The position numbers and the translations under genes are program-made. Source: Geobacter sp. DSM 9736 (GTDB lineage Bacteria > Desulfobacterota > Desulfuromonadia > Geobacterales > Geobacteraceae). From it: 64,000 bases of DNA. Positions 1 to 64,000 of this stretch are shown here, piece by piece; within the stretch, counting starts at the first letter, position 1; every line of letters starts with the position of its first letter. The notes under the pieces were generated by a model, which saw only the letters and a list, made by a program, of their open reading frames with translations, was not told where the DNA came from and did no database searches. The DNA lies in NCBI RefSeq assembly GCF_900187405.1, contig NZ_LT896716.1, positions 682,001 through 746,000 on the forward strand, written 5' to 3'.

Positions 1-610
1 AGGATTTTTTGGTGGGGGCGTTGCCCCCTTGCCCCCACTTCATTTCTTTTGATTGCCCAAAAGAAACGAAGCAAAGAAAAGGGCACCCCTGCGACCTGGC
101 CGCTTACGCGGTACCCTCGCTGCGAGCACCGACGGCGCGACGATCAGATTCGCTTCGCTCAGGAGATCGTCGAAAACCCGCCGCCGCTGTTCTCACTCGG
201 CCATGCCGAAGGGGGAACTGCTCAAAAAGCTAAAGCTTCAAGCCCTTAGGCCGCGTTCTGCGGCCTCCCCCATTACAGGTTGCTCAAAAACAGTCAGATC
301 GTCGCACCCGCAGAAAACCCCCGCGGAGGCGTAGCAGCGCTACGCCGCACAAGGTGGCTTTCGAGGACGGCGGTGAGATGGCTGTTTTTCAGCAACCTAT
401 GCATTTCGCCGAGTGAGGAGGCCGGGCGGGAAGGGGGAGGCTGCCCAGGAGCGGAGCGACTTTGCAGAATCCTCCGCCCGGCTGACGAGGGAGGGAATCC
501 CGAAGGGACGGAATGTTCCGGGGCGGATCTTTCTTTGCGTACTTTCTTTGGAGCCAAGCCAAAGAAAGTGCGTGGGGTACGGGGCGACGCCCCGAAGAGC
601 TCCAAAAGAG
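1..610. repeat. Composite inverted-repeat element, non-coding
   Basis: No credible gene lies in the first 727 bases. The two ends of this stretch are imperfect inverted copies of each other. The left end has a GGGGGC-GTT-GCCCCC hairpin, then a perfect 9-bp hairpin at 43-51/58-66, then GCAAAGAAAA. Read on the other strand, the right end has GGGGC-GTC-GCCCC, an 11-bp hairpin at 541-551/559-569, then GCAAAGAAAG. Short ORFs exist in most frames but are low-complexity translations of the repeat. The pattern resembles widespread CAAAGAAA-type intergenic repeats of proteobacteria that are often mis-annotated as small proteins. The left boundary may lie before the window. No transposase is present. 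Confidence 0.6.
278..397. repeat. Nested inverted repeat with central hairpin
   Basis: Within the larger element, about 28 bases at 278-305 (GGTTGCTCAAAAACAG...) are an imperfect inverted copy of 370-397 (...CTGTTTTTCAGCAACC). At the centre is a perfect 8-bp hairpin, GGCGTAGC at 328-335 and GCTACGCC at 339-346 with a 3-base loop. The compact symmetrical structure suggests a separate miniature repeat inserted in the outer one. Function is unknown. Confidence 0.55.
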
Positions 611-670
611 AATACGACATAGTTTGACGGGGTCAGATCTTTATCAGTCTTTGCGGGAGTGGTCATGGAT

Positions 671-702
671 AGGAAAAGGCCCTGAAAACAGGGCCTTTTC
701 CT
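671..702 (-). terminator. Perfect 14-bp hairpin downstream of the outer-membrane protein gene
   Basis: A perfect stem pairs 671-684 with 689-702 around an AAAA loop. The arms begin and end in AAAA/TTTT, so it could terminate transcripts in either direction. It lies 25 bases past the stop codon of the minus-strand beta-barrel gene and is most simply that gene's terminator. Confidence 0.8.
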
Positions 703-727
703 ACGGGTTAAACCTAAAACTCTTGGT

Positions 728-1351
728 CTACTCGAAAAAATAGCGGACGCCGAATGTCATCGACAGGCTGGAAGGATCGAAATTACCGATCTTGAACCCG
801 CGATAATCCCTTATATCCGCATCGGGCGCGACAACTGCTTTTAACTGCCCCGTTACGGCCAGCTGCTTCCGAATGAAATAGTCCACCCCGCCCGATGCAT
901 GCACACCGGCGACGGTGTCCACGTTCCCGCTGAAGCCCGCGACTGGAGAGAAATCATTGATAAGGATGTCCAGACCTGCGCCGGCGTAGGGAACGAGCTT
1001 CTTCACCGGCACGTTGACGAAACGGTACTGGGCTCCCAGGGATATGTTGGTGGTAGCGAAATCACCCCCTTCGAATCCGAACCCGTCATGGGCACTGAAT
1101 TCCGAATGGGTAATATCAAGCTCCGCGGCCCAGTTCCTGTCGATACCGTAAATGAATCCGCCACCTCCGATAAACCCCGTATCGGTATCGGAGTTGCGAC
1201 GATACGGAGCATCTGTGAACTCGCTGTCCGCGGGGAGAAGGAACCCGATCCGTCCGGTGACGCCGAATCTCCCCTGAGTGGTATCCGCGGCGGCATTTGC
1301 GGCCACGGAGAGGGCAAGGGCGATACATGCACATATGGCAATTCTTTTCAT
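728..1351 (-). CDS. Small outer-membrane beta-barrel protein
   Basis: A 207-residue exported protein. The N-terminus is a clear signal peptide (MKRIAICACIALALSVAANA, cleavage after ANA). The mature part alternates polar and hydrophobic residues, is rich in Gly and aromatics, and ends in ...GVRYFFE, as expected for a membrane beta-barrel of about eight strands (OmpW/OmpX/OmpA-barrel-like superfamily). The start is chosen at 1351 because GGAGG sits five bases upstream; the ATG six codons earlier has no such site. The gene stands alone, with a terminator hairpin behind it and a GEMM-I riboswitch in front of it. Expression is therefore probably set by a cyclic dinucleotide. Barrel class is inferred from pattern, and the ligand or transported solute is unknown. 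Confidence 0.78.
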   Translation of the reverse strand: MKRIAICACIALALSVAANAAADTTQGRFGVTGRIGFLLPADSEFTDAPYRRNSDTDTGFIGGGGFIYGIDRNWAAELDITHSEFSAHDGFGFEGGDFATTNISLGAQYRFVNVPVKKLVPYAGAGLDILINDFSPVAGFSGNVDTVAGVHASGGVDYFIRKQLAVTGQLKAVVAPDADIRDYRGFKIGNFDPSSLSMTFGVRYFFE

Positions 1352-1452
1352 ACTATCCTCCAAAGGCAATTATATTTCATTACTGTCTTGATCAAGCCTT
1401 TTCAGATGCCGCTCCGCACAGGATCACCTCCTTGCCGGCCCCTGACCGCGGC

Positions 1453-1556
1453 AATAAAAAAAGCCGGGGGCCGAAATGTGTGTATTTCGGCAACCCGGCT
1501 GTCTCGTTGAGACCCTGTAGGCTTTCCGCCCCATCCTCACGGATGGTTTAGTATTA
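1453..1556 (-). promoter_or_regulatory. GEMM-I cyclic-dinucleotide riboswitch with terminator
   Basis: On the minus strand the leader contains the conserved GEMM-I blocks in order: AAACCATCC, a GTGA tetraloop, GGATGGGGCGGAAAGCC, then a P3-type hairpin (GGGTCTC/GAGAC) and GCCGGGTTGCCGAA. The 3' end overlaps an intrinsic terminator: AGCCGGG (1462-1468) pairs with CCCGGCT (1494-1500), an inner stem pairs 1470-1477 with 1484-1491, and a U-run follows on the transcript (1453-1462). It lies about 100 bases upstream of the beta-barrel gene start. GEMM-I RNAs sense c-di-GMP; a Geobacter-rich subclass senses 3',3'-cGAMP. I cannot assign the ligand by eye. Confidence 0.92.
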
Positions 1557-1742
1557 TCGTGTACCAATTAAGCTCTTTTTTCAGGTGGCGCATCATAGCC
1601 CAACGCGAAGCGGAAATCAACCCTTCATCGGAGAGTTGGCCATCTAGTGGTCCCCTGCGCCTCCACACCTTTATTTCCACGATAAAGTCTGATATGGTGT
1701 GCGCCGTTCAACGCAAGACAGAAATTCGAAGGAGAAGAGTCC

Positions 1743-2231
1743 GTGGGAAATAGTGCAGTGGAAAAAGTATCCGCCTCTCCCGGTCCGGCAGTGGATCTGA
1801 GCGGTGAGACCGGCTGGGTTCAGTTCGATGCGCCGTCACTGGTCGGTGAATCGCTTCGTTTCGTCTCGGGTGAGCCTGAAGGTAACCGGTTCCGTGTTCG
1901 CTACTACCGTGATGCCGAGCAGCATCTTCATGCCCGTATCTGGTTCGGCCCCGAAACCGAAGGCCCACCGGGCCATGCACACGGCGGCGCTGTATCCGCA
2001 GTGATGGATGAGGCGCTGGGGCTGGCCGCATGGGCGGCAGGGTATCCCATCGTAGTTGGAAACCTCAACGTGAGCTTCCGTGCCATGCTCCCCTTGCAGA
2101 AAGTGGTAACGGTGGAGAGCCAGGTGGTTTCGGCAGAAGGGCGCAAGATCATGGTGCATGGACGGATCTTCTGCGGGGAGACCGTCTATGCCGAAGCACA
2201 GTGCCTCTGCATCACGATCCCGGGGAAATAA
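1743..2231 (+). CDS. Hotdog-fold thioesterase, PaaI/4HBT family
   Basis: A 162-residue protein with the 4HBT hotdog core. The motif HAHGGAVSAVMDEALG near residues 79-94 is the HGG...DE helix that carries the catalytic acid in PaaI-like acyl-CoA thioesterases. It is followed by beta-strands typical of the fold (NLNVSFRAMLPL, then VTVESQVV and GRKIMVHGRIF). Substrate is unknown; members hydrolyse acyl- or aryl-CoA thioesters in the cytoplasm. The start is a GTG at 1743 preceded by GGAGAAGAGTCC. The yaeQ gene begins eight bases after its stop, so the two are probably cotranscribed. Family assignment is confident, specificity is not. Confidence 0.85.
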   Translation: MGNSAVEKVSASPGPAVDLSGETGWVQFDAPSLVGESLRFVSGEPEGNRFRVRYYRDAEQHLHARIWFGPETEGPPGHAHGGAVSAVMDEALGLAAWAAGYPIVVGNLNVSFRAMLPLQKVVTVESQVVSAEGRKIMVHGRIFCGETVYAEAQCLCITIPGK

Positions 2232-2239
2232 CCAAGCCC

Positions 2240-2794
2240 ATGGCTCTACCATCCACCATTTACCGTGCCTCGATCCAGCTTTCTCACGTCGATTGCGGTA
2301 TCTACGACTCTTTACAAACCACCGTTGCCCGGCATCCGTCTGAAACCGCGGAGCGGCTTGTGCTGCGGCTTCTGGCGTACGCCGTCTGCTACACACCAGG
2401 ACTCGCCTTCACCAGGGGGATATGCGCCGGGGACGAGCCCGACTTATGGGTAAAAGAGAGCGATGACCCGGTGGCTCTCTGGATCGAGGTGGGGACGCCG
2501 GAACCGGAGCGGCTCCTGAAGGCGGCGCGCCATGCCGGCCGGGTCCTCCTTCTGGCTTCTGCCGCAAACCGCTTCCGCTGGGACGAACAGCAACTTGGGA
2601 AGCTTCGCCCGGCATCGAATGTAACGGTCATAGGACTAGATTTTGACGTTGTGAGGCGGCTTGCGGCCGGGCTGGAGCGATCGGTCAGCTGGGATGTGAC
2701 GATTACCGGCGGAACTCTCTACGTAACGGCTACCGGGGAAACGCTTGAGGCGCCTCTTGAGCTTTTGGCTGGCCGGTCCATCGATGAGAAATAA
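2240..2794 (+). CDS. yaeQ: YaeQ family protein
   Basis: A 184-residue protein matching YaeQ along its length: start MALPSTIYRA, then the family signature ARHPSETAERLVLRLLAYA around residues 30-48, FTRGICAGDEPDLWVK, and a DLWIEVG-like segment (here VALWIEVGTPE). YaeQ adopts a PD-(D/E)XK nuclease-like fold; its cellular role is poorly defined. The start at 2240 gives the family's usual length. The open frame extends upstream, but only through out-of-frame thioesterase sequence. The gene follows the thioesterase closely, which suggests a short operon with the lipoprotein gene 31 bases downstream. Confidence 0.87.
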   Translation: MALPSTIYRASIQLSHVDCGIYDSLQTTVARHPSETAERLVLRLLAYAVCYTPGLAFTRGICAGDEPDLWVKESDDPVALWIEVGTPEPERLLKAARHAGRVLLLASAANRFRWDEQQLGKLRPASNVTVIGLDFDVVRRLAAGLERSVSWDVTITGGTLYVTATGETLEAPLELLAGRSIDEK

Positions 2795-2825
2795 CAGGTA
2801 TTCTATTTGTTTGGGAGGCTCCACC

Positions 2826-3023
2826 GTGAACAGCAGAAAACTCACGCTAGTGGCCCTGTGGTTGCTGATGCTTACAGGCTGCAGCTCTGAAAGGCTTCGT
2901 CAGGGGATGTATGAGGGCTTCCGGGTCCGCAATGATCTGCAGACGACTCCGGCGGAAAAGGTCGGGAGGCCGGAATCACCCGACTACGGGGAATACGAAC
3001 GGTTGCGAACCCAACAGCGGTAA
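2826..3023 (+). CDS. Small lipoprotein of unknown function
   Basis: A 65-residue protein with a lipoprotein signal: VNSRKLTL..., a hydrophobic stretch and the lipobox MLTGC with Cys at about residue 20. The mature part of about 45 residues is charged and has no recognisable domain; it ends PDYGEYERLRTQQR. The GTG start is supported by GGGAGG ten bases upstream. Short Tyr/Arg-rich tails of this type are seen in many small Geobacter lipoproteins, but I recognise no function. Confidence 0.65.
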   Translation: MNSRKLTLVALWLLMLTGCSSERLRQGMYEGFRVRNDLQTTPAEKVGRPESPDYGEYERLRTQQR

Positions 3024-3206
3024 GCTCTACTACTGCATCACCATCTGGAAGGTAAATGTCCGGATTAGAACGCTTTACTAAGCATCTGCTGGTGATACAA
3101 TCACTATACAATCCAACCTGCATCTGCTAATCTTGCACCACGTTTTGCTCAGCAAAACAATGCTCGACGGGGCCGCTACAGAGTCCCGGCCTCCAGGATC
3201 GAAGCA

Positions 3207-3692
3207 ATGGGTGAAGAAAACCAGACCGTAGTTGTCACCTGCCTCGTCAGGAATCCTGTGGGCGATGTCCTGCTGATCAGGCATTTCAGAAGAGGCTGGG
3301 AGCTGCCCCAGGGCAGGGTGGAGGCTGGAGAATCGTTGACCGAAGCCGTATGCCGGGAGGTGCTGGAAGAGACTGGCACGACGGTGGAACCGGGGCCGTT
3401 GGCAGCGGTTTGGTCGAAGGTTTGCCACCCTCCAGCGATCATTTATGGTTTCATGGGCAGATACCGCAGCGGAGACCTCACCCCCAGTGAGGAGAGCCCG
3501 GAAGTCAGCTGGTTTACCGCCGAAACGGCCCTTTCACTGGTCACCCATCAGGTCAACCACGACAGGCTTCGAACCCTTCTCGACCACTCCGGCGGCGTTG
3601 TCCGCCGTGCGTATCAGGCTCGCCCTTTCATGCACCTTGATCCCTCCGAGACGACCATAAAGGCAACTGCCCTTGTCTCGGTTGTCGAATAA
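3207..3692 (+). CDS. Nudix hydrolase
   Basis: A 161-residue protein with a complete Nudix box at residues 36-58: G-x5-E-x7-REV-x-EE-x-G (GRVEAGESLTEAVCREVLEE followed by TG). The conserved Glu residues bind the divalent metals that catalyse hydrolysis of nucleoside diphosphate-linked compounds. The N-terminal strands (TVVVTCLVRNPVGDVLLI) and the following WSKVCHPPAIIYGFMGRY segment fit the fold. The substrate cannot be told from sequence. The ribosome-binding site is weak. The gene stands alone after a 180-base gap that shows no other feature. Confidence 0.87.
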   Translation: MGEENQTVVVTCLVRNPVGDVLLIRHFRRGWELPQGRVEAGESLTEAVCREVLEETGTTVEPGPLAAVWSKVCHPPAIIYGFMGRYRSGDLTPSEESPEVSWFTAETALSLVTHQVNHDRLRTLLDHSGGVVRRAYQARPFMHLDPSETTIKATALVSVVE

Positions 3693-3839
3693 CAAGCTGC
3701 CGAAAATACTGCTCCCGATCTCCGTAATCATCCCTTCCTTCCTCCTTCTTCCATTGCCGCAGCGCCTTCCGCGCCCATCTTGACTCCTTCGTCCGGCAAC
3801 GTAACCTTTTACTATAGTGTTACGCACGAAAGGGGTGCC

Positions 3840-5033
3840 ATGGCCAGAAAGATTTTCATCGCCGCCACCGGGCAGCACTGCGGGAAGACAGTCACAAGCC
3901 TTGCCTTGCTGCACCTTGGGCGGCAGAAGTACAAGCGGATCGGCTTCATGAAACCGTTCGGCGCAAGACCTGTTTCCGCACGGGGGATGTTCGTCGACAA
4001 GGACGCTGCGCTTATGGCCGAAGTCTTCGGTCTGCGCCGCCAACTCCCGTGGATGTCGCCGGTGGTGATATATCCGGACACGACCCACAGGATGGTCGAT
4101 GGCGAGATATCGACGGATGCGCTGATCGATCGTATCATGAGCTCGTGCGCGGAAATCGAGAAGCGCTGCGATTTCATGGTCATCGAAGGTTCGGGGCATC
4201 CGGGTGTGGGATCGGTGATGAAGCTGTCCAATGCACGTATAGCGTCGCTGCTGAATGTTCCAGTGATGCTTCTGGCCGGCGGCGGGCTGGGGAAAGTCGT
4301 CGACGAAGTGCAAATGGGGCTGGCTCTGTTCAGGCAGGAACAGGTTCAGGTGCGGGCATTGCTCGTGAACAAGATAATTCCGGAGAAACGTGAGAGGATG
4401 ATGGATTATCTGCGCCGCGCCCTGGCCGAGGAGCCTTTTGGCGTCCTGAGCGGATTCGACTGGGAGCCGGTGCTCTCGAACCCGACCCTGCGCCGGATTT
4501 CATGGCTGTTGGAGCTCCCCCTGGTGGGGAATCAGCGGGAAGCCGGTCGTATCATCCATCATGTGCAGGTGGCCGCGGCACCGCCTCAACGTGTGGCGGA
4601 GCTCCTGAAGGAGGGATCGCTCCTTGTCGTGACGAGCAATCGGGACGAACTTCTGGTGACCCTGTCACATCTTTACATGATGCCGGAGTATCGAAGACGC
4701 ATCGTCGGCCTGATCATCCCGGGGATAATACCGGTCAACGCCGTCACGCAGCGTATCCTCGATCGGAGCCGGATACCGTACATGCGCACGCAACGCCACA
4801 CTACGGCGGAACTGTTGCGTATCATCCACGATGACGTATCCAAGATAACCGCAGAGGACAAAGAGAAACTGGAACTCGTTCGCGACCTGGCTGGAAGAAC
4901 CCTCGATCTGGACGCTATAGAAAGCATCTGTGATGCAGTTCCTCAGGGCCCTTACCCGCACAGACGGTCGCTTTCACACAGCTCGCTGCAGGAAAGAGGC
5001 AGCTCTCGGATCAATGCCCCTGGTTCCCCGTAG
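3840..5033 (+). CDS. BioD-like P-loop ATPase with DRTGG-type domain
   Basis: A 397-residue protein. The N-terminal half is a SIMIBI-class P-loop domain: ATGQHCGKTVTS at residues 9-20 is the Walker A, and MVIEGSGHPGVGS further on is the second nucleotide/metal region, as in dethiobiotin synthetase and cobyrinate amidases. The C-terminal half (about residues 205-335) resembles the DRTGG domain of the N-terminal regulatory part of long phosphotransacetylases: LLVVTSNRDELLVT, then IVGLIIPGIIPV. No Pta catalytic domain follows, so this is a stand-alone sensory or regulatory version. Start 3840 has GAAAGGGGTGCC ahead of it; the frame is open 60 bases further upstream without a better start. Role unknown. 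Confidence 0.75.
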   Translation: MARKIFIAATGQHCGKTVTSLALLHLGRQKYKRIGFMKPFGARPVSARGMFVDKDAALMAEVFGLRRQLPWMSPVVIYPDTTHRMVDGEISTDALIDRIMSSCAEIEKRCDFMVIEGSGHPGVGSVMKLSNARIASLLNVPVMLLAGGGLGKVVDEVQMGLALFRQEQVQVRALLVNKIIPEKRERMMDYLRRALAEEPFGVLSGFDWEPVLSNPTLRRISWLLELPLVGNQREAGRIIHHVQVAAAPPQRVAELLKEGSLLVVTSNRDELLVTLSHLYMMPEYRRRIVGLIIPGIIPVNAVTQRILDRSRIPYMRTQRHTTAELLRIIHDDVSKITAEDKEKLELVRDLAGRTLDLDAIESICDAVPQGPYPHRRSLSHSSLQERGSSRINAPGSP

Positions 5034-5119
5034 GACTCCCTGCCCATCATTCACTGCCACTCCGATTGCGGTTGTTCATTATCCGATGCGGCTTCTATAC
5101 TGAGCAAAAGGAGAGTGCC

Positions 5120-5314
5120 ATGGGACGTTCGTGCATCCATTTTAGTTGTCGCTACTGCGGCGAACAGGTTATCTGCATAGATGCTCGGTTGAACAGCGAA
5201 GATCTGCTTACGTGCAGCAAAGGGCACCCGTATTTGCTTACCGAGGAGCAGCGGGAAAAGATTAATTTGGCGTTTAAGGGGTTCGTCGAGGCGAGGATCG
5301 ATCTTTTTATCTGA
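5120..5314 (+). CDS. Small zinc-ribbon-like protein
   Basis: A 64-residue protein with four Cys in the first 40 residues. CRYCG is a classic CxxC knuckle; a second CS pair lies at LLTCSKGHPY, where the His may help. The C-terminal part is helical (EEQREKINLAFKGFVEARIDLFI is the tail). AAAAGGAGAGTGCC ahead of the ATG supports the start. I recognise no named family; a small metal-binding or rubredoxin/zinc-ribbon fold is the best guess. Confidence 0.6.
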   Translation: MGRSCIHFSCRYCGEQVICIDARLNSEDLLTCSKGHPYLLTEEQREKINLAFKGFVEARIDLFI

Positions 5315-5510
5315 ATCGGCTCATCCACGAAAAACTCGGAATGGCGGTGGCAAAGTGATATAATTTTTATATATCAAAGAGGCTATAGTTGTTCTGTCCG
5401 GGCTCTCCTGAAGCTGTAGGATCTCAGGAATAGCTTGAATTACTTCACGGAGGAGGGGGAGACGAGGGGGCAAAAGCCCCGAAGGGATAGGCAACAGGGA
5501 GGTACACGTC

Positions 5511-6095
5511 ATGGCAGGGAAAAACACGGCTGTATTCGGGATTTATCCCAATCGTGATAGTGTGGAGCTGGCGGTGGACGAGTTGAAGGCTGCCGGGTTC
5601 CGCAACACTGACATATCGGTACTCTTTCCGGAGAATGTCGGCACAAAAGAATTTGCCCACGAAAAAGAGACAAAGGCTCCTGAAGGGGCGACAGCCGGCG
5701 GGGGCACGGGCGCGGTCATAGGCGGCGCGCTGGGCTGGTTGGCCGGAATCGGTGCACTGGCAATACCCGGCATAGGCCCGTTTGTAGCAGCTGGGCCGAT
5801 AGTTTCAATGCTGGCAGGAGTGGGAGTAGGAGGAGCGGTAGGAGGAATTGCCGGAGCTTTGGTGGGTCTGGGCATTCCTGAATATGAGGCGAAACGGTAT
5901 GAGGGAATGATCAGGGAAGGGGGTATCCTTCTGTCGGTGCATTCCGACAATTCCGACTGGACGAAACGCGCGAAAGATCTGCTGGAGCGGACCGGTGCCC
6001 GTGACGTCGCTTCCAAAGGAGAAGCTACGGCAGACTTCGATAAGACTGACAAACCCAAACATCGTACCCCGACCCACAGGCGGGCTACATTCTAA
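5511..6095 (+). CDS. Stress-type membrane protein (YflT/GsiB-17M-like, glycine-zipper)
   Basis: A 194-residue protein. Residues 5-45 (AVFGIYPNRDSVELAVDELK, then AGF...DISVLFPE) resemble the general stress protein 17M/YflT N-terminal alpha-beta domain. A glycine-rich double hydrophobic hairpin follows at about 62-125 (GGTGAVIGGALGWLAGIGAL, then repeated VGVGGAVGGIAGALVG), which looks like a glycine-zipper membrane insertion. The tail is polar and basic. GGGAGGTACACGTC precedes the ATG, and an AT-rich promoter-like stretch lies near 5355-5375 (GATATAATTTTTATATATC). A strong terminator follows. Automatic pipelines may name such proteins ActD/DUF3341-like; I see no Act cluster here, so a stress or envelope role is more likely. 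Confidence 0.65.
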   Translation: MAGKNTAVFGIYPNRDSVELAVDELKAAGFRNTDISVLFPENVGTKEFAHEKETKAPEGATAGGGTGAVIGGALGWLAGIGALAIPGIGPFVAAGPIVSMLAGVGVGGAVGGIAGALVGLGIPEYEAKRYEGMIREGGILLSVHSDNSDWTKRAKDLLERTGARDVASKGEATADFDKTDKPKHRTPTHRRATF

Positions 6096-6124
6096 TACGT
6101 TGTGGAGGTAGTAAGCGAAGAGCG

Positions 6125-6156
6125 CCGGAGTCCAGCTGAGGACTCCGGTTTTTTTT
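6125..6156 (+). terminator. Rho-independent terminator
   Basis: CCGGAGTCC (6125-6133) pairs perfectly with GGACTCCGG (6140-6148), followed by eight T. It ends the stress-protein transcript. The opposite-strand DUF748 gene stops a few bases beyond. Confidence 0.92.
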
Positions 6157-6161
6157 GCGCG

Positions 6162-7727
6162 TTAGCTGATGAATCCCGGCATGAGGGCTCGGATGAATGC
6201 GTTTTTGAACAGCTGGCCCACTATCTGCCATACACTGGTCTTCGGATCGTTCAGGTGACCCGAAATATCAGCTTTGGTGGCTACCTCGTTCCTGGACCTG
6301 TTCTCCAGGAGAGTAGCAACCCCCGCCACCATCATTTCGTACAGCTGGCTCCCGACATTCTTTCCCTTGTCCATACGGCGATCATATACCTGCATATCCC
6401 TGAAAAACGGCTTTATGTACCCCGAGATTCGCTGATTCCTTATGTGGAGCTCCGAGTAGAAAGAAAAAAGGCCGGCGGAGACGTCGAAGTCCCCATAGGT
6501 CCGCAGCATGTTGTTCATGCCGGTCAGCTGAGCCCCCTCTATCTTTACTTGCAGATCGAGCTCGATCCCTCGTTTTCCGGGACGAAAGCTGGCTGTGGCA
6601 GTAGTGGTGCCGGTCCCCATGAATCTCCCCCGCAGGCTGCTCCTGGCCGGTTCGCGGGATAACTGGTTGGAGAGATTCGAGAGCAGGAGGTTTGCATCAC
6701 TCACATAGAGATGGTAAGGGTGACTGGCAGCGCGGTTCTTTACCCCGATGGTGCATCCGGCGAGCCGGATTTTATCCACCTGAAGGCGAATTTCGGCATT
6801 ATTGCTCAACCTGCCGGCTGTCTCTCGGACCGCTGCGGCGCGTTTTTTCTCGGCAGCGGCCGTGCGGGAGGTATGGATGTAATCGATTCTCATGCCCCTT
6901 ATCGTCATATCCTCCAGGTGGGCGCTCTTGAATGTAGGGGCATACTCTATTTCCCCGGATGTCTGGAGAACTCCTCCGGTGATCGCAAGATTTGACCGGG
7001 CGATGATCGGCTTGATCAGATCGATCGGCACCTTGTCCAGCTTGAAGCGGGCCTTGAGGCCCGGATGCGGCTCCGCGAAGAAGTTGGCGACGCCGTCGAG
7101 GGTGCCGCGGCCTGTTCCGAAGACGAAGGTGTCCAGATGGAACGAGGATGGGTAGACTTTTTCAGGTGCGCTTATATTGAGGATGTTGGTAGCCTTGAGG
7201 TTCAGGCTGCTCAGGTGAAGGGGGCGCATCGTGTCTTCATCCAGGTAGATGACTTCGCCGTTACTGATGCTGAGGAGATCGACCTTGAGAGGGTAGATAG
7301 CCAGCACCGCCTGCTGCCATCCCCGTTCTTTGATCGGGACCGCATCGGCTGATTCGGTGCGCAGCTGCTTCAGGTTAATGCTCACCTTCGGTCGGTCCAG
7401 ACGAAACTCACCCACGAGCCTGCGGGAGAGAAGTGCGCGCCAGTGGACGCTTGCGCGAAGAAAAGGGAATTGTGCGATCGGATGATCCGGATCTGCTTCC
7501 TGGCATACCGTGAGACCTTTCAGCGTTACCGATAGGCTCATCAGGTTTACCCGTAATTCCGGCAGCCTTACGGAATATCCTTTGAGGCTGCGGTTCATCT
7601 CCTTCTCCATGTAGCTGCGGATGGGCTCGTTGAGCAAATGCGATGCGAAGATGAGGGCGAGGATCGATATGGCCATGGCACCCGCTCCCCAGCGGATGCC
7701 TCGGGGAAGTTGTCGTACGGCGATCAT
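6162..7727 (-). CDS. AsmA-like/DUF748 membrane-anchored protein
   Basis: A 521-residue protein with one N-terminal transmembrane segment (about residues 15-33, AMAISILALIFASHLL) and a long periplasmic part built of repeating amphipathic strands such as VRLPELRVNLMSLSVTLKGL. The segment MYVPEIR-like ending ...RISGYIKPFFRDMQVYD and the final KTSVWQIVGQLFKNAFIRAL match the DUF748 end. This family belongs to the AsmA/TamB-like group of envelope proteins linked to lipid or outer-membrane homeostasis; no enzyme activity is expected. The gene is alone and follows a GEMM-I riboswitch by about 70 bases, which ties envelope remodelling to a cyclic-dinucleotide signal. The ribosome site is weak (GGGAG at longer than usual distance), so the start is uncertain by a few codons. 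Confidence 0.72.
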   Translation of the reverse strand: MIAVRQLPRGIRWGAGAMAISILALIFASHLLNEPIRSYMEKEMNRSLKGYSVRLPELRVNLMSLSVTLKGLTVCQEADPDHPIAQFPFLRASVHWRALLSRRLVGEFRLDRPKVSINLKQLRTESADAVPIKERGWQQAVLAIYPLKVDLLSISNGEVIYLDEDTMRPLHLSSLNLKATNILNISAPEKVYPSSFHLDTFVFGTGRGTLDGVANFFAEPHPGLKARFKLDKVPIDLIKPIIARSNLAITGGVLQTSGEIEYAPTFKSAHLEDMTIRGMRIDYIHTSRTAAAEKKRAAAVRETAGRLSNNAEIRLQVDKIRLAGCTIGVKNRAASHPYHLYVSDANLLLSNLSNQLSREPARSSLRGRFMGTGTTTATASFRPGKRGIELDLQVKIEGAQLTGMNNMLRTYGDFDVSAGLFSFYSELHIRNQRISGYIKPFFRDMQVYDRRMDKGKNVGSQLYEMMVAGVATLLENRSRNEVATKADISGHLNDPKTSVWQIVGQLFKNAFIRALMPGFIS

Positions 7728-7797
7728 CGTGATTGATGCGCTCCCTGGTTCTGGACCAATGGTGGCCGCTTGCTGAGGTGTATTTCCTGCGCAGATA

Positions 7798-7915
7798 AAG
7801 AAAAGCCGGGTGCCCCATATCGTTTGTGATAGTTCGGCAACCCGGCTGTCTTCGTGAGACCCTGTAGGCTTTCCGCCCCACCCTCGCGGGTGGTTTAGTA
7901 TTGTCGCGTATGCAC
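7798..7915 (-). promoter_or_regulatory. Second GEMM-I cyclic-dinucleotide riboswitch
   Basis: The minus strand repeats the same conserved order as the first copy: AAACCACCC, GCGA loop, GGGTGGGGCGGAAAGCC, TACAGGGTCTC and its partner, then GCCGGGTTGCCGAA. An expression-platform hairpin pairs 7804-7811 (AGCCGGGT) with 7840-7847 and is followed on the transcript by a U-rich run. It precedes the DUF748 gene. The aptamer core is nearly identical to the one at 1453-1556, so the same ligand is likely at both sites. Whether that is c-di-GMP or cGAMP cannot be decided here. Confidence 0.9.
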
Positions 7916-8164
7916 CCTGATGTTTCGGATCAGGAAATATTTACCGTAAATCCGGACGGGAAGTCAAACTGTTTGCCGCAGGAGAAACACTGCCGGACCT
8001 TCCCTTCTGCAGTGACTGCCGACAGCCTCTTCGCAGCAGCTGATGACCGATGATGACGGCAACGTTGCTTGCAAAAGTTTGGCGTCGGATTAAGCTTTTT
8101 GAAGAATAGCTTATCAAGCCCGGCTTCTGCGGCACTTCCACCCCCGCGGGACAAGGAGGCTGTG

Positions 8165-8671
8165 ATGGCTTTACACGAGGGGAAGGAACCTGTCGATGTG
8201 GATCTCCTGGACAGCCTTGCAAGTGGGCACCGCTCGGTCAGGAGGATTATCGACGAGCTGAAGAGCAGCGCTGCCAACGACAAGGAGTACCTTTTCGGCA
8301 AGCTGCAGGCCGCCTACCTGCGCTGTGCAGAGCTGGAGGAGAAGAATTTCTACCGGAAGATGGAGGAATACCGGGAGGTGGCGGGGCTAATATATGATGC
8401 TATGGCTGATCATGAAGTAATCAGGGAACTTTTGCAGCAGCTGGAGCGCCTTGATCCCGACTCGGGACGATGGCGGACAAAGTTGGAATTGCTCGATGAG
8501 ACTTTCGAAGCTCATGCGGAGCGGGAAGAACATCAGGTTTTTCCTGTTGCTGCGCGGCTTTTGCCCGAGCGTGCCTTGCACCTTATGGTGGAACAGCTTC
8601 GGGAGGAGCAGGAAGAAGGAGCGCAAACCCGTCGTCACCGCCACCCGGTCGGGCCGGGAAGGCGCACGTGA
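8165..8671 (+). CDS. Hemerythrin-like HHE-domain protein
   Basis: A 168-residue, all-helical protein with spaced His/Glu in the order expected of an HHE cation-binding domain: GHRSVRRIIDELKS near residue 20, EEYREVAGLIYDAMADHEVI in the middle, and AHAEREEHQVFPVAARLLPE near residue 118-137. Such four-helix bundles bind a di-iron or other metal site and are implicated in oxygen or NO sensing and iron-sulfur repair. The tail is basic and probably disordered. Start 8165 has a perfect AAGGAGG site; the frame is open upstream but lacks one. It stands alone and is followed by a symmetrical hairpin. Whether iron is really bound is not provable from sequence. Confidence 0.75.
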   Translation: MALHEGKEPVDVDLLDSLASGHRSVRRIIDELKSSAANDKEYLFGKLQAAYLRCAELEEKNFYRKMEEYREVAGLIYDAMADHEVIRELLQQLERLDPDSGRWRTKLELLDETFEAHAEREEHQVFPVAARLLPERALHLMVEQLREEQEEGAQTRRHRHPVGPGRRT

Positions 8672-8747
8672 TGCCGTAACTGCGCAGATCAGGTCGCGCC
8701 GTTCCTGTCGAGGAGAGATTTGTTCAGCAGCACCTGAAAAGTGGGAA

Positions 8748-8777
8748 GGGGGCAGGCTTCTGTAGCGGCCTGCCCCC
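8748..8777. terminator. GC-rich hairpin between convergent genes
   Basis: GGGGGCAGGC (8748-8757) pairs perfectly with GCCTGCCCCC (8768-8777) across a 10-base loop. There is no strong T-tract. It sits between the 3' ends of the hemerythrin-like gene and the flavodiiron gene and could serve both. Confidence 0.6.
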
Positions 8778-8813
8778 TCGATCTTATAACTTTTCCAGCC
8801 GGACGAATTGACT

Positions 8814-10004
8814 CTATTTCACCTGCTGTGCGAAATCCCTACCGAATGCGATGCATTCCGCATTTCCCTGCTCATCCGGGTTCCAGAGGCGCTTCAGCCC
8901 TTCGTTGATTACCTCGAAGCCACTCTCTTTGAGCCGTTCCGTGATCATCTTGACAGATTCTCCGCTCCACCCATACGCCCCGAAGGCCGCTGCTTTTTTG
9001 TTTCTGAAGCCGAGCCCCCTGATCTCTTCAAGAATCCCCGCCGCGGAGGAGAGCATGCCACGATTGACGGTCGGGGAGCCGACGAGAAGGGCTTTCGACC
9101 TGAACACCTCAGTGATTACGTCGTTTTTGTCGGACCGGGCAACGTTGTAGATTTTCACCGCCACCTCTTGGTCCCCTTCCGTTATGCCCTCGGCTATAAG
9201 CTCCGCCATACGTCTGGTTCCGTTCCACATGGTGTCATAGATGACGGTGATCTGGTTCTCCTGATAATTCGCCGCCCACTGGGCATACTTCTCCACGATC
9301 TGAAGCGGATTTTCGCGCCAGATCACTCCGTGGCTCGTGCATATCATGGAGAGGGGAAGTCCGAGATTGGCAAATTCCGTGATCTTCTTTACAACAAGCG
9401 AGCTGAAGGGGGTCAGGATGTTGGCGTAATACTTCATCGATTCCTGATGCAGTTCCGCCTGGTCAACCAGGTCGTTGAATATACGGTCCGTGGCCAGGTG
9501 CTGCCCGAAAGCGTCATTGCTGAAAAGTATACTATCTCCGGTGAGATAGCAGAACATGCTGTCGGGCCAGTGAAGCATGGGAGCCTCGATGAAGATGAGC
9601 TCCTTCGACCCGATGTTCAGGCGGTCCCCGGTCTTCACGGTCCTGAAGTTCCAATCCTGGTGATATTGGCCCTTGAGGGACTTTACTGCATTTGCGGTGC
9701 AGTAGATGGGGGTGTCGGGAATGAGGCGCATCAGCTCCGGAAGCGCTCCGCTGTGGTCCACCTCACCATGGTTGGCGATGATGTAGTCAATCTTGGAGAG
9801 GTCGATCTCCCTTCTGAGATTCTCAACGAACTCCGAGGAAAAGGGGGCCCAAACGGTATCGATGAGGACGGTTTTCTCGTCTCGGACAAGAAACGAGTTG
9901 TACGACGTCCCCCTGTGAGTGGAATATTCTTCGCCGTGAAATCTTCTGAGTTCCCAGTCGACCTTTCCTACCCATGTTACGTTTTCTGTGATTGTAAATC
10001 CCAT
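8814..10004 (-). CDS. fprA: Flavodiiron protein (A-type flavoprotein)
   Basis: A 396-residue protein of the size of a minimal flavodiiron protein: N-terminal metallo-beta-lactamase-like di-iron domain and C-terminal flavodoxin domain. The iron ligands are present: H79-E81-D83 in HGEVDHSG, H145 in MLHWPDSM, D164 in SNDAFG and H225 in TSHGVIW. The FMN loop [12 protein letters not shown] starts near residue 256. These enzymes reduce O2 to water or NO to N2O in the cytoplasm, taking electrons from rubredoxin. In an anaerobe this is an oxygen or NO defence. No rubredoxin gene adjoins. GAAGGAGGATCTAC precedes the ATG. It is monocistronic. Confidence 0.93.
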
Positions 10005-10193
10005 GTAGATCCTCCTTCAGGTGCAATGTCACAGATTCTACACCATATTCTCCGCATTAAAAGAAAATAGTGGGTATCCTCCCGTTGGATTTTTCTCCTT
10101 GGCAACATCCCCGGCGGATGATATTCAATGCCGGTAAGGGCGAGGTTGCTTGTCCCGACCCGCTCCTATGCAACCTACATCTAGGGGGAACAC

Positions 10194-11093
10194 ATGCTCA
10201 AAAACGTGATGCTGGGATTAACGGTGTCGCTGGTTGTAGCTGCCACGACATCTGCGGAAGAAATCAATCCGGTTCTGGGGAAGGTGGGTGACTTCGTTCT
10301 GCGTGAAGCCGATCTGGAGCGGATTGTCGGATACCAGTCGTCGGAAGCGCTTGAAAAGCTCCAGTCGGATCCGGCGCAGCGCGCTCAGGTCGTGAGGCAA
10401 CTGCTTGTCACAAGGGCTGCGGCGGCCCGATCGCGGAAAGAGGGGTTCGACCGCAAGCCGGAGGTAAAGGAGCAACTTGGGTATGTAATTGACGGGTTTC
10501 TGGCCGAGCAGTACCTGCGGAAGGTTGTGGTTGCCGACATAACCGTGCCTGATGAGGAGGTGAAGAAATATTACGCCGAGCACCAGGAGGAATTTCTTCT
10601 TCCGACCATGGTCAAGGTGCGCCAGATCTTCATCGAAGTTCCGAAGGACGCTACCCCGGCCGCGAAGGAAAAGGCCAGGGAAAGGGCGGGGGATATACTT
10701 AAGCAACTGAAGGAAGGAGCTGATTTTGCCGCTTTGGCCAAGTCTTCGTCCGATGACGCCGACTCAGCACCCAGAGGAGGTGAGCTGGGCCTTCTCACCC
10801 CCGGTAAAACCAATTCCGAGGAGTTCGAAAAAGCTGCCTTCGCCCTTAAGGCAGGGGAGGTCAGTCCGGTTGTCGAAACGCCTTTCGGCTATCACATACT
10901 GAAGGTGGATGAGCGGACAGAGGAGCGTACGGCACCTTACGAGGAAGCACAGGAGTATATCCGCACCCTCCTCAAGCCCCGGTTCGAGCAGCAAAAAGCG
11001 CAGGCTTTCCTCGACAAACTGGCGAAGGAGGCAGGTGTGCAGGCTATGGAGCCGGTGCCGACGGAAAAAGAGGAGAGTCCGGCTCCCAGGTAG
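10194..11093 (+). CDS. Exported parvulin-type peptidyl-prolyl isomerase
   Basis: A 299-residue protein with an N-terminal signal peptide (MLKNVMLGLTVSLVVAATTSA). A SurA/PpiD-like helical chaperone part (residues about 25-150) precedes a complete parvulin rotamase domain at about 140-240: MVKVRQIFIEV, then GADFAALAKSSSDDADSAPR, GGELGLLTPGK and TPFGYHILKV. It should catalyse proline isomerisation and assist folding of exported or outer-membrane proteins in the periplasm. A single rotamase domain makes it shorter than SurA, closer to PrsA-type or Geobacter PpcA-like isomerases. A strong terminator follows, so it is a one-gene unit. Confidence 0.88.
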   Translation: MLKNVMLGLTVSLVVAATTSAEEINPVLGKVGDFVLREADLERIVGYQSSEALEKLQSDPAQRAQVVRQLLVTRAAAARSRKEGFDRKPEVKEQLGYVIDGFLAEQYLRKVVVADITVPDEEVKKYYAEHQEEFLLPTMVKVRQIFIEVPKDATPAAKEKARERAGDILKQLKEGADFAALAKSSSDDADSAPRGGELGLLTPGKTNSEEFEKAAFALKAGEVSPVVETPFGYHILKVDERTEERTAPYEEAQEYIRTLLKPRFEQQKAQAFLDKLAKEAGVQAMEPVPTEKEESPAPR

Positions 11094-11129
11094 GATAGCC
11101 GGCGTACGAGTACAGGTGAATGTTCTTTA

Positions 11130-11159
11130 AAGGCCCCTTTTCCGGAAGGGGCCTTTTGC
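11130..11159 (+). terminator. Rho-independent terminator
   Basis: AAGGCCCCTT (11130-11139) and AAGGGGCCTT (11146-11155) form a 10-bp stem around TTCCGG, with T residues in and just after the right arm. It ends the parvulin transcript. Confidence 0.85.
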
Positions 11160-11297
11160 TTCAGCTCGTTGAGGCATTTTAACCCGAGCAGGTAACGAAA
11201 AGCAGGCAACCATCGACCAGGTCATTGCAGATCATCCGGCACCCTCTATAATAGCTTGAAAAGGAGACATTTTCCTTGTCTCCATGATGAGGATGCC

Positions 11298-11648
11298 ATG
11301 AGAAAGAATGAACTTACCTGTTCCATTCCGATGGCCCAGCTTCTGTCGAATGTTCCGGAAGATTCCGAAATCAGCTCGGTCACCATCTTTGTTGGCGTGA
11401 AGGGGAGCGGCGTTTTCATGGGCTCCCGAATGGCGCCCAACCCCGAAGAAATGGCCTCCATGATCAGTGCATTCGGCGAGGCGAAGCGCTCGGTCATCGA
11501 AGGGATCATCCGTGATCATGGAATGGAGATGATGGTAAGCGTAATGTTCTTTCTTGCCAGCAGGGACCCCGGAACAAAGGATTTGGGAATAGATCCGGAG
11601 GAACTGATGAGAAGCTACTTCATGCCGAAGCGGGGTGAGAGCGACTAG
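11298..11648 (+). CDS. Conserved-looking hypothetical cytoplasmic protein
   Basis: A 116-residue soluble protein I do not recognise. It has no signal peptide, no membrane segment and no cysteine pair. It is Met-rich (14 or so Met), with a likely beta-hairpin (SSVTIFVGVKGSGVFMGS) followed by helices. The ATG at 11298 has GAGGATGCC ahead of it; earlier Met codons in frame are less well placed. The next gene, for an HEAAH-motif protein, begins 35 bases after its stop, so the two may be cotranscribed upstream of ftsH. Confidence 0.5.
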   Translation: MRKNELTCSIPMAQLLSNVPEDSEISSVTIFVGVKGSGVFMGSRMAPNPEEMASMISAFGEAKRSVIEGIIRDHGMEMMVSVMFFLASRDPGTKDLGIDPEELMRSYFMPKRGESD

Positions 11649-11683
11649 GCATCCGCGAAGCAGGTAGCCGGACGGGAGGTGCC

Positions 11684-12289
11684 ATGATTTCAGGGGGGCT
11701 GGAGGCTATTCACATAGGCAGTCGGAAGAGAATCTCTCCCCTTTACTCCCTCCATTCGGAAAAGGAATTTCCATTCTCGAAGATCGAGCAGTCGGCAATT
11801 CATGAGGCCGCTCATGCCGTCGTCGCGACGATGATCCGCCGCGGCATCGTGGCGGAAGTCTTCATCAGCCACACCGGTGTCGATGTAACGGAGGAGTACG
11901 ACGAGCTGAATATCACCGTTCACGGGCTCACCGGTGGGATCCGGTTCCACAAGATACAGACGACCGTCTTCGAGAACGGCCTCATCGCGTACAGCGGGTT
12001 TTTCGGAGAGTGCGAGCATCTTTACCGCAAGGGGATCGAGCTTGGACCGCTCCTGCCCCAATTGCGTGAGCAGGCTTCCCACGACATCGACCGGTATCAC
12101 GCCCTTCTCCTTTCCGAGGGTCTTTCCGAGTCGGATATCCAGAATGTGGTCGTCGATATCGGTAGCGCACTCAAGCACTACTTCGATAGCGGCATCTGGG
12201 ACGCAGTAGTCATCATAGCGGATGCTCTCATGGCGCGGAGGCGCCTGACAGGTGAAGAGATCCTTCAACTTCTTCCCGATTTCCCCTGA
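11684..12289 (+). CDS. Stand-alone M41-like HEAAH-motif protein
   Basis: A 201-residue protein with IHEAAHAVVATMIRRG at residues 39-54. This is the HExxH zinc motif in the same context as the FtsH peptidase helix ([12 protein letters not shown] in the next gene). No AAA ATPase module and no membrane segment are present. The later residues are helical and hold acidic candidates for a third ligand (for example in the HDIDRYHALLLSEG segment), but I cannot name it. GACGGGAGGTGCC supports the ATG. The gene lies 155 bases upstream of ftsH on the same strand. It may be an M41-related peptidase domain acting alone, or an inactive relative. The zinc-motif call is direct; the family call is inference. 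Confidence 0.6.
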   Translation: MISGGLEAIHIGSRKRISPLYSLHSEKEFPFSKIEQSAIHEAAHAVVATMIRRGIVAEVFISHTGVDVTEEYDELNITVHGLTGGIRFHKIQTTVFENGLIAYSGFFGECEHLYRKGIELGPLLPQLREQASHDIDRYHALLLSEGLSESDIQNVVVDIGSALKHYFDSGIWDAVVIIADALMARRRLTGEEILQLLPDFP

Positions 12290-12444
12290 ACAAGTTTGAA
12301 AAAAGATGACCTTTCTATTCCTCACTCCCGGAAATCATTGTTTCCGGCGTGCTCCCCGTCACAGAAAATCATGATCACATGTCGTACCCTGTGCTGGCGT
12401 GAAATTGTTCCGCTACAGGTACTGTATATTTCAAAGAGGTGATC

Positions 12445-14241
12445 ATGAGTGTTTCCTGGTATGTCCGGCTGTTCAAGTTTCTTATAGTCTTTGCAGTGGT
12501 CGGAGGCATCGCTGGTGGTGTCTATCTGTGGCGAAACCACGCCGATGCAGCACCGAGCAGGATCAGCTATACGGCTTTCGTGGATAAGGTGAGTGCCGGT
12601 GAGATCGTAAGGGTAAGGTTGGAGGGTGATTCCATCACAGCGGAGGCAAAGGGGGGAGGATCGTTCCAGCTCTACCGGCCGAGCGATGCTGATCTCTCAA
12701 AACTCCTTCTCGACAGGCACGTAGAATTTACCTCGACCCCTGCCGAAGCAAAAATCCGTTGGTTCGAGCTCGGTTTCATCCTGGTGCTCCTTGTTCCCCT
12801 TGTCTTCATCATGAAGAGGATGGCCGTGTTCGGCCGCAGCAAGGCCAAGCGTATAGATGGTGCACGTACCAATACGCTGTTCACCGATGTGGCGGGGGCC
12901 GAAGAGGCAAAGGGGGAGCTGATGGAGACGGTTGACTTCCTCAAGGATCCCTTCAGGTTTTCCAGGCTTGGCGGAAAGATGCCGACTGGAGTGCTACTGG
13001 TCGGCCCTCCGGGAACTGGTAAGACCCTTCTTGCACGAGCCGTGGCGGGTGAGGCCGGCGTTCCCTTCTTCTCCATGTCCGGGTCTGAGTTCGTCGAAAT
13101 GTATGTCGGTGTCGGTGCGTCCCGGGTACGTGATCTCTTTGCTCAGGCAAAGAAGGCTGCTCCATGCATCATATTCATCGACGAGCTCGATGCGGTAGGG
13201 CGAAGGCGTGATTCCGGAGGAAACGGGGCAAGCGACGAAAGGGACCAGACCCTGAACCAGCTCCTGGTGGAGATGGATGGTTTTACCGTGACCTCGGGAA
13301 TAGTAGTCATCGCCGCCACCAACCGCCCCGAGGTACTCGACCCGGCATTGCTGCGTCCCGGGCGGTTCGATCGTCAGGTCGTAGTGGGTTCTCCGGACAT
13401 AAAGGGCCGGGAGGAGATACTGAAGGTCCATGCCCGGAACGTGCCCCTTGCTCCCGATGTGGATCTGCACCTTGTCGCCCGAGGTACCCCAGGATTTTCA
13501 GGTGCCGATCTCGCCAACGTAGTGAATGAAGCAGCCATACTGGCAGCCCGAGCCAACAAGCCTCTCGTGGAGATGACGGATCTCGACATGGCGAGGGACA
13601 AGGTTATGATGGGGGTGGAGAAGAAGTCGATGGTGCTCTCGGAGAAGTCGAAACTCAGCACCGCCTACCATGAAGCGGGTCATGTCATGGTGGCTCGCCT
13701 CGTGCCGGGGTGCGATCCGGTGCACAAGGTGTCGATAGTTCCACGGGGGAGGGCGCTTGGGGTCACGGTCCAGATTCCGGAAGAGGATATACACTGCTAC
13801 ACGAAGGAGATGCTGGTCGCCCACATCAAGGTGCTGATGGGGGGGAGGGCCGCCGAGGAGCTTGTCTTCAGTACGACGACCACCGGCGCGGGAAACGACC
13901 TCGCCCGCGCGACCGATGTGGCGCGGAAAATGGTGTCTGAATGGGGAATGTCCGAAGCATTCGGTCCAGTGGCGTTCGGCCATCAGGACCCGGCTTCCGG
14001 AGAGGGGGGAAGGAAATCCTTCAGCGATGCAACGGCTGTGGAGATAGATACGGAGATCAGGTCGATCGTAACGGGTGCATACTCCGAGGTCCGAGATCTT
14101 CTGCTGGCGCACATGGATTCACTCAAGCTCCTGGTTTCCGAGCTCCTTACCCACGAGACTCTGGGCAGCTCCGAGATCGACGAACTCCTGCAGCCTGCTT
14201 TTGCGCTGGAGGCACAGTCGCCGCACTACGCCAAACCGTGA
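12445..14241 (+). CDS. ftsH: ATP-dependent zinc metalloprotease FtsH
   Basis: A 598-residue membrane protease. Two N-terminal membrane segments (about residues 10-29 and 110-127) bracket a short periplasmic domain. The AAA+ module has Walker A GPPGTGKT near residue 187, Walker [12 protein letters not shown], and the second region of homology [20 protein letters not shown]. The M41 peptidase has HEAGH near residue 408 and a downstream Asp in the NDLARAT region for zinc. It is a hexameric quality-control protease in the inner membrane. ATG 12445 is chosen over the in-frame GTG six bases earlier because AAAGAGGTGATC precedes it. Many Geobacter genomes carry more than one FtsH; this copy diverges in its tail from the textbook form. 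Confidence 0.95.
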
Positions 14242-14261
14242 GACGCCATTTCCGATAAACG

Positions 14262-14302
14262 AACGCCCCCGAGTCGGGTAAAGGTCCCGGCCCGGGGGCG
14301 TT
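14262..14302. terminator. Bidirectional terminator hairpin
   Basis: AACGCCCCCG (14262-14271) pairs with CGGGGGCGTT (14293-14302). It sits between the convergent ends of ftsH and the giant NHL/RCC1 gene. The loop is about 20 bases and also contains complementary GTC..GAC bases. Confidence 0.7.
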
Positions 14303-14304
14303 GT

Positions 14305-17300
14305 TCATTGGATCATGACATTGTCGCAGATCAGCGTGCCGCTCTTCACCGTTACTGTCCCTTTGAGCACCGTCGGCCCGAGAGGTTCGGCGTAGGAGGC
14401 ATCGAAGGCCGAACCGATGGTGACCGTCGTCCCGGGTTTGTCGACTGTGATACTTTCCACATAGGGTTTTTGCCAGGTTGTTAGAAGGGCAAGACTATCC
14501 TGCGGCACCGCCGCAAGGGCCGCCGAGAAAGAGGGGAAGAAGAGATCCGGCTGCCCCTGACGCGAGAGCCTCACTGAAATATCGACCTGCACCGGGAAAC
14601 TGCGCTTGCCGATGGCGGTCCCGTCTCCCAGCTGACCGGTGCCGTTGTCCCCCCATCCCCAGAGGGTGCCGTCAGTAACGATGGCCATTGTATGGTAGCC
14701 ACCCGCAGCTATGGCGCGAACTGCGGCAATACCGGGTACCTGGAGCGGCTCCCTGCTGTTCGTGGCGGTTCCGTCCCCCAGTTGCCCGTAATAGTTCCAT
14801 CCCCAGGTGGAGACGGTGCCGTCGAACTTTTTCGCTACGGTGTGGCTGTAGCCTGCGCCCAGTTCGGTCACTCCCGTCAAAGCCGTAAGCTGAACCGGTC
14901 TTTTCCGGTCAGTGTTGGTTCCGTCCCCCAGCTGTCCGTAGTAGTTCCATCCCCACATCCATACAGACCCATCGTTCTTGAGAGCCCCGGAATGAGCTCC
15001 TCCTGCGACGATGGCCGTAATTCCGGACAACCCGCTGACCTGGACCGGAGTCAGGCTGCCAGTAGTACTTCCCTCCCCCAGCTGACCGTAATCGTTGGCG
15101 CCCCAACTCCAGGCAGTGCCATCGTTTTTTAGGGCACTTGAGTGATACCCTCCGGCAGCGACGGAAGTTACTCCCGATATTCCGTTTACCAGGACCGGTG
15201 TATGGCGGATCGTGTTGGTTCCGTCTCCGAGCTGGCCGTCACCGTTCCATCCCCATGCCCATATCGTTCCATCGTTTTTCAGTGCAAGGGTGTGGTCGTA
15301 GCCGGCGGCAATGGCGGCGATCCCGCTAAGTCCCGGTACCTGGACGGGCAGCGTCCTGTTCGCTGTTGTTCCGTCCCCGAGCTGGCCGTTCCCGTTCCAT
15401 CCCCAAGTCCACACGGTTCCGTCGCTTTTGAGGGCGACTGTGTGGTCATAGCCGAGCGATATGGCGGTAACGGCGGAAAGGCCGGGTACCTGCACCGGAT
15501 GCGATCTGTTGCTCATGGTTCCGTCACCGAGCTGACCGCTGCCGTTTTTACCCCACATCCATACGGTGCCGTCGCTCTTTACACCACCGCTGTGAGAAGA
15601 GCCTCCTGCAACTGCAACAAATCCGAAGGAGGGGATGGGGTCGAAGCGGGTCGATACTGATGTCGCCCGCGAAATGGTCACGGTGCATGAGTTTCCCTGG
15701 GCGATATCACAACCGCTCCATCCGCCGAAGGTGTAACCGGTTGCAGGTGTAGCGGAGAGGGTTACGGTAGTTCCCTCGACATAGGCCTGGGAGCAGGAAC
15801 CCGAGCAGTTGATGTCTGGAGCGGGGGAGGAGTGAACGGCACCGCTACCTGTGACCGATACGCTCAACAGGTGCATCAGCTGCAGGGTTACGGGGGATGA
15901 TGGTGCCGAAGCAGCTCCTGCGCCTGCTGCATTGGTTGCGGTGACTGTGAAGGTATAGGTGGTGCCGTTGACAAGGCCTGGGACGGTGATTGGGGAGGCC
16001 GTGCCGGTGGCGCTTACGTTGCCGGGGTTTGAAGTGACCGTATAGAAGATGATGGGGGAGCCGCCGTTGTCGGCGGGTGGTGTGAAGCTTACCGTTGCCT
16101 GCCCGTTTCCGGAGATAGCCGAGACTGCCGCAGGTGCGCCGGGCACGGAGATGGCGAGGTTGAACTTCTGGACCCTGTTGTTGCCGGTGTCGGCTACGAA
16201 GACGTTGCCTGCGGCGTCAACGGCCACCCCCTGGGGAGCGCTGAACTCGCCGTTGCCCGAGCCGAGGCTTCCCCACTGCGTCAGATAGCGGCCGCTTGCG
16301 TCGAACTTCTCCACACGGTTGTTGCCGGTATCCACGACAAAGACATTCCCCGCACCGTCCGCTGCGATTGCCTGTGGAGCCGAGAGTTGCCCGTTGCCCG
16401 AGCCGAGGCTTCCCCACTGGGTAAGGTAGCTGCCGCTTGCATTGAACTTCTGGATGCGGTTGTTGCCGGTGTCGGCAACAAAGACGTTGCCTGCCCCGTC
16501 CGCCGCGACTGCCTGAGGGCCGCTGAACTGCCCGATTCCCGTTCCCGATGCTCCCCACTGGGCAAGGTAGCCGCCGCTTGCATTGAACTTCTGGATGCGG
16601 TTGTTGCCGGTATCGGCAACGATCACGTTCCCGGTACCATCGACGGCTATCCCCTGTGGGCCTGAAAGCTGTCCGTTGCCGGAGCCTAGACTGCCCCATT
16701 GAGCCGTATATACGCCCGCAGCGCTGAACTTCTGAATCCGGTTGTTGCCGGTGTCGGCCACAAAGACGTTCCCCGATCCGTCCACCGCGACTGCCTGAGG
16801 AGCGTCGAATTGGCCGTTTCCTGCCCCGAAGCTCCCCCACTGGGTGAGAAGGGTTCCGGTTGAGTCGAACTTGCGTACCCGGTGGTTAGTGGTGTCGGCA
16901 ACGTAGAGGTTGCCGGATGCATCCAGCGCCACCCCTTGCGGCTGGGTCTGCGCCCAGAGGTACTGAAAGGCGTAAACCAGAGCGGGATCGATGGTGTAGG
17001 GGAGAGTCTGCACGGCCTGCGCATTTGCGGCAAGATCGGTCGAGTAGAAGCGAAGGACCGATGTGGCGGCAATGGGGATTGGGCCGCTGTAGGGGGTGGT
17101 GGGGGTGCAGCCGCTGCCTGTGCAGTAGTAGGTCGCCCCACAGCCGCTTTCGCCGTCGGTGCAGGTAAGAACTACGCTCTGGGCGCTTCGATAGGTGCCG
17201 GCCCCCGGTGACGCTGTTGTCTGGGGAGGGGTAAGGTCTGCAACGAAGGTCGCCGAAGCGCTCTTCGGCTGGTCCATCGTTATGCTGCATGCCCCGGTAC

Positions 17301-19791
17301 CGCTGCATGCCCCGCTCCATCCGCCGAAGGTGTAACCGGTTGCAGGTGTAGCGGAGAGGGTTACGGTAGTTCCCTCGACATAGGCCTGGGAGCAGGAACC
17401 CGAGCAGTTGATGTCTGGAGCGGGGGAGGAGTGAACGGCACCGCTACCTGTGACCGATACGCTCAACAGGTGCATCAGCTGCAGGGTTACGGGGGATGAT
17501 GGTGCCGAAGCAGCTCCTGCGCCTGCTGCATTGGTTGCGGTGACTGTGAAGGTATAGGTGGTGCCGTTGACAAGGCCTGGGACGGTGATTGGGGAGGCCG
17601 TGCCGGTGGCGCTTACGTTGCCGGGGTTTGAAGTGACCGTATAGAAGATGATGGGGGAGCCGCCGTTGTCGGCGGGTGGTGTGAAGCTTACCGTTGCCTG
17701 CCCGTTTCCGGAGATAGCCGAGACTGCCGCAGGTGCGCCGGGCACGGAGATGGCGAGGTTGAACTTCTGGACCCTGTTGTTGCCGGTGTCGGCTACGAAG
17801 ACGTTGCCTGCGGCGTCAACGGCCACCCCCTGGGGAGCGCTGAACTCGCCGTTGCCCGAGCCGAGGCTTCCCCACTGCGTCAGATAGCGGCCGCTTGCAT
17901 CGAACTTCTCCACCCGGTTGTTGCCGGTATCCACAAGGAAGACGTATCCCGTGCCGTCAACCGCTATTCCCTTGGGGTTACTGAACTGGCCGTCACCGCG
18001 CCCTGACGATCCCCACTGGGCGAGGTAATTTCCGCTGCCGTCGAATTTCTGGATGCGGCTGTTGTTGTAGTCTACTACATATACGTTGCCGCCGCCGTCT
18101 ACTGCAAGCCCTCTCGGCTGGTTCAACTGGCCGTTACCGCTACCGTACGTTCCCCATTGGGAAAGATAGGCACCAGTACTGTCGAACTTCTCAATCCGGT
18201 TGTTGTAGGTGTCGGAGACGAAGATGTTTCCGGCGGCATCAACGGCCACTCCCTCCGGATAGCTGAATTCCCCAGGCCCGCTGCCGTAATAGCCCCATTC
18301 TGCTATAGGATTGCCGTTGCCGTCGAATTTCTGGATGCGGTGGTTTCCCGTATCCGCGACATACACGTTGCCATTCTGGTCGACAGCCACACCTTCAGGA
18401 GTCGTGAACTGTCCACTGTCAAATCCGGCCGAACCCCACTGTGTAATGAAGTTTCCGTTAGTGTCGAACTTTTCCACCCTGCTGTTGCTGTAATCGACCA
18501 CGTATACGTTGCCGCTCGCATCAACCGCAGTTTGGCGCGGGTTTCGAAATTCACCGTCACCGCTTCCCCCGGAGCCGAATTCGGTCACGTACGTGCCGTT
18601 GCCATCGAACTTCTGGATGCGGTTGTTGTTCGCATCAGCAACATAAACGCTGCCGGTCGAATCCAGGGAGATTGCTGAGGGAAAGTCCATCTGGCTGCTT
18701 TCCGTGCCATAGGAACCCCACTCGGATATATAGACGCCGCTGCCGTCGAACTGTTGGACTCGGTTGTTGCCCGCGTCGAGTACATATACGCCGCCTGCTC
18801 CTGCTGCTATGCTCTGCGGGTAGTTGAATTGTCCTGCGCCGCTACCAGATGTTCCCCACTGCCCGAGATAGACACCATTTCCGTCGAATTTCTGGATCCG
18901 GCTATTGGCGGTGTCGGCTACGAGAATATTTCCTGAAGGATCGACGGCCACGCCACGGGGCTGGATGAACTGGCTGTTGCCGCTGCCGTACGAGCCGAAG
19001 CGGGAAAGATATGTCCCGTTCCCGTCGAACTTCTGGATACGGTGGTTTCCTGTGTCGGCAACGAATATGTTGCCGGTGAAGTCTATGGCCAAGCTTCGCG
19101 GCTGTACGAACTGGCCGTTGCCGCTGCCGTACGACCCCCATTGCCCCAGGTATGTGCCGTTTCCATCGAATTTCTGGACTCGGCTGTTGTTGGTGTCCGC
19201 AACATATACGTTCCCTGCTGCGTCTACGGCTATGCCCCGCGGCTGGTTGAGCTGACCGTTGCCGCTGCCGTACGACCCCCACTGGGTTATGTAATGATTT
19301 CCTGCATCGAATTTCTGGATACGGTTGTTGCCCGTGTCGAGGATGAAAATATTTCCCGATATATCCACCGCCACGGCCTGGGGCGCATTGAAGTAGAAGG
19401 ACTGTGGCAATTGCGGCCAAAGTCGTTCGAAACGATAGGCAAGTGCCGGGTTTATGGAATAGGTGTGAGTGCGGACGGGTTCGGGGTTTCCAGCGATGTC
19501 TGTGGAATAAAACCTGAGATGCGAGGATGATGAAATCTCAACCGGGCCGGTGTAGATCGAATCCGGGTTACAGCCGGTGCCGAGGCAGTAGAAGGTGGTC
19601 GCACAGCCACTGCCGAATGCATCGGAGCAGGCAAGCGTCACAACCTGGGTCGTAGCGTAGACTCCCATTGCGGGTATTGGGGAGGTTACGGGAGGAGTAG
19701 TATCGGCTGCAAATGCCTTGAAACCGATAAGCGGTATGAGTACTGCCAGACAAAAACAGCTTCTGGATAGAAGCCTGAGCAGGTATTCCAA
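14305..19791 (-). CDS. Giant exported NHL/FN3/RCC1 repeat protein
   Basis: About 1828 residues. Order from the N-terminus: signal peptide (ending GFKAFA), a chitobiase C-terminal-like domain (TPPVTSPIPAMG, with two Cys pairs), 12 NHL repeats of about 47 residues, a fibronectin type III domain, an InlB-like repeat module with paired Cys, a second chitobiase-like domain, 6 more NHL repeats, another FN3 and InlB-like module, 7 RCC1 repeats (blocks like SDGTVWTWGWNGNGQLGDGT), and an 80-residue C-terminal module ending CDNVMIQ. I count the repeats as multiples of the natural propeller sizes (6 for NHL, 7 for RCC1). No catalytic site is evident; an adhesive or scaffold role at the cell surface is inferred. 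A TTG at 19791 is chosen because GGAGGAAATC precedes it; the ATG at 19815 has no such site. Confidence 0.85.
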   Translation of the reverse strand: MEYLLRLLSRSCFCLAVLIPLIGFKAFAADTTPPVTSPIPAMGVYATTQVVTLACSDAFGSGCATTFYCLGTGCNPDSIYTGPVEISSSSHLRFYSTDIAGNPEPVRTHTYSINPALAYRFERLWPQLPQSFYFNAPQAVAVDISGNIFILDTGNNRIQKFDAGNHYITQWGSYGSGNGQLNQPRGIAVDAAGNVYVADTNNSRVQKFDGNGTYLGQWGSYGSGNGQFVQPRSLAIDFTGNIFVADTGNHRIQKFDGNGTYLSRFGSYGSGNSQFIQPRGVAVDPSGNILVADTANSRIQKFDGNGVYLGQWGTSGSGAGQFNYPQSIAAGAGGVYVLDAGNNRVQQFDGSGVYISEWGSYGTESSQMDFPSAISLDSTGSVYVADANNNRIQKFDGNGTYVTEFGSGGSGDGEFRNPRQTAVDASGNVYVVDYSNSRVEKFDTNGNFITQWGSAGFDSGQFTTPEGVAVDQNGNVYVADTGNHRIQKFDGNGNPIAEWGYYGSGPGEFSYPEGVAVDAAGNIFVSDTYNNRIEKFDSTGAYLSQWGTYGSGNGQLNQPRGLAVDGGGNVYVVDYNNSRIQKFDGSGNYLAQWGSSGRGDGQFSNPKGIAVDGTGYVFLVDTGNNRVEKFDASGRYLTQWGSLGSGNGEFSAPQGVAVDAAGNVFVADTGNNRVQKFNLAISVPGAPAAVSAISGNGQATVSFTPPADNGGSPIIFYTVTSNPGNVSATGTASPITVPGLVNGTTYTFTVTATNAAGAGAASAPSSPVTLQLMHLLSVSVTGSGAVHSSPAPDINCSGSCSQAYVEGTTVTLSATPATGYTFGGWSGACSGTGACSITMDQPKSASATFVADLTPPQTTASPGAGTYRSAQSVVLTCTDGESGCGATYYCTGSGCTPTTPYSGPIPIAATSVLRFYSTDLAANAQAVQTLPYTIDPALVYAFQYLWAQTQPQGVALDASGNLYVADTTNHRVRKFDSTGTLLTQWGSFGAGNGQFDAPQAVAVDGSGNVFVADTGNNRIQKFSAAGVYTAQWGSLGSGNGQLSGPQGIAVDGTGNVIVADTGNNRIQKFNASGGYLAQWGASGTGIGQFSGPQAVAADGAGNVFVADTGNNRIQKFNASGSYLTQWGSLGSGNGQLSAPQAIAADGAGNVFVVDTGNNRVEKFDASGRYLTQWGSLGSGNGEFSAPQGVAVDAAGNVFVADTGNNRVQKFNLAISVPGAPAAVSAISGNGQATVSFTPPADNGGSPIIFYTVTSNPGNVSATGTASPITVPGLVNGTTYTFTVTATNAAGAGAASAPSSPVTLQLMHLLSVSVTGSGAVHSSPAPDINCSGSCSQAYVEGTTVTLSATPATGYTFGGWSGCDIAQGNSCTVTISRATSVSTRFDPIPSFGFVAVAGGSSHSGGVKSDGTVWMWGKNGSGQLGDGTMSNRSHPVQVPGLSAVTAISLGYDHTVALKSDGTVWTWGWNGNGQLGDGTTANRTLPVQVPGLSGIAAIAAGYDHTLALKNDGTIWAWGWNGDGQLGDGTNTIRHTPVLVNGISGVTSVAAGGYHSSALKNDGTAWSWGANDYGQLGEGSTTGSLTPVQVSGLSGITAIVAGGAHSGALKNDGSVWMWGWNYYGQLGDGTNTDRKRPVQLTALTGVTELGAGYSHTVAKKFDGTVSTWGWNYYGQLGDGTATNSREPLQVPGIAAVRAIAAGGYHTMAIVTDGTLWGWGDNGTGQLGDGTAIGKRSFPVQVDISVRLSRQGQPDLFFPSFSAALAAVPQDSLALLTTWQKPYVESITVDKPGTTVTIGSAFDASYAEPLGPTVLKGTVTVKSGTLICDNVMIQ
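15713..16299. repeat. 587-bp perfect direct repeat, copy 1 (inside giant gene)
   Basis: This stretch is base-for-base identical, as far as I can read, to 17312-17898, offset by 1599 bases in the same orientation. It codes for the last NHL repeat, the FN3 domain and most of the InlB-like module. Flanking sequence diverges sharply at both edges. Confidence 0.93.
17312..17898. repeat. 587-bp perfect direct repeat, copy 2 (inside giant gene)
   Basis: Partner of 15713-16299. The first mismatch beyond the right edge is at 16300/17899 (G against A). Identity at synonymous positions points to a recent duplication or gene conversion. Confidence 0.93.
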
Positions 19792-20194
19792 GATTTCCTC
19801 CGTATGATGAACCATGCGAGTAATAATAATTAGATTAAGTAAATGTATGTGTACGTAAACTGCCAGACACTGTACGTTATATGACGGTTAATTGTAACTA
19901 ATTAACTGTCTTGGTGCTGTTTTCGTACGTGTAAGGGGGCGGTGGTGGCGAAAACCCTTTTTCCGAAGATTTGAACATTTATTCAGCACGTAACGTGCAT
20001 AAAAGGCTGAGCAATATGCACGCCACCCCCATTGCGAATAGAGGCAGGCACGGCATCAGGATTAGAATTCTACATGTGGGGATTTTTGATAGATGTTAAA
20101 ACGGAGGGAGCAGGCGGGATTTCAGAGTTAAAGTACTCCGGACAGAGGTACCGTACTCCAATGATGAACCCGCTAGTTACGGCAGACCCTGGAT
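19792..20194. other. Intergenic region with palindromes, no gene seen
   Basis: This roughly 400-base stretch separates the giant protein gene from the tetraheme cytochrome gene; both are on the minus strand. It is AT-rich compared with its surroundings and must hold the promoter of the giant gene. It contains a perfect palindrome GTTAATT-GTAACT-AATTAAC at 19887-19906 and two TGTACGT motifs exactly 21 bases apart (19850 and 19871). These may be operator sites. I see no ORF or RNA gene that I can support. Confidence 0.45.
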
Positions 20195-20920
20195 CTACTT
20201 GTTGTGGCATGCAAAGCACAGCTGGGAATGGTCATTTTCGATTCTGAGAAAGTTTCCGCTGCTCCCAGGGTCATGAACTCTGTGGCAACTGGCGCACTCG
20301 AACATGTTCGAATCGAGACCATAGAGGAAATTCTGAGATTTTGTCGCGCCGGTTCTGGCGAGTGCGTTGAATGCTGTCATTACATGTGAAGGCGGATTGA
20401 GTCCGTCGTCTTCCTCGTATGCCAGGTTGTAGTCAAAGGCGATGGGATGTGAATTCTTGAGGTCGAAGCCCAGGCCCGGATTCTCATATGCCCGTTGGGG
20501 AATGCGAAGCTCGAATATTCCCTGTGCGACAGCACCTCTTTGGCTGGGAATCGTAGGATTTACTTTCACGTCTCCCATGGCCGTTATTCCGTCATGGCAA
20601 CTCATGCAGAACAGGGATATGCTCTGAGATTCCATGACCCGCGTGCTGCGCACGACGGAACTGAGGGTGGGGCTGTTGTAGAGCCGGAACAAGTATGCCG
20701 AAGGATTGTTCCTGTTCCATAGAGGGACCGCTTCTACCGTATTGTGCGGAGTATGGCAGTAGACGCAGATCTCGGCACGTTGGTTGGACTGATCCAGAGT
20801 GGAAAGGTCATGCTTGCTTCCCCTGATTCTGCCGGGGACCGTGGTAGGTGTGGGGGCTCCTTCTGCAAATGCGGCGGCAAACAAAACCAGGAGCCCCATC
20901 ATACGCAAGCTGTTCTTCAT
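20195..20920 (-). CDS. Exported tetraheme c-type cytochrome
   Basis: A 241-residue protein with a signal peptide (MKNSLRMMGLLVLFAAAFAEG) and four CXXCH heme motifs with Cys at residues 52, 105, 209 and 235 (CVYCH, CMSCH, CASCH, CFACH). The spacing and the surrounding phrases ICVYCHTPHN, VPLWNRNNPSAY, CMSCHDGITA and NSHPIAFDYN recur in the cytochrome at 33168, so the two are paralogs. A periplasmic or extracellular electron-transfer role is expected. RBS AAAGGACACCC precedes the ATG. It is divergent from the RCC1 gene, with 170 bases between the starts, and lies between two giant repeat proteins. Confidence 0.9.
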   Translation of the reverse strand: MKNSLRMMGLLVLFAAAFAEGAPTPTTVPGRIRGSKHDLSTLDQSNQRAEICVYCHTPHNTVEAVPLWNRNNPSAYLFRLYNSPTLSSVVRSTRVMESQSISLFCMSCHDGITAMGDVKVNPTIPSQRGAVAQGIFELRIPQRAYENPGLGFDLKNSHPIAFDYNLAYEEDDGLNPPSHVMTAFNALARTGATKSQNFLYGLDSNMFECASCHRVHDPGSSGNFLRIENDHSQLCFACHNK

Positions 20921-21087
20921 GTGGGTGTCCTTTTGTTGTGTTATTAGCTTTTGCTAATTATACACCCTGAAGCCATTATGAAAAGATGAGGATGTAACGC
21001 GTGGATGTTTTTATTGATTCACTTCATGTGCTGTCTAAATCCAGGAGCAGGATAGTGCCCTTCCAGCGCTGCTGGAGGAGCTTTGCG

Positions 21088-24000
21088 GTGCGGTTGGTGC
21101 CTTTGCTTGCAACGGTTCTTTTCCTGGCAGCTAACACAGCTCATGCTGCTACACCTCAGATTGCCGCCGGCGCTCGATTCACCATTGCCTTGAAAAGTGA
21201 TGGTACGCTTCTCTCCTGGGGGGAGAACAGTAGCGGTCAACTGGGAGAAGGATCTTTAGAGGAGAGAAGGTCCCCAGTGCCTATCCCCGGCTTTTCAGGT
21301 GTGGTCGCCATTGCTGCCGGTAATGACCACGTGGTGGCTCTGAAAGAGGATGGCTCCGTTTGGACCTGGGGAGGAAACGATTACGGCCAGCTGGGGAACG
21401 GCACGACCACCGACAGCAGTACACCGATCCAAGTTCCGGGGCTTTCAGGCGTTTCGGCGGTTGCTGCGGGCATGTTTCACACACTGATCCTGAAGACCGA
21501 CGGGACAGTTTGGTCGTGGGGGCACAACGGCTACGGCCAGCTCGGTGACGGTACAAGTACTGGGCAAAAATCTCCCGTTAAGATTCCGGGAGTGTCGGGT
21601 GTTTCCGCTATTGCCGCAGGTGGCTTTCACACCTTGTTGCTTAATAGTGACGGAACCGTCAGCGCGTGCGGCGACAATGCCGGAGGGCAGCTGGGCGACG
21701 GTACGTTTAGGGAGTCGGCTATGCCTGTGACCGTAGCGGGTCTAGGCAGAGTCGTCGCGCTCTCTGCCGGTGCCGGACACAGTCTCGCCCTTCGGGACGA
21801 CGGGACCGTATGGGCGTGGGGTGATAACTCCCGTGGGCAACTTGGAGACGGCACGACATCAAACAGAGCGCTCCCGGGAAAGGTGCAACTGCTGGAAGAC
21901 GTAACCGTCATCGAAGGCGGCGATGGCCACAGCATCGCCGTAAAGGCCGACGGGACGGTATGGGCGTGGGGTGAAAACGACCACGGCCAACTGGGCGACG
22001 GGACTACTGGTGCCCGTACGGCTCCGGAGCAGGTGGAAAGTCTAATCGGAATTCTTACGGCCGGTTGCGGCGGAAGTCATACCGTTGCCATAACCGGAGG
22101 CGGAAGCGTATGGACATGGGGGAACAATTCCAATGGCCAGCTGGGTAACGGTGACAGCACTTTCAAGCCTGGTTTCGTGCGGGTTCCCAATGTGACGGCA
22201 CTCCGGGTTGCCGGGGGGGGCGCTCATACAGTAGCTCTGATAAATGACCGAACAGTCGCGGCATGGGGGAAAAACGCATCGGGTCAACTGGGGGACGGAA
22301 CCACCGCAGGCCGCTCGACGCCGAGGGCTGTTATCGGGCTTTCCAACATCGTTGCGGTTGCGGCTGGAGCCGACCATTCTCTGGCACTCAAGGATGACGG
22401 CTCGGTATGGACCTGGGGCGCCAACTATTTCGGGCAGCTTGGGGATGGAACATTATCCGACAGCAGCAGCCCCATTCAGGTTCAGGGACTTGCCGGAATC
22501 ATCGCCATTGCGGCCGGAGACGGGTTTTCCCTCGCTTTGAAAAGCGACGGTTCCGTGTGGGGGTGGGGAGGAAACTATGCGGGGCAACTCGGCGACGGGT
22601 CCAAGACCGACAGGCCGCTTCCCGTCAGGGTGACCGGTCTGTCGAGAATTTATTCAATCGCTGCCGGGTACCTCCACGCCGTGGCTCTTCGCGACGACGG
22701 AACGGTCTGGACGTGGGGCAGCAACCGCTATGGCCAGCTGGGCGATGGCACTTTTACATCTAGCACAGTACCCATACAGGCTGCCGTAGCCAGCGTTACC
22801 GCTATAGCTGCGGGGGACAATCACGTTGTTGCACGTATCCAGGACAAAACTATCAGAGCGTGGGGTGCCAATGAGTCTGGGCAAATTGGAGACGGCACTG
22901 TCAAGCCACCGGGAATGGATATCACTCCTTCACTTCCTGTAGAAGTAGTCGGGATGAATGGAGTGACTGCTGTCGCTGCCGGAACCAGCCACAGCCTGGC
23001 CTTTAGGGAGGACGGAACACTCTGGGGGTGGGGCGGAAGCATGACGGGGGAGCTCGGAGGAGCCGGACCTTCCCTAATAGCAGTTCAGCTGCCTGGGATA
23101 TCTAATGTTGCGGCGATTTCCGCCGGTGATGCTCATTCAATTGTCGTCGACGGCGCCGGGAGCATCTGGAGCACAGGGAATAACGACTACGGCGAGTTGG
23201 GGGACGGTACTCCCTATCTGCCGATGATGCTCTCCGGGGTCTTTTTGCTGCAGGACTCAACTCCTCCCGTGACGACTGCGGCACCGGGAGAAGGAACATA
23301 CCTCGATTCGGTGACGGTGGTGCTCAGAACGAACGAACCTGCAACAATACGCTGTACCCTCGACGGAACTGATCCGACTGCCGCATCGGCCACGTATACC
23401 GAACCCATAACACTGACTGCTTCCACCATGCTGAAGTGCTTCGCCGTAGACGTGACGGGTAATGCGGAGCCTGTGCGTACCTTCAGCTACAATGTACAGC
23501 CGTCGGTGCTTCTGAGCATCTTTCAGCAGGGGACGGGGGGCGGCACCGTCAACCTTGCGGGTGCCGGTAGCTGTTCCACCAGTTGCACCCAGGCTTTTGC
23601 CTCAGGAAGCAGCGTCTCCCTCTCTCCCGTTGCGGATTCCCAATCCCTCTTCAAGGCCTGGAGCGGTTGCGACTCTCTTGCAGGTTTTACCTGCATGGTG
23701 ACTATGAATACGTCACGAACAATCACTGCGACCTTCAATCGCGCATTCCCACTTAATCTTTCAATAGCGGGATCAGGCAGTGCCACGGTCAGCCTCTCCA
23801 CGGGGAGCGCTTGCTCTGCGAACTGTTCACATCTGGCGGAAGAAGGGGCGGTAGTCGCGTTGACCCCTCTCCTCGGTTCCGGCTCCTTAATAACCAGCTG
23901 GGTTGGTTGTGACTCCATTTCCGGGGACGTTTGCTCCGTCACGATGTCCTCGGCAAAGAACGTCACACTGAATGTCGTTCAGCGCTATCCGCTGGACCTT

Positions 24001-24939
24001 TCCATGTCAGGTTCCGGAACCGTCAACTTCTCAGTCGGTGGGAGCTGCAGCGGCGCCTGCACCAATACCTATGCAAGTGGCACGACCGTCGTCCTCAATG
24101 CGGTGGCCGTGTCAGGTTCCATTCTGGACAACTGGCAGGGATGTGATTTCGCCGCCGGTACTTCCTGTACTGTTACGGTTACCTCCCCGAGGCAGGTCGC
24201 GGCTACTTTCGCACCCGCCAACCAGCTCAACCTTGCTTTTTCCGGAACCGGAAGCGGAACTGTCAGCTTCTCTACGGGGGATAGCTGCTCGGCCGGTTGC
24301 AGCAGGCAGGTGAGCAGCCTCGCCACCGTGACCCTTACCCCCGTTCCTTCAGCAAGCTCCTATTTTTCCGGTTGGTCCGGGTGTGATAGCGTTGCGGGGA
24401 ACGTTTGCACCGTTGCCATGTCCTCGGTCAGAAACGTCACCGCTTCCTTCGGGCCGACCTTCCAGCTCTCCGTAGCCCTTGTCGAAAGCGGGACGGTTTC
24501 CTACTCCACGGGAGGAAGCTGCTCCTCGAATTGCAGCACAGCAATGCCCTGGGGATCCTCTGTGGTGCTGACCGCGGTGCCCTCGGCTCGGACCGTCTTC
24601 GACGGCTGGAGCGGTTGCGATACTACCAACGGAACTCAATGTACTGTGAGCATGACCGGAAACCGTTCTGCGACCGCCCTTTTCGGTTACCTCGTCAGGA
24701 CCTCACTCGGCGGGTACCCTGAACCCCAGGAAGCGTACAGTGCAGTTCCTCCTGCCGGCATTCTCCGGCTGAGAGATGCTCTTTTCGGAACAGGACTCAA
24801 TTTGGACCGCGACATTGCTGTTACGCTTCGTGGTGGATATGACAGTTCCTATTCCACAATCGTCGGCATGAGCACTCTGAGTGGCGTGCTTACGGTTGAA
24901 AGAGGGACGGCGCAGTTAGAATACCTGGTCATACGATAG
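21088..24939 (+). CDS. Giant exported RCC1/InlB-like repeat protein
   Basis: About 1283 residues. After a compact signal peptide (ending AANTAHA) come 14 RCC1 repeats of about 50 residues (pattern VAIAAGNDHVVALKEDGSVW, then TWG...GQLGDGT), one chitobiase C-terminal-like domain (TPPVTTAAPGEGTY), five InlB-like modules of about 78 residues each with four Cys (for example GGSCSGACTNTY and later WSGCDS...CTVTM), and a C-terminal module ending in VERGTAQLEYLVIR that is related to the end of the protein at 14305. Fourteen blades would build two 7-bladed propellers. It is probably a surface or secreted protein of unknown ligand. GTG 21088 is chosen because GGAGGAG lies seven bases ahead; the in-frame GTG at 21001 would add 29 residues. 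Confidence 0.82.
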   Translation: MRLVPLLATVLFLAANTAHAATPQIAAGARFTIALKSDGTLLSWGENSSGQLGEGSLEERRSPVPIPGFSGVVAIAAGNDHVVALKEDGSVWTWGGNDYGQLGNGTTTDSSTPIQVPGLSGVSAVAAGMFHTLILKTDGTVWSWGHNGYGQLGDGTSTGQKSPVKIPGVSGVSAIAAGGFHTLLLNSDGTVSACGDNAGGQLGDGTFRESAMPVTVAGLGRVVALSAGAGHSLALRDDGTVWAWGDNSRGQLGDGTTSNRALPGKVQLLEDVTVIEGGDGHSIAVKADGTVWAWGENDHGQLGDGTTGARTAPEQVESLIGILTAGCGGSHTVAITGGGSVWTWGNNSNGQLGNGDSTFKPGFVRVPNVTALRVAGGGAHTVALINDRTVAAWGKNASGQLGDGTTAGRSTPRAVIGLSNIVAVAAGADHSLALKDDGSVWTWGANYFGQLGDGTLSDSSSPIQVQGLAGIIAIAAGDGFSLALKSDGSVWGWGGNYAGQLGDGSKTDRPLPVRVTGLSRIYSIAAGYLHAVALRDDGTVWTWGSNRYGQLGDGTFTSSTVPIQAAVASVTAIAAGDNHVVARIQDKTIRAWGANESGQIGDGTVKPPGMDITPSLPVEVVGMNGVTAVAAGTSHSLAFREDGTLWGWGGSMTGELGGAGPSLIAVQLPGISNVAAISAGDAHSIVVDGAGSIWSTGNNDYGELGDGTPYLPMMLSGVFLLQDSTPPVTTAAPGEGTYLDSVTVVLRTNEPATIRCTLDGTDPTAASATYTEPITLTASTMLKCFAVDVTGNAEPVRTFSYNVQPSVLLSIFQQGTGGGTVNLAGAGSCSTSCTQAFASGSSVSLSPVADSQSLFKAWSGCDSLAGFTCMVTMNTSRTITATFNRAFPLNLSIAGSGSATVSLSTGSACSANCSHLAEEGAVVALTPLLGSGSLITSWVGCDSISGDVCSVTMSSAKNVTLNVVQRYPLDLSMSGSGTVNFSVGGSCSGACTNTYASGTTVVLNAVAVSGSILDNWQGCDFAAGTSCTVTVTSPRQVAATFAPANQLNLAFSGTGSGTVSFSTGDSCSAGCSRQVSSLATVTLTPVPSASSYFSGWSGCDSVAGNVCTVAMSSVRNVTASFGPTFQLSVALVESGTVSYSTGGSCSSNCSTAMPWGSSVVLTAVPSARTVFDGWSGCDTTNGTQCTVSMTGNRSATALFGYLVRTSLGGYPEPQEAYSAVPPAGILRLRDALFGTGLNLDRDIAVTLRGGYDSSYSTIVGMSTLSGVLTVERGTAQLEYLVIR

Positions 24940-24977
24940 TTCAGGGAGCCGCTTTCATTGCGGAAGCGGCTCCTGAA
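24940..24977 (+). terminator. Terminator hairpin
   Basis: TTCAG...GAGCCGCTT at 24940-24954 pairs with AAGCGGCTCCTGAA at 24964-24977, with one bulged G. A short T-rich stretch (TGTTTTCT) follows. It ends the RCC1 gene directly after its stop codon. Confidence 0.8.
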
Positions 24978-25051
24978 TGTTTTCTGTCCCCCCCTTTACA
25001 ATGTCCTGACGTTTACGCTATGGTAGCCACGATCATCCAGTCGAGGTTTCT

Positions 25052-26845
25052 GTGGCCACACGCATCAAAATCATTCCCGAACAGCTTGCCAACAAGATCG
25101 CAGCCGGAGAGGTCGTGGAGCGTCCGGCCTCCGTCATCAAGGAACTGGTGGAGAATTCCCTCGATTCCGGCTGTTCCGAGATAATCGTCGAAATAGAGGG
25201 AGGCGGAAAGAAGCTCATTCGCGTCACCGATGACGGGAGCGGGATGTCCAGGGAAGACGCGCTGCTGGCCCTTGAGAGACATGCCACCAGCAAGATTTCC
25301 AGCGATGCCGACCTTTTCAGCCTCACCACACTCGGGTTCCGGGGGGAAGCGTTACCCTCAATCGCGTCGGTCTCCCGTTTGACACTAGCGACATGCGAGC
25401 GAGCAAAGATCGAAGGTACCGAGATCTACGCCGAAGGGGGGAAGATCAGGGAAGTGAAGGCCTGCGGCATGGCTGCCGGAACTGTCATCTCCGTTCGTAA
25501 CCTCTTCTTCAACACTCCGGCGCGACTCAAGTTCATGAAGAGCGTGGATACGGAGGCGGGTCATGTAGCCGAGCTCCTGACGAGGCTCGCTCTCTCCCGC
25601 CCAGAGATCCGTTTCACTTACCTGAATGACGGAAGAACAGTTTTTGCCGTCGGAAAATCGGAACTACGCCACCGGGCGACGACCCTTCTGGGCAGGCAAC
25701 TTGCCTCAGCGCTTTATCCAGTGGAACATCAGGGCAGTGCAGGTTCGGTAAGAGGTCTCATTGCCAGTCCCGGGTCCAGCCGCTCTTCTTCATCGGGCAT
25801 CTATACCTACATCAATGGGCGCTACATCCGTGATCGGGTCGTGCAGCACGCGATACTTCAGGGTTACAGGAATTGCCTGGAAAAGGGGCGATATCCCGTG
25901 GTGGTACTCTTCATCGATGTCCCTGCCGAGGAGGTGGATGTAAACGTCCATCCGACGAAACATGAGGTCCGCTTCCGCGAACAGGCCCGGGTTCACGATC
26001 TGATTCTCAACGCGGTGGAAACTGTCCTGCGGGATACACCATGGGTGCCACGGGATGCGACAAGAAGTCCGTTCCCCCTACCACTCATGAAATCGACCCA
26101 GGCGGCCGAGGCCCGGGTAGCCGAAGTAAGGGAATCTCTCGCGGTTTATCAGCCCTCTCTTCAAGCGCCCCTACCGCCTGCGGTACCGGTTCAGCGGCAA
26201 CAGTCCGTGATGCCGTCATGCTCCGGCACCGAAGCGCTCCCCAGCCAGCTGGATAGCAAGGCTTTTTTCCGGGGGCTCACTATCATCGGGCAGTTCAATG
26301 CAGCCTACATACTCTGTCAGCGCGATACCGACCTTATCATCATCGATCAGCATGCGGCTCACGAGCGGGTGGCCTTCGAAAGCCTGAAGCGGCAGTTTGC
26401 TTCAAATGCAGTAGAGGGGCAGGGGCTTCTCTTTCCCCACACTGTCGAATTATCCCCCGGTGAGGCGTCAGCCATTGGAGAGCATGCGGCAGATCTGGCG
26501 CAGATTGGTTATGACGTGGAGCACTTCGGTGGTGCGACCTGGATAGTCAAAAGCGTTCCCCGACTTTTAGCTGATCGCGATTACCTGCGCTCCCTCCGGG
26601 ATATTCTGGAGGAGCTGCAAAGTTTCGGAAAGAGCCGCGCTTTTTCTGAGGTAGTAGAGGATATCCTTGCCCGTATCGCGTGCCACAGCGTCGTCAGAGG
26701 CTCCCACCCACTTTCGGAAGCTCAGATCCGGGCGCTCCTCGGTCAGATGGACGATACTGATTTCTCCGCTACCTGCCCGCACGGTCGTCCGGTTTTCCGC
26801 ACCCTGGCGCTTTCCGAGCTGGAACGGATGTTCAATCGTACATGA
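25052..26845 (+). CDS. mutL: DNA mismatch repair protein MutL
   Basis: A 597-residue protein. The GHKL ATPase is complete: KELVENSLDSG, RVTDDGSGM, RHATSKI and LGFRGEALPS. The C-terminal domain carries the endonuclease signature DQHA(X)2E(X)4E as DQHAAHERVAFE, and the late conserved CPHGRP (ATCPHGRPVFRTLALSELE), so this is the nicking type of MutL found in bacteria without MutH. Start is a GTG with GAGG nearby. Its stop overlaps the miaA start by four bases (ATGA). Confidence 0.96.
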   Translation: MATRIKIIPEQLANKIAAGEVVERPASVIKELVENSLDSGCSEIIVEIEGGGKKLIRVTDDGSGMSREDALLALERHATSKISSDADLFSLTTLGFRGEALPSIASVSRLTLATCERAKIEGTEIYAEGGKIREVKACGMAAGTVISVRNLFFNTPARLKFMKSVDTEAGHVAELLTRLALSRPEIRFTYLNDGRTVFAVGKSELRHRATTLLGRQLASALYPVEHQGSAGSVRGLIASPGSSRSSSSGIYTYINGRYIRDRVVQHAILQGYRNCLEKGRYPVVVLFIDVPAEEVDVNVHPTKHEVRFREQARVHDLILNAVETVLRDTPWVPRDATRSPFPLPLMKSTQAAEARVAEVRESLAVYQPSLQAPLPPAVPVQRQQSVMPSCSGTEALPSQLDSKAFFRGLTIIGQFNAAYILCQRDTDLIIIDQHAAHERVAFESLKRQFASNAVEGQGLLFPHTVELSPGEASAIGEHAADLAQIGYDVEHFGGATWIVKSVPRLLADRDYLRSLRDILEELQSFGKSRAFSEVVEDILARIACHSVVRGSHPLSEAQIRALLGQMDDTDFSATCPHGRPVFRTLALSELERMFNRT

Positions 26846-27840
26846 GCATGAGCCAAAACTCGTCAACTGCTCCTGAGGTAAAGCTCGTCATCCTCCTCGG
26901 GCCGACTGCATCGGGGAAGACCGAGCTGGCACTGCGCCTTGCTCAACGCTGTGGCGGTGAGATAGTCAACGCTGATTCGATGCAGGTGTACCGTGGGATG
27001 GACATAGGCACTGCAAAGCCCTCTAGCGAACAGATGGAGCTGGTGCCTCACCATCTGATCGATATAGCCACTCCTGACATGAATTTCTCGGCGGCAGATT
27101 TTCGTGAAGCGGCTGCCAAAGCCATCGAGGAGATAACCGGGCGCGGCTCTCCCGTATTTCTCGTGGGCGGTACCGGTCTTTATCTGAGGGCACTTCTCCA
27201 GGGGCTTGTGGATTCCCCACCTGGAAATGAAGATATTAGATCCGAGCTGAACGCACTCGCTGAACGGGAAGGGAAGGAGGCTATGCTTCGCCGCTTGTCG
27301 CAGGTCGATCCGTTTACGGCCGCCCGCCTTCATGTCAATGATCAGGTTCGGATCATAAGGGCTCTGGAGGTCTACTGCCAGACGGGACGCCCCATCTCCG
27401 AGTACCGGGACATACACCGCTTTTCAGGGAATTATTATCGATGCCTTAAACTGGGGATCGACGTAGAGAGGCAGGAGCTCTATCGGAGGATCGAGTCACG
27501 GGTCGATGAGATGTTCGACCGGGGCCTCATCGGCGAGGTCGAGCGGCTGCTTCATGCCGGTTATTCGTCCGACCAGAAATCCATGAGGTCCATCGGCTAT
27601 CGGCAAGTCTGTGCCTTCCTGAATGGAGAGTACGGATTGGAGGAGGCGGTGAGGCTCGTAAAGCGCGATACCAGGCGTTACGCCAAGCGGCAGATGACCT
27701 GGTTCCGCACGGACCCTGAAATTAAATGGGTTGAATATCCCCGTAACTTTGATACTATTTGTTGCAATGTGATTGATTTTTTATCAAAAGGAGAGGGTTA
27801 TGCCAAAAGCACCATTCAACATCCAGGACCAGTACCTTAA
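26842..27840 (+). CDS. miaA: tRNA dimethylallyltransferase MiaA
   Basis: A 332-residue protein. P-loop GPTASGKT at about residue 20, then NADSMQVYRGMDIGTAKP, the segment PHHLIDI, and GGTGLYLRALLQG are all family signatures. It adds an isopentenyl-type group to A37 of tRNAs reading UNN codons, using dimethylallyl diphosphate (ispA and dxs, which feed that pathway, lie at the far end of the window). It starts inside the mutL stop and its end overlaps the hfq start by 41 bases, so mutL-miaA-hfq form one operon as in many proteobacteria. Confidence 0.96.
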   Translation: MSMSQNSSTAPEVKLVILLGPTASGKTELALRLAQRCGGEIVNADSMQVYRGMDIGTAKPSSEQMELVPHHLIDIATPDMNFSAADFREAAAKAIEEITGRGSPVFLVGGTGLYLRALLQGLVDSPPGNEDIRSELNALAEREGKEAMLRRLSQVDPFTAARLHVNDQVRIIRALEVYCQTGRPISEYRDIHRFSGNYYRCLKLGIDVERQELYRRIESRVDEMFDRGLIGEVERLLHAGYSSDQKSMRSIGYRQVCAFLNGEYGLEEAVRLVKRDTRRYAKRQMTWFRTDPEIKWVEYPRNFDTICCNVIDFLSKGEGYAKSTIQHPGPVP

Positions 27841-28024
27841 CCAGTCGCGCAAGGAGAGGATCAAGATAATCGTGAACCTCATGTCCGGCGCCAAGATGGA
27901 AGGGTACATCAAGTCCTTCGATAACTTCTCCGTGCTTATGGAGGTACAGGGCGACATCCTCATTTACAAGCATGCCATTTCCACCATTACCTCCGCCGAC
28001 GGTACTTTCAAGCTCCATCAGTAA
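27800..28024 (+). CDS. hfq: RNA chaperone Hfq
   Basis: A 74-residue Sm-like protein: PFNIQDQYLNQSRKE, then NLMSGAKMEGYIKSFDNFSV and the Sm2 motif YKHAISTI. The hexamer matches small RNAs to mRNAs. The true start is the ATG at 27800, with AAAGGAGAGGGTT ahead of it; the frame runs further upstream but only inside miaA. It lacks the long C-terminal tail of the enterobacterial form. Confidence 0.97.
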   Translation: MPKAPFNIQDQYLNQSRKERIKIIVNLMSGAKMEGYIKSFDNFSVLMEVQGDILIYKHAISTITSADGTFKLHQ

Positions 28025-28050
28025 TCACTCCAGTTCAGGGGGAGACATCG

Positions 28051-28082
28051 CCGGGAGCGCTTCTAGCGCTTCCGGTTTTATT
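28051..28082 (+). terminator. Terminator after hfq
   Basis: CCGGGAGCGC (28051-28060) pairs with GCGCTTCCGG (28066-28075) with one non-Watson-Crick pair, followed by TTTTATTTT. It closes the mutL-miaA-hfq operon. Confidence 0.85.
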
Positions 28083-28109
28083 TTATCGGGTCCAAGAAGG
28101 TGGCGGTGA

Positions 28110-29438
28110 ATGACAGGTTTGACGGTAGAGAAGGTGATTCCGGGGAGTATCGCAGAGGAATTGGAAATAGAAACGGGGGACAGGCTTCTCGCGATCAATG
28201 GTCATCGCCTTCGCGACATCATCGACTACAATTACTTTACGGTGGAAGATGAACTGCTCCTGGAGGTCCAAAAGCCTGACGGAGAGGTGTGGGAGATGGA
28301 GGTCGAGAAGGGGGAGGACGAGTCACTCGGTCTGATCTTCCCACCCCCCAGGCCCCTGCGTTGCGGCAACAAGTGCATATTCTGCTTCGTACATCAGCTT
28401 CCCCGGGGGTTGCGTCCTCCTTTGTACGTCAAGGATGAGGATTACCGCCTTTCCTTTCTTTACGGAAATTACGTAACACTTGCCAACATCCGCCGCACCG
28501 ACATCCTGAGGATAAAGGAGCAGCGGCTTTCCCCCCTCTATGTCTCGGTCCATGCCACCGATCCGCATCTGCGGGAGAAGCTTCTGGGGAAAAAAGCTAT
28601 CATCCCCATACTTGAGATCATGACGGATCTTGCTGGTGCAGGCATAACCATGCACACACAGGTCGTGCTCTGTCCAGGGGTCAATGATGGCCACGCTCTG
28701 GATCGGACGGTTGAAGACCTTGCCGCTCTTTACCCACGGGTTGCTTCTCTGGCCGTGGTGCCGGTGGGTATGACGAGGCATAGACGCGGGCTGCCTCTTT
28801 TGCAGCCCGTGACAGAAGAGTACGCCCGATCTTTTCTGGAGATCTGGCAGCCTCGGGCGTCTGACCTCCACAACCGGCTCGGCGAGCCGTTCCTTTTCCT
28901 GGCGGACGAGTTTTTTCTCAAGGCGGGTATGCCATTTCCCACGGTGGCTGAATACGGCGACTTTCCACAATTGGAGAACGGGGTGGGCATGATACCGCTT
29001 TTCGTTGAGGAAGCGGAGGAGGTGGTTGCTGCAGCCAAGCCTCTTCCCGCAATGAAGGTAACCGTCGTGACGGGAATGTCGCCCCTCCCTTTTCTCGAAA
29101 ACTTCCTTTCCGCCTTGTCCCGAAAGACAGGTGCAGAACTTACCGCCATCGGAATAGAAAATGTTCTCTTTGGGGAGAGCGTTACGGTCACGGGGCTTGT
29201 ATCTGGAAAAGACATAATTGCAGGTCTTTCCGGTAGGGAGACTGGTGATCTGATACTCGTTCCCGACGTGATGGTGAAAGAGGGAGAGGGGGTCCTGCTG
29301 GACGATCTGTCCGTTGATGACCTGCAGCGGGGGCTGGGAAAGGAAGTTGCCATAGTGGAAGCATCTCCATCCGGACTGTATCGGGCACTGGTCCAGTACG
29401 GGTCCCGCCGCGCATCCCCACCTGATAGCAGTTCATGA
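28110..29438 (+). CDS. DUF512-family PDZ/radical-SAM iron-sulfur protein
   Basis: A 442-residue protein. An N-terminal PDZ-like domain (TVEKVIPGSIAEELEIETGD, then LLAINGHRLRDIIDY) leads into a radical-SAM-type cysteine motif CGNKCIFCFVHQLP (CX3CX2C, near residue 86) and a TIM-barrel-like body (SPLYVSVHATDPHLREKLLG). The DUF512 C-terminal domain follows (residues about 225-430). The reaction is not known for this family. The stop overlaps the next gene by four bases (ATGA), so it is cotranscribed with the tRNA nucleotidyltransferase family gene. Family call is firm, function is not. Confidence 0.88.
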   Translation: MTGLTVEKVIPGSIAEELEIETGDRLLAINGHRLRDIIDYNYFTVEDELLLEVQKPDGEVWEMEVEKGEDESLGLIFPPPRPLRCGNKCIFCFVHQLPRGLRPPLYVKDEDYRLSFLYGNYVTLANIRRTDILRIKEQRLSPLYVSVHATDPHLREKLLGKKAIIPILEIMTDLAGAGITMHTQVVLCPGVNDGHALDRTVEDLAALYPRVASLAVVPVGMTRHRRGLPLLQPVTEEYARSFLEIWQPRASDLHNRLGEPFLFLADEFFLKAGMPFPTVAEYGDFPQLENGVGMIPLFVEEAEEVVAAAKPLPAMKVTVVTGMSPLPFLENFLSALSRKTGAELTAIGIENVLFGESVTVTGLVSGKDIIAGLSGRETGDLILVPDVMVKEGEGVLLDDLSVDDLQRGLGKEVAIVEASPSGLYRALVQYGSRRASPPDSSS

Positions 29439-30736
29439 AGGTCGATCTGGCGCAAATATTTCCGCGTGAACATTTTCCTAGTGTTCGCCAGCTGGCGGCT
29501 GAAGTGGGGGGGGGCGTGTTTCTTGTGGGGGGGGCACTGCGCGACCATTTTTCCGGGAAAGCGGTAAAGGACCTGGACCTGGCAGTCGGACACGATGTTG
29601 CCGAAGTTCTTCCTGCTCTCCTGGCGGGTCGTCTTGACGGCAGTTTTTTCTCGCTTGATGAAAAACGGCGGCAGTCGCGGGTTGTCATCGGTAGGAAGGG
29701 GAATCCTCTGACCTATGACATTGCTCCTCTACAGGGATCGATAACCGAAGATCTCTTCCGGCGCGACTTTACTGTCAATGCAATGGCAGTCGAGGTGACC
29801 GGCTCATCTGCTGAAGTCATAGATCCGTTGAGAGGTATCGATGACTTGCGTAGGGGTGAGTTGCGGGTCTGTTCAGACTCGGCATTCAGGGATGACCCGC
29901 TGCGGCTGCTGCGAGCCTTCCGGCTCAAAGCCGAAGGTGGGTACCGTATGTCGAATGAGACACGAAAACTCGTCGAAGAATCGGCGGCTTTAATCTCCTC
30001 GGTAGCAGCGGAGCGGGTACGGGATGAGATTTTCAAAATGCTCGCAATGCCGGGAGTCTCTTCATCTCTTTTCGATATGCGCGATGCGGGGCTGGCGGAG
30101 CACATTTTTCAATTCGGTTCCCAGAGCATAAACGGCCCAGTGTGGACCCAAGGCGTGACTGTGGCGGGGGCGCTGGAAGGACTATTCCTTCGGCTTCACG
30201 AAACTTTGCCGGAGCACGCAGAGGCACTTGAGAAATATCTTGCACAGGATCTCGAAGGCGGAGTCGTGAGATCTTCAGTTTTAAAACTGGCACCCGTTGT
30301 GGCTTCAGCAGGGAGCGGCTCGGTGACAGCTGCCGCCAAACGATTCGTGTTCGGGAAAAAGACGGAGCGAGTACTGACGAGCCTTGTGGAGCGCTTGCCG
30401 GGGGACATAACGCCGACAACCAGGGCAACGTACCGCTATTTTGCCGACAATCCAGCTGCGGTGGAGCTTCTGCTGCTAAATTTCGCGCAAGGAGAGCTGA
30501 CGCTGCAGCGTTTGCGGGTATTCCTTGATTACATCTTCGGTGATGTTCAAGCGGAACGGCAGGAGCTGCTGTCGGGAGAGGAAATAATGCAGCTGACAGG
30601 AGTGCCTCAAGGACCTGAAGTCGGCAGAATTATCAATGAGGTCAGAGACGCTGAGCGTGCAGGGGTGATTCACGACAAGGCTGATGCCGTAGCTTTTGTC
30701 AAAAATAGAGTTGACAAGCATACGACTCTAATATAA
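29435..30736 (+). CDS. tRNA nucleotidyltransferase / poly(A) polymerase family protein
   Basis: A 433-residue class II nucleotidyltransferase. Motifs: VFLVGGALRDHF near residue 27-38, VKDLDLAVG with two catalytic Asp, RRDFTVNAMAVEV, and DDPLRLLRAFRLKAE, in the order of CCA-adding enzymes and PcnB. The C-terminal half is more divergent. Geobacter is known to split CC-adding, A-adding and poly(A) roles between separate family members, so I do not assign which. Two tRNA genes follow directly, which may be coincidence. Confidence 0.88.
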   Translation: MKVDLAQIFPREHFPSVRQLAAEVGGGVFLVGGALRDHFSGKAVKDLDLAVGHDVAEVLPALLAGRLDGSFFSLDEKRRQSRVVIGRKGNPLTYDIAPLQGSITEDLFRRDFTVNAMAVEVTGSSAEVIDPLRGIDDLRRGELRVCSDSAFRDDPLRLLRAFRLKAEGGYRMSNETRKLVEESAALISSVAAERVRDEIFKMLAMPGVSSSLFDMRDAGLAEHIFQFGSQSINGPVWTQGVTVAGALEGLFLRLHETLPEHAEALEKYLAQDLEGGVVRSSVLKLAPVVASAGSGSVTAAAKRFVFGKKTERVLTSLVERLPGDITPTTRATYRYFADNPAAVELLLLNFAQGELTLQRLRVFLDYIFGDVQAERQELLSGEEIMQLTGVPQGPEVGRIINEVRDAERAGVIHDKADAVAFVKNRVDKHTTLI

Positions 30737-30752
30737 GTTTTACAGGCTTCTC

Positions 30753-30827
<75 letters not shown>

Positions 30828-30939
30828 AGCTATAAAGTTCAGGAAGCCTCCTTGGGATTCCTTCAATGCTTTGATGTCAGGTTTATAGTTGTACTTTGCA
30901 GCAAAATGTATTAAAAGATCATCTTCATCAGCAATTTCT

Positions 30940-31016
<77 letters not shown>

Positions 31017-31022
31017 GTCAAA

Positions 31023-31055
31023 GACCATGAGTTCAAGCTCATGGTCTTTTTTTTT
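31023..31055 (+). terminator. Terminator after the tRNA pair
   Basis: GACCATGAG (31023-31031) pairs with CTCATGGTC (31038-31046), followed by nine T. A strong intrinsic terminator a few bases after the tRNA-Asp CCA. Confidence 0.95.
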
Positions 31056-31207
31056 GGTAACTGCTTTTGATGCTCCTGTCCCCCCTTTCCTTGACTTCGC
31101 GCAATCAAATCGTTTAGACTTGGTTTCGCTGCGACTAATGATTTTAAGTGCGTAAAACCACCCTTCGAGCGTCCATCTTTGCTGCTGTTCGGGAAGGAAC
31201 TGACCCG

Positions 31208-31936
31208 TTGAAAGCCATCGTTGTAATTCCAACCTATAACGAACGAGACAATATAGAGAACCTGGTTCAAGAGGTTCTTGCGCAGCATCCGGACATTCAT
31301 GTTCTCATTGTCGATGACAACTCTCCCGATGGCACCGGCATCATGGCGGACCGTTTGGCTTCGGAGAACAAGCGGGTTCGCGTAATCCATCGCGAAGGCA
31401 AACTTGGATTGGGCTCCGCTTATAGACGTGGATTTCAGGAAGCACTGACTCTCGGAGCTGACTTCATCATTGAGATGGATGCAGATTTTTCGCATGATCC
31501 CGCAATGCTCCCTAGATTTATCGAGAAAATGCAGCAGTATGACCTGGTTATCGGTTCGCGGTACCTCAATGGCGTGAGCGTAGTTAACTGGCCATTGCGA
31601 CGCCTTATGCTTAGCTACTTTGCCAGCATCTATACACGGGTCATAACCGGCTTGCGCATTTCAGACTGTACCAGTGGTTTCAAGTGCTTCAGCAGAAGGG
31701 TGATTCAAGCAATCGACCTGAACAATATAAAGTCTGATGGCTATTCGTTTCAGATAGAGATGAATTACAGGTGTATGGAAAAAGGGTTTCGCATAGGGGA
31801 GATACCCATAATATTCATAGACCGCCATGCAGGGAGTTCCAAGATGTCGAAACGGATCGTTCGGGAAGCCGTGGTAATGGTGTGGAAACTTAAACTGGGG
31901 TCTATTTTCAGGAAATGCCTTCCGGAGCGGGGGTGA
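31208..31936 (+). CDS. Polyprenol-phosphate mannosyltransferase-like GT2 glycosyltransferase
   Basis: A 242-residue GT-A enzyme resembling dolichol/polyprenol-phosphate mannose synthase (DPM1-like). It begins with KAIVVIPTYNERDNIENLV; the donor-binding motifs are VDDNSPDGTG and EMDADFSHDP (the DxD region), followed by VIGSRYLNG, and RISDCTSGFKCFSRR is typical of the DPM1 group. It lacks a transmembrane extension and should act at the inner membrane face, transferring a sugar from NDP-sugar to a lipid carrier. The TTG at 31208 is chosen because it opens exactly at the fold's first strand with AAGGA upstream; the GTG at 31148 is an alternative. It heads a gene row leading into the cytochromes. 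Confidence 0.85.
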   Translation: MKAIVVIPTYNERDNIENLVQEVLAQHPDIHVLIVDDNSPDGTGIMADRLASENKRVRVIHREGKLGLGSAYRRGFQEALTLGADFIIEMDADFSHDPAMLPRFIEKMQQYDLVIGSRYLNGVSVVNWPLRRLMLSYFASIYTRVITGLRISDCTSGFKCFSRRVIQAIDLNNIKSDGYSFQIEMNYRCMEKGFRIGEIPIIFIDRHAGSSKMSKRIVREAVVMVWKLKLGSIFRKCLPERG

Positions 31937-31937
31937 A

Positions 31938-32123
31938 ATGATTCACGAGGGTTGGGCTTTTGTATGCGTTACCTGTTTCTGGGGCTGGATAGTCGCGACT
32001 GCCGGGTTCATCATCAAATCCTTCTCCGGAAGGGATACCTTCAACGGCAGACCCGCAGCTCTTTGGGGAACGATCATAGTGCTGTTTTACTGTCTATGGG
32101 TTACGGGGATGCTCAATTCCTGA
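31938..32123 (+). CDS. Small two-helix membrane protein
   Basis: A 61-residue protein with two hydrophobic segments (WAFVCVTCFWGWIVATAGFI and ALWGTIIVLFYCLWVTGML), separated by a polar loop. GGAGCGGGGGTGAA precedes the ATG, which begins two bases after the glycosyltransferase stop. I recognise no family. Tight coupling to both neighbours suggests a role with the glycosyltransferase or the lipoprotein. Confidence 0.65.
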   Translation: MIHEGWAFVCVTCFWGWIVATAGFIIKSFSGRDTFNGRPAALWGTIIVLFYCLWVTGMLNS

Positions 32124-32136
32124 TCCCGGAGAAGTT

Positions 32137-33171
32137 ATGCCATTGAGATTCTTTTTATTCTGCTCAATATCACTGCTTCTTACCGGATGTCTCCGAGTTC
32201 CCCCGCTTGAGCTTCGTGATTCGCGATTCACTCTTGCCTGGCCTTCTCCCCCTGATCCTCCACGCATCGTGTACCTCCGTGCAATAGCGCATCCTGATGA
32301 AGTTTTGCCTGAAAAGGGGAAGGTCCAGAATCTTATGGATACAATAACCGGCGACAGCCGGCTGAAGACCGAGATCGGTACTCCCTACGGTATAGCGACC
32401 GACAGCAAAGGGGGCTTGTACGTCGCAGATTCGTCAGCGGGAATCGTTCACCGTTATGATCTTCTCCGCCGGGAGGTATCGATAATAAGCCATGCCGGTG
32501 ACCAGTTGCTGGCCACTCCGGTCGGAGTAGCGGTCGATGGCGAAGACCGTCTTTTTGTGACCGATTCTCGCCTTGCAAAAGTCTTTATATTTTCCAGATC
32601 TGGAGAATTTCTCAAGGAACTGTCCGGTGAAAAGGATTTTAAACGTCCAGCCGGAATAGCAATCAATGTACGTGGTGAAAAATATGTAGTCGATGTCCTT
32701 GGTAATACCATCTACGTTTTCGGGAAGGACGACCGCTTCATGGGCGAGTTTCCCAGGAAAGGCAGTGGTATCGACCTTGCTTCTCCCACCAACGTTGCCG
32801 TAGACTCTGCAAACAATGTCTATGTAACCGACACGATGAACTTCGCCGTGCGTGTATACGATCATGAGGGCAACTTCCTATCCACCATTGGTGAGATAGG
32901 CGATGGTCCGGGCTCGTTTTCCCGCCCTAAAGGTGTCGCGGTAGACAGTGATGGACATGTATATGTCGTTGATGCATCCCATGATAACTTTCAGATATTC
33001 GACAGGCAGGGGAGGTTGCTCCTCTTTGTCGGAAAAAGCGGAAGGGGTGCCGGGGAGTTCTTCTTGCCCAGCGGGATTCATATTGATGGTAAAGATCGTA
33101 TCTTCATAGCCGATAGTTTTAACCACCGGATTCAGTTGTTTCAGTATTTGAAAGAAGGTGGCAAGCCGTGA
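32137..33171 (+). CDS. NHL-repeat lipoprotein
   Basis: A 344-residue lipoprotein: lipobox LLTGC with Cys at residue 18, then about six NHL repeats (for example GIATDSKGGLYVADSSAGIV and later GVAVDSDGHVYVVDASHDNF) that should form one 6-bladed propeller. In Geobacter such lipoproteins often sit beside multiheme cytochromes. The stop overlaps the cytochrome start (ATGA at 33168). It is probably outer-membrane-attached; whether it binds a cytochrome is inference from the tight coupling. Confidence 0.85.
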   Translation: MPLRFFLFCSISLLLTGCLRVPPLELRDSRFTLAWPSPPDPPRIVYLRAIAHPDEVLPEKGKVQNLMDTITGDSRLKTEIGTPYGIATDSKGGLYVADSSAGIVHRYDLLRREVSIISHAGDQLLATPVGVAVDGEDRLFVTDSRLAKVFIFSRSGEFLKELSGEKDFKRPAGIAINVRGEKYVVDVLGNTIYVFGKDDRFMGEFPRKGSGIDLASPTNVAVDSANNVYVTDTMNFAVRVYDHEGNFLSTIGEIGDGPGSFSRPKGVAVDSDGHVYVVDASHDNFQIFDRQGRLLLFVGKSGRGAGEFFLPSGIHIDGKDRIFIADSFNHRIQLFQYLKEGGKP

Positions 33172-33959
33172 AATGGATTATCAGATGCTCGGCCGCTGTT
33201 TTCGCATTGACTGTTTCCGTTTCCAACGGCGGAGCGGCGGGCCCGAAGATATCCGACATGACAGGCGGGAACAAGCATAACCTGTCTTCATTAAATACAA
33301 ACGTTACGTATAAAGCCGATCCAAGCGATCCACGCGGCCGTGAGATATGCATCTTCTGCCACACACCGCACAATTCCCGCCCGCAAACAACCCTCTGGAA
33401 CAGAAAGGACCCTACTGCCACCTTCGGACACTATTCATCGTCTACGCTCGTCATAAGTCGTGCGGGTGTTCCCTCCAGTTATGGGGAGCCGACGGGATCG
33501 TCGAGGCTGTGCCTCAGTTGCCACGATGGCGTTACGGCAGGTGGTGTTTCACTCGGGGACATACTGACTGGCGGACCGATCAACATGGGAGCGAATGACA
33601 GGATAACCGGCCGAGCCCTTTTCGATGCGGAAAAGATCCGGTCAGGCCATCACCCGGTCTCCTTTGTGTACAATGCTGCAGTTTTGAACGCAATTCAAAG
33701 TGATCCGGTCAAGGCTGCGGAGAGCTACTCACTGCCGACCCTTCCACAGGTCAAGCTCGATCGGGAAGAACGGATGCAGTGCACCACTTGCCACAACCCA
33801 CATCAGAACCAGTCGACCGAGGAGGTATATACAATTCCGCCCAATAACGGTCGAAAAATAGCTCCATTCTGGGTCTATGGTGCGACGGGCAATGCGATAA
33901 CCGATCATGATGCTGTTTGTCTTACTTGCCATAATCTGACCTCTTCGCCTTTCCGGTAA
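33168..33959 (+). CDS. Exported tetraheme c-type cytochrome
   Basis: A 263-residue protein with a signal sequence and four CXXCH motifs, Cys at residues 61, 115, 205 and 251 (CIFCH, CLSCH, CTTCH, CLTCH). It shares the phrase CHTPHNS..., a TLWNRKDPTATF segment, CLSCHDGVTAG and HHPVSFVYN with the cytochrome at 20195. Translation is coupled to the NHL lipoprotein by a four-base overlap. A role in periplasmic or outer-membrane electron transfer is expected. Confidence 0.9.
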   Translation: MKWIIRCSAAVFALTVSVSNGGAAGPKISDMTGGNKHNLSSLNTNVTYKADPSDPRGREICIFCHTPHNSRPQTTLWNRKDPTATFGHYSSSTLVISRAGVPSSYGEPTGSSRLCLSCHDGVTAGGVSLGDILTGGPINMGANDRITGRALFDAEKIRSGHHPVSFVYNAAVLNAIQSDPVKAAESYSLPTLPQVKLDREERMQCTTCHNPHQNQSTEEVYTIPPNNGRKIAPFWVYGATGNAITDHDAVCLTCHNLTSSPFR

Positions 33960-33987
33960 AGCTGAGGCTGCTCGGAGCACAGATTCG

Positions 33988-35058
33988 ATGAAGCAGATAA
34001 TTTTTCTGTTGGTATTCCTGTTCATAGCATTTCCGAGTACCGGACGTGCTGCCTATTCTTTTTCTTCGCCCCCTCACCTTGACCGGCAGAAACTCCCTTT
34101 CGGATGTGGAAGCTGCCATGTAGGGTTCAATTTCAAGTCAGGGGGAGGCTTGACGGGATGCACCTCTTGTCACGGCGATACAGATAACAAGGGGGGAGGG
34201 AGCCAGGGAGCTGAGGTCAAAAATATCGAGCGGGAATTTCGCAAGACATTCAGGCATCCTACTTTTGATGTGCGTGGTGTGCACTCCAGCAAGGAAGTTC
34301 TTCCTGAAATCGATCCGAGGGCGCCTCGCCATGCAGATTGCGTCGACTGCCATGACCCCCACCTTGTTTCTTCAGAGAACAAGTATGCCGGTATCAGGGG
34401 AAAGCGGGCCGGTAACACTTATACCAGCATTACTAAAGAGTCCGAACTCTGCTACCGCTGCCATGGCGAGAGTGCCAATCTGCCGGGACGTTACGAAAAC
34501 AAGCAGGTGGAATTTTCCACTAACAACCCTTCGTATCATCCTGTCGAGGGGGAGGGGAAGAATACAGCTGTCGTGAGTCTGTTGCGCCCGTTCCGGGAGA
34601 AGAAGACGAATGCGGGGGACATATCAACAATAAGCTGTAGCGATTGTCACGGCAGTGACAGTCTGTCCTCTCCACGCGGGCCTCATGGATCCAACAACCA
34701 GTTTATACTGGTTGACAACTTCTCCATTCGTGACAACGAAACCGAAAGCAGCTTCGCCTACGCGCTCTGCTATCGGTGCCATAGCCGCTCAAGCATCCTC
34801 GGCGATGAAAGCTTCAAGCAGCATTCTCTCCATATAAGGGGCAAGGGTGGTGGAATAACTGCTGCGGGTACATCCTGCCACACCTGTCATGACTCTCACG
34901 GCAGTACGGAAAACAAATATCTGATCAAGTTCAATCCTGAAGTGGTATCAACCAATTCAGCCGGATTGCTCAAGTACGTATCTAAAGGTGTAGGGAGTTT
35001 CCGCGGTGAATGCTATCTTACATGCCATGGCGTAAACCATAACCCGAAATCATACTGA
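33988..35058 (+). CDS. Octaheme-type multiheme cytochrome with one CX3CH motif
   Basis: A 356-residue exported protein. Signal peptide MKQIIFLLVFLFIAFPSTGRA. Seven CXXCH motifs have Cys at residues 40, 58, 118, 155, 217, 261 and 297. An eighth site at 342-347 reads CYLTCH, that is CX3CH. DPH and DSH partners (CVDCHDPH, CHTCHDSHGS) look like distal axial ligands. The same unusual motif occurs in the next gene. Second of three cytochromes in a row, 28 bases after the tetraheme gene. Confidence 0.9.
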   Translation: MKQIIFLLVFLFIAFPSTGRAAYSFSSPPHLDRQKLPFGCGSCHVGFNFKSGGGLTGCTSCHGDTDNKGGGSQGAEVKNIEREFRKTFRHPTFDVRGVHSSKEVLPEIDPRAPRHADCVDCHDPHLVSSENKYAGIRGKRAGNTYTSITKESELCYRCHGESANLPGRYENKQVEFSTNNPSYHPVEGEGKNTAVVSLLRPFREKKTNAGDISTISCSDCHGSDSLSSPRGPHGSNNQFILVDNFSIRDNETESSFAYALCYRCHSRSSILGDESFKQHSLHIRGKGGGITAAGTSCHTCHDSHGSTENKYLIKFNPEVVSTNSAGLLKYVSKGVGSFRGECYLTCHGVNHNPKSY

Positions 35059-35073
35059 TAACTGGAGAAATGC

Positions 35074-35496
35074 ATGCACAAGGTGCTGCTTCTGATGTTC
35101 GTCACTCTCATGATCTCAATGCCTGTAACCGGAGAGGAAACACCGCCCGGTTCTCAGGTGACGACATATCCGCATAACGACTCGGCGAAATGCGATCTTT
35201 GCCACGAGGCAACGGAGGAGGACCTGAAAAGCTGGTTTACGTTCTCATCCACCAAGAAAAAGATGCGGCTGGACTACAACGAAGTGTGCTGGCAATGTCA
35301 TGACATAGACTTCGGTCACGGGGTGGGCAAGTCTCCTAAAAAAAACAGGGAGAATCTTCCGCTTGACGCTGAAGGAAAAATAACCTGCGCAATAACATGT
35401 CATAACATGCACATAAAAACGAGCGAACAGCATCAAAACAAGTTTCACCTCCGCTTTTCACACATGAAGCTGTGTTTATCTTGCCACGATCGATAA
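35074..35496 (+). CDS. Small tetraheme-type cytochrome with one CX3CH motif
   Basis: A 140-residue exported protein. Signal peptide ending in TGEE. CXXCH motifs have Cys at 40, 72 and 134, and CAITCH at 105-110 is a CX3CH site followed by NMH. Ligand-type His are plentiful. It ends ...CLSCHDR. GGAGAAATGC supports the start. A short hairpin terminator follows and the secretion genes start 100 bases later. Confidence 0.9.
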   Translation: MHKVLLLMFVTLMISMPVTGEETPPGSQVTTYPHNDSAKCDLCHEATEEDLKSWFTFSSTKKKMRLDYNEVCWQCHDIDFGHGVGKSPKKNRENLPLDAEGKITCAITCHNMHIKTSEQHQNKFHLRFSHMKLCLSCHDR

Positions 35497-35531
35497 TGCA
35501 ACGTTCTGAAAATTAAGGAAAATCTATAAAG

Positions 35532-35566
35532 CCACAGGTTGTCAATCTGTGGTTTTGTGTTTTAAT
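35532..35566 (+). terminator. Short terminator after the cytochrome genes
   Basis: CCACAG (35532-35537) pairs with CTGTGG (35547-35552) and TTTTGTGTTTT follows. A modest hairpin of six pairs; it may leave some read-through into the secretion operon. Confidence 0.65.
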
Positions 35567-35596
35567 TTCACAATCTTTGTGTTAAACAAGTACGTT

Positions 35597-36805
35597 ATGT
35601 CGCTCTTCGTTTGCAAAATCGGTTCGGCCGACGGAAAGATCATCGAGCGGGAAGTCGAGGCCGAAAGCCAGGAAATCCTCCGGGAAAGTCTTGAGGAACA
35701 GGGCTACTTCGTTTTCGAGGTGAAAAAGAAACCGCTGCAGTTTCTTTGGGATAAGGGCCTCTCACGAAGAAAAATCGACAACAAGACACTCCTTACCTTC
35801 AACCAGGAACTGCTTGTCCTCATTAAGGCGGGTCTCCCAATTGTTCAGGCTCTTGATACGATTCTCGATCGCGGAGAGAAGGGGAAGCTGGTCGAGATAC
35901 TTCGCAGCATCAGAGAGGATGTAAAAGGGGGCACGGCGCTGTCGGATGCCTTCCAAAAGCATCCCGGAGCCTTTTCTCATCTGTATATTGCCTCAATCCG
36001 GGCTGGTGAACGCACAGGCGACCTGCCTCAGACCATCAGGCGCTATATCGCCTTCATCAAAATGACCGAGGGTTTCAGGAAGAAGGTCATTTCAGCGCTC
36101 TTCTATCCGGCGATCCTGCTGGTGGTCGCCACCCTGGCCATCGGCATGCTGCTCGTATATGTCGTGCCGACCTTCAGTCAGATCTATTCAGGATCCGGCT
36201 CGCAACTTCCGGTGCCGACTCAAATGCTGATCGGTTTTGCCACGGGCCTGAAGCGCTTGCTACCCATTCTGATTGTGCTGGCTATCGTCGGAACAGCCCT
36301 CTACCGCCGCTGGAGCAGGACAGAGCGGGGCCGCTTCATCGTTGACAGCTTCAAGCTGCGATTGCCGTTCGTAGGGAAGATGATGACCGAGTACGCTATC
36401 ACCGCCTTTGCGAGAACTCTCGGGACTGTAATGGCAAGCGGGATTCCCATTGTCGAATCGATGAAGATGTCAGTCGGTACTCTCAACAACAAGATGCTGG
36501 AACGAAAACTTCTGACTGCTGTGGGGAAGGTGGAGGAGGGGGTGAGCCTATCCTCCGCGCTTGAGAGTGTCAAGATCATGCCCCCCCTCGCGTTGAGGAT
36601 GATCGGAGTCGGCGAGACAACCGGCTCCCTTGAAGAAATGCTGCGCGACATAGCCGACTATTTCGAGGAGGAGATAGACCGTAGCCTTCATCTCGTAACC
36701 ACTGCCATCGAGCCAGCCATCATGATTATCATGGGACTTGTCATTGGCGTAATCATCATTACCATGTACCTTCCGATCTTCAAGATCGCCGGTACCGTAG
36801 GATAG
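35597..36805 (+). CDS. gspF: Type II secretion / type IV pilus inner-membrane protein F
   Basis: A 402-residue platform protein of the GspF/PilC family. Two GspF domains (about residues 50-170 and 255-380) each precede hydrophobic segments (ALFYPAILLVVATLAIGMLL and IEPAIMIIMGLVIGVIIITM). Signatures: LLTFNQELLVLIKAGLPIVQ and later MIGVGETTGSLEEML. It anchors the ATPase and the pseudopilus base. Start 35597 follows family length; its ribosome site is weak. First gene of the secretion operon; the ATPase starts ten bases after its stop. Confidence 0.9.
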   Translation: MSLFVCKIGSADGKIIEREVEAESQEILRESLEEQGYFVFEVKKKPLQFLWDKGLSRRKIDNKTLLTFNQELLVLIKAGLPIVQALDTILDRGEKGKLVEILRSIREDVKGGTALSDAFQKHPGAFSHLYIASIRAGERTGDLPQTIRRYIAFIKMTEGFRKKVISALFYPAILLVVATLAIGMLLVYVVPTFSQIYSGSGSQLPVPTQMLIGFATGLKRLLPILIVLAIVGTALYRRWSRTERGRFIVDSFKLRLPFVGKMMTEYAITAFARTLGTVMASGIPIVESMKMSVGTLNNKMLERKLLTAVGKVEEGVSLSSALESVKIMPPLALRMIGVGETTGSLEEMLRDIADYFEEEIDRSLHLVTTAIEPAIMIIMGLVIGVIIITMYLPIFKIAGTVG

Positions 36806-36814
36806 GCAGACATA

Positions 36815-38536
36815 ATGAGTTTCTCTTTCAGAAGAAAAAAGCTGGGCGACATTATGGTGGAAAAGGGGGATCTGACTCCTACCCAGCTCGCTTATGCTAT
36901 CGACAAACTGAAAGTTACCAACAGCCGCTTCGGAGAGATATGCCTGAATGACGGTCTCATTACCGAGACGGTTCTGTCGCGGACCCTCGCCGAGCAATTC
37001 GGTCTCGAGTTCATCGATCTTCAGGACTTTCGCCTGTCGGAAAGCATCATGAACTCGCTCACCCCGGACATCATGTACAGGTTTCAGTTCGTCCCCATAG
37101 AGCAACAGGGGGACGCGCTCGTTATCGCCATTTCAGATCCAACTGACGTAGTCAAACTGGATGAACTGGAATTGCTGCTTGATCGTCCGCTTATTTTCAA
37201 GATCGCGACCGCGAGCCAGATCGGCCAGGTTCTCAAGAAAGGGGAGGGTACCAGCCGGGTCCTCAAGGAAGTCTCCGAAGACTTCATGCTCCAGTTGGTG
37301 ACGGAGACCGAGAAAGGGGAGGAAATTCTGTCGGTGGAGAAGATCACCGCCGATACCAGCCCGATCATCAAGCTTGTGAACTCCACCGTACTAGACGCCC
37401 TGACCAAACGAGCGAGCGATATCCACATAGAAACCGCCCATGAGGGGGTCTCTATCAAATACCGGATCGACGGCGTACTGTACAAGGCGATGGACCCCAT
37501 CGATCTCCACTTTCAGGGACCCATCATCTCCAGGCTCAAGGTCATGAGCGAACTGGACATCTCAGAGCGGCGCATTCCCCAAGACGGCAGGTTCAAGGTC
37601 AGGATCAGCGACAAATCCATCGACTTCCGCGTCTCGATCATGCCGAGCGCCTTCGGTGAGGACGCGGTCATACGTATCCTCGACAAGGAAAGCATCGCCA
37701 CAGATCTGAAGGGGCTGACACTCGAAACGCTCGGAATGGCGCAACGCGAAATCAAGCGTTTCCGTAAGATGATTCGCGAACCTTACGGCATGGTGCTCGT
37801 CACAGGACCAACGGGATCCGGTAAAACCACTACGCTCTATGGAGCTCTCACTGAGATTCATTCGGGTGAAGAGAAGATCATAACTATCGAAGATCCGGTC
37901 GAATACCTGCTGAAAGGCATTGTCCAGATTCCGGTAAACGAGAAAAAAGGACTGACATTCGCCAGAGGGTTGCGTTCGATACTGCGTCACGACCCGGACA
38001 AAATCATGGTCGGCGAGATCCGTGATCCTGAAACAGCTCAGATCGCCGTACAATCAGCTCTCACAGGCCATCTCGTCTTCACAACCGTACATGCCAACAA
38101 CGTTTTCGATGTCCTCGGCCGGTTCATCCATATGGGAATCGACCCTTACAATTTTGTATCATGCCTCAACTGCGTCATGGCCCAGCGTCTCGTGCGAAAG
38201 CTTTGCCTGAAATGCAAGTACCCGGTGCAGCTTTCAGATGATACGCTCAGAGAGTCGGCAATAGACCCCGAGCGCTGCAGGGGGGTGACCTTCTATGATT
38301 CAAAAGGGTGCGACGACTGCAACGGTACAGGCTATCGGGGGAGGGCGGCAATCGTCGAGCTTCTCGATCTTAACGATGAAATACGGGAACTGATCATTAC
38401 AAAATCCTCCGCACTCCAGCTAAAGAAGGCAGCTTCGGAAGCCGGAACCGTATTCCTGCGTGAATCGGCGGTGGAAAAGGTGTTGGCGGGAGAGACCACA
38501 TTGCGGGAAATCAACCGTGTCACCTTCGTAGAGTGA
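36815..38536 (+). CDS. gspE: Type II secretion / pilus assembly ATPase E with MshEN-like N-terminus
   Basis: A 573-residue hexameric ATPase. Walker A GPTGSGKTTTLYG near residue 335, Asp box ITIEDPVEY, Walker B DPDKIMVGEIRDPETA, and a zinc tetra-Cys motif (CLKC near residue 467, CDDC near 498) as in GspE/PilB. The N-terminal 150 residues hold two repeats of the MshEN type: KLGDIMVEKGDLTPTQL and RFGEICLNDGLITETVL followed by RTLAEQFGLEF. That domain binds c-di-GMP in other systems. Powers pseudopilus assembly in the cytoplasm. Confidence 0.94.
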   Translation: MSFSFRRKKLGDIMVEKGDLTPTQLAYAIDKLKVTNSRFGEICLNDGLITETVLSRTLAEQFGLEFIDLQDFRLSESIMNSLTPDIMYRFQFVPIEQQGDALVIAISDPTDVVKLDELELLLDRPLIFKIATASQIGQVLKKGEGTSRVLKEVSEDFMLQLVTETEKGEEILSVEKITADTSPIIKLVNSTVLDALTKRASDIHIETAHEGVSIKYRIDGVLYKAMDPIDLHFQGPIISRLKVMSELDISERRIPQDGRFKVRISDKSIDFRVSIMPSAFGEDAVIRILDKESIATDLKGLTLETLGMAQREIKRFRKMIREPYGMVLVTGPTGSGKTTTLYGALTEIHSGEEKIITIEDPVEYLLKGIVQIPVNEKKGLTFARGLRSILRHDPDKIMVGEIRDPETAQIAVQSALTGHLVFTTVHANNVFDVLGRFIHMGIDPYNFVSCLNCVMAQRLVRKLCLKCKYPVQLSDDTLRESAIDPERCRGVTFYDSKGCDDCNGTGYRGRAAIVELLDLNDEIRELIITKSSALQLKKAASEAGTVFLRESAVEKVLAGETTLREINRVTFVE

Positions 38537-38569
38537 CGTACGCCGCCCGCCGTCTTAGTCACAGCGGAC

Positions 38570-38586
38570 CTGCCCGAACCGGGCAG
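38570..38586 (+). promoter_or_regulatory. Intra-operon hairpin between ATPase and pilM-like gene
   Basis: CTGCCCG (38570-38576) and CGGGCAG (38580-38586) form a tight seven-pair stem. There is no T-tract. It lies in the 75-base gap after the ATPase gene and may tune mRNA processing or stability. Confidence 0.45.
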
Positions 38587-38611
38587 ACTCAACCATTTCA
38601 CAGGTAAAGCG

Positions 38612-39538
38612 ATGTTATTTTCCCGCAAAGCCGTCGGACTCGAAATATGCCAGGAAGGGGTCAAGATGGTCTCCATCATGGGAGACCGGGAGAGGATCAG
38701 GGTCGATTCCTTTTCTAACGGCTCATTCGGCGGCGACACATTGAAGCTTTCGCTCAGGGAGCAGAACGTGCTGAACCCCGCCGGCTTCGTCGCCACGGTT
38801 CGTGAGACTTATCTGCGGCTGTTGACGAAGGTTGAGCAGGTTTCCGTTTCGCTTCCCGATTCCATCGGTCGTGTAATGCTGGTGGACCTGGAAACCCGCG
38901 TGAAGAATAGGGAGGAGGGGGCCAATCTGATCAGGTGGAAGCTGAAGAAGAACTTCCCCTTCGATATCAGCGATGCCCACCTCGACTATCAGATCCTTCA
39001 GGAAAAGGAAACCGGAGAGGTAACAGCGCTCGTCTCGTTGATTTCCCGCACCGTGCTTCACCAGTATGAAGATCTGCTGGGTGAGGCCGGCCTTCAGCCG
39101 GGCAGGATAGATTTCACTACCTTCAATCTGTACAGCCTGTTTTCCAAGCGAATTGATCTTGCCGACAACGCCGCACTTCTCACCTGCTATGACGAGATTG
39201 TGAGTATCCTCATCTTTTACGGCGGCGTTCTCACTTTCTACCGCGCCAAGGAAATTCCGGGTGGCATGCGCGATGCCAACAGAATCTACCGGGAGATAAA
39301 CAGCTCTCTGCTGGTTTATAATGACAAGTTTCCCAATTTCAGTGTCGGCGAAGTGTTCTACATCGCATCACCATTCGATGCCGAATCGTTCGGCTCGGTC
39401 GTAGCCGAAGCGCTTGCGCAGGAGCCGGTCCTGCTCGATGTCGGGCGACTGGTTACGTTCAAGAATGAATCGTCGGCGGACAGAGCCGGTCTCTTTTCAC
39501 TGGCTGCGGCTCTGGGTGCCGCGGTGAGGAGCTTCTGA
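38612..39538 (+). CDS. pilM: PilM/GspL-like actin-fold assembly protein
   Basis: A 308-residue cytoplasmic protein of the PilM/GspL-N type. It starts with FSRKAVGLEICQEGVKMV, and VSVSLPDSIGRVMLVDLE and RWKLKKNFPFDISDAHLDYQ (quoted in part) match the family. No membrane segment is present, as for PilM and unlike GspL. It should bind the N-terminus of the PilN-like protein encoded next. The stop TGA overlaps the next ATG by one base. Confidence 0.85.
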   Translation: MLFSRKAVGLEICQEGVKMVSIMGDRERIRVDSFSNGSFGGDTLKLSLREQNVLNPAGFVATVRETYLRLLTKVEQVSVSLPDSIGRVMLVDLETRVKNREEGANLIRWKLKKNFPFDISDAHLDYQILQEKETGEVTALVSLISRTVLHQYEDLLGEAGLQPGRIDFTTFNLYSLFSKRIDLADNAALLTCYDEIVSILIFYGGVLTFYRAKEIPGGMRDANRIYREINSSLLVYNDKFPNFSVGEVFYIASPFDAESFGSVVAEALAQEPVLLDVGRLVTFKNESSADRAGLFSLAAALGAAVRSF

Positions 39539-40068
39539 TGCGGCTAAAGATTAACCTGGCATCGCGAACCTATCTCAACCGCAGGCAGTTCAACGTGGCC
39601 ATTGCGTTGGCCTTTGCCGTTCTCGGCCTTGTTCTTGTCTTCAACATCGGAACAGTTTCACGTAACGCCGGCGAGATATCCATCGCTGCACGTCAGATAG
39701 CGCAGTACGAGGGGAAACTTACAGGAGCTGTTCCGGAACAGGACTACAAGGCTCTGCTGGACAGGATCAAGTTTGCGAACGAAATCATAGACAGAAAAAC
39801 CTACCGATGGACCGCACTTCTGGACAAGCTGGAAGGGGTGGTCCCGGAAGGGATTGCCATAACGACAATCGATCCCGATACGAAAACCGGTAAATTGAAG
39901 ATAAGCGGGGCTGCACGGTCTTTCAAGAACCTTCGCCAGTTTCTCGAGAACCTGGAGGGATCCGAGGATTTTGCTGAAGTTTTCCTTGTAAGCCAGGCGG
40001 ATGTGAAGGTTGGTCAGACGCAGCAAGGCATAAGCTTCAGTATCGATTCGAAGGTGCGGCTCCCATGA
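39538..40068 (+). CDS. pilN: PilN-like inner-membrane protein
   Basis: A 176-residue bitopic protein: short cytoplasmic start MRLKINLASRTYLNRRQ, which holds the INLAS motif that docks to PilM, then a membrane helix at about 22-40, then a coiled-coil and ferredoxin-like periplasmic part. Overlaps its neighbours on both sides (one base with pilM, four bases with pilO). Forms the alignment complex between ATPase and secretin. Confidence 0.85.
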   Translation: MRLKINLASRTYLNRRQFNVAIALAFAVLGLVLVFNIGTVSRNAGEISIAARQIAQYEGKLTGAVPEQDYKALLDRIKFANEIIDRKTYRWTALLDKLEGVVPEGIAITTIDPDTKTGKLKISGAARSFKNLRQFLENLEGSEDFAEVFLVSQADVKVGQTQQGISFSIDSKVRLP

Positions 40069-40619
40069 ATATTGAATTTATCCGACAGGTAGTCCAGACC
40101 CGGCAAATGACCTTCGGTGCCCTCGCTCTGCTCCTCATCGCGAATCTTGGCCTTTATCTGTTTACCACCATCTATCAGGCCCCCCGTCTGTCCGCCCTTC
40201 AGGCCCAGGCGGCGGAAAAACGGCAACTGGCAAGTGCCGGAATCACCCAGGATGCTGCAACCATCTTTCGACAGGGTAAAGCGGATCTGGCCACCTGGGA
40301 ATCCCGGATTGCTCCGAAAAAGGAGTTCGCGAGGTTCGTGGGTGAGCTTTTCGAAGTAGCAGCCGGGAATTCCCTAAAGGTCGGCGGCGTTACATACAAG
40401 GTGGCTCCCATCAAGGAAGAAAAAAATCTTCTGGCTTTCTCCATCGGCTTCAATGTAGCAGGTAAATATGCAGGCATCAAAAGCTTCATTTCGGACCTTT
40501 CCCGTATGCGCGACATCATGTACATCGAGAACCTGGCGCTTAACAACCCTCGTGCCACCGAGGAGGTCGTGGACCTTAAGCTTCAGCTGACCGCCATTTT
40601 CCGTATGGAGGGGACATGA
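40065..40619 (+). CDS. pilO: PilO-like inner-membrane protein
   Basis: A 184-residue bitopic protein with one membrane helix (about 18-38, GALALLLIANLGLYLFTTIY) and a periplasmic ferredoxin-like domain (about 90-175, ending in LKLQLTAIFRM). Partner of the PilN-like protein; joined to it by an ATGA overlap and to the next gene by another. Confidence 0.82.
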   Translation: MNIEFIRQVVQTRQMTFGALALLLIANLGLYLFTTIYQAPRLSALQAQAAEKRQLASAGITQDAATIFRQGKADLATWESRIAPKKEFARFVGELFEVAAGNSLKVGGVTYKVAPIKEEKNLLAFSIGFNVAGKYAGIKSFISDLSRMRDIMYIENLALNNPRATEEVVDLKLQLTAIFRMEGT

Positions 40620-41263
40620 ACCGGCAGAAGCTGATCCTCGCCATACTAGTCGTACTGTTGATACTGTCACTTGTCTACAGCTTTTGGCGAATGCCCCGGC
40701 AGCAAGCCGCGGATACGAAAAAAGGTGCTCCTTCCGTCGCTCCTGCGCAAAGACGGCCGATCAAACCTGCTGCGGGTGCTCAGTCCGCTGCCGCAGCACC
40801 ACAGAAACGGGACGACCGCAAGCTGCACCTGGATCTCCTCGATTCCGCACCTCCTGCGTTTGCCGGTTTCCGGCGCAATATCTTCCAGCCGATATTCAGG
40901 GAGGAAGCCAAAGTTGCGCCCTCACCCCCTCCCGCCCCACCGGTGAGGAGACTTCCCGTACCGCCGCCCCCGCCGATATCTCCGCCCCCGCCTGCTCCGC
41001 CTGCTGCGGCAGAGCCTACCCCCGTTCAAAGGGAAATGGCGAGGTTCACATTTCTCGGTTTCCTGAAGAAGGACAACAGGAAGACGATCTTCCTGTCCAG
41101 TAACAATGAGATATTCCTGGTTAAAAAAGGTGATAAAATTGCTGGCAAATACGAGGTAAGCAATATCACCGACGAGGCTCTTAGCATAAGCATCCTTCCA
41201 GACGGAGGAGAGATAGTCATTCCCCTGGTGGAGAACAAGCCTCTCAGCGCGCCCCGGAAGTAG
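40616..41263 (+). CDS. PilP/GspC-like protein with proline-rich linker
   Basis: A 215-residue protein: one N-terminal membrane helix (LILAILVVLLILSLVYSFW), a flexible Ala/Pro region, a second Pro-rich run at about 100-130 (RRLPVPPPPPISPPPPAPPA) and a C-terminal beta domain (ARFTFLGFLKKDNRKTIFL, then GDKIAGKYEVSNI) like the homology region of GspC or PilP, which touches the secretin N0 domain. Fits as the link from inner membrane to secretin. Overlaps pilO by four bases. Confidence 0.78.
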   Translation: MNRQKLILAILVVLLILSLVYSFWRMPRQQAADTKKGAPSVAPAQRRPIKPAAGAQSAAAAPQKRDDRKLHLDLLDSAPPAFAGFRRNIFQPIFREEAKVAPSPPPAPPVRRLPVPPPPPISPPPPAPPAAAEPTPVQREMARFTFLGFLKKDNRKTIFLSSNNEIFLVKKGDKIAGKYEVSNITDEALSISILPDGGEIVIPLVENKPLSAPRK

Positions 41264-41309
41264 GGGGGAGGCTGATGTGCATTGTATTCGAATGAAGGAG
41301 AGGACCCTG

Positions 41310-43877
41310 ATGGTATTCATAAAGAAATCGGTTCTGATGCTCTGCCTTGCTGCTGCCGTTTCCGGCTGCGCGGCGGGGAGGTCAGCCTTCAACAAAGCGG
41401 AGAAGCTGGAGCGGGAAGGGAATCTGGACGACGCCGTCGTCAAATATGCAGAGGCAGCCGCCGCCAATCCCGATGTTGGGGAATACCGCCTGCGTTTTCT
41501 CAAGGCAAGCGAGAAGGCGGCTCGGGAACATTTTGCCAAAGGGGACAGGTTCTTTGAAAACAAGAAGTACGATGATGCCCTGAGAGAGTATCAGACTGCA
41601 TTCACCCTAGATCCTTCTTTTATTCGTGCTAAGCAGCAAGGCGAGCTTGCGGAAAAGCTCCGGAATGCGCAGTTCTTTTTCAGCGAAGGCGTATCTTTGG
41701 AGAAGGACCGCAAGATCAGGGAGGCCATTCGTGCCTACCAGAAGGCGTTGGAGTTCGATCCCGAAAGCCGGGAGGCGAAGGATGCAGTGGAGCGTCTCCA
41801 GAAAAGCCGGAGGACGAAGCTCGACGGCACCGAGCTCAATCTCAAGTCGAACAAACCGATCACCCTCAAGTTCAAAGACGCGAAGATCAAAGAGGTTTTC
41901 AACATCCTTTCTCAGCTTTCGGGGATCAATTTCATCTTCGACGAAGGGCTGAAAGACCAGAATGTCAGCGTATTTCTGGAGAACGCAACCTTTCAGCAGG
42001 CCCTCGACATCATCACCGGCATCAACAAGCTTGGGAAGAAGGTGCTAAACGAAAGCACCATCATCGTCTATCCGAAGAACCCGGAAAAATCGAAACAGTA
42101 TGAGGAGCTGTACGTACAGACTTTCTTTCTCGACAAGCTGGATGCTAAGAAGGCCGTCAACCTTATACGGACCATGCTCCAGGTGAAGAAGATCTACGTT
42201 AACGAGGAGATGAACGCCATCGTCATTCGGGACACACCCGAAGTCATCGAGGTGGCGCAGAAGATCCTAGATGCCAATGATGTTCCCGACGCGGAGCTTG
42301 TCCTGGAAGTCGAGGTGCTTGAGGTAAGCAACGAAAACAAAGAGAACTTCGGCCTTGGACTGTCGCGGTATTCGATATCCGCAGCAGCGGCAGCGAGTGG
42401 TTCGAACTCGTTCCTGTCGGACACTCTGCCGACGACCATTCAGACAACGACAGATGGTACGGGTACAGGTACGACAACAACTACCTCTACTACTCCCTCA
42501 AACCTCCTGCAATTCTTCAGCTACAGGGGATACGGCGGATTCCTGACCGTGCCCAATGCCACATTCAACTTCGCCAAGTCTCTCGGAAAAGGTGAGACTC
42601 TTGCCAACCCGCGACTCCGGGTAAAGAACAGGGAGAAGGCGAAGTTCAATGTCGGCCAGCGGGTGCCGATCACTACAACCTCCACACCTACCACGGGCGG
42701 ATTCAGCGTTAACGTCCAGTACGTGGACGTAGGGGTGAAGCTCAACGCGGAACCGACGGTCCAGTTGAACAATGAAGTGACGATGAAGGTGAGCCTCGAA
42801 GTAAGTTCCATAATCGGCAGGCAGAATGTCGGCAGCGATGGGGGCACCACCGTTGTTACCATAGGCACGAGAAATCTGGACACGGTGCTGAGTCTCAAGG
42901 ACGGGGAAACGAGCATCATAGGCGGCCTCGTGGACGATTCCAAGCAGATGAGCAAGCAGAAGGTATACCTCCTTGGGGACATACCGCTCATCGGACCGCT
43001 CCTTACAAATCATTCAACAGAAGGCAGGAAGAGTGAGCTGATTCTGGCCATCACTCCCCACATTGTGCGGGGTATAACCGTGCCCGAGCTGGATGTGGCT
43101 GCGTTCTGGTCCGGGAGAGAGGATGAGCCTGCAGTGGGCAAATCTTATTCCTCCTTCCAGGAGGTGGAGCCTGCTGCGGACCAGGCGGCACCCGCTCCCC
43201 AGGCTCCGGCTGCAGCTCCGAGGCCGGCGCTCCCTGCTGCTCCTGCTGTCGCGCCTGTTCCTGTTCCGGTGCCGTCTCCCGTTCCTGCGCCTTCCGCCGG
43301 AATTGCGCAGCCTGCACTGCCACAGGCAGCTCCGGCCCCTGAACCGGGCTCTCCGTCGGACGCCGGCAAGATGCCGCCTCCTGCGTCCGACACGGGTGCT
43401 GTACCGGGTGCCGCTCCTCCCGCACCTGCAGCAGCTTCCCCCTCAGCGCCGCCTCCGCCTGCTCCTAGAGCTGCTCTGAGTGTCACAGCGCCGAAATCGA
43501 TTAAAAAGAACGACCAGTTCAAGGTCGATGTTCAGGTCTCCAATGCTGCGAGCATCTCCAAGGCGGCATTTACCTTCGTGTACGACCCGATATTCGTCGA
43601 ATTCGTCAGCGCCGCGGAAGGTCCCTTTATGAAGCAGGACGGGAAGCCCACAACCTTTCAGAATACCGTCGACAAAGGTACCGGCCAGGTATCGGTGACC
43701 ATCAACCGGGCTCCCGATGCCGGGAGCATAAGCGGCGGCGGAAGCCTTATGAGCGCTTTATTCAAGGCTCGAAACCAGGGACCTGCAAACTTCGGCTTCC
43801 TGGGCGTCACCCTTTCCGATGTCGGGGGTAAGGCTCAGGAAACCATTCCCTATAACACGGTAGTTGAGGTAAAATAG
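41310..43877 (+). CDS. gspD: Secretin lipoprotein with TPR N-terminus and C-terminal cohesin-like domain
   Basis: An 855-residue outer-membrane secretin. Lipobox AVSGC with Cys20; TPR-like helices to about residue 170; STN/N0-type and N1-type domains (KPITLKFKDAKIKEVFNILS, then FDEGLKDQNVSVFLENATFQ); secretin barrel up to about 590 (VPITTTSTPTTGG, GLVDDSKQMSKQKVYLLGD); an Ala/Pro linker at about 600-720; and a C-terminal 135-residue domain matching the cohesin pattern (APKSIKKNDQFKVDVQVSNA, then KAAFTFVYDPIFVEFVSA). The cohesin-like tail is not part of standard secretins. The ATG at 41310 follows AAGGAGAGGACCCTG and gives the compact lipoprotein signal; the frame opens at GTG 41277. Confidence 0.9.
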   Translation: MVFIKKSVLMLCLAAAVSGCAAGRSAFNKAEKLEREGNLDDAVVKYAEAAAANPDVGEYRLRFLKASEKAAREHFAKGDRFFENKKYDDALREYQTAFTLDPSFIRAKQQGELAEKLRNAQFFFSEGVSLEKDRKIREAIRAYQKALEFDPESREAKDAVERLQKSRRTKLDGTELNLKSNKPITLKFKDAKIKEVFNILSQLSGINFIFDEGLKDQNVSVFLENATFQQALDIITGINKLGKKVLNESTIIVYPKNPEKSKQYEELYVQTFFLDKLDAKKAVNLIRTMLQVKKIYVNEEMNAIVIRDTPEVIEVAQKILDANDVPDAELVLEVEVLEVSNENKENFGLGLSRYSISAAAAASGSNSFLSDTLPTTIQTTTDGTGTGTTTTTSTTPSNLLQFFSYRGYGGFLTVPNATFNFAKSLGKGETLANPRLRVKNREKAKFNVGQRVPITTTSTPTTGGFSVNVQYVDVGVKLNAEPTVQLNNEVTMKVSLEVSSIIGRQNVGSDGGTTVVTIGTRNLDTVLSLKDGETSIIGGLVDDSKQMSKQKVYLLGDIPLIGPLLTNHSTEGRKSELILAITPHIVRGITVPELDVAAFWSGREDEPAVGKSYSSFQEVEPAADQAAPAPQAPAAAPRPALPAAPAVAPVPVPVPSPVPAPSAGIAQPALPQAAPAPEPGSPSDAGKMPPPASDTGAVPGAAPPAPAAASPSAPPPPAPRAALSVTAPKSIKKNDQFKVDVQVSNAASISKAAFTFVYDPIFVEFVSAAEGPFMKQDGKPTTFQNTVDKGTGQVSVTINRAPDAGSISGGGSLMSALFKARNQGPANFGFLGVTLSDVGGKAQETIPYNTVVEVK

Positions 43878-43900
43878 CCGGGACTTCGGCGATACCAACC

Positions 43901-44392
43901 ATGAAACGTCTGAATACCAAGGGGCTGACGATTGTCGAACTGGTCGTCACCATGGCCATACTGTCCGTACTTGCGGCATTGGTTCTGCCGTCTGCGCAAC
44001 TGGTCGCCAAGCGGAACAAGGAGATCGAACTGCGGCGGAACCTGCGGGTAATCCGCACAGCGATAGACGATTATTACAAGGCGTACCGTGACGCTGTGGA
44101 GAGGGACAAAACAAAGGCCCCTTCCATCAAGGAGTCGGGATATCCTAAGACGCTTGAGCTTCTTGTCGAAGGGGACGATTTCGGAAAAGTCGACGGGCAG
44201 AAGAGGAAGTTTCTCCGGAGGATACCCGCCGATCCTTTCAATCCTCCCAAGCCTGGAGAGAAGCCGGAATGGGGTCTGCGTTCTTATACGGACAAGCCGG
44301 ACAGCACCATATGGGGTGAGGAAGACGTTTACGATGTCTACTCTCTGAGCGAAGACACCGCCATCGACGGGACCAAATACAACGAATGGTAG
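43901..44392 (+). CDS. Type II pseudopilin
   Basis: A 163-residue prepilin-like protein. The leader MKRLNTKG ends in Gly before LTIVELVVTMAILSVLAAL, the class III signal with Glu at +5; residue +1 is Leu rather than Phe/Met. The C-terminal domain has the pseudopilin loop (FLRRIPADPFNPPKPGEKPE, then WGLRSY) and ends KYNEW. Substrate for a prepilin peptidase that is not in the window. Confidence 0.9.
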   Translation: MKRLNTKGLTIVELVVTMAILSVLAALVLPSAQLVAKRNKEIELRRNLRVIRTAIDDYYKAYRDAVERDKTKAPSIKESGYPKTLELLVEGDDFGKVDGQKRKFLRRIPADPFNPPKPGEKPEWGLRSYTDKPDSTIWGEEDVYDVYSLSEDTAIDGTKYNEW

Positions 44393-44426
44393 TCTTACCG
44401 GTTACGGCTGGATAAAAAGAGGCACG

Positions 44427-44840
44427 ATGATACTGAACAAGCTGGTGAAGAAACAGAAAGGTTTCACCCTCATCGAACTGATGATAGTGGTGACGATCGT
44501 CGGCATTCTAGCCGCCATCGCGGTACCTAACTACAAGTGGGGGATCATCAGAGCCAAAGAGGCGGTGCTCCGTGAAAACCTCTACAACATGCGCAACGTC
44601 CTTGACCAGTTCTTCGCCGATCAGGGGAAGTTCCCCGACAGCCTTGACGAACTCGTGGAAAAAAAGTACATGAAGTCGATTCCTAACGACCCCATTACAG
44701 GGAAACCCGAGTGGGACGTCATGCCACCCCCTGATCTGGGGCAGGTCGTTTCGGAGGAAAAGGGCCTCGGCAACGTGTACGATGTGAAAAGCACCTCCTC
44801 CCTCGTCGGTTCCAACGGTATTCCGTACGGTCAGTGGTAG
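44427..44840 (+). CDS. Major pseudopilin GspG-type (OxpG-like)
   Basis: A 137-residue prepilin: leader MILNKLVKKQKG, then FTLIELMIVVTIVGILAAIA with Phe+1 and Glu+5. The C-terminal region SIPNDPITGKPEWDV and the end NGIPYGQW follow the GspG pattern. From memory, G. sulfurreducens OxpG, needed to export the multicopper protein OmpB, is a pseudopilin in the same gene context; identity here is by synteny and length only. Confidence 0.88.
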   Translation: MILNKLVKKQKGFTLIELMIVVTIVGILAAIAVPNYKWGIIRAKEAVLRENLYNMRNVLDQFFADQGKFPDSLDELVEKKYMKSIPNDPITGKPEWDVMPPPDLGQVVSEEKGLGNVYDVKSTSSLVGSNGIPYGQW

Positions 44841-44874
44841 CCCTTCATCCGTCAGCCAACTATAAAGACAGATC

Positions 44875-45546
44875 ATGATCCATTTTCATAACGTTTTGAT
44901 GTCGTATCAGAATGACGCCGCTGCACTCAACGGAGTCAATCTAACGATAAGAAAAGGTGATTTCACCTTTCTTACCGGTGTTTCCGGCGCCGGGAAATCC
45001 ACCCTTCTCAAGCTTGTTTATGGTGCACTGGAACCCTCCCGCGGCCAGGTTATAGTGGACGGGCAAAATCTTTCACGGCTTTCACGCTCGCAGATCCCCG
45101 CCCTGCGTCGCACCATCGGCGTCGTTTTTCAGGACTTCAAGCTGCTTCCCAATCGAACGGTTCTTGAGAACGTATCGATTACGTTGGAGGTGCTAGGCTG
45201 GGGGAAGAAAGAAATCGGGAAAAAGGTGTATCACATCCTGAAGCAGATGGGGATGGAGCAGAAGCTTCATGTCACTCCTCTGCGGCTTTCAGGAGGGGAG
45301 CAGCAAAGGGTGGCCCTTGCGCGTGCCCTGGTGAACGACCCGAAAATCCTTCTGGCAGACGAACCTACTGGTAACCTCGACGAGGATAACAAGCAGCAGA
45401 TACTCTCCATCTTCAGGGAGGCCAACATCAGGGGCACTACCGTCGTGGTTGCAACTCACGACAGGCGGCTTACCGAGGCGAACTGTTACAGGACGGTAGT
45501 CCTAGACAAGGGACAGGTCGTGGAGGATTCTCATGCCGCGCAGTAA
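44875..45546 (+). CDS. ftsE: Cell-division ABC transporter ATPase FtsE
   Basis: A 223-residue ABC ATPase: Walker [12 protein letters not shown]-loop region [16 protein letters not shown], signature [19 protein letters not shown], Walker [13 protein letters not shown], and the switch His in VVATHD. FtsE-like in the PNRTVLENV phrase. Works with FtsX at the septum to control peptidoglycan hydrolases. It overlaps ftsX by 14 bases. Confidence 0.95.
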
Positions 45547-46480
45547 CGTGCCCAAGAAACCGAAAGCCGCCCGTAACGGGGCCGGGTCCGGAAGGATCGG
45601 CTACTTCTTTGCCCGCGCAGCGGCGAACATGCGGCAGAATGTCTTCATCAATGTCGTGGCTGTAGGCACCATAGCCCTTGCTCTCCTCATCTTCTCCCTT
45701 TTTCTGCTCCTCTACGTGAACCTCGAAGGGGCTGCCGCTAAGTGGAGCAACCGCGTTCAGGTAACCGTCTATTTGGACCAGGAACCGGATGCCGCGGAAC
45801 TCGGACAACTCAAGTCGCGGGTTTCGGCCATCGCCGGTACGGATAGTGTCGCTTTTGTCAGCAAGGAAGATGCGATGCGCAGGTTCCGCTCGCGCCTCAA
45901 GGGGCAGGAGGCTCTGCTGGCGGGGGTGACGCCTGAGGTTCTACCGGCAGCTTTGGAAATCACCCTAAAGCGGGGGAGTCGGAGCAGCGAGGCTACAGAG
46001 GCCTACGTGGCCAACCTGAAGCGGGTTCCCGGGGTGGGAGAGATCCAGTACGGAGAGGAGTGGGTGAAGCGATTCAATTCATTCATCACTTTCGCCCGTC
46101 TTGTCGGCGGACTTCTGGGAGCTTTTCTCTTTATAGCCGTCGTCTTCATCGTTTCCAATACCATCAAGCTCACCATCTATTCCCGTAAAGAGGAACTTGA
46201 ACTCCTAAGTCTGGTGGGCGCTACGCGAATGTTCATCAAGGCCCCGTTTCTGATCGAGGGTGTTCTCCAGGGGGCAGTGGGAGCACTTCTGGCGCTGGTG
46301 GTCCTGGGCGGCTGCTACCTCGGTTTTCTTCACAACGCGCCCAATTTCATCAGCTTCGACCCCTCGCGTGCCGGTCTGGTGTTTCTCCCGGTTTCCCATC
46401 TCGGCGGTATTTTAGCCGGTGGGGTCGTGCTGGGGTTTCTCGGCAGTCTCACGTCTCTCAAGCGTTTTATCAACGTCTGA
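45533..46480 (+). CDS. ftsX: Cell-division ABC transporter permease FtsX
   Basis: A 315-residue protein: one N-terminal membrane helix (VFINVVAVGTIALALLIFSL), a periplasmic domain of about 120 residues (VTVYLDQEPDAAELGQLKSR ... VPGVGEIQYGEEWVKRF), and three C-terminal helices. It transmits FtsE ATP hydrolysis to periplasmic hydrolase activators, here probably the EnvC-like product encoded two bases after its stop. Confidence 0.93.
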   Translation: MPRSNVPKKPKAARNGAGSGRIGYFFARAAANMRQNVFINVVAVGTIALALLIFSLFLLLYVNLEGAAAKWSNRVQVTVYLDQEPDAAELGQLKSRVSAIAGTDSVAFVSKEDAMRRFRSRLKGQEALLAGVTPEVLPAALEITLKRGSRSSEATEAYVANLKRVPGVGEIQYGEEWVKRFNSFITFARLVGGLLGAFLFIAVVFIVSNTIKLTIYSRKEELELLSLVGATRMFIKAPFLIEGVLQGAVGALLALVVLGGCYLGFLHNAPNFISFDPSRAGLVFLPVSHLGGILAGGVVLGFLGSLTSLKRFINV

Positions 46481-46482
46481 CC

Positions 46483-47661
46483 ATGAATAAAAAAACGTCA
46501 GCCATACTTCTGCTGCTGGGCTTTGTCGCAGCAAGCCCTCTCCATGCCGACCTGACCAAGGATCTGCAGGGGATCAAAAACAAAATCAAGGAAAAGAAGA
46601 CCCAGCTGTCGAAGACCAAGAAGGTGGAAACCAAGGTCAGCGGAGAGCTTCAGCAGATAGAGAAGAACCTTCGTGAGAAAGAGGAGAACCTTTCCTCGCT
46701 CAACAGGGATCTCAAGGGGGTAGAGACGGGTCTGGACCGGACACGGAAAGAAATCGATGTGGTCCAGCAGGAGGCCCAGCATAAGGAAGTGGAGATCAGG
46801 CAACGGGTTGTCTCCATCTACAAAGCCGGCGAGTTCGGCGCCCTTCGAATGTTCTTCTCCTCTGAGTCGTTCCCGCAGGTAACGGAGAACCTGCGCTACA
46901 TGAATTCCGTTCTGCAGAACGACCGGAAGCTGTTCGACGATTACAATGCCAAGATATCAAGGCTGAAGGGGCTGAAGCAAACGCTGGAGATCGATATTGC
47001 GCGCAAGGAAAAGATAAAGACGAGCATTGTCGCGAAGAAGCAGGAAATAGAGGTCGAGAAGAAGCGTAAGGCTGATTACCTACTTAAAATCAGGGAAGAG
47101 AAGAAGGGCCATCTTGCGTCTCTGAGGGAGCTGGAAGGGAACGCAAAGCGGCTTCAGTCAATGGTGGAAAGGCTTGAAGCCCGCAGCAGAAAAAGCTATA
47201 GTAGGAAGCCCGATCAGCCGAAGCGGCAATACGGGCAATCACTTCCGCCCACACCGGACCGCGGATTCGCTTCCCAGAAGGGGCGGCTGGCGATGCCGGT
47301 CAAGGGGGAGGTGGTTGCTACCTTCGGACGGCACAAGCACCCCGAGTTCAATTCATACACCGTCAGCAACGGGATTTCCATCGCGGCCCCTGCAGGCACC
47401 GTCATCAGGCCAGTCTACGACGGCCAGGTGGTTTTCGCCGACTACTTCAAGGGATATGGCAACCTTCTGATCATTGACCATGGGGGTGGTTTTTTCAGTC
47501 TCTACGGTCATGCGTCGAAGATCCTGAAAAAGGCCGGTTCCATGGTTAGTCGCCAGGATGCCGTGGCTACCGTGGGGGACGTGGATTCGGCGCGGGGACC
47601 GGTGCTTTACTTCGAGATAAGGCAACAGGGGAGACCGGTAGATCCGCTTCCCTGGTTCTAG
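46483..47661 (+). CDS. envC: EnvC-like murein hydrolase activator (coiled coil plus LytM)
   Basis: A 392-residue exported protein: signal peptide (MNKKTSAILLLLGFVAASPLHA), a coiled coil from about 25 to 245, and a C-terminal LytM/M23 domain (about 285-390: GISIAAPAGTVIRPVYDGQV, FADYFKGYGNLLIIDH, SLYGHASK). The first metal motif, normally HxxxD just before the IAAPAGT strand, reads SNGIS here, so the active site is degenerate as in EnvC, which activates amidases rather than cutting glycan itself. Position after ftsX fits. Inactivity is inferred from the missing ligands. Confidence 0.85.
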   Translation: MNKKTSAILLLLGFVAASPLHADLTKDLQGIKNKIKEKKTQLSKTKKVETKVSGELQQIEKNLREKEENLSSLNRDLKGVETGLDRTRKEIDVVQQEAQHKEVEIRQRVVSIYKAGEFGALRMFFSSESFPQVTENLRYMNSVLQNDRKLFDDYNAKISRLKGLKQTLEIDIARKEKIKTSIVAKKQEIEVEKKRKADYLLKIREEKKGHLASLRELEGNAKRLQSMVERLEARSRKSYSRKPDQPKRQYGQSLPPTPDRGFASQKGRLAMPVKGEVVATFGRHKHPEFNSYTVSNGISIAAPAGTVIRPVYDGQVVFADYFKGYGNLLIIDHGGGFFSLYGHASKILKKAGSMVSRQDAVATVGDVDSARGPVLYFEIRQQGRPVDPLPWF

Positions 47662-47802
47662 TGAAGGTCGCTGGGGCAGCCTTCGAGCCCGAGTCTTCGA
47701 AAGCTCCGTGTGCGGCCTGTCGGCAACTCGCGCCATGCATCATTTTAAAACAGATTCTGACTATACATTTTTTTGGTACTACTAACGGAAGATTGGAGAA
47801 GC

Positions 47803-49134
47803 ATGATGTTCAAGAGCAACAAAGGAAGGAAGGCTGTCCTTTTCATCGCCGTTATTTCCGTGGTGGCCGTCTTCTTCAGTGTGGGCATTCAGCGCAGGTG
47901 TGCTGCCCAGGGGGGGAACGACTACGAATCGATCGAGCTGTTTACCGACGTACTTTCCCTTGTGAAGAAGAATTACGTGGAGGAGGTGGATACCAAGAAG
48001 CTTATCTATGGTGCCATCAACGGCATGCTTTCTTCCCTGGACCCCCACAGCTCCTTCATGCCCCCCGAGACGTACAAGGAGATGAAAATCGAGACCAAGG
48101 GCTCCTTCGGCGGATTGGGAATCGAGATATCCATCAAGGACGGAATCCTGACAGTGATTTCCCCCATCGAGGACACTCCCGCCTATAAGGCCGGAATCAA
48201 GGCCGGAGACCAGATCCTCAAGATCGACGACCGGTACACAAAGGACCTGACGATTACCGAAGCGGTCAAGCGGATGCGGGGCACCAAGGGTACAAAGGTC
48301 ACCCTGACCATCCTGCGGGAGGGTTTCGACAAGCCGAAAGAGTTCCCGCTTGTACGGGACATCATCCAGGTCAAGAGCGTGAAATTCAAGATGCTCGACC
48401 AGGGGTACGGGTACATCAGGATCGCCCAGTTCCAGGAAAAGACGGACGACGACCTCATCAAGGCGCTGGCGGCGCTGAAAGAGCAGAATGGTGGTCCTCT
48501 GAGCGGACTGGTGCTCGACCTGCGCAACGATCCCGGCGGGCTTCTCGATCAGGCTGTAAAGGTCAGCGAACACTTTATAGACGAAGGGCAGCTTATTGTC
48601 TACACCGAGGGGCGTGACAAGGACTCCAAGATGCGCTTCACCTCGCGCAAAGGGACGAAGGAGCCAAACTATCCGATCGTAGCCCTTATCAACAGCGGAA
48701 GCGCCAGCGCTTCGGAAATCGTCGCCGGCGCACTCCAGGACCACAAGCGCGCCGTAGTCATGGGGACTCAGAGCTTCGGCAAGGGTTCCGTTCAAACTAT
48801 CATTCCGCTCACCGACAACTCCGGTCTCCGTCTCACTACGGCTCGGTACTTCACGCCCAGCGGCCGTTCGATCCAGGCTAAAGGTATTGTTCCCGACATC
48901 ATCGTGGACAAGCTTGAGCTCCCGTCAACGGAGAAGAAGGATACGATGCATATCCGGGAGAAGGACCTGGAAAATCACTTCGAGGATCAGCCCAAGGGCG
49001 AGAAGCCCGAGGAGAAGAAGCCCGAGAAGCCTTCTGCTTACAACACAGACGAACAAATCAAGGGTGACTACCAGATACTGCGTGCCCTCGACCTGCTCAA
49101 GGGCTATGCCATTCTCAAAAAAGTAGCTCAGTAG
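47803..49134 (+). CDS. ctpA: Carboxyl-terminal processing protease CtpA
   Basis: A 443-residue S41A protease. Signal-anchor (AVLFIAVISVVAVFFSVGI), a PDZ domain (about residues 95-170: GLGIEISIKDGILTVISPIE), and the catalytic core with the Ser in INSGSASASEIVAGAL and the Lys in GTQSFGKGSVQT. The tail is charged (KGEKPEEKKPEKP). Processes periplasmic substrates, often peptidoglycan hydrolases. ATG 47803 or 47806 both follow GGAGAAG. Confidence 0.93.
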   Translation: MMFKSNKGRKAVLFIAVISVVAVFFSVGIQRRCAAQGGNDYESIELFTDVLSLVKKNYVEEVDTKKLIYGAINGMLSSLDPHSSFMPPETYKEMKIETKGSFGGLGIEISIKDGILTVISPIEDTPAYKAGIKAGDQILKIDDRYTKDLTITEAVKRMRGTKGTKVTLTILREGFDKPKEFPLVRDIIQVKSVKFKMLDQGYGYIRIAQFQEKTDDDLIKALAALKEQNGGPLSGLVLDLRNDPGGLLDQAVKVSEHFIDEGQLIVYTEGRDKDSKMRFTSRKGTKEPNYPIVALINSGSASASEIVAGALQDHKRAVVMGTQSFGKGSVQTIIPLTDNSGLRLTTARYFTPSGRSIQAKGIVPDIIVDKLELPSTEKKDTMHIREKDLENHFEDQPKGEKPEEKKPEKPSAYNTDEQIKGDYQILRALDLLKGYAILKKVAQ

Positions 49135-49152
49135 ATAGCTGCGTTGCCGACT

Positions 49153-49182
49153 AAAGCCGGGAGGAGAGATCCTCCCGGCTTT
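49153..49182 (+). terminator. Strong terminator after ctpA
   Basis: AAAGCCGGGAGGA (49153-49165) pairs perfectly with TCCTCCCGGCTTT (49170-49182) around GAGA, and more T follow. Ends the ftsE-to-ctpA unit. Confidence 0.95.
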
Positions 49183-49300
49183 TTTTGTCTTCTATTTTCG
49201 GCAGGAACTGACGTTGTGTAGAATCTTGCGTTTAACACCGTTTTATCGATAATTTGCGTTGACTATCCATACGGAAAGGTATAAATAGACGCTTATTATA

Positions 49301-49316
49301 ACTTTTGTACAAAAGT
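49301..49316. promoter_or_regulatory. Perfect 16-bp palindrome at the regulator start
   Basis: ACTTTTGTACAAAAGT is a perfect palindrome. It overlaps the GTG proposed for the next gene and lies below an AT-rich promoter-like stretch (TTGACT near 49258, TATAAATAG near 49279, TATTATAAC near 49294). Likely operator, possibly autoregulatory. Confidence 0.55.
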
Positions 49317-49965
49317 GGGGCCGGGTGTGTGTGCTATCAGAAGCAGTAGAAAAAACGCAGGGTTGCAGCAGGTTTCGGTAAGGGTTTTTGGCGGTCTGGG
49401 TATCAGCTACAATGAAACACCGGTTGTAATAGCATGGGGAAGCCAAAAGGCACGGCTTCTTTTCTGTTCCCTGCTGGTCAGTTACGACCAGTGGATTCAC
49501 CGCGACAGACTCATCGAAGTGCTTTGGCCCGGCTGCGATGTCGCCGCCGGAGTGAATAATTTCAAAACCACTCTCAGCCGTCTGCGGAAATCCTTTTCCG
49601 GCCCGCATGCAATCAATCCCGTCATGACTCAGGGTGAGGCCCTTAGGATCAACACTACCCTCATCAGCCTGGACGCCAGTGAGTTCCGCGCCGCTGCCAC
49701 TGCCGGCATAAAGACATACGCCCGGGGTGACCTCAAGGGGGCAAAGCTCCTTCTTGAAAAGGCCCAGGATCTGTACACCGGCGACTTCCTCCCCGAGGAA
49801 CCATTCAACCCTTACCTTACGGCTGCGCGAGATGATTTCGGCCGGCTCCACACTTCAGTCATAACAACCCTTGGAAAGGTCTATGAGCAGGAAGGAAACA
49901 AGGATGCTCTTGAAGCGATCCGGTTCCTCGTTTCAACGCAGTACCCGCTTGTCGAGCCAGCCTGA
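49315..49965 (+). CDS. SARP/BTAD-type transcriptional activator domain protein
   Basis: A 216-residue protein. Residues 20-105 look like an OmpR-type winged helix of the SARP kind (VSVRVFGGLGISYNETPVVI, WGSQKARLLFCSLLVSYDQW, HRDRLIEVLWPG, NNFKTTLSRLRK). Residues 115-205 are a BTAD-like TPR array (ARGDLKGAKLLLEKAQDLYT, GDFLPEEPFNPYL). No ATPase or receiver domain follows. Start is uncertain: GTG 49315 sits inside a palindrome and GTG 49327 is possible. Divergent in position from the surrounding housekeeping genes; possible local regulator of the lipoprotein/cohesin-like cluster downstream. Confidence 0.75.
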   Translation: MGPGVCAIRSSRKNAGLQQVSVRVFGGLGISYNETPVVIAWGSQKARLLFCSLLVSYDQWIHRDRLIEVLWPGCDVAAGVNNFKTTLSRLRKSFSGPHAINPVMTQGEALRINTTLISLDASEFRAAATAGIKTYARGDLKGAKLLLEKAQDLYTGDFLPEEPFNPYLTAARDDFGRLHTSVITTLGKVYEQEGNKDALEAIRFLVSTQYPLVEPA

Positions 49966-50074
49966 TACTCCACTGTCGCCCGCGCCATACACCCAACGCC
50001 TCTCGGTGCTGTTCCCTTTACTTTTTTACATCCCTATCTTATAGTGGCTGCACCGAACTTTAATGGGAGGGTTT

Positions 50075-51826
50075 ATGAAAAAGGGGATTTTCCTGACTTT
50101 GTTCATGTCTCTGATAGCATTAGCCGCTGGATGCGGCGGTGGCGGTGGAGGCGGTGGAGGCGGTGGAGCTACTACGACGATATCAGGGACGCCGTTTAAA
50201 GGCCCTTTTGTCAGCGGAACGGTTAATGTATATGATGTTTCGGGTGGCATTACGACAAGCGGAAGACAACTCCTTGGAACCGGCGCAATAAACTCCGATG
50301 GCTCCTACACAATAACCATTCCCGCAACATCAAATCCGGTTATGGTAGAGGTGGTAGGGGGCAGTTACAAGGACGAGACCAGCCCTACTGGTGCCCTGGT
50401 AGCTCTTGCCACGCCTTTGCGTGCTGTGATACCAAGTGGTGCTTCAAATGCTTCAGTTGCGGTGACACCTTTCACGGAACTCGCTACACAACGGGCAGCA
50501 GTTGCGACAACATCGATTCCCGCAGCAATAACTGAGGCGAATCAAAAGGTATCCCTTCTTTATCAAGTCCCCGACATTATTTCGACAACACCTATAGATC
50601 CTTCTGTAGCTTTCCCCTCAGGGTCGCTGGCTTCCAGCAAAAATTATGGCATTGCGCTTGCTGCTGTTTCCCAGCTAGCGAAGACACAAGGTAGTCTGGC
50701 AGCGGCGCTAAACAGGTTGTCGGTTAACTCCGGCACTATTTCAGATGTCGCAGCAGCCGAATTTACCACGGCGTTGACAACCTTTCTAACTTCGCAACAG
50801 AATGCCAACAGTGCTACGGTTCCTTCCCTTGATGCTACTCCTTTTAGGAATGTAGGATCGCAGGTAGCTGTGACACTCCAGCCGCAGAAAACCAGGGCTA
50901 TCGCCAATGGAGCTGATAGCGTCACAATGACTGCTTCACTCTCTCCTGCGGTACCAGACAACTCCGAGGTGACTTTCTCAATAACTTCCGGGAATGCGGT
51001 TTTCTCCAACGGGCAAAACAGTATTAAAGCCGGAACAGCGGGAAGTGCCGCAGCCGCCACTATCACTGCAACCGCTGCAGGCGCGGTTACGGTCAATGCG
51101 ACATACCTACCGGGAATATCCGGCAACTCTACCGTGACGTTTGTTATCCCTACGGTCAGTATATCTGCTTCCCCGAACGCAGCCCTACCCAACGGGACAA
51201 ATAGAATCACACTGACTGCCACGGTGGCCTCAGGGGTACCTGAGGTTACAACGGTCTCCTTTGCGGTGTCGTCCGGAACGGCAACTCTTGTAACCCCAGC
51301 GACTGTAACGCTAGTCAACGGCGTTGCTTCTGTTGACGTGGTATCGTCAACTCCTGGAGACGTTACAGTCGCTGTTACATATGCTCCAGGAGTTTCATCC
51401 AGTGCAACAATAAAATTTGCTACGCCTGCAAAAGCCGTGGTCACACTTGCCCTCAAGCAGACGAGGAACAACGTACGCTTCCTTGATCTGAATCTTGATC
51501 ACTCCCCTGCGTCAGGTGCGACCTATAGCAGCAACAGGACGCTCAATTCGGACATGAATGTTTTTGGAGTCTTCCCCAGTGCCGCTACGCTTCGGGTGAA
51601 CATTTTGCGGAGCTCCGGAGTGACAGGCTTCAATGCCAGTGCGGGCACTCCTTTTGTGGAGTTTACCTATGATATAACAGGGAATGTCCCGGTGTTCTCC
51701 ATCAGCAACGCTGTTCTTGGGTTATTTAATCCGGCGACACCCGATGTCTCTACTGAGGTTCCCCTTACTACCGACGATTTCAATATTTCCGTGTCCTTTT
51801 TGGATGCACAGGGCAACCCCCTGTAG
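50075..51826 (+). CDS. Surface lipoprotein with Ig-like repeats and a C-terminal beta domain
   Basis: A 583-residue lipoprotein. Signal ends LAAGC, followed by an 11-Gly tether. Then a beta-rich N-terminal domain (TPFKGPFVSGTVNVYDVSGG, later VTPFTELATQRAAVA), two Big_1/invasin-type Ig-like repeats at about 275-470 (RAIANGADSVTMTASLSPAV and ALPNGTNRITLTATVASG), and a C-terminal domain (KAVVTLALKQTRNNVRFLDL ... FVEFTYDITGNVP) that is related to the next gene's product. No enzyme motif. GGGAGG precedes the ATG at 50075; an in-frame ATG lies 12 bases earlier. Likely displayed at the cell surface. Confidence 0.78.
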   Translation: MKKGIFLTLFMSLIALAAGCGGGGGGGGGGGATTTISGTPFKGPFVSGTVNVYDVSGGITTSGRQLLGTGAINSDGSYTITIPATSNPVMVEVVGGSYKDETSPTGALVALATPLRAVIPSGASNASVAVTPFTELATQRAAVATTSIPAAITEANQKVSLLYQVPDIISTTPIDPSVAFPSGSLASSKNYGIALAAVSQLAKTQGSLAAALNRLSVNSGTISDVAAAEFTTALTTFLTSQQNANSATVPSLDATPFRNVGSQVAVTLQPQKTRAIANGADSVTMTASLSPAVPDNSEVTFSITSGNAVFSNGQNSIKAGTAGSAAAATITATAAGAVTVNATYLPGISGNSTVTFVIPTVSISASPNAALPNGTNRITLTATVASGVPEVTTVSFAVSSGTATLVTPATVTLVNGVASVDVVSSTPGDVTVAVTYAPGVSSSATIKFATPAKAVVTLALKQTRNNVRFLDLNLDHSPASGATYSSNRTLNSDMNVFGVFPSAATLRVNILRSSGVTGFNASAGTPFVEFTYDITGNVPVFSISNAVLGLFNPATPDVSTEVPLTTDDFNISVSFLDAQGNPL

Positions 51827-51836
51827 CTTCACTCGC

Positions 51837-51862
51837 AAGGCCGGCAGCTAGCTGCCGGCCTT
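51837..51862 (+). terminator. Palindromic terminator
   Basis: AAGGCCGGCAG-CTAG-CTGCCGGCCTT is a perfect palindrome with T/C-rich sequence following. It ends the Ig-like lipoprotein transcript. Confidence 0.85.
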
Positions 51863-51930
51863 CTCCTTTTGCAACTCTTCCACTTTTTCCTCACCCTGGT
51901 CCCCATCATTCCGAGTCCCTGCTATACTTG

Positions 51931-51951
51931 TTGATAATTAAAAATTATCAA
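51931..51951. promoter_or_regulatory. Perfect AT palindrome between -10 box and RBS
   Basis: TTGATAATT-AAA-AATTATCAA is a perfect 9+9 inverted repeat. A TATACT box lies at 51923-51928 just before it and the AAGGAGGG ribosome site starts at its right edge. It could be an operator at the transcription start or a weak mRNA hairpin next to the ribosome site. Confidence 0.5.
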
Positions 51952-51965
51952 AGGAGGGATCGGCT

Positions 51966-52442
51966 ATGAGGCATAAAAGTCTTGTAACGGTGGTGCTGCT
52001 GTATGCTATTATCACGCTTGCCGGCTGCGGGGGTGGTGGTGGAGATGGTGGCGGGGCGGCAGCCCAGCAGCCGACCACCGCCGTAGTGAGAGTAGCCCTG
52101 AACACACAGGTAAACAACCTGGCGGTTCTTGTATTCGACCTTATTCCCACAGCAGGCACCACATTTACGACAGTCAGGGGCATCAACGAAGCATCGGTCA
52201 ACAACTTCGTCGGACCTCTCGACCAGACGAACCCTCAGTCCACAACCTACACGCTGATAAGCTCCGGGGGGATCAACGCGGCAGCCAACAGGGATATTCT
52301 CGAATTTACATACGCCATCGGCGCGGGTGCGCCCACCCCGACCTTCCAGATCGGAAGCACCGTCAGCGCCACTACCACCACCGGGCAGGATGTGCCGATC
52401 GTTCCTGCCAACTTCGTTGTAACGACACAACTCAGTCCATAA
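51966..52442 (+). CDS. Small lipoprotein sharing the Ig-lipoprotein C-terminal domain
   Basis: A 158-residue lipoprotein with lipobox LAGC and a Gly-rich tether (CGGGGGDGGG). The remaining 125 residues align with the C-terminal domain of the preceding gene: AVVRVALNTQVNNLAVLVFD against AVVTLALKQTRNNVRFLDLN, and ILEFTYAIGAGAPTPTFQIG against FVEFTYDITGNVPVFSIS. A cohesin-like beta-sandwich is possible. AAAGGAGGGATCGGCT supports the ATG. The next gene begins 14 bases after the stop. Confidence 0.75.
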   Translation: MRHKSLVTVVLLYAIITLAGCGGGGGDGGGAAAQQPTTAVVRVALNTQVNNLAVLVFDLIPTAGTTFTTVRGINEASVNNFVGPLDQTNPQSTTYTLISSGGINAAANRDILEFTYAIGAGAPTPTFQIGSTVSATTTTGQDVPIVPANFVVTTQLSP

Positions 52443-52456
52443 GGAACAGGAACAGT

Positions 52457-53920
52457 ATGAAGAAAAACAAAATCTTTTCGCTCTTAGTCGTTGCGTTTCT
52501 CGTTATAGCCTCCTCTTCCATGGGGTATGCGGCACGACTAACTCTCACCTCCACTGGTCCTGGGGTTTTTCTTCTGCAAGCTGGTGAGTTCTCTAGTTTG
52601 AGTGGTGTTGTAGTCGAGATGGCATATGATGTAAACCTACTTGAAAGTCCCCAGGTTCAGATAGGGAGCGTTGTCAATGTGTCAGGAGCTTTCAAAACAA
52701 TTAATACCGAAAAAATGCCCGCAGGAAAGCTGCGTTTTTCAGTCGCCGGTTTAACGAAGTTCGGAAGCAGTGGGGCTGTTGCTGTCATCAGCTTTAATAA
52801 AAAAGTTAAGGACGCTTCTGCGACTGCTCAATTGACGTCCGTGGATGCTTCAACGCCCGAGGCGCAACTAGTACGGGTGAATTATAGTACAGCGCCGGTA
52901 TCCGATACCGCCTTTGCTAGTAGCACACCGACTACTTCCGACGAGGGCGGTGGTACAACCACTACCACGGGCGGTGGTACAACCACTACCACGGGCGGCG
53001 GTACAACCACTACCACGGGCGGCGGTACAACCACTACCACGGGCGGCAGCTGGTCAGGTCCAGGCACCATAACTTTCCCGGGCGATTCGAGCGATAAACC
53101 GGCAGAGGATACAGCGCGTACCGAAACGCCCCAGGAAACGCCCCCGTACCAGCAAGTGGAAGAGCGTGTCGCTGCGGCGTCCGCCGAGGAGCAGCCGGCA
53201 TCGAAGCAGGAGGAGGCGAAGCAGGGAGGGGAGAAGTTCACTTCCTATCCCAGCGTTCTGGAAAGATTCAAGAAGTTTGAAGGGGAGAAGACACCCAGGG
53301 CGTTGCTGGCGCTCTTCGATGCTCCTGTTGCCCCCGGTATCAAGCAGGAGCCCGAAATCGCCTTGAGTGATGGAACAACTAAAGTCAGGGTAACCATCGA
53401 GTTGCCCGCGGGGGGTAAGGAGAGCCCGAATTTTGCTCTCAAGCGCGCGAAGCTGGTGTCTCTCAAAAATGACGAAAAGAACAGGTGGCTCGTGGAAGCA
53501 TTGCCTTCCAAGGATGCCAGCGACGTGAGCATTACCGCGCTGCAGGGCAACTCGATGACGGAAATCCCGCTGCTGGTGGTCCAACCGCTCCCGCCGAGCA
53601 TCCTCCCCAAGGAGGGCTTTACGGAAGCTGCCCTGGCTCAGTTCCTCAAGGAGCGCGGGACGGAGAAGGAGCCGAAATTCGACCTGAACGGCGATAAGGT
53701 GCGCAACTATGTCGACGACTATATCTTTGCAGCCAACTATGTTGCCAAACACGGGAAGAAGAAGGTGGCCGAGGACCTGAAGAAAGAGGACCAAAAGAAA
53801 CAAGCTGAACAGCAGAAAGGTGCAGTGGCTCCCCCGGTCGTTGCGCCGCCAGCTAAACCGGGCCAGGATAAACCTGCTTCGAAACAGGACTCGAAAAAGC
53901 CTGCAAAGAAAAAGAAGTGA
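52457..53920 (+). CDS. Exported protein with cohesin-like domain and dockerin/EF-hand-like loop
   Basis: A 487-residue secreted protein. Signal peptide ends SMGYAA. Residues 25-150 have a cohesin-like beta pattern (SGVVVEMAYDVNLLESPQVQ, then LRFSVAGLTKFGSSGAVAVI). A four-fold GGGTTTTT repeat follows, then a charged, Gln/Glu-rich central part. Near residues 409-421 DLNGDKVRNYVDD fits the calcium loop D-x-N-x-D-x-x-x-N-x-x-D of type I dockerins and EF-hands, followed by YIFAANYVAKHG. The C-terminus is Lys-rich and disordered. Only one such loop is seen where dockerins usually have two. Immediately downstream of the small lipoprotein. Confidence 0.72.
   Translation: MKKNKIFSLLVVAFLVIASSSMGYAARLTLTSTGPGVFLLQAGEFSSLSGVVVEMAYDVNLLESPQVQIGSVVNVSGAFKTINTEKMPAGKLRFSVAGLTKFGSSGAVAVISFNKKVKDASATAQLTSVDASTPEAQLVRVNYSTAPVSDTAFASSTPTTSDEGGGTTTTTGGGTTTTTGGGTTTTTGGGTTTTTGGSWSGPGTITFPGDSSDKPAEDTARTETPQETPPYQQVEERVAAASAEEQPASKQEEAKQGGEKFTSYPSVLERFKKFEGEKTPRALLALFDAPVAPGIKQEPEIALSDGTTKVRVTIELPAGGKESPNFALKRAKLVSLKNDEKNRWLVEALPSKDASDVSITALQGNSMTEIPLLVVQPLPPSILPKEGFTEAALAQFLKERGTEKEPKFDLNGDKVRNYVDDYIFAANYVAKHGKKKVAEDLKKEDQKKQAEQQKGAVAPPVVAPPAKPGQDKPASKQDSKKPAKKKK
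52946..53041 (+). repeat. Four tandem 24-bp repeats
   Basis: Four units of GGCGGYGGTACAACCACTAC plus CACG lie head to tail in frame, each coding for GGGTTTTT. Units 1-2 have GGTGG, units 3-4 have GGCGG. The repeat makes a flexible, possibly glycosylated linker and may vary in copy number. Confidence 0.93.
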
Positions 53921-53946
53921 TTTGTTGTAAGTTGAGGAAATACAAT

Positions 53947-53975
53947 GCCCCCGGGAGAATCCGGGGGCTTTTTTT
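53947..53975 (+). terminator. Strong terminator
   Basis: GCCCCCGG (53947-53954) pairs with CCGGGGGC (53961-53968), followed by seven T. Confidence 0.95.
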
Positions 53976-54115
53976 GCTCGTTTCTCACTGATCGATGGAA
54001 GCACAACGTCGTTTAAAAATGTGCGGCTCCATGCTATAGAAGATGGAGATTGGCAGGAATGCGGCCTGTGCCGGGCCGGGATGGACCGGACGGGGAATCA
54101 CGAAAGGAGCATGGG

Positions 54116-55039
54116 GTGGCGCGTGGCGGTAGAAAAAAGGGGAGTGCGCGGAGGAAGAAGGGGAGGTCCGGCTCACTGCTAGTGCTGCTGGGAGTCGTTC
54201 TCCTCATAGCGCTGTCATTTTTCCTCCTGGAAATGCTTCGGAGCAAAGGTTCAGGTAAGCCGGAGCGGCCGGTGCCTCCCGTGGAGCGTCATGCCCTTCC
54301 GCCGCGGGAGGTGGAGTCGCCGGTGCTTCGTTCTTTCAGTACTCCTCCGGCACCTGTAGGCAAGAAAGATTTCCGGCGTGGGAGCGTCGCCATCATCATT
54401 GACGATATGGGGAGCAGCCTTCGGGAGGTAAACGATCTGATGGCGATAAAGGTCCCATTGACCTTTGCTGTAATTCCAGGGCTGGCCAGGGACCGAGAGG
54501 TGGCCGAGGAAGCTCACCGCAAAGGGTACGAGGTGATGCTGCATCTCCCTATGGAGCCGCAAGGGTACCCGCAGCAGCGGCTGGAGAAGAACGGTCTGCT
54601 CGTAAGTCAGGAAGAGGATGAGATTGCGCGCAGGGTGAGGGTACTCGTCGCGGAAGTGCCGTACGCGGCTGGCGCGAACAACCATATGGGGTCGCGTTTC
54701 ACCGAGCATGAGGAGAAAATGAGGGCGGCGCTGGGAGTCTTGCGGGAGAAGAACTTCTTTTTCATCGATAGCAGGACCAGTCCGAAGTCGGTGGGGTATA
54801 GGCTCGCCCGTTCAATGGGCATCGAGGCAGGGACGCGGAGCGTTTTTCTCGATAATGTTCAGGAGGTGGGGGCGATACGGCGGCAGATCGATGAGCTGGC
54901 GGCGATGGCCGGCAAGAGAGGTAGCGCCATCGGCATCGGCCATCCGCACCCGGCGACCATCCGGGCGCTGGCGGCGGCGCTCCCCGAACTCAGCAGAGAG
55001 GGGATAACTTTTGTCTACGCATCAGCTCTTGCGAGGTAG
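54116..55039 (+). CDS. Divergent polysaccharide deacetylase family protein (YibQ-like)
   Basis: A 307-residue bitopic protein: basic cytoplasmic start, membrane helix at about 22-42 (LLVLLGVVLLIALSFFLLEM), Pro-rich linker, then a NodB-like deacetylase domain of the YibQ/DUF610 group (VAIIIDDMGSSLREVNDLMA, TFAVIPGLARDREVAEEAHR, EVMLHLPMEPQGYP, GANNHMGSRFTEHEEKMRAA, GIGHPHPATIRALA). The DD, HLPMEP, NNHMGS and HPHP motifs are intact. In E. coli yibQ lies next to envC and here it is near the ftsX-envC-ctpA block, separated by the 49.3-53.9 kb cluster. GTG 54116 has AAGGAG six bases ahead; an ATG at 54059 is less well placed. Its 3' end overlaps parA-like by 25 bases. Confidence 0.85.
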   Translation: MARGGRKKGSARRKKGRSGSLLVLLGVVLLIALSFFLLEMLRSKGSGKPERPVPPVERHALPPREVESPVLRSFSTPPAPVGKKDFRRGSVAIIIDDMGSSLREVNDLMAIKVPLTFAVIPGLARDREVAEEAHRKGYEVMLHLPMEPQGYPQQRLEKNGLLVSQEEDEIARRVRVLVAEVPYAAGANNHMGSRFTEHEEKMRAALGVLREKNFFFIDSRTSPKSVGYRLARSMGIEAGTRSVFLDNVQEVGAIRRQIDELAAMAGKRGSAIGIGHPHPATIRALAAALPELSREGITFVYASALAR

Positions 55040-56481
55040 GACGGATCTTTTGCGGGCTGTGCCGCGCCGATAACCGGACCTTCTCCTTCCGCCTCCAGGT
55101 AGCGGGCGGCCTGACGTTTCAGTTTCACGAATTCCCGGTACTTCTCCTCCCGCAGGATAGCTTCCGGCTCCTGAGGGTTCGTCGGATGAATCAGGAGGAA
55201 GCCGTCCCTGAAACTTTCTCCGTATCCCTCCAGTGTTTCCCGCATCATCCCGTAGAGCTTGCTCCGTTCCCGCGACAGAAGCGACCCTTCATGCTCCTTG
55301 AGCGGATGGCGCTTTTTCAGGAGCGGCGAGCCCTGGCGATCGAACTGGACGAACTCGACGTCATGACCGTCGGAACCCTTGAGGGGGCGGAGCAGGAAGG
55401 TCGAGTCTCGCGCCGATTCAAGAAATATATGCCACGTCGGGTCATTTTCAGTGACGGTCTTCCCGAGTTGGTAGACATTGGAGAAAAGCAGGTCCAGGAA
55501 GCACCGCTCTTCGATGAACCCGCACGATCCTCCGTCTGAAGTTTCGAAATAGAAAGCTGCGTTTCCTGCATCCTGCCGGGGTAGCTGAGTGCGGCACAGC
55601 GGGCAGTCCTTCCGTACTCCGGTGAGGCGGGCGTAAAATTCTTCCTTTTTACGGTTATCCTCGGCGGTGTACCACTGCTGAAACAGGAGCGATCGAGGTT
55701 CTTTTACCTGCTTCATCTCGCGGAGTAGCTGGGTCGCCAGCTGGTGGAACTGCCCGTATACTTCGGTTCCGCGTGCATATGTGAGAATGGGGTAGACGCG
55801 CCCATCCGGGTTGGTGCTGAGGCTTTCGACTTTCGGGCTTTTGGAGATGTAGGTGTCGAGGCAGCGGTAGCCGCGGTTGATGGCGTAGGATTTGAGCAGG
55901 GTCCGCTGATCGCGGAAGATGCCCTCGAACTTGATCCTGGAGTCGATGAGGCAGGGGATGAGGGAGAGGCTTTTCCGATCGAGCCCCTTCTGATCGAACA
56001 GGTCGAAGATATTCCTGCAGTTTTCAAGTGACGCCATATCCTTTACCGGGATGATTACCCGATCGGCTGCGTAGAGCGCATTCTGGGTCAGGACATCCAG
56101 GTCCGGGCGGGTGTCTATGATGACAACTCCCGGTATCCCGGAGGCGGCAAGTAGCCGGGCGAGGACCATGCTGCCCTTGAACGAGTGCTTCAGGTCGTTG
56201 AGGGCACCGGATGAGGGGATGTAATTGACCCCGTACTGCCCGGTATGGAGCAGTTCGTGACCTGGCGTTTCAAGGAGCAGGTCGACGACGCTCCCGCGCA
56301 GAGGTTGCCCCTTGATCTCGAACATCTTGTCCACGGTGAAATGGTTGTCGAAGGAGAAGATGGAGACTGGAAGGTCTTCGCTGAGGGCCTTGATGAAAAT
56401 TGCCAGATTGGTTGCGAGGGTTGTCTTGCCGACTCCCCCCTTTTCGGAGGAGACGGTAATTACATAGGGAAAACTTTGCAT
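55015..56481 (-). CDS. ParA-like ATPase with cysteine-containing C-terminal extension
   Basis: A 488-residue protein. Residues 1-260 are a ParA/MinD-type ATPase: deviant Walker A SSEKGGVGKTT (13-21), VVIIDTRPDLDVLTQNAL (119-136) and VIIPVKD. The last 230 residues are unlike ParA: CPLC (293-296) and a further pair at 320 and 327 (SCGFIEERCF) could bind zinc, and a helical acidic tail follows. No parB gene or parS-like site is seen nearby. It may position something other than a chromosome. It is convergent with the YibQ-like gene, overlapping it by 25 bases. Confidence 0.78.
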   Translation of the reverse strand: MQSFPYVITVSSEKGGVGKTTLATNLAIFIKALSEDLPVSIFSFDNHFTVDKMFEIKGQPLRGSVVDLLLETPGHELLHTGQYGVNYIPSSGALNDLKHSFKGSMVLARLLAASGIPGVVIIDTRPDLDVLTQNALYAADRVIIPVKDMASLENCRNIFDLFDQKGLDRKSLSLIPCLIDSRIKFEGIFRDQRTLLKSYAINRGYRCLDTYISKSPKVESLSTNPDGRVYPILTYARGTEVYGQFHQLATQLLREMKQVKEPRSLLFQQWYTAEDNRKKEEFYARLTGVRKDCPLCRTQLPRQDAGNAAFYFETSDGGSCGFIEERCFLDLLFSNVYQLGKTVTENDPTWHIFLESARDSTFLLRPLKGSDGHDVEFVQFDRQGSPLLKKRHPLKEHEGSLLSRERSKLYGMMRETLEGYGESFRDGFLLIHPTNPQEPEAILREEKYREFVKLKRQAARYLEAEGEGPVIGAAQPAKDPSYLARADA

Positions 56482-56589
56482 GGCGGCATCTTAGTATGAA
56501 TGGCCTGCATGGTCAACCGGTTTGACAGTGCCGGGGGGCTGTGATAAGAACGAGGGCGCGTCCGCTGCAGGCGCGCTTCCGGAGGAGTT

Positions 56590-57957
56590 GTGGAGCTGTT
56601 CGCCGAAAAGAGAATACTGACCGTGAGCCAGCTCACTTCCCTCATAAGGGGCGTTCTCGAAGAGAATTTCGAGCATGTCTGGGTTGAGGGGGAACTGTCC
56701 AATTGCGCCGTCCCTGCTTCCGGTCATTTTTACTGCACATTGCGGGATAGCGGAGCGCAGCTGCGCTGCATAATGTTCAAAGGCGCGGTCAGGGCACTAC
56801 GCTTCAGACCCCGCGACGGGATGAGGATCATCGTCCGCGGAAGGCTCACTGTCTACGACCAGCGGGGGGAGTACCAGCTGATTGCCGAGTACATCGAGCC
56901 GCAGGGGATCGGGGCGCTTCAGATGGCCTTCATGCAGCTAAAGGAGAAACTCGCAGGTGAAGGTCTCTTCGAGGAAGAGCACAAGAAGTCTCTACCCAAG
57001 CTTCCCCAGCGGATCGGCATTGTCACCTCCCCGACTGGGGCTGCCATTCATGACATCCTTCATGTACTGAACCGCCGGTTCACGAACGTAGAGATTCTCA
57101 TCCGACCGGTGAGGGTACAGGGTGAGGGGGCTGCCGCGGAGATTGCCGAGGCGATAGAAGACTTCAACCGGTACGGCCGGGTGGATGTCATGATCGTCGG
57201 GCGTGGCGGTGGGAGCCTGGAGGATCTATGGTCCTTCAACGAGGAGGTTGTGGCAAGGGCGATCTATCGCTCGACAATCCCCGTAATTTCTGCCGTGGGG
57301 CACGAAGTGGATTTTACCATCGCCGATTTTGTGGCAGATCTGCGGGCCCCGACACCATCGGCGGCTGCCGAGCTGGTGGTGCGGAGCAAGGCTGAGCTGA
57401 CGGCTGAACTCGAATCGCTGGAACACCGGCTGGGGCGGGTTGTGTCACACAGTCTGCGGTCGCTGCGGGGGGAGCTGAAATATCTTTCAGGTGCATTGAA
57501 AGACCCGACCCTTCTCGTCGGGCACGCGGCACAGCGGCTGGACGACCTGCACGGGCGGCTCCAGCGTGCCGCTCGAACGGATATTACAAGAAGGCGCGAG
57601 GGTATATCGGCTATGCGGACTCACCTGCGCCTGACGAATCCGGCACTTCATGTGGAGCGTGGGAGAGAGCTGATTCTGACCCTTACCGCCAGGAGTGAAA
57701 AAGGAATTCGCCGTATTCTCGAACAGAGTCATGAAGCGGCAGCTGTAAACGGGGCGAAACTCCACGCACTTTCGCCGCTCCTTACGCTTGCCCGGGGGTA
57801 TGCCGTGGCGCGCAGGCTCCCGGAAGGGTCACTGATAATTGACAGCGACCGGCTCACGCCGGGGGACCGGCTCGACCTGCGCCTGCACCGCGGTGGGGCA
57901 ACCTGTGTAGTCGAAGAAGTGACAGGAACGGAGCCGCCTGCGGAGCGACTTCCTTGA
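56590..57957 (+). CDS. xseA: Exodeoxyribonuclease VII large subunit
   Basis: A 455-residue protein: N-terminal OB fold ([29 protein letters not shown]), then the catalytic region with [40 protein letters not shown] and [20 protein letters not shown], followed by coiled coil. GTG start with GGAGGAG just ahead. Degrades single-stranded DNA with the xseB product encoded next. Confidence 0.96.
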
Positions 57958-58013
57958 CTGAGACGAAGTAAGCTGTATAATGGGCGCTCTTTTAGAGAAG
58001 ATAGGGAACGATC

Positions 58014-58241
58014 ATGGCTGTCGAGAAATTTGAAACGGCGCTGAAAAAACTTGAAGAGGTGGTCCGGCGACTGGAAGAAGGGGAGCTTTCCCTGGAAGAG
58101 TCACTCCGGGCTTTCGAAGAAGGGGTAAAATACGCGGCCTTTTGTACCCGAAAACTGGACGAGGCGGAGAAAAAGGTCGAACTCCTCCTCAAACAGAAGA
58201 ATGGCGGCTTCATAAAGGAGGAGTTCCGGCTCGACGAGTGA
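58014..58241 (+). CDS. xseB: Exodeoxyribonuclease VII small subunit
   Basis: A 75-residue helical protein with the family signature: FETALKKLEEVVRRLEEGEL, SLEESLRAFEEGVKYAAFCT. Follows xseA by 56 bases. Confidence 0.96.
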   Translation: MAVEKFETALKKLEEVVRRLEEGELSLEESLRAFEEGVKYAAFCTRKLDEAEKKVELLLKQKNGGFIKEEFRLDE

Positions 58242-58280
58242 TTGATGAATTGTCACGCCACGGGCGGATTAAAGCATATC

Positions 58281-59174
58281 ATGGACCTGAAACAGTACCT
58301 GAAAGAACGGTGCAGGCTGGTGGACGAGGCGCTGGAGCGCTACCTTCCCAAAGAGGACGAACTCCCCTCCATTCTTCACAAATCGATGCGCTACTCCGTC
58401 TTCGCCGGGGGGAAGAGGATCCGTCCTATCCTCATGCTGGCCGCATGCGAATCGGTGGGGGGAGATCTGTCCCACGCGATGCCGGCGGCGTGCGCCATGG
58501 AGATGATTCACACATACTCTCTCGTTCACGATGATCTTCCCGCCATGGACGATGATGACTTCCGGCGAGGCAATCCGACGAACCATAAGGTTTTTGGAGA
58601 GGCGGTCGCCATCCTTGCGGGGGATGCACTACTTACCCAGGCGTTCATCCTCATGAGCAGGAATGTGAATGGATCGAAACCATCCGCCGAACGTCTCCTC
58701 GCGGTGATTCAGGAAATATCGTGCTGCGCAGGGTCGCACGGGATGGTCGGCGGTCAGGTCGTGGATATGGAGAGTGAAGGGAATCAGGAAATTGATCTTC
58801 CGACACTCCAGTACATCCACACCCGAAAGACCGGTGCCCTGATGAAGGCGTCGGTAAAAGCCGGAGCTATTCTCGGCGGCGCTGACGACTCGGCTGTTTC
58901 CTCCCTCACCAGGTACGGCGAAGCAATCGGTCTCGCCTTCCAGATAGCCGACGATATCCTCGACATAGTAGGGACTACCGAAGAACTCGGCAAGGATGCG
59001 GGGAGCGATGAGGCAAGGGGAAAAGCGACCTATCCCGCTCTAATGGGGCTTGCTGAATCTAAACGGCGAGCCGCCGAACTCGTTGACATGGCCCTGGATG
59101 CCCTTTCTTCATTCGATTCGAAGGCCGATCCGCTGCGGGAGATCGCCCGCTATATCGTGGCCAGAAAATCCTAG
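58281..59174 (+). CDS. ispA: Geranyl/farnesyl diphosphate synthase family polyprenyl synthetase
   Basis: A 297-residue protein: first Asp-rich motif [15 protein letters not shown] near residue 85, second [11 protein letters not shown] near 225, plus GGKRIRP and GGQVVDM. Length and the chain-length region fit a short-chain (GPP/FPP) synthase. The start [11 protein letters not shown] at 58281 matches family starts; the frame is open to TTG 58242 just after xseB. Feeds isoprenoid carriers, quinones and, through DMAPP use, tRNA modification. Confidence 0.94.
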
Positions 59175-59193
59175 GTTCCGGAGCAAACCGGCA

Positions 59194-61098
59194 ATGTCTC
59201 TGCTCAAGACCATAGATTCACCCCAGTCGCTGAAAGCATTATCCCCCAGGGAGCTGCAAGCTCTCGCCCAGGAGCTGCGCCAGGAAATAATAGCTACCTG
59301 TGCTGCCAATGGCGGGCATCTGGCTCCGAGCCTGGGCGTGGTTGAACTCACCCTCGCGCTTCATCGGGTATTCGAGTCGCCCCAGGACCGGATAGTCTGG
59401 GATGTGGGACACCAGGCTTACGCTCATAAACTGCTGACCGGACGCAGGGAGAGGTTCGCGACGCTGCGCACCTTCGGTGGGATCAGCGGGTTTCCCAAAC
59501 GCGCTGAGTCCCCTCACGATGTTTTCGATGTGGGGCACTCTTCAACCTCCATTTCCGCGGCCCTCGGGATGGCTGCGGCCCGTGATCTCAAGGGAGGACG
59601 GAACAAGGTTGTCGCCGTAATCGGCGACGGTTCCATGACCGGGGGAGTCGCCTATGAAGGACTCAACCATGCAGGGCACTTGAACAAGGACCTCGTCGTC
59701 ATCCTCAATGACAACGAGATGTCCATCGCAGAAAATGTCGGCGCCCTCTCCAATTTTCTCAGCCGCTCCATCACGAGCGAGTTCGTTCACAAGATAAAGA
59801 AAGATGTTGAAGGTTTTCTGGAAGGACTGGATGGCCTCGGCCGGGGCATGCTGAAAGTAGCCAAGCGTGCCGAGGAGTCGCTCAAGGGGCTTTTCACACC
59901 GGGAATGCTGTTCGAGGCGTTCGGGTTCGAATACATCGGTCCCATAGACGGGCACGACATTGAAGAACTTACAAGGACTCTGGAGAACGTCAGGCGGTTC
60001 GACGACGCGGTGCTGATCCACGTGCTCACCCGGAAAGGAAAGGGGTATTCTCCGGCGGAAGAGAACCCGTCACTCTTTCATGGCGTCGGCCCTTTTGAAG
60101 TATCGAGCGGAAAGATACTGAAAGGGAAGGGGGGCGCTGCTTCATACACCGCGGTCTTCGGAGACACAATGAAGAAGATTGCCGCCGATGATGACAGGAT
60201 TGTGGCGATAACCGCTGCTATGCCCGACGGCACGGGGCTTGCCGGCTTCGGAAAAGATTATCCGGAAAGGTTTTTCGACGTCGGTATTGCTGAGCAGCAC
60301 GGCGTCACCTTTGCGGCCGGCCTTGCAGCCGGAGGGCTCAGGCCCGTTTTTGCGGTCTACTCATCCTTTCTGCAACGGGCATACGATCAGGTATTCCACG
60401 ATGTCTGTCTTCAGAACCTGCCGGTCACTTTCGCCATCGACCGGGCCGGTGTGGTCGGCAGTGACGGGCCTACTCACCATGGGGTGTTCGATCTGAGCTA
60501 CCTTCGCCATCTTCCCAATATGATCCTGATGGCGCCGAAGGATGAGAATGAACTGCAGCACATGCTCTTCACCGCGGTTAACGGCAACGGGCCTGCAGCC
60601 GTCCGCTATCCGCGGGGAAACGGCTATGGCGTGCCGCTCGACCAGCAGCTCCATCAGGTTCCTCTCGGGAAGGGGGAGATGCTGCGCGGTGGAAGCGATG
60701 CCACTATTCTCGCCGTGGGTACCATGGTGCGTCCTTCGCTCGAAGCGGCGGCCATCCTTGCCGGAGAAGGGATAGAGGTGTCCGTCTGCAATGCGAGATT
60801 CATCAAGCCCCTCGACTCCGAGCTCATCCTGGCCGAGGCCCGACGGACAGGTGTACTCTGCACGGTAGAGGAAAATGTCCTTCAGGGTGGATTCGGGTCA
60901 GCGGTTCTGGAGTTGCTTGAGGAGGCAGAGATGCCTGGGGTACGGGTGGCACGCCTCGGGTACCCGGACCGTTACGTGGAACAGGGTGAGCAGCCGGAGC
61001 TCCGCTCTATTTACGGGCTGGATACGGGCGGCATAGCATCGGCGGTAAGAAGCCTTGTGACCTCCGATGACTGGAAAACTGCACGGGGTGAACAGTAG
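59194..61098 (+). CDS. dxs: 1-deoxy-D-xylulose-5-phosphate synthase
   Basis: A 634-residue thiamine-diphosphate enzyme: [17 protein letters not shown], the ThDP motif [18 protein letters not shown], then [13 protein letters not shown], and the transketolase-like half with [17 protein letters not shown] and [18 protein letters not shown]. First step of the MEP isoprenoid route. It begins 19 bases after ispA. Geobacter often has two dxs copies; whether another exists here cannot be seen. Confidence 0.96.
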
Positions 61099-61165
61099 CG
61101 AGGCGGATGAAGCATCCGGATCGGGTTTCAAAGTGCGCCTCGGGAAAGTGTGCTATAGTTTCGCC

Positions 61166-61453
61166 ATGACCTACACGGAACTGAGAGACGCACTGGAAAC
61201 CTTCAAATTGTCGGATCGGGCGACCCTCTGCGAGATCAAGAGCAGGCACCGTGAACTGGTCAAGCTGCACCATCCTGACTGCGGCGCGCCCACGGAACCG
61301 GGTTTGATCTCCCGCATCAATGCCTCGTACGCTGTTCTTCTCGCCTATGTGAACAATTACCGCTTTTCTTTTGCCGAGGATGAGTTTTACATCCAGAATC
61401 CGGACGAACAGCTCTCCCGCCGCTTCGCTGATCCTTTATGGGGGGAGAGGTGA
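61166..61453 (+). CDS. Minimal J-domain protein
   Basis: A 95-residue protein with a J-domain: helix II REL..., the HPD motif at 36-38 (LVKLHHPDCGA) and helix III (ISRINASYAVLLAYVNNY). No Gly/Phe region or zinc domain. It would stimulate a DnaK ATPase. The frame is open to 61067, overlapping dxs, but the family begins near MTYTELRDAL. TATAGT just upstream could be a -10 box. Confidence 0.72.
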   Translation: MTYTELRDALETFKLSDRATLCEIKSRHRELVKLHHPDCGAPTEPGLISRINASYAVLLAYVNNYRFSFAEDEFYIQNPDEQLSRRFADPLWGER

Positions 61454-61455
61454 CG

Positions 61456-62730
61456 ATGGTACGTTACTTTTTCCCAGAAGCTTTCGTGCGTGTCCTATTC
61501 GCCGGCTTCCTTATTCTCTCCTGCACATCCCCGCCGGCCTCAGCCGACGATCCAATTTCTCTCAACAACTACGCTAACGAACTCCTCAAGAAGCAAGAGT
61601 ATGAGAAAGCCCTGGAACAGCTCCGGAAGGCCTTCAGCTTGTATCCGTATGAGCCGACCCTGCGCAGGAACCTTGCGGAGGCGTACGCCTACGTCGGGAA
61701 TCGGCAACTGGAGAAGAACTCGTACGAGGAGGCCGCCGCCACCTTTGACCGGGCCCGCGAGCTTTTCCCGGATGAGGTCAAATACGTGATGATGCGGGGG
61801 GTGGCGCTCTACCTTGCCAAAAACTACGATGCTGCCCAGATCGAGCTTGAGCGGGCACGAAGTAACGGGGGGGAAACAGCCGAGGTCCTGTTCTTCCTCG
61901 GACGTGCTCGCTACGACACCGGGAGCCTTTCAGGAGCCATCGAGTTGTGGGAGCAAGCCCTTCAGTTGGATCCGACAAGGAAGGTGATTCAGGAGGCACT
62001 GGAAAAGGCGCGCAGGGAGTCCAAGGTGGAGGCAGGGATGGACAGAGGCTACAGTTCCCGCTTCACCGTTTCCTACGATACTGGCACCAGCTCCGATCTC
62101 GCCGACAGTATCCTTTCCACCCTCGAAGATGCCTACAATCAGGTAGGTTCCGATCTTTCCCATTTTCCCACCTCGCGTGTCCCGCTGATAATCTATACGA
62201 AGAAGGACTACCGCACCATAACGACGAGCCCGGAGTGGTCCGGAGGCCTGTATGACGGGAAAATCCGCCTTCCGGTTGGGGGGGCGAGCAAGCTGACTCC
62301 CTTGCTGCAAGGTGTTCTGTTCCACGAATATACCCATGTCGTTGTCCAGGAACTGGCGGCCGGAAGGTGCCCTACCTGGTTGAACGAGGGGCTTGCGGAA
62401 TATGAGGAACGCCGTGTCTTCGAAAGGCCCCTCACTGAGCTGAAACGCAGGATTCGGCAAGGCAGTGTGTTGTCCTTCGATACGCTGGAAAGATCCTTTG
62501 CGTCCCTTGCGACAAATGACGTAGTACTGGCCTACGAGCAGAGCTATTCGCTGGTGTCCTACATGATCTCGACATACGGCTGGCACAAGGTGCGGGATAT
62601 TCTTGTCAACCTGGGCGCCGGAATGAATCAGGAATCCGCCGTAACAGCAGCTCTGGAGGATTTCGGTCTGGATTTCCGGAAGGTGGTGGAGGAATGGACA
62701 GCGTTCGCGGCAAAGGAATTCGCGGAGTAG
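61456..62730 (+). CDS. TPR protein with peptidase-MA metalloprotease domain
   Basis: A 424-residue exported protein: hydrophobic N-terminus with LILSC near residue 20, TPR repeats at about 30-185 (LLKKQEYEKALEQLRKAFSL, NSYEEAAATFDRARELF), and a C-terminal gluzincin domain with HEYTH at about 289-293 and the downstream Glu in PTWLNEGLAEYEE. Fits the peptidase-MA (DUF2265-like) family. Predicted zinc protease of the periplasm or outer membrane; target unknown. GAGGTGACG precedes the ATG. Confidence 0.82.
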   Translation: MVRYFFPEAFVRVLFAGFLILSCTSPPASADDPISLNNYANELLKKQEYEKALEQLRKAFSLYPYEPTLRRNLAEAYAYVGNRQLEKNSYEEAAATFDRARELFPDEVKYVMMRGVALYLAKNYDAAQIELERARSNGGETAEVLFFLGRARYDTGSLSGAIELWEQALQLDPTRKVIQEALEKARRESKVEAGMDRGYSSRFTVSYDTGTSSDLADSILSTLEDAYNQVGSDLSHFPTSRVPLIIYTKKDYRTITTSPEWSGGLYDGKIRLPVGGASKLTPLLQGVLFHEYTHVVVQELAAGRCPTWLNEGLAEYEERRVFERPLTELKRRIRQGSVLSFDTLERSFASLATNDVVLAYEQSYSLVSYMISTYGWHKVRDILVNLGAGMNQESAVTAALEDFGLDFRKVVEEWTAFAAKEFAE

Positions 62731-62739
62731 AGGTTTATA

Positions 62740-62768
62740 TTGACAGGTGACGGTTTCTGGTCTAATAA
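62740..62768 (+). promoter_or_regulatory. Sigma-70-type promoter of the Rrf2 gene
   Basis: TTGACA at 62740-62745 and TAATAA at 62763-62768 are separated by 17 bases, 28 bases ahead of the start codon. The best-matched promoter in the window by eye. Confidence 0.7.
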
Positions 62769-62796
62769 GAGACAAAATCGGTCCTAAAGGTGTTTT

Positions 62797-63225
62797 ATGA
62801 TGGAGCTGACCCGCAAGGGTGAATATGCAATCAGGGGCATTATCTATCTGGCGCGCCTCCCTAAGGGGAAGGTAGCGCTCATCAGCGAGATTGCGGAAGC
62901 CACGTGCGTTCCGCAAACATTCCTGGCAAAGATATTCCAGAGCTTCGCAAAACTCGGCCTAGTCAACTCCTACCGCGGCACTGGCGGTGGATTCGTTCTT
63001 GGCAGGCCGCCGGGGCAGATCACTCTGCGGGAGGTCGTGGAGGCGGTTGAGGGTCCCATCATGCCGAACCGTTGCCTGATAGCTGATGGTGGGTGCGATC
63101 ATGACAGAAAGTGTCTTGTTCACCCCGTGTGGCGGAAAGTGCAGCAGGAAGTTATTTCTATTCTCGACGGAGTCAGCATCGAGGATCTGGCGCGCGAGGT
63201 GGCCGACGGCGTCAACAGAAGCTAG
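62797..63225 (+). CDS. Rrf2 family transcriptional regulator
   Basis: A 142-residue winged-helix regulator: MELTRKGEYAIRGIIYLARL, then EIAEATCVPQTFLAKIFQSF and the wing LVNSYRGTGGGFVLGRP. Three Cys near residues 89, 96 and 102 followed by His (CLIADGGCDHDRKCLVH) suit an iron-sulfur cluster as in IscR or NsrR, with slightly wider first spacing. Possible redox, NO or Fe-S sensor. No isc genes are in the window. Confidence 0.88.
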   Translation: MMELTRKGEYAIRGIIYLARLPKGKVALISEIAEATCVPQTFLAKIFQSFAKLGLVNSYRGTGGGFVLGRPPGQITLREVVEAVEGPIMPNRCLIADGGCDHDRKCLVHPVWRKVQQEVISILDGVSIEDLAREVADGVNRS

Positions 63226-63413
63226 AGCAGTAAAAGAAATTTTAGTGAATTTAAAGTAATAATACTTGAGTTACTCAGGGATCCCGATGTGGCGGCAGAA
63301 GTTCACGCATGTACGGTCACGGTACCAGCAGTAGCTGGGGGAGTGCTTTCTGATGTGGATTTAAACTCTCATTAAAGTAAAGCTTTTTCAGGGTGTGGCC
63401 GATAAGCAAACAA

Positions 63414-64000
63414 ATGTCCAATGTCCCTGGAAATTACGTGACAAGATCCTTCAGAATACCGCTGCTTATAGCATGCATCTACGCACTTTTCGGGTCGTTG
63501 TGGGTTTATGTTTCCGACGACATCCTCTTCAAGGTGACGGAGGATTCGATCCGTCTGACTCGCCTGGCGACGCTCAAAGGGCTCTCTTACGTCGCATTCA
63601 CCACATTTCTCCTCTACTATGCGGTTCGCGTTCCTCTTCGGAAGCTCTTCAAGGTCGAGCTGGAGCTGAAAAGCCAGAAGAAGGAACTTGAGATGGCTCT
63701 GGCGCGGATGGCGGAGGAAAAAGCAAAAACCGAATCCATAATCGCCGGAATAGCCGACGGTATATCCATCCATGATGCCGACTATCGCATCATCTATCAG
63801 AACGAGGCTTTGCAGAACCTTCTGGGAAACCATGTAGGCAAACACTGTTTTCAAGCCTATCGCGGCAAAACTGAGGTTTGCGGAGACTGCGTTCTCGGAG
63901 ATATGTTCAGGGACGGCAAGACACGAAGGATCGAACGCACCGCGATCATCGGGAATAAGAAATTCTATCTCGACAATACCGTCTCCCCGATCCGCAATGC
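63414..64000 (+). CDS. Membrane PAS-domain sensor protein (truncated by window end)
   Basis: The frame runs open from ATG 63414 to the last base, 195 residues. Two membrane helices (about 14-34, IPLLIACIYALFGSLWVYV, and 55-70, GLSYVAFTTFLLYYAVRV) are followed by a signalling helix and a PAS domain (SIIAGIADGISIHDADYRII, then YQNEALQNLLGNHVGKHCFQ). HCFQAY...VCGDC (two Cys in CxxC) is typical of PAS domains in Geobacter sensor kinases. The output domain lies beyond the window. Probably a histidine kinase or GGDEF protein. Confidence 0.8.
   Translation, partial: MSNVPGNYVTRSFRIPLLIACIYALFGSLWVYVSDDILFKVTEDSIRLTRLATLKGLSYVAFTTFLLYYAVRVPLRKLFKVELELKSQKKELEMALARMAEEKAKTESIIAGIADGISIHDADYRIIYQNEALQNLLGNHVGKHCFQAYRGKTEVCGDCVLGDMFRDGKTRRIERTAIIGNKKFYLDNTVSPIRN

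Follow-up and report, generated by a model that had tools for sequence, protein, structure and literature searches.

The element in front of a DUF748 gene of Geobacter sp. DSM 9736 is very probably a GEMM-Ib transcriptional ON switch for 3',3'-cGAMP that belongs to a predicted nine-copy regulon, and the likeness among the copies is attributed to constraint and not to recent copying. It lies within the 64,000 nucleotides analysed here, termed the window, together with a second copy of the same type about 6 kb away; the two are referred to as the DUF748 copy and the beta-barrel copy, after the genes behind them. What has been computed is the family match, the identity of the selecting base, the sharing of a strand by aptamer and terminator, the number of copies, and the presence of two Hypr-type cyclase genes. 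The switch itself is of a known and ordinary kind among Geobacter-like bacteria, and the DUF748 gene looks like a new target.

A GEMM-I Riboswitch in Front of a DUF748 Gene

When the window was scanned with cmscan, the DUF748 copy matched the Rfam family RF01051 (c-di-GMP-I, i.e., GEMM-I) with 46.2 bits at a gathering score of 35 bits, the E value being 7.3e-6 in the window and 1.0e-7 in the whole genome. A search conducted as for the own genome yielded an RF01051 match in none of 14 control genomes. Moreover, our own covariance model R1, the training set of which included the sequence of the DUF748 copy, gave this copy 94.8 bits in a search of the DUF748 homologue loci, where the next match reached 16.2 bits. 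The element is hence confirmed as a genuine GEMM-I riboswitch. The first-pass annotation had placed it at 7798-7915, a span comprising the aptamer and nearly all of the terminator, and its description as a second, near-identical copy holds, as 69 of the 77 aptamer positions are the same in both window copies. Likewise, the terminator loops are unlike each other, as it had stated.

Table 1. Features in the window, all on the reverse strand, with the basis of each assignment.
Feature	Positions	Strand	Basis
GEMM-I aptamer, A-type (GEMM-Ib, predicted cGAMP class), DUF748 copy	7833..7909	-	Rfam RF01051, R1 model, pocket check
Ligand-selecting base A (Vc2 position 20; A14 in the Geobacter crystal construct, as mapped here)	7899	-	Pocket check
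Intrinsic terminator stem-loop, DUF748 copy	7804..7847	-	Fold z and pair list
Terminator U-tract (UUUUCUUU), DUF748 copy	7796..7803	-	Sequence
Putatively regulated gene, 521 aa, PF05359 DUF748 ('AsmA-like')	6162..7727	-	Pfam match
Weak candidate promoter (TTGACT 7967-7962, 18 nt, TAAATA 7943-7938)	7938..7967	-	By eye; rejected by consensus scan
First copy, GEMM-I aptamer, A-type, before an outer-membrane beta-barrel gene	1486..1562	-	Rfam, 48.5 bits
Terminator with its U-tract, first copy	1455..1500	-	
PF13505 outer-membrane beta-barrel gene, downstream of the first copy	728..1351	-	Pfam match

The ATG of the DUF748 gene is located 105 nt past the aptamer. Its product matches PF05359 (DUF748) with 106.9 bits at a cut-off of 50, and a structure model built from three sequences has a mean pLDDT of 34.7. 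None of the AsmA models matched the product, even at E 10. The earlier designation 'AsmA-like gene' is therefore retained as a DUF748 assignment; as to AsmA, the label stems from the DUF748 family name and from the clan of this family. The consensus scan of positions 7700-8200 revealed no promoter-like site. The terminator scan does not list the terminator of the DUF748 copy, whose loop exceeds the limit of the scan; the one site given by the scan is on the opposite strand. In addition, window positions 276-399 represent a dispersed repeat with 88% identity to part of the locus of the own copy L005; for its segment 301-397, a counterpart with 74% identity lies in the locus L026.

The Selecting Base and the Predicted Ligand

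According to a figure legend in PMC6456294, an A at position 20 goes along with cGAMP in Geobacter, and its change to G with c-di-GMP. The DUF748 copy bears an A at this site. Moreover, it contains all ten bases given as ligand contacts in the crystal structure (G8, A9, A11, A12, A14, C15, G40, A41, A42 and C75; numbering as in PMC6274999), plus the junction base G74, where the mapping to the crystal construct is our own, with an offset of 3 for the first nine contacts and of 2 for G74 and C75.

The own genome (3.96 Mb, one contig) harbors 13 RF01051 matches, 12 of them above the family cut-off. Nine are sharply defined A-type copies, which are set apart by their core (TACT, CGGAAAG) from the four other GEMM-I copies (L001, L002, L011, L013). 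Searching 77 loci with R1 yielded 135 matches, with A as the selecting base in 88, G in 45 and C in 2; of the 88 A-bearing matches, 87 scored 78-98 bits, as against 31-59 bits for the 47 matches with G or C. The single A-bearing exception (L116:1764-1846 in G044:C205) reached 48.8 bits by R1 and is otherwise a G-type-looking aptamer; its A possibly reflects a separate switch of ligand or an error in the alignment. Upon merging of rows with the same context, 76 A-bearing copies were retained, or 75 without L116. Each of the mapped pocket bases is present in at least 73 of these 75 copies; as all 76 were chosen by the selecting A, agreement at that very base is no evidence. Based on the selecting A, the pocket bases and the A-type core, both window copies are predicted to be GEMM-Ib (3',3'-cGAMP) sensors.

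Terminator and Proposed Switching

The 5' arm of the terminator (7847-7836) is the 3' strand of the aptamer of the DUF748 copy itself. By our mapping, the C that pairs with the ligand corresponds to window position 7837 inside this arm, where it pairs with 7813. The minimum-energy fold of aptamer plus terminator (7790-7915) is far more stable than that of shuffled sequences (z -4.0). The aptamer alone does not stand out from shuffles (z -0.83), and its fold of lowest energy is not that of the aptamer. Keeping the aptamer fold costs 5.5 kcal/mol in a transcript of 77 nt, 2.5 in one of 99 nt and 17.6 when the terminator is complete. The beta-barrel copy behaves alike, with 4.9, 0.4 and 14.7 kcal/mol at the matching lengths. 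Thus, given the overlapping strands and the predicted energies, terminator and aptamer are predicted to be mutually exclusive in the DUF748 copy, and both window copies follow one terminator design. Among the 76 distinct A-bearing copies, at least five of the seven bases of the motif AGCCGGG are paired with the strand behind in the minimum-energy fold in 74, and 73 combine this pairing with a U-rich tail (at least five U in the next nine bases); the exact motif is absent from L143 and L116, which were left unscored in this test.

At low levels of cGAMP, the 3' strand of the aptamer (AGCCGGGU.GCC) would pair with the following strand to form the terminator, and transcription would halt about 70 nt short of the DUF748 gene. 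Upon binding of cGAMP, the 3' strand would be kept within the aptamer, no terminator would form, and the DUF748 gene would be transcribed. For the pilM switch of G. metallireducens, an ON switch, it was likewise reported that aptamer and terminator exclude each other and that the terminator captures the ligand-pairing C (PMC9262584). In G. sulfurreducens, deletion of the cGAMP synthase is reported to have lowered the transcription of all GEMM-Ib-controlled genes (PMC6456294). From this drop, together with the pilM design, we infer the same cGAMP response for the DUF748 gene; ligand binding, the direction of the switch and the expression of the gene are likewise inferred.

The DUF748 copy thus has its closest counterparts in the GEMM-Ib (c-AMP-GMP) riboswitches described for Geobacter, i.e., those of pgcA (GSU1761) and pilM (Gmet_0970). 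As far as these are described in the sources consulted, it has in common with them the aptamer type, the selecting A, the contact bases, a terminator built from the aptamer 3' strand, the predicted ON direction and targets in the envelope or in electron transfer. In contrast, the gene behind it encodes a DUF748 protein, and its ligand and direction are predictions from sequence. Among the titles and abstract starts searched, no paper pairing DUF748 with GEMM-Ib was found; with this gene, a DUF748 envelope gene joins the predicted cGAMP regulon in one lineage.

Could the element respond to c-di-GMP, as the name of its Rfam family implies, or be decayed or silent? Either reading is very unlikely. 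Rfam classes the element under c-di-GMP-I, and the DUF748 copy is like other members of RF01051 in scoring above the gathering score. Moreover, one published GEMM-I member of the Geobacter group, the omcST switch, was reported to respond to both messengers (PMC6456294), so that strict selectivity is unreadable from a single base. However, the DUF748 copy has the A at position 20, and both the A-type core and the gap in R1 scores separate it from the other GEMM-I copies. As the fold serves c-di-GMP and cGAMP sensors in the literature and this copy has the cGAMP base, the family name is misleading here. Decay or silence would agree with the consensus scan, which recognised no promoter, and with the 29 other genomes examined, where no such site precedes the homologue of the gene, but pocket, helices, terminator and U-tract of the DUF748 copy are all intact, and its six deviations from the family consensus are each shared by between 4 and 29 of the 76 copies (the DUF748 copy included). 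The first-pass annotation had named differing ligands or a dead copy as grounds against its reading; neither shows in the sequence, where selecting base and switching parts are alike in the two copies.

Likeness of the Copies

Comparison of the two window copies gives 8 differences over 77 bases. A distance of at most 8 is found in 22 of the 36 pairs formed by the nine own A-type copies, the window pair included, and in 1878 of the 2850 pairs (65.9%) formed by the 76 copies of the family sample, or in 1878 of 2775 (67.7%) without L116, the sample being biased to copies near the two queries, with which many of its loci were obtained by blastn. Within the own genome, the nearest relatives of the DUF748 copy are L007 and L008 (5 differences each), and that of the beta-barrel copy is L007 (3 differences). 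In the sample as a whole, the aptamers nearest to the DUF748 copy are L135, L141 and L147 from other genomes (3-4 differences); L135 and L147 precede genes that share 47% and 40% identity, respectively, with the one controlled by the own copy L005. The beta-barrel copy is closest to L158 (1 difference) of another genus, which precedes a gene with CxxCH haem motifs, as judged by eye. The likeness of the aptamers is hence independent of the gene and points to constraint. In the 75 copies, 47 of 77 columns are invariant (32 with L116 included). Taken together, the near-identity of the A-type copies reflects constraint on aptamer and terminator rather than recent copying, and near-identical switches of the GEMM-Ib kind are to be read in this sense.

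The proposal that the DUF748 copy was recently duplicated from the first copy, at a distance of 6 kb, is highly improbable. The two belong to one class, share the 69 identical positions and are located nearby, and the DUF748 site is probably young, as judged from the 29 other homologue loci without a switch. However, the window copies are not each other's nearest neighbours. When the DUF748 copy was used with its flanks in a blastn search, the top match in the own genome was L004 (90%, 150 bits), followed by L008, L007 and L010, and the beta-barrel copy was absent among the matches listed. Moreover, the own-genome matches listed for either window copy cover aptamer and terminator and leave the flanks unmatched. 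The beta-barrel copy aligns with the switch upstream of its gene's homologue in G047, a member of another genus (83% over 164 nt, the genes being 78% identical). By our own arithmetic, 0.07 pairs this close are expected at random for seven sites in 3.96 Mb, so that the spacing of the window copies is only mildly unusual. A recent tandem or segmental duplication was rejected on the grounds of the pairwise distances, the blastn searches with flanks and the homologous loci. What stands of the first-pass reading is that two envelope genes about 6 kb apart are under one type of control, given that both copies are A-type, have one terminator design and that the pocket of the DUF748 copy is intact; the recent duplication of the element lacks support, as the window pair is no closer than most pairs and the matches listed leave out the flanks.

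Age of the Two Sites

For the beta-barrel gene, 30 loci were fetched, one from the own genome and 29 from other genomes, and R1 detected an A-type switch upstream in the own and in seven other loci. A further homologue with an A-type switch is L167 in G033. With counterparts in other genera, the beta-barrel site looks the older of the two.

For the DUF748 gene, R1 revealed no switch at any of the 29 homologue loci from 29 other genomes, nor at the own paralogue L035 or the two named contigs L066 and L067; an Rfam scan of 18 of the 29 loci (L037-L054) and of L035 likewise gave no switch. Upstream sequence amounted to 319 bases for L058 and 913 bases for L066, and a second homologue in G025 was left out. 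In this comparison, the genus group consists of the own genome, and a close DUF748 homologue is missing from 18 of the remaining 47 genomes of the family, G047 among them. In the DUF748 gene tree, the own gene, the paralogue L035 and several rows of the family form long branches, and the root is unsure. Given the absence of a switch from all 29 homologue loci, the DUF748 site appears to be a lineage-specific recruitment, though loss elsewhere may account for the pattern. The paralogue L035 (G000:C1:2427627-2429177) is 47% identical to the DUF748 gene product and has no switch in the 1500 bases upstream.

Predicted Regulon and Candidate cGAMP Synthases

The DUF748 copy is one member of the nine-copy predicted cGAMP regulon of this genome. 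As judged by eye, its A-type targets resemble published ones of Geobacter, including a lipoprotein transpeptidase, cytochromes and an fn3-type gene. Two same-type cGAMP tandems were observed, at G000:C1:232085-232353 (L008/L009) and at 986948-987233 (L010/L012). The former precedes a gene for a c-type cytochrome-like lipoprotein (CxxCH motifs by eye), and the latter a gene that by eye encodes a LysM/L,D-transpeptidase lipoprotein and resembles the GSU0181-0183 target described in PMC6456294.

The own genome contains 20 GGDEF matches. At the site taken for the Hypr position of the GGDEF fold, two of them have Ser and 18 have Asp. The first Ser-bearing match (L028, G000:C1:761957-762427) ends in GGDEY, appears by eye to belong to a receiver-GGDEF protein and is located 16 kb past the right end of the window. 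The second (L033, G000:C1:1191533-1191802) has GGDDF and lies in what by eye is a HAMP protein. The descriptions of the G. sulfurreducens cGAMP synthases GacA and GSU1937 in PMC8835794 are like those of L028 and L033. Both are likely cGAMP synthases, i.e., candidate Hypr-type enzymes.

Stacked cGAMP- and c-di-GMP-Type Aptamers

At G000:C1:1681420-1681730 (L179:5421-5720), the A-type copy L007 ends 83 nt before the G-type copy L001. The product of the gene behind the stack is a secreted protein with an fn3-like part, which scores below the Pfam cut-off, and a dockerin, which scores above it. A second model, R2, was built from the nine downstream aptamers of nine initial stacks and searched in 141 genomes of the order, 25 of which gave matches. 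In 13 of the 30 R2 loci fetched, from 12 genomes, one to three A-type copies are present upstream of the R2 match. The genomes are G000, G005, G006, G007, G008, G036, G041 (with two sites), G045, G046, G118, G122 and G124, and the loci, besides L179, are L213-L220, L222, L224, L233 and L240. Nine of the 13 served in training R2; those of G118, G122 and G124 and the second site of G041 are new. At the other 17 R2 loci, R1 found no A-type match, with the contig of L238 starting 500 bases upstream. In G006, G007 and G008, a farther A-type copy is located more than 1.2 kb upstream, before another fn3-like gene.

In the four stacks scanned with Rfam (G000, G118, G122, G124), both elements were called in every case, the downstream aptamer being assigned to RF01051 in G000, G118 and G122 and to the related RF03167 in G124. 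According to blastp, the gene behind the stack is fn3-like in 11 of the 13 loci; that behind the second G041 stack is weakly similar to fn3-like genes, and the G124 gene gave no match. In G046 (L178:6714-6805 in C90), three A-type switches are followed by a GEMM-I relative with the selecting base C and a degenerate 5' part, which may represent a dead second stage or an aptamer with changed ligand.

Behind the G-type aptamer lies a stretch complementary to the Shine-Dalgarno site. The energies were calculated for 13 leaders, 11 stacked and two without an A-type copy; as G122 was left out, 12 are informative. In these, the energy of the Shine-Dalgarno duplex lies between -9.9 and -17.5 kcal/mol, and eight leaders surpass mononucleotide shuffles by 2 standard deviations. 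For the alternative helix, in which the P1 3' strand pairs with the loop that follows, the values lie between -9.8 and -18.7 kcal/mol, and only 5 of the 12 surpass shuffles by the same margin, which renders the OFF direction of the c-di-GMP stage a guess. When aptamer and leader are folded together, the Shine-Dalgarno hairpin is by our reading retained in six of nine leaders, the exceptions being G041, G045 and G046. In such a stacked leader, cGAMP would permit transcription, and c-di-GMP would hide the ribosome-binding site and block translation, resulting in a gate of the kind 'cGAMP and not c-di-GMP'. This gate would fit the published opposition of the two messengers, as reported for G. sulfurreducens (PMC6456294). 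The arguments are evenly balanced as to whether the cGAMP cassette is a block that is stacked with c-di-GMP sensing on one mRNA, with the DUF748 copy as a single-input recruitment of it. If so, stacked leaders would enable cells to weigh two competing messengers on one RNA, at the levels of transcription and translation, and the way in which Geobacter separates two nearly identical signals would become directly testable.

Several components of this arrangement have precedents. The conserved sequence was seen in many copies in 2009 (PMC2700814), G. sulfurreducens is known to carry GEMM-I switches in tandem (PMC6456294), and GEMM control of an fn3 gene has been published (PMC10599522, PMC13194489, PMC2996986). 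A review on tandem riboswitches gives two-ligand pairs, the table consulted containing no pair of c-AMP-GMP and c-di-GMP-I (PMC9481103), and in a 2025 survey all c-di-GMP classes are grouped under a single ligand family (PMC12452182). The mixed cGAMP/c-di-GMP stack is not described in the passages of PMC8835794 and PMC12285248 or in the titles and abstract starts searched. It may nevertheless have been described before, as the literature searched lacked the founding papers Kellenberger 2015 and Nelson 2015.

Finally, two loci, L114 (G014:C18) and L126 (G025:C30), each contain an array in which about 1.2 kb holds four aptamers of the c-di-GMP type.

Follow-up and report, generated by a model that had tools for sequence, protein, structure and literature searches.

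The stretch analysed here, called the window below, is 64,000 nucleotides long (G000:C1:682001-746000) and comes from a Geobacter genome, G000, that is assembled as a single contig of 3.96 Mb. An open reading frame on its forward strand (41310-43877) translates into 855 amino acids with no internal stop. It encodes a secretin and lies within an operon of secretion-platform genes:

35549-36805, + strand: GspF/PilC-like inner-membrane platform protein (PF00482, 6.7e-56)
36815-38536, + strand: GspE/PilB-like ATPase (PF00437, 1.5e-130; NCBIfam c-di-GMP-binding MshE-related motif over cut-off)
38612-39538, + strand: PilM-like protein (PF11104, 9.1e-8)
39538-40068, + strand: PilN-like protein (PF05137, 8.9e-17)
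40065-40619, + strand: PilO-like protein (PF04350, 1.8e-6)
40616-41263, + strand: Pro-rich protein at the PilP/GspC position (placed by layout and gene-order conservation only; no Pfam match)
41310-43877, + strand: lipoprotein secretin, whole gene (855 aa; lipobox VSGC, Cys20)
41406-41804, + strand: N-terminal TPR module of the secretin, residues 33-165 (PF07719, 7.8e-14, and others)
41865-42293, + strand: N0/N1 periplasmic domains (STN and Secretin_N, by Pfam)
42576-43070, + strand: secretin domain, residues 423-587 (PF00263, 1.8e-40)
43074-43454, + strand: Ala/Pro linker, residues 589-715 (127 aa, with great variation in length between relatives)
43455-43874, + strand: C-terminal cohesin module, residues 716-855 (PF00963 over cut-off; AF2 model; structural matches)
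43901-44392, + strand: pseudopilin 1 (N_methyl PF07963; GspG-like below cut-off)
44427-44840, + strand: pseudopilin 2 (N_methyl PF07963; GspG-like below cut-off)

The pseudopilins are followed on their 3′ side by ftsE, ftsX, an M23 peptidase and an S41 protease. Geobacteraceae possess a Pul system that is described as neighbouring cell-division genes and as needed to secrete the multicopper oxidase OmpB (PMC3543383); the account of this Pul/Oxp type II system is that of Mehta 2006, as cited in PMC3543383. The present locus, with its pseudopilins and adjoining cell-division genes, agrees in layout with that description, and on layout and literature together the 41310 protein is best read as the outer-membrane pore of a type II secretion system (T2SS) of the Pul/Oxp kind. 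No description of a cohesin tail on a Pul/Oxp secretin was found in the open-licence papers searched.

The protein scores 162.8 bits against the GspD model TIGR02517 (curated cut-off 351) and 167.1 bits against the PilQ model TIGR02515 (curated cut-off 284), and because it falls under both cut-offs it is a divergent secretin. It has in common with GspD/PulD and PilQ the N0/N1 domains (STN at residues 206-256, Secretin_N at 269-328), the secretin domain, a C-terminal extension after the barrel, and a T2SS/T4P platform-gene operon. The differences lie at the two ends: the known secretins carry a C-terminal S-domain and work with a separate pilotin, whereas this one ends in a cohesin on a Pro/Ala tether (26% Pro, 27% Ala) and is fused N-terminally to a TPR lipoprotein module. 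The TPR fold is of the type found in separate pilotins such as PilF and TadD, and the built-in module may make the secretin self-piloting.

The original prediction was that a cohesin-like domain follows the Ala/Pro linker, and this was borne out by family assignment, structural model and profile comparison. Residues 722-826 match Cohesin PF00963 (5.4e-8; 33.6 bits, cut-off 24.1), and an AF2 model of residues 716-855, built with 44 homologues as input, reached a mean pLDDT of 94.4. Foldseek and VIA-align each listed 50 matches for this model, every one of them a cohesin or cohesin-like module: Foldseek gives 2jh2 (2.2e-10), the best match listed by VIA-align is 5nrk_A (Z 18.2, rmsd 2.1, 135 residues aligned), and the non-cellulosomal cohesin 2xdh of A. 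fulgidus gives Z 18.0. Neither an S-domain nor an Ig fold unrelated to cohesins turned up. A phmmer search of PDB sequences with the single tail sequence gave no match, but a profile of the tails did match cohesin chains (3l8q, 4.8e-6); since the profile reaches PDB cohesins by sequence alone, the cohesin pattern is not due to chance. The tail is a true cohesin in fold and in sequence family; dockerin binding is a separate and putative matter. It shares whole-domain fold and sequence profile with both cellulosomal and non-cellulosomal cohesins (5nrk, 1ohz, 2xdh), and dockerins are encoded in the same genome here as they are there. Unlike those cohesins, it is fused to the secretin of a Gram-negative secretion system. 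There is one cohesin over the Pfam cut-off in G000, and no cellulosome scaffoldin with several cohesins was found in it. An exported 148-aa open reading frame elsewhere in the genome (L002:1459-1905) is cohesin-like but under that cut-off.

A survey of related secretins showed that the fusion is not a local one: when reading frames were followed at 45 Geobacterales loci, the tail was readable in 43, making it a family trait. The exceptions are L043, in which a run of masked bases (N) interrupts the domain, and L044, in which the frame ends before the tail. In the alignment the linkers are unconserved and very different in length, and the cohesin aligns throughout. PF00963 is over its cut-off in 37 of 40 Geobacteraceae genomes. 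Across the phylum the tail profile (E 1e-6) has matches in 14 of 297 genomes; among these are frames 786-867 aa long from further families within the order and class. The tail is therefore concentrated in the Geobacterales group, yet extends beyond one family. An apparent lack of the tail in Geomonas/Citrifermentans was discarded: tblastn alignments ended near residue 620, and frame reading showed a cohesin beyond longer linkers. Pul-type secretins occur twice in G233 (L198), with about 8 kb between them: the 788-aa copy ends in the linker and the 786-aa copy keeps the cohesin. In two genomes of one genus the tail is detached, possibly through assembly error: the secretin frame of G001 stops in the linker with a cohesin remnant in another frame (L197:2705-3073), and that of G002 also stops in the linker, its cohesin lying intact in an overlapping frame of its own (L196:2865-3395). 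G035 has a linker only, with the cohesin absent, and no Pul-type secretin was found in G036.

A second gene of the window enters the argument because its product had been proposed as the tail's docking partner:

52457-53920, + strand: linked secreted protein with signal peptide, cohesin fold, Gly/Thr linker, Ig-like domain and a single conserved F-hand (orthologues in 18 of 45 loci)
52532-52930, + strand: its cohesin-fold domain (AF2; best matches are cohesins, 5nrk_A Z 12.7)
53336-53590, + strand: its Ig-like domain, directly before the F-hand (6qud, Z 8.5; model residues 269-353)
53585-53764, + strand: its dockerin-like C-terminal stretch (calcium-loop positions 1, 3, 5 and 12 are D, N, D and D, followed by DYI)

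The model of this protein has pLDDT values mostly of 69-83 in residues 1-90 and lower ones after that, with a disordered linker; PF00963 is over cut-off in eight of ten orthologues scanned, though not in the window copy. In the calcium loop D384, D388 and D395 (positions 1, 5 and 12) and the following D396, Y397 and I398 are invariant among orthologues, and N386 (position 3) is at least 90% conserved, with Asp in L044. The first dockerin repeat of the window copy is degenerate. The dockerin family PF00404 gives 14.8 bits at most in ten orthologues and no match in the window copy; the C-terminal stretch of the family matches PDB dockerins weakly (E 0.065 and 0.22), and hhalign against the dockerins of this genome (the A5 group, below) gives a probability of 38% over 12 columns. 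With no match over cut-off and a single conserved loop rather than two repeats, the protein does not belong among the dockerins, and the idea of it as a plain dockerin client was dropped in view of the weak PDB and hhalign matches. Of the proposed partnership, then, the calcium-loop module stands, but it is only weakly dockerin-like and the protein itself has a cohesin fold.

Relatives with the Ig-like domain and F-hand were found in 35 of 40 Geobacteraceae, counting as complete a match in G031 that is split over two contigs; the matches in G034 and G038 end before the F-hand, and the G038 copy as read has neither cohesin nor F-hand. G000 has a second copy of this type (L211:5362-6519). The order of cohesin, Ig-like domain and calcium loop is that of cellulosomal adaptor scaffoldins (cohesin plus X-dockerin), with the Ig-like domain positioned like the X-module; unlike adaptor scaffoldins, the 52457 protein has one conserved F-hand, and no cellulase system was identified. 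Just upstream, two poly-Gly lipoproteins (50063-51826 and 51966-52442) have a C-terminal domain of about 130 residues in common with each other and with relatives that other genomes encode around this locus. They were rejected as extra cohesins (the C-terminal part of 50063 and 51966; hhalign probability 1.3%).

Dockerins of a more typical kind are found elsewhere in the genome. PF00404 yields one clear dockerin in G000, along with weaker matches that form the C-termini of large exported proteins. From an alignment of 27 sequences, the A5 dockerin group, a profile was built. Its members have two Asp loops, the second of which contains an insertion, and the group's profile covers both repeats of the type I dockerins 2ccl_B (1.4e-8) and 1ohz_B (1.7e-8); judged from their sequences, the A5 members are genuine two-repeat dockerins. 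The profile has 10 matches in G000 and matches in 35 of the 50 genomes searched. Seven of the 10 G000 proteins were read (L243, L244, L245, L246, L247, L248 and L004): all stop just past the dockerin, and signal peptides are visible by eye in most of the seven (the start of L245 is uncertain). On G000:C1, L243, L244 and L004 lie near positions 1855958, 376087 and 1682228. L243 is a multicopper oxidase of 1364 aa, and domains among the proteins read include Cu-oxidase_2, NHL with Ig repeats, a DUF5122 propeller and InlB-type repeats (the last in a protein with a weak polysaccharide-deacetylase match as well).

A dockerin on a large multicopper oxidase is present in G000 (one), G022, G026 and G039, and genes uniting dockerin and laccase are reportedly highly expressed by Geobacter in Fe-reducing soil (PMC6199725). 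That every large multicopper oxidase carries one can be rejected: it is absent in G004, G005, G006, G028, G062, G233 and others. The OmpB-type oxidases of the Geobacter-like G004, G005 and G006 carry other repeats at the end instead of a dockerin, so substrates of this class need not have one. Several genomes of the same family encode proteins with cohesin and dockerin together, adjoining each other (G014:C14:129756-133188, G015:C3:113969-117336, G017:C15:198838-202267 and on G024:C333), which suggests a wider docking network. In two class relatives (L190, L191) PF00404-like Asp loops lie inside cytochrome-like proteins and not at the C-terminus.

Tail and dockerins tend to be absent together. 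An intact fused tail is missing from four of the 40 Geobacteraceae (G001, G002, G035 and G036); in most of the other 36 the intact fusion is scored as a PF00963 match in a secretin-sized open frame, not each sequence being read. A5 dockerins occur in 32 of these 36 and in none of the four (Fisher p 7.7e-4, kinship ignored), and the full cohesin-Ig-F-hand protein in 33 of 36 against none of four (p 3.8e-4, kinship ignored). With five order-level genomes added, the values become 1.1e-3 and 2.6e-5. G001 and G002 belong to one genus and G035 and G036 to another, several assemblies are fragmented, and the losses come to about three clades; for these reasons the joint absence is suggestive and not proof. 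The tail is also found without an A5 dockerin (G030, G034, G037, G038 and G233, and the class or phylum relatives G159, G255, G295 and G130), so either dockerin docking is not its sole role or the partner there goes unrecognised. G132 has no tail and one weak A5 match.

Given that the pore carries a cohesin and that G000 encodes matching C-terminal dockerins, the pair may be how the machine picks its cargo. Each secretin subunit would carry its cohesin at the end of a long, flexible Ala/Pro tether, and a ring of at least a dozen subunits would hang an equal number of cohesins in the periplasm round the pore entrance. These could bind the extreme C-terminal dockerins of Sec-exported proteins (multicopper oxidases, NHL/beta-propeller and Ig-repeat proteins among them) and concentrate this cargo at the pore ahead of export, the dockerin serving as an address tag; the 52457 protein could be an adaptor within the same network. 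In studied systems the secretin C-terminal S-domain binds pilotin lipoproteins (PulD-PulS, GspD-AspS; PMC3542185) and the C-terminus of the RcpA secretin binds the TPR lipoprotein TadD (PMC10499894). Because these partners are periplasmic, a platform at this position would more likely load cargo inside than display it outside, and we infer a periplasmic position for the tail. Secretion of OmpB via the Pul system (PMC3543383), taken with the dockerin on a G000 multicopper oxidase, was counted in favour of cargo capture. The original prediction that the pore may serve exported proteins with calcium loops as a docking platform thus gains from the C-terminal dockerin set and the joint absence, though this set offers better candidates for the partner than the 52457 protein. 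Capture of dockerin-tagged cargo by a periplasmic ring of secretin cohesins is a reading we hold tentatively, at a little under even confidence. Somewhat more doubtful is the general form of the idea, in which a modular tag would mark the substrates of a T2SS, cohesins built into the secretin reading the dockerins at their C-termini.

Part of the same evidence could be read otherwise. Other cohesins (the 52457 family, Geomonas-like proteins) could be the real partners of the dockerins, which speaks against cargo capture, and the tail might instead bind the linked 52457-family protein, the two forming a structural or assembly element (a brace, a pilotin-like part or a wall anchor) and not a cargo receptor. 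That family lies 3-10 kb downstream in many genomes and is co-retained even when unlinked, its one or few copies per genome suit a component, and in the order-level set its co-loss with the tail is stronger than that of the A5 dockerins (p 2.6e-5). The F-hand stretch, however, is weakly dockerin-like, tail-bearing relatives outside Geobacterales have no 52457-type protein, and the association statistics ignore kinship; on balance such a pairing seems unlikely. About as improbable, if by a hair less so, is that the cohesin fold was kept for a ligand other than a dockerin (another Pul part, peptidoglycan or a glycan), with co-occurrence reflecting shared ancestry. The few independent losses and the persistence of tails in genomes with no recognised dockerin fit this, but neither dockerin group is found in the four Geobacteraceae that lack an intact fused tail, and G000 has abundant genuine dockerins and no other cohesin above the Pfam cut-off. 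Tails without dockerins, together with dockerin-free OmpB-type oxidases, leave substantial weight with both of these explanations.

The cohesin could also be shown outside the cell and anchor dockerin proteins to its surface after export, in the manner of a cellulosomal anchoring scaffoldin. Cohesin-dockerin pairs are known for surface attachment, the dockerin proteins here bear Ig-repeat and beta-propeller domains, and cohesin/dockerin proteins of syntrophic sulfate reducers are proposed surface adhesins (PMC10553843). The binding of periplasmic pilotins by the C-terminus of studied secretins (PMC3542185, PMC10499894) argues against it, as does the lack of any sign in this analysis that the tail is threaded through the outer membrane, and we regard surface anchoring as quite improbable.

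Cohesins, dockerins and the Pul-type secretion system are each already known; what may be new is their combination in a secretin with a genome-wide dockerin set, of which no description turned up in the open-licence papers searched. Secretin-cohesin architectures from other phyla are on record in domain databases. Recruitment of substrates to the T2SS was still called elusive in a 2021 study, with signals that are composite and structural (PMC7949064). If periplasmic capture of dockerin-tagged cargo is correct, pore cohesin and cargo dockerin would form a defined receptor and tag for the choice of T2SS cargo, and this would bear on how relatives of Geobacter export the oxidases and surface proteins that they use on metal oxides.
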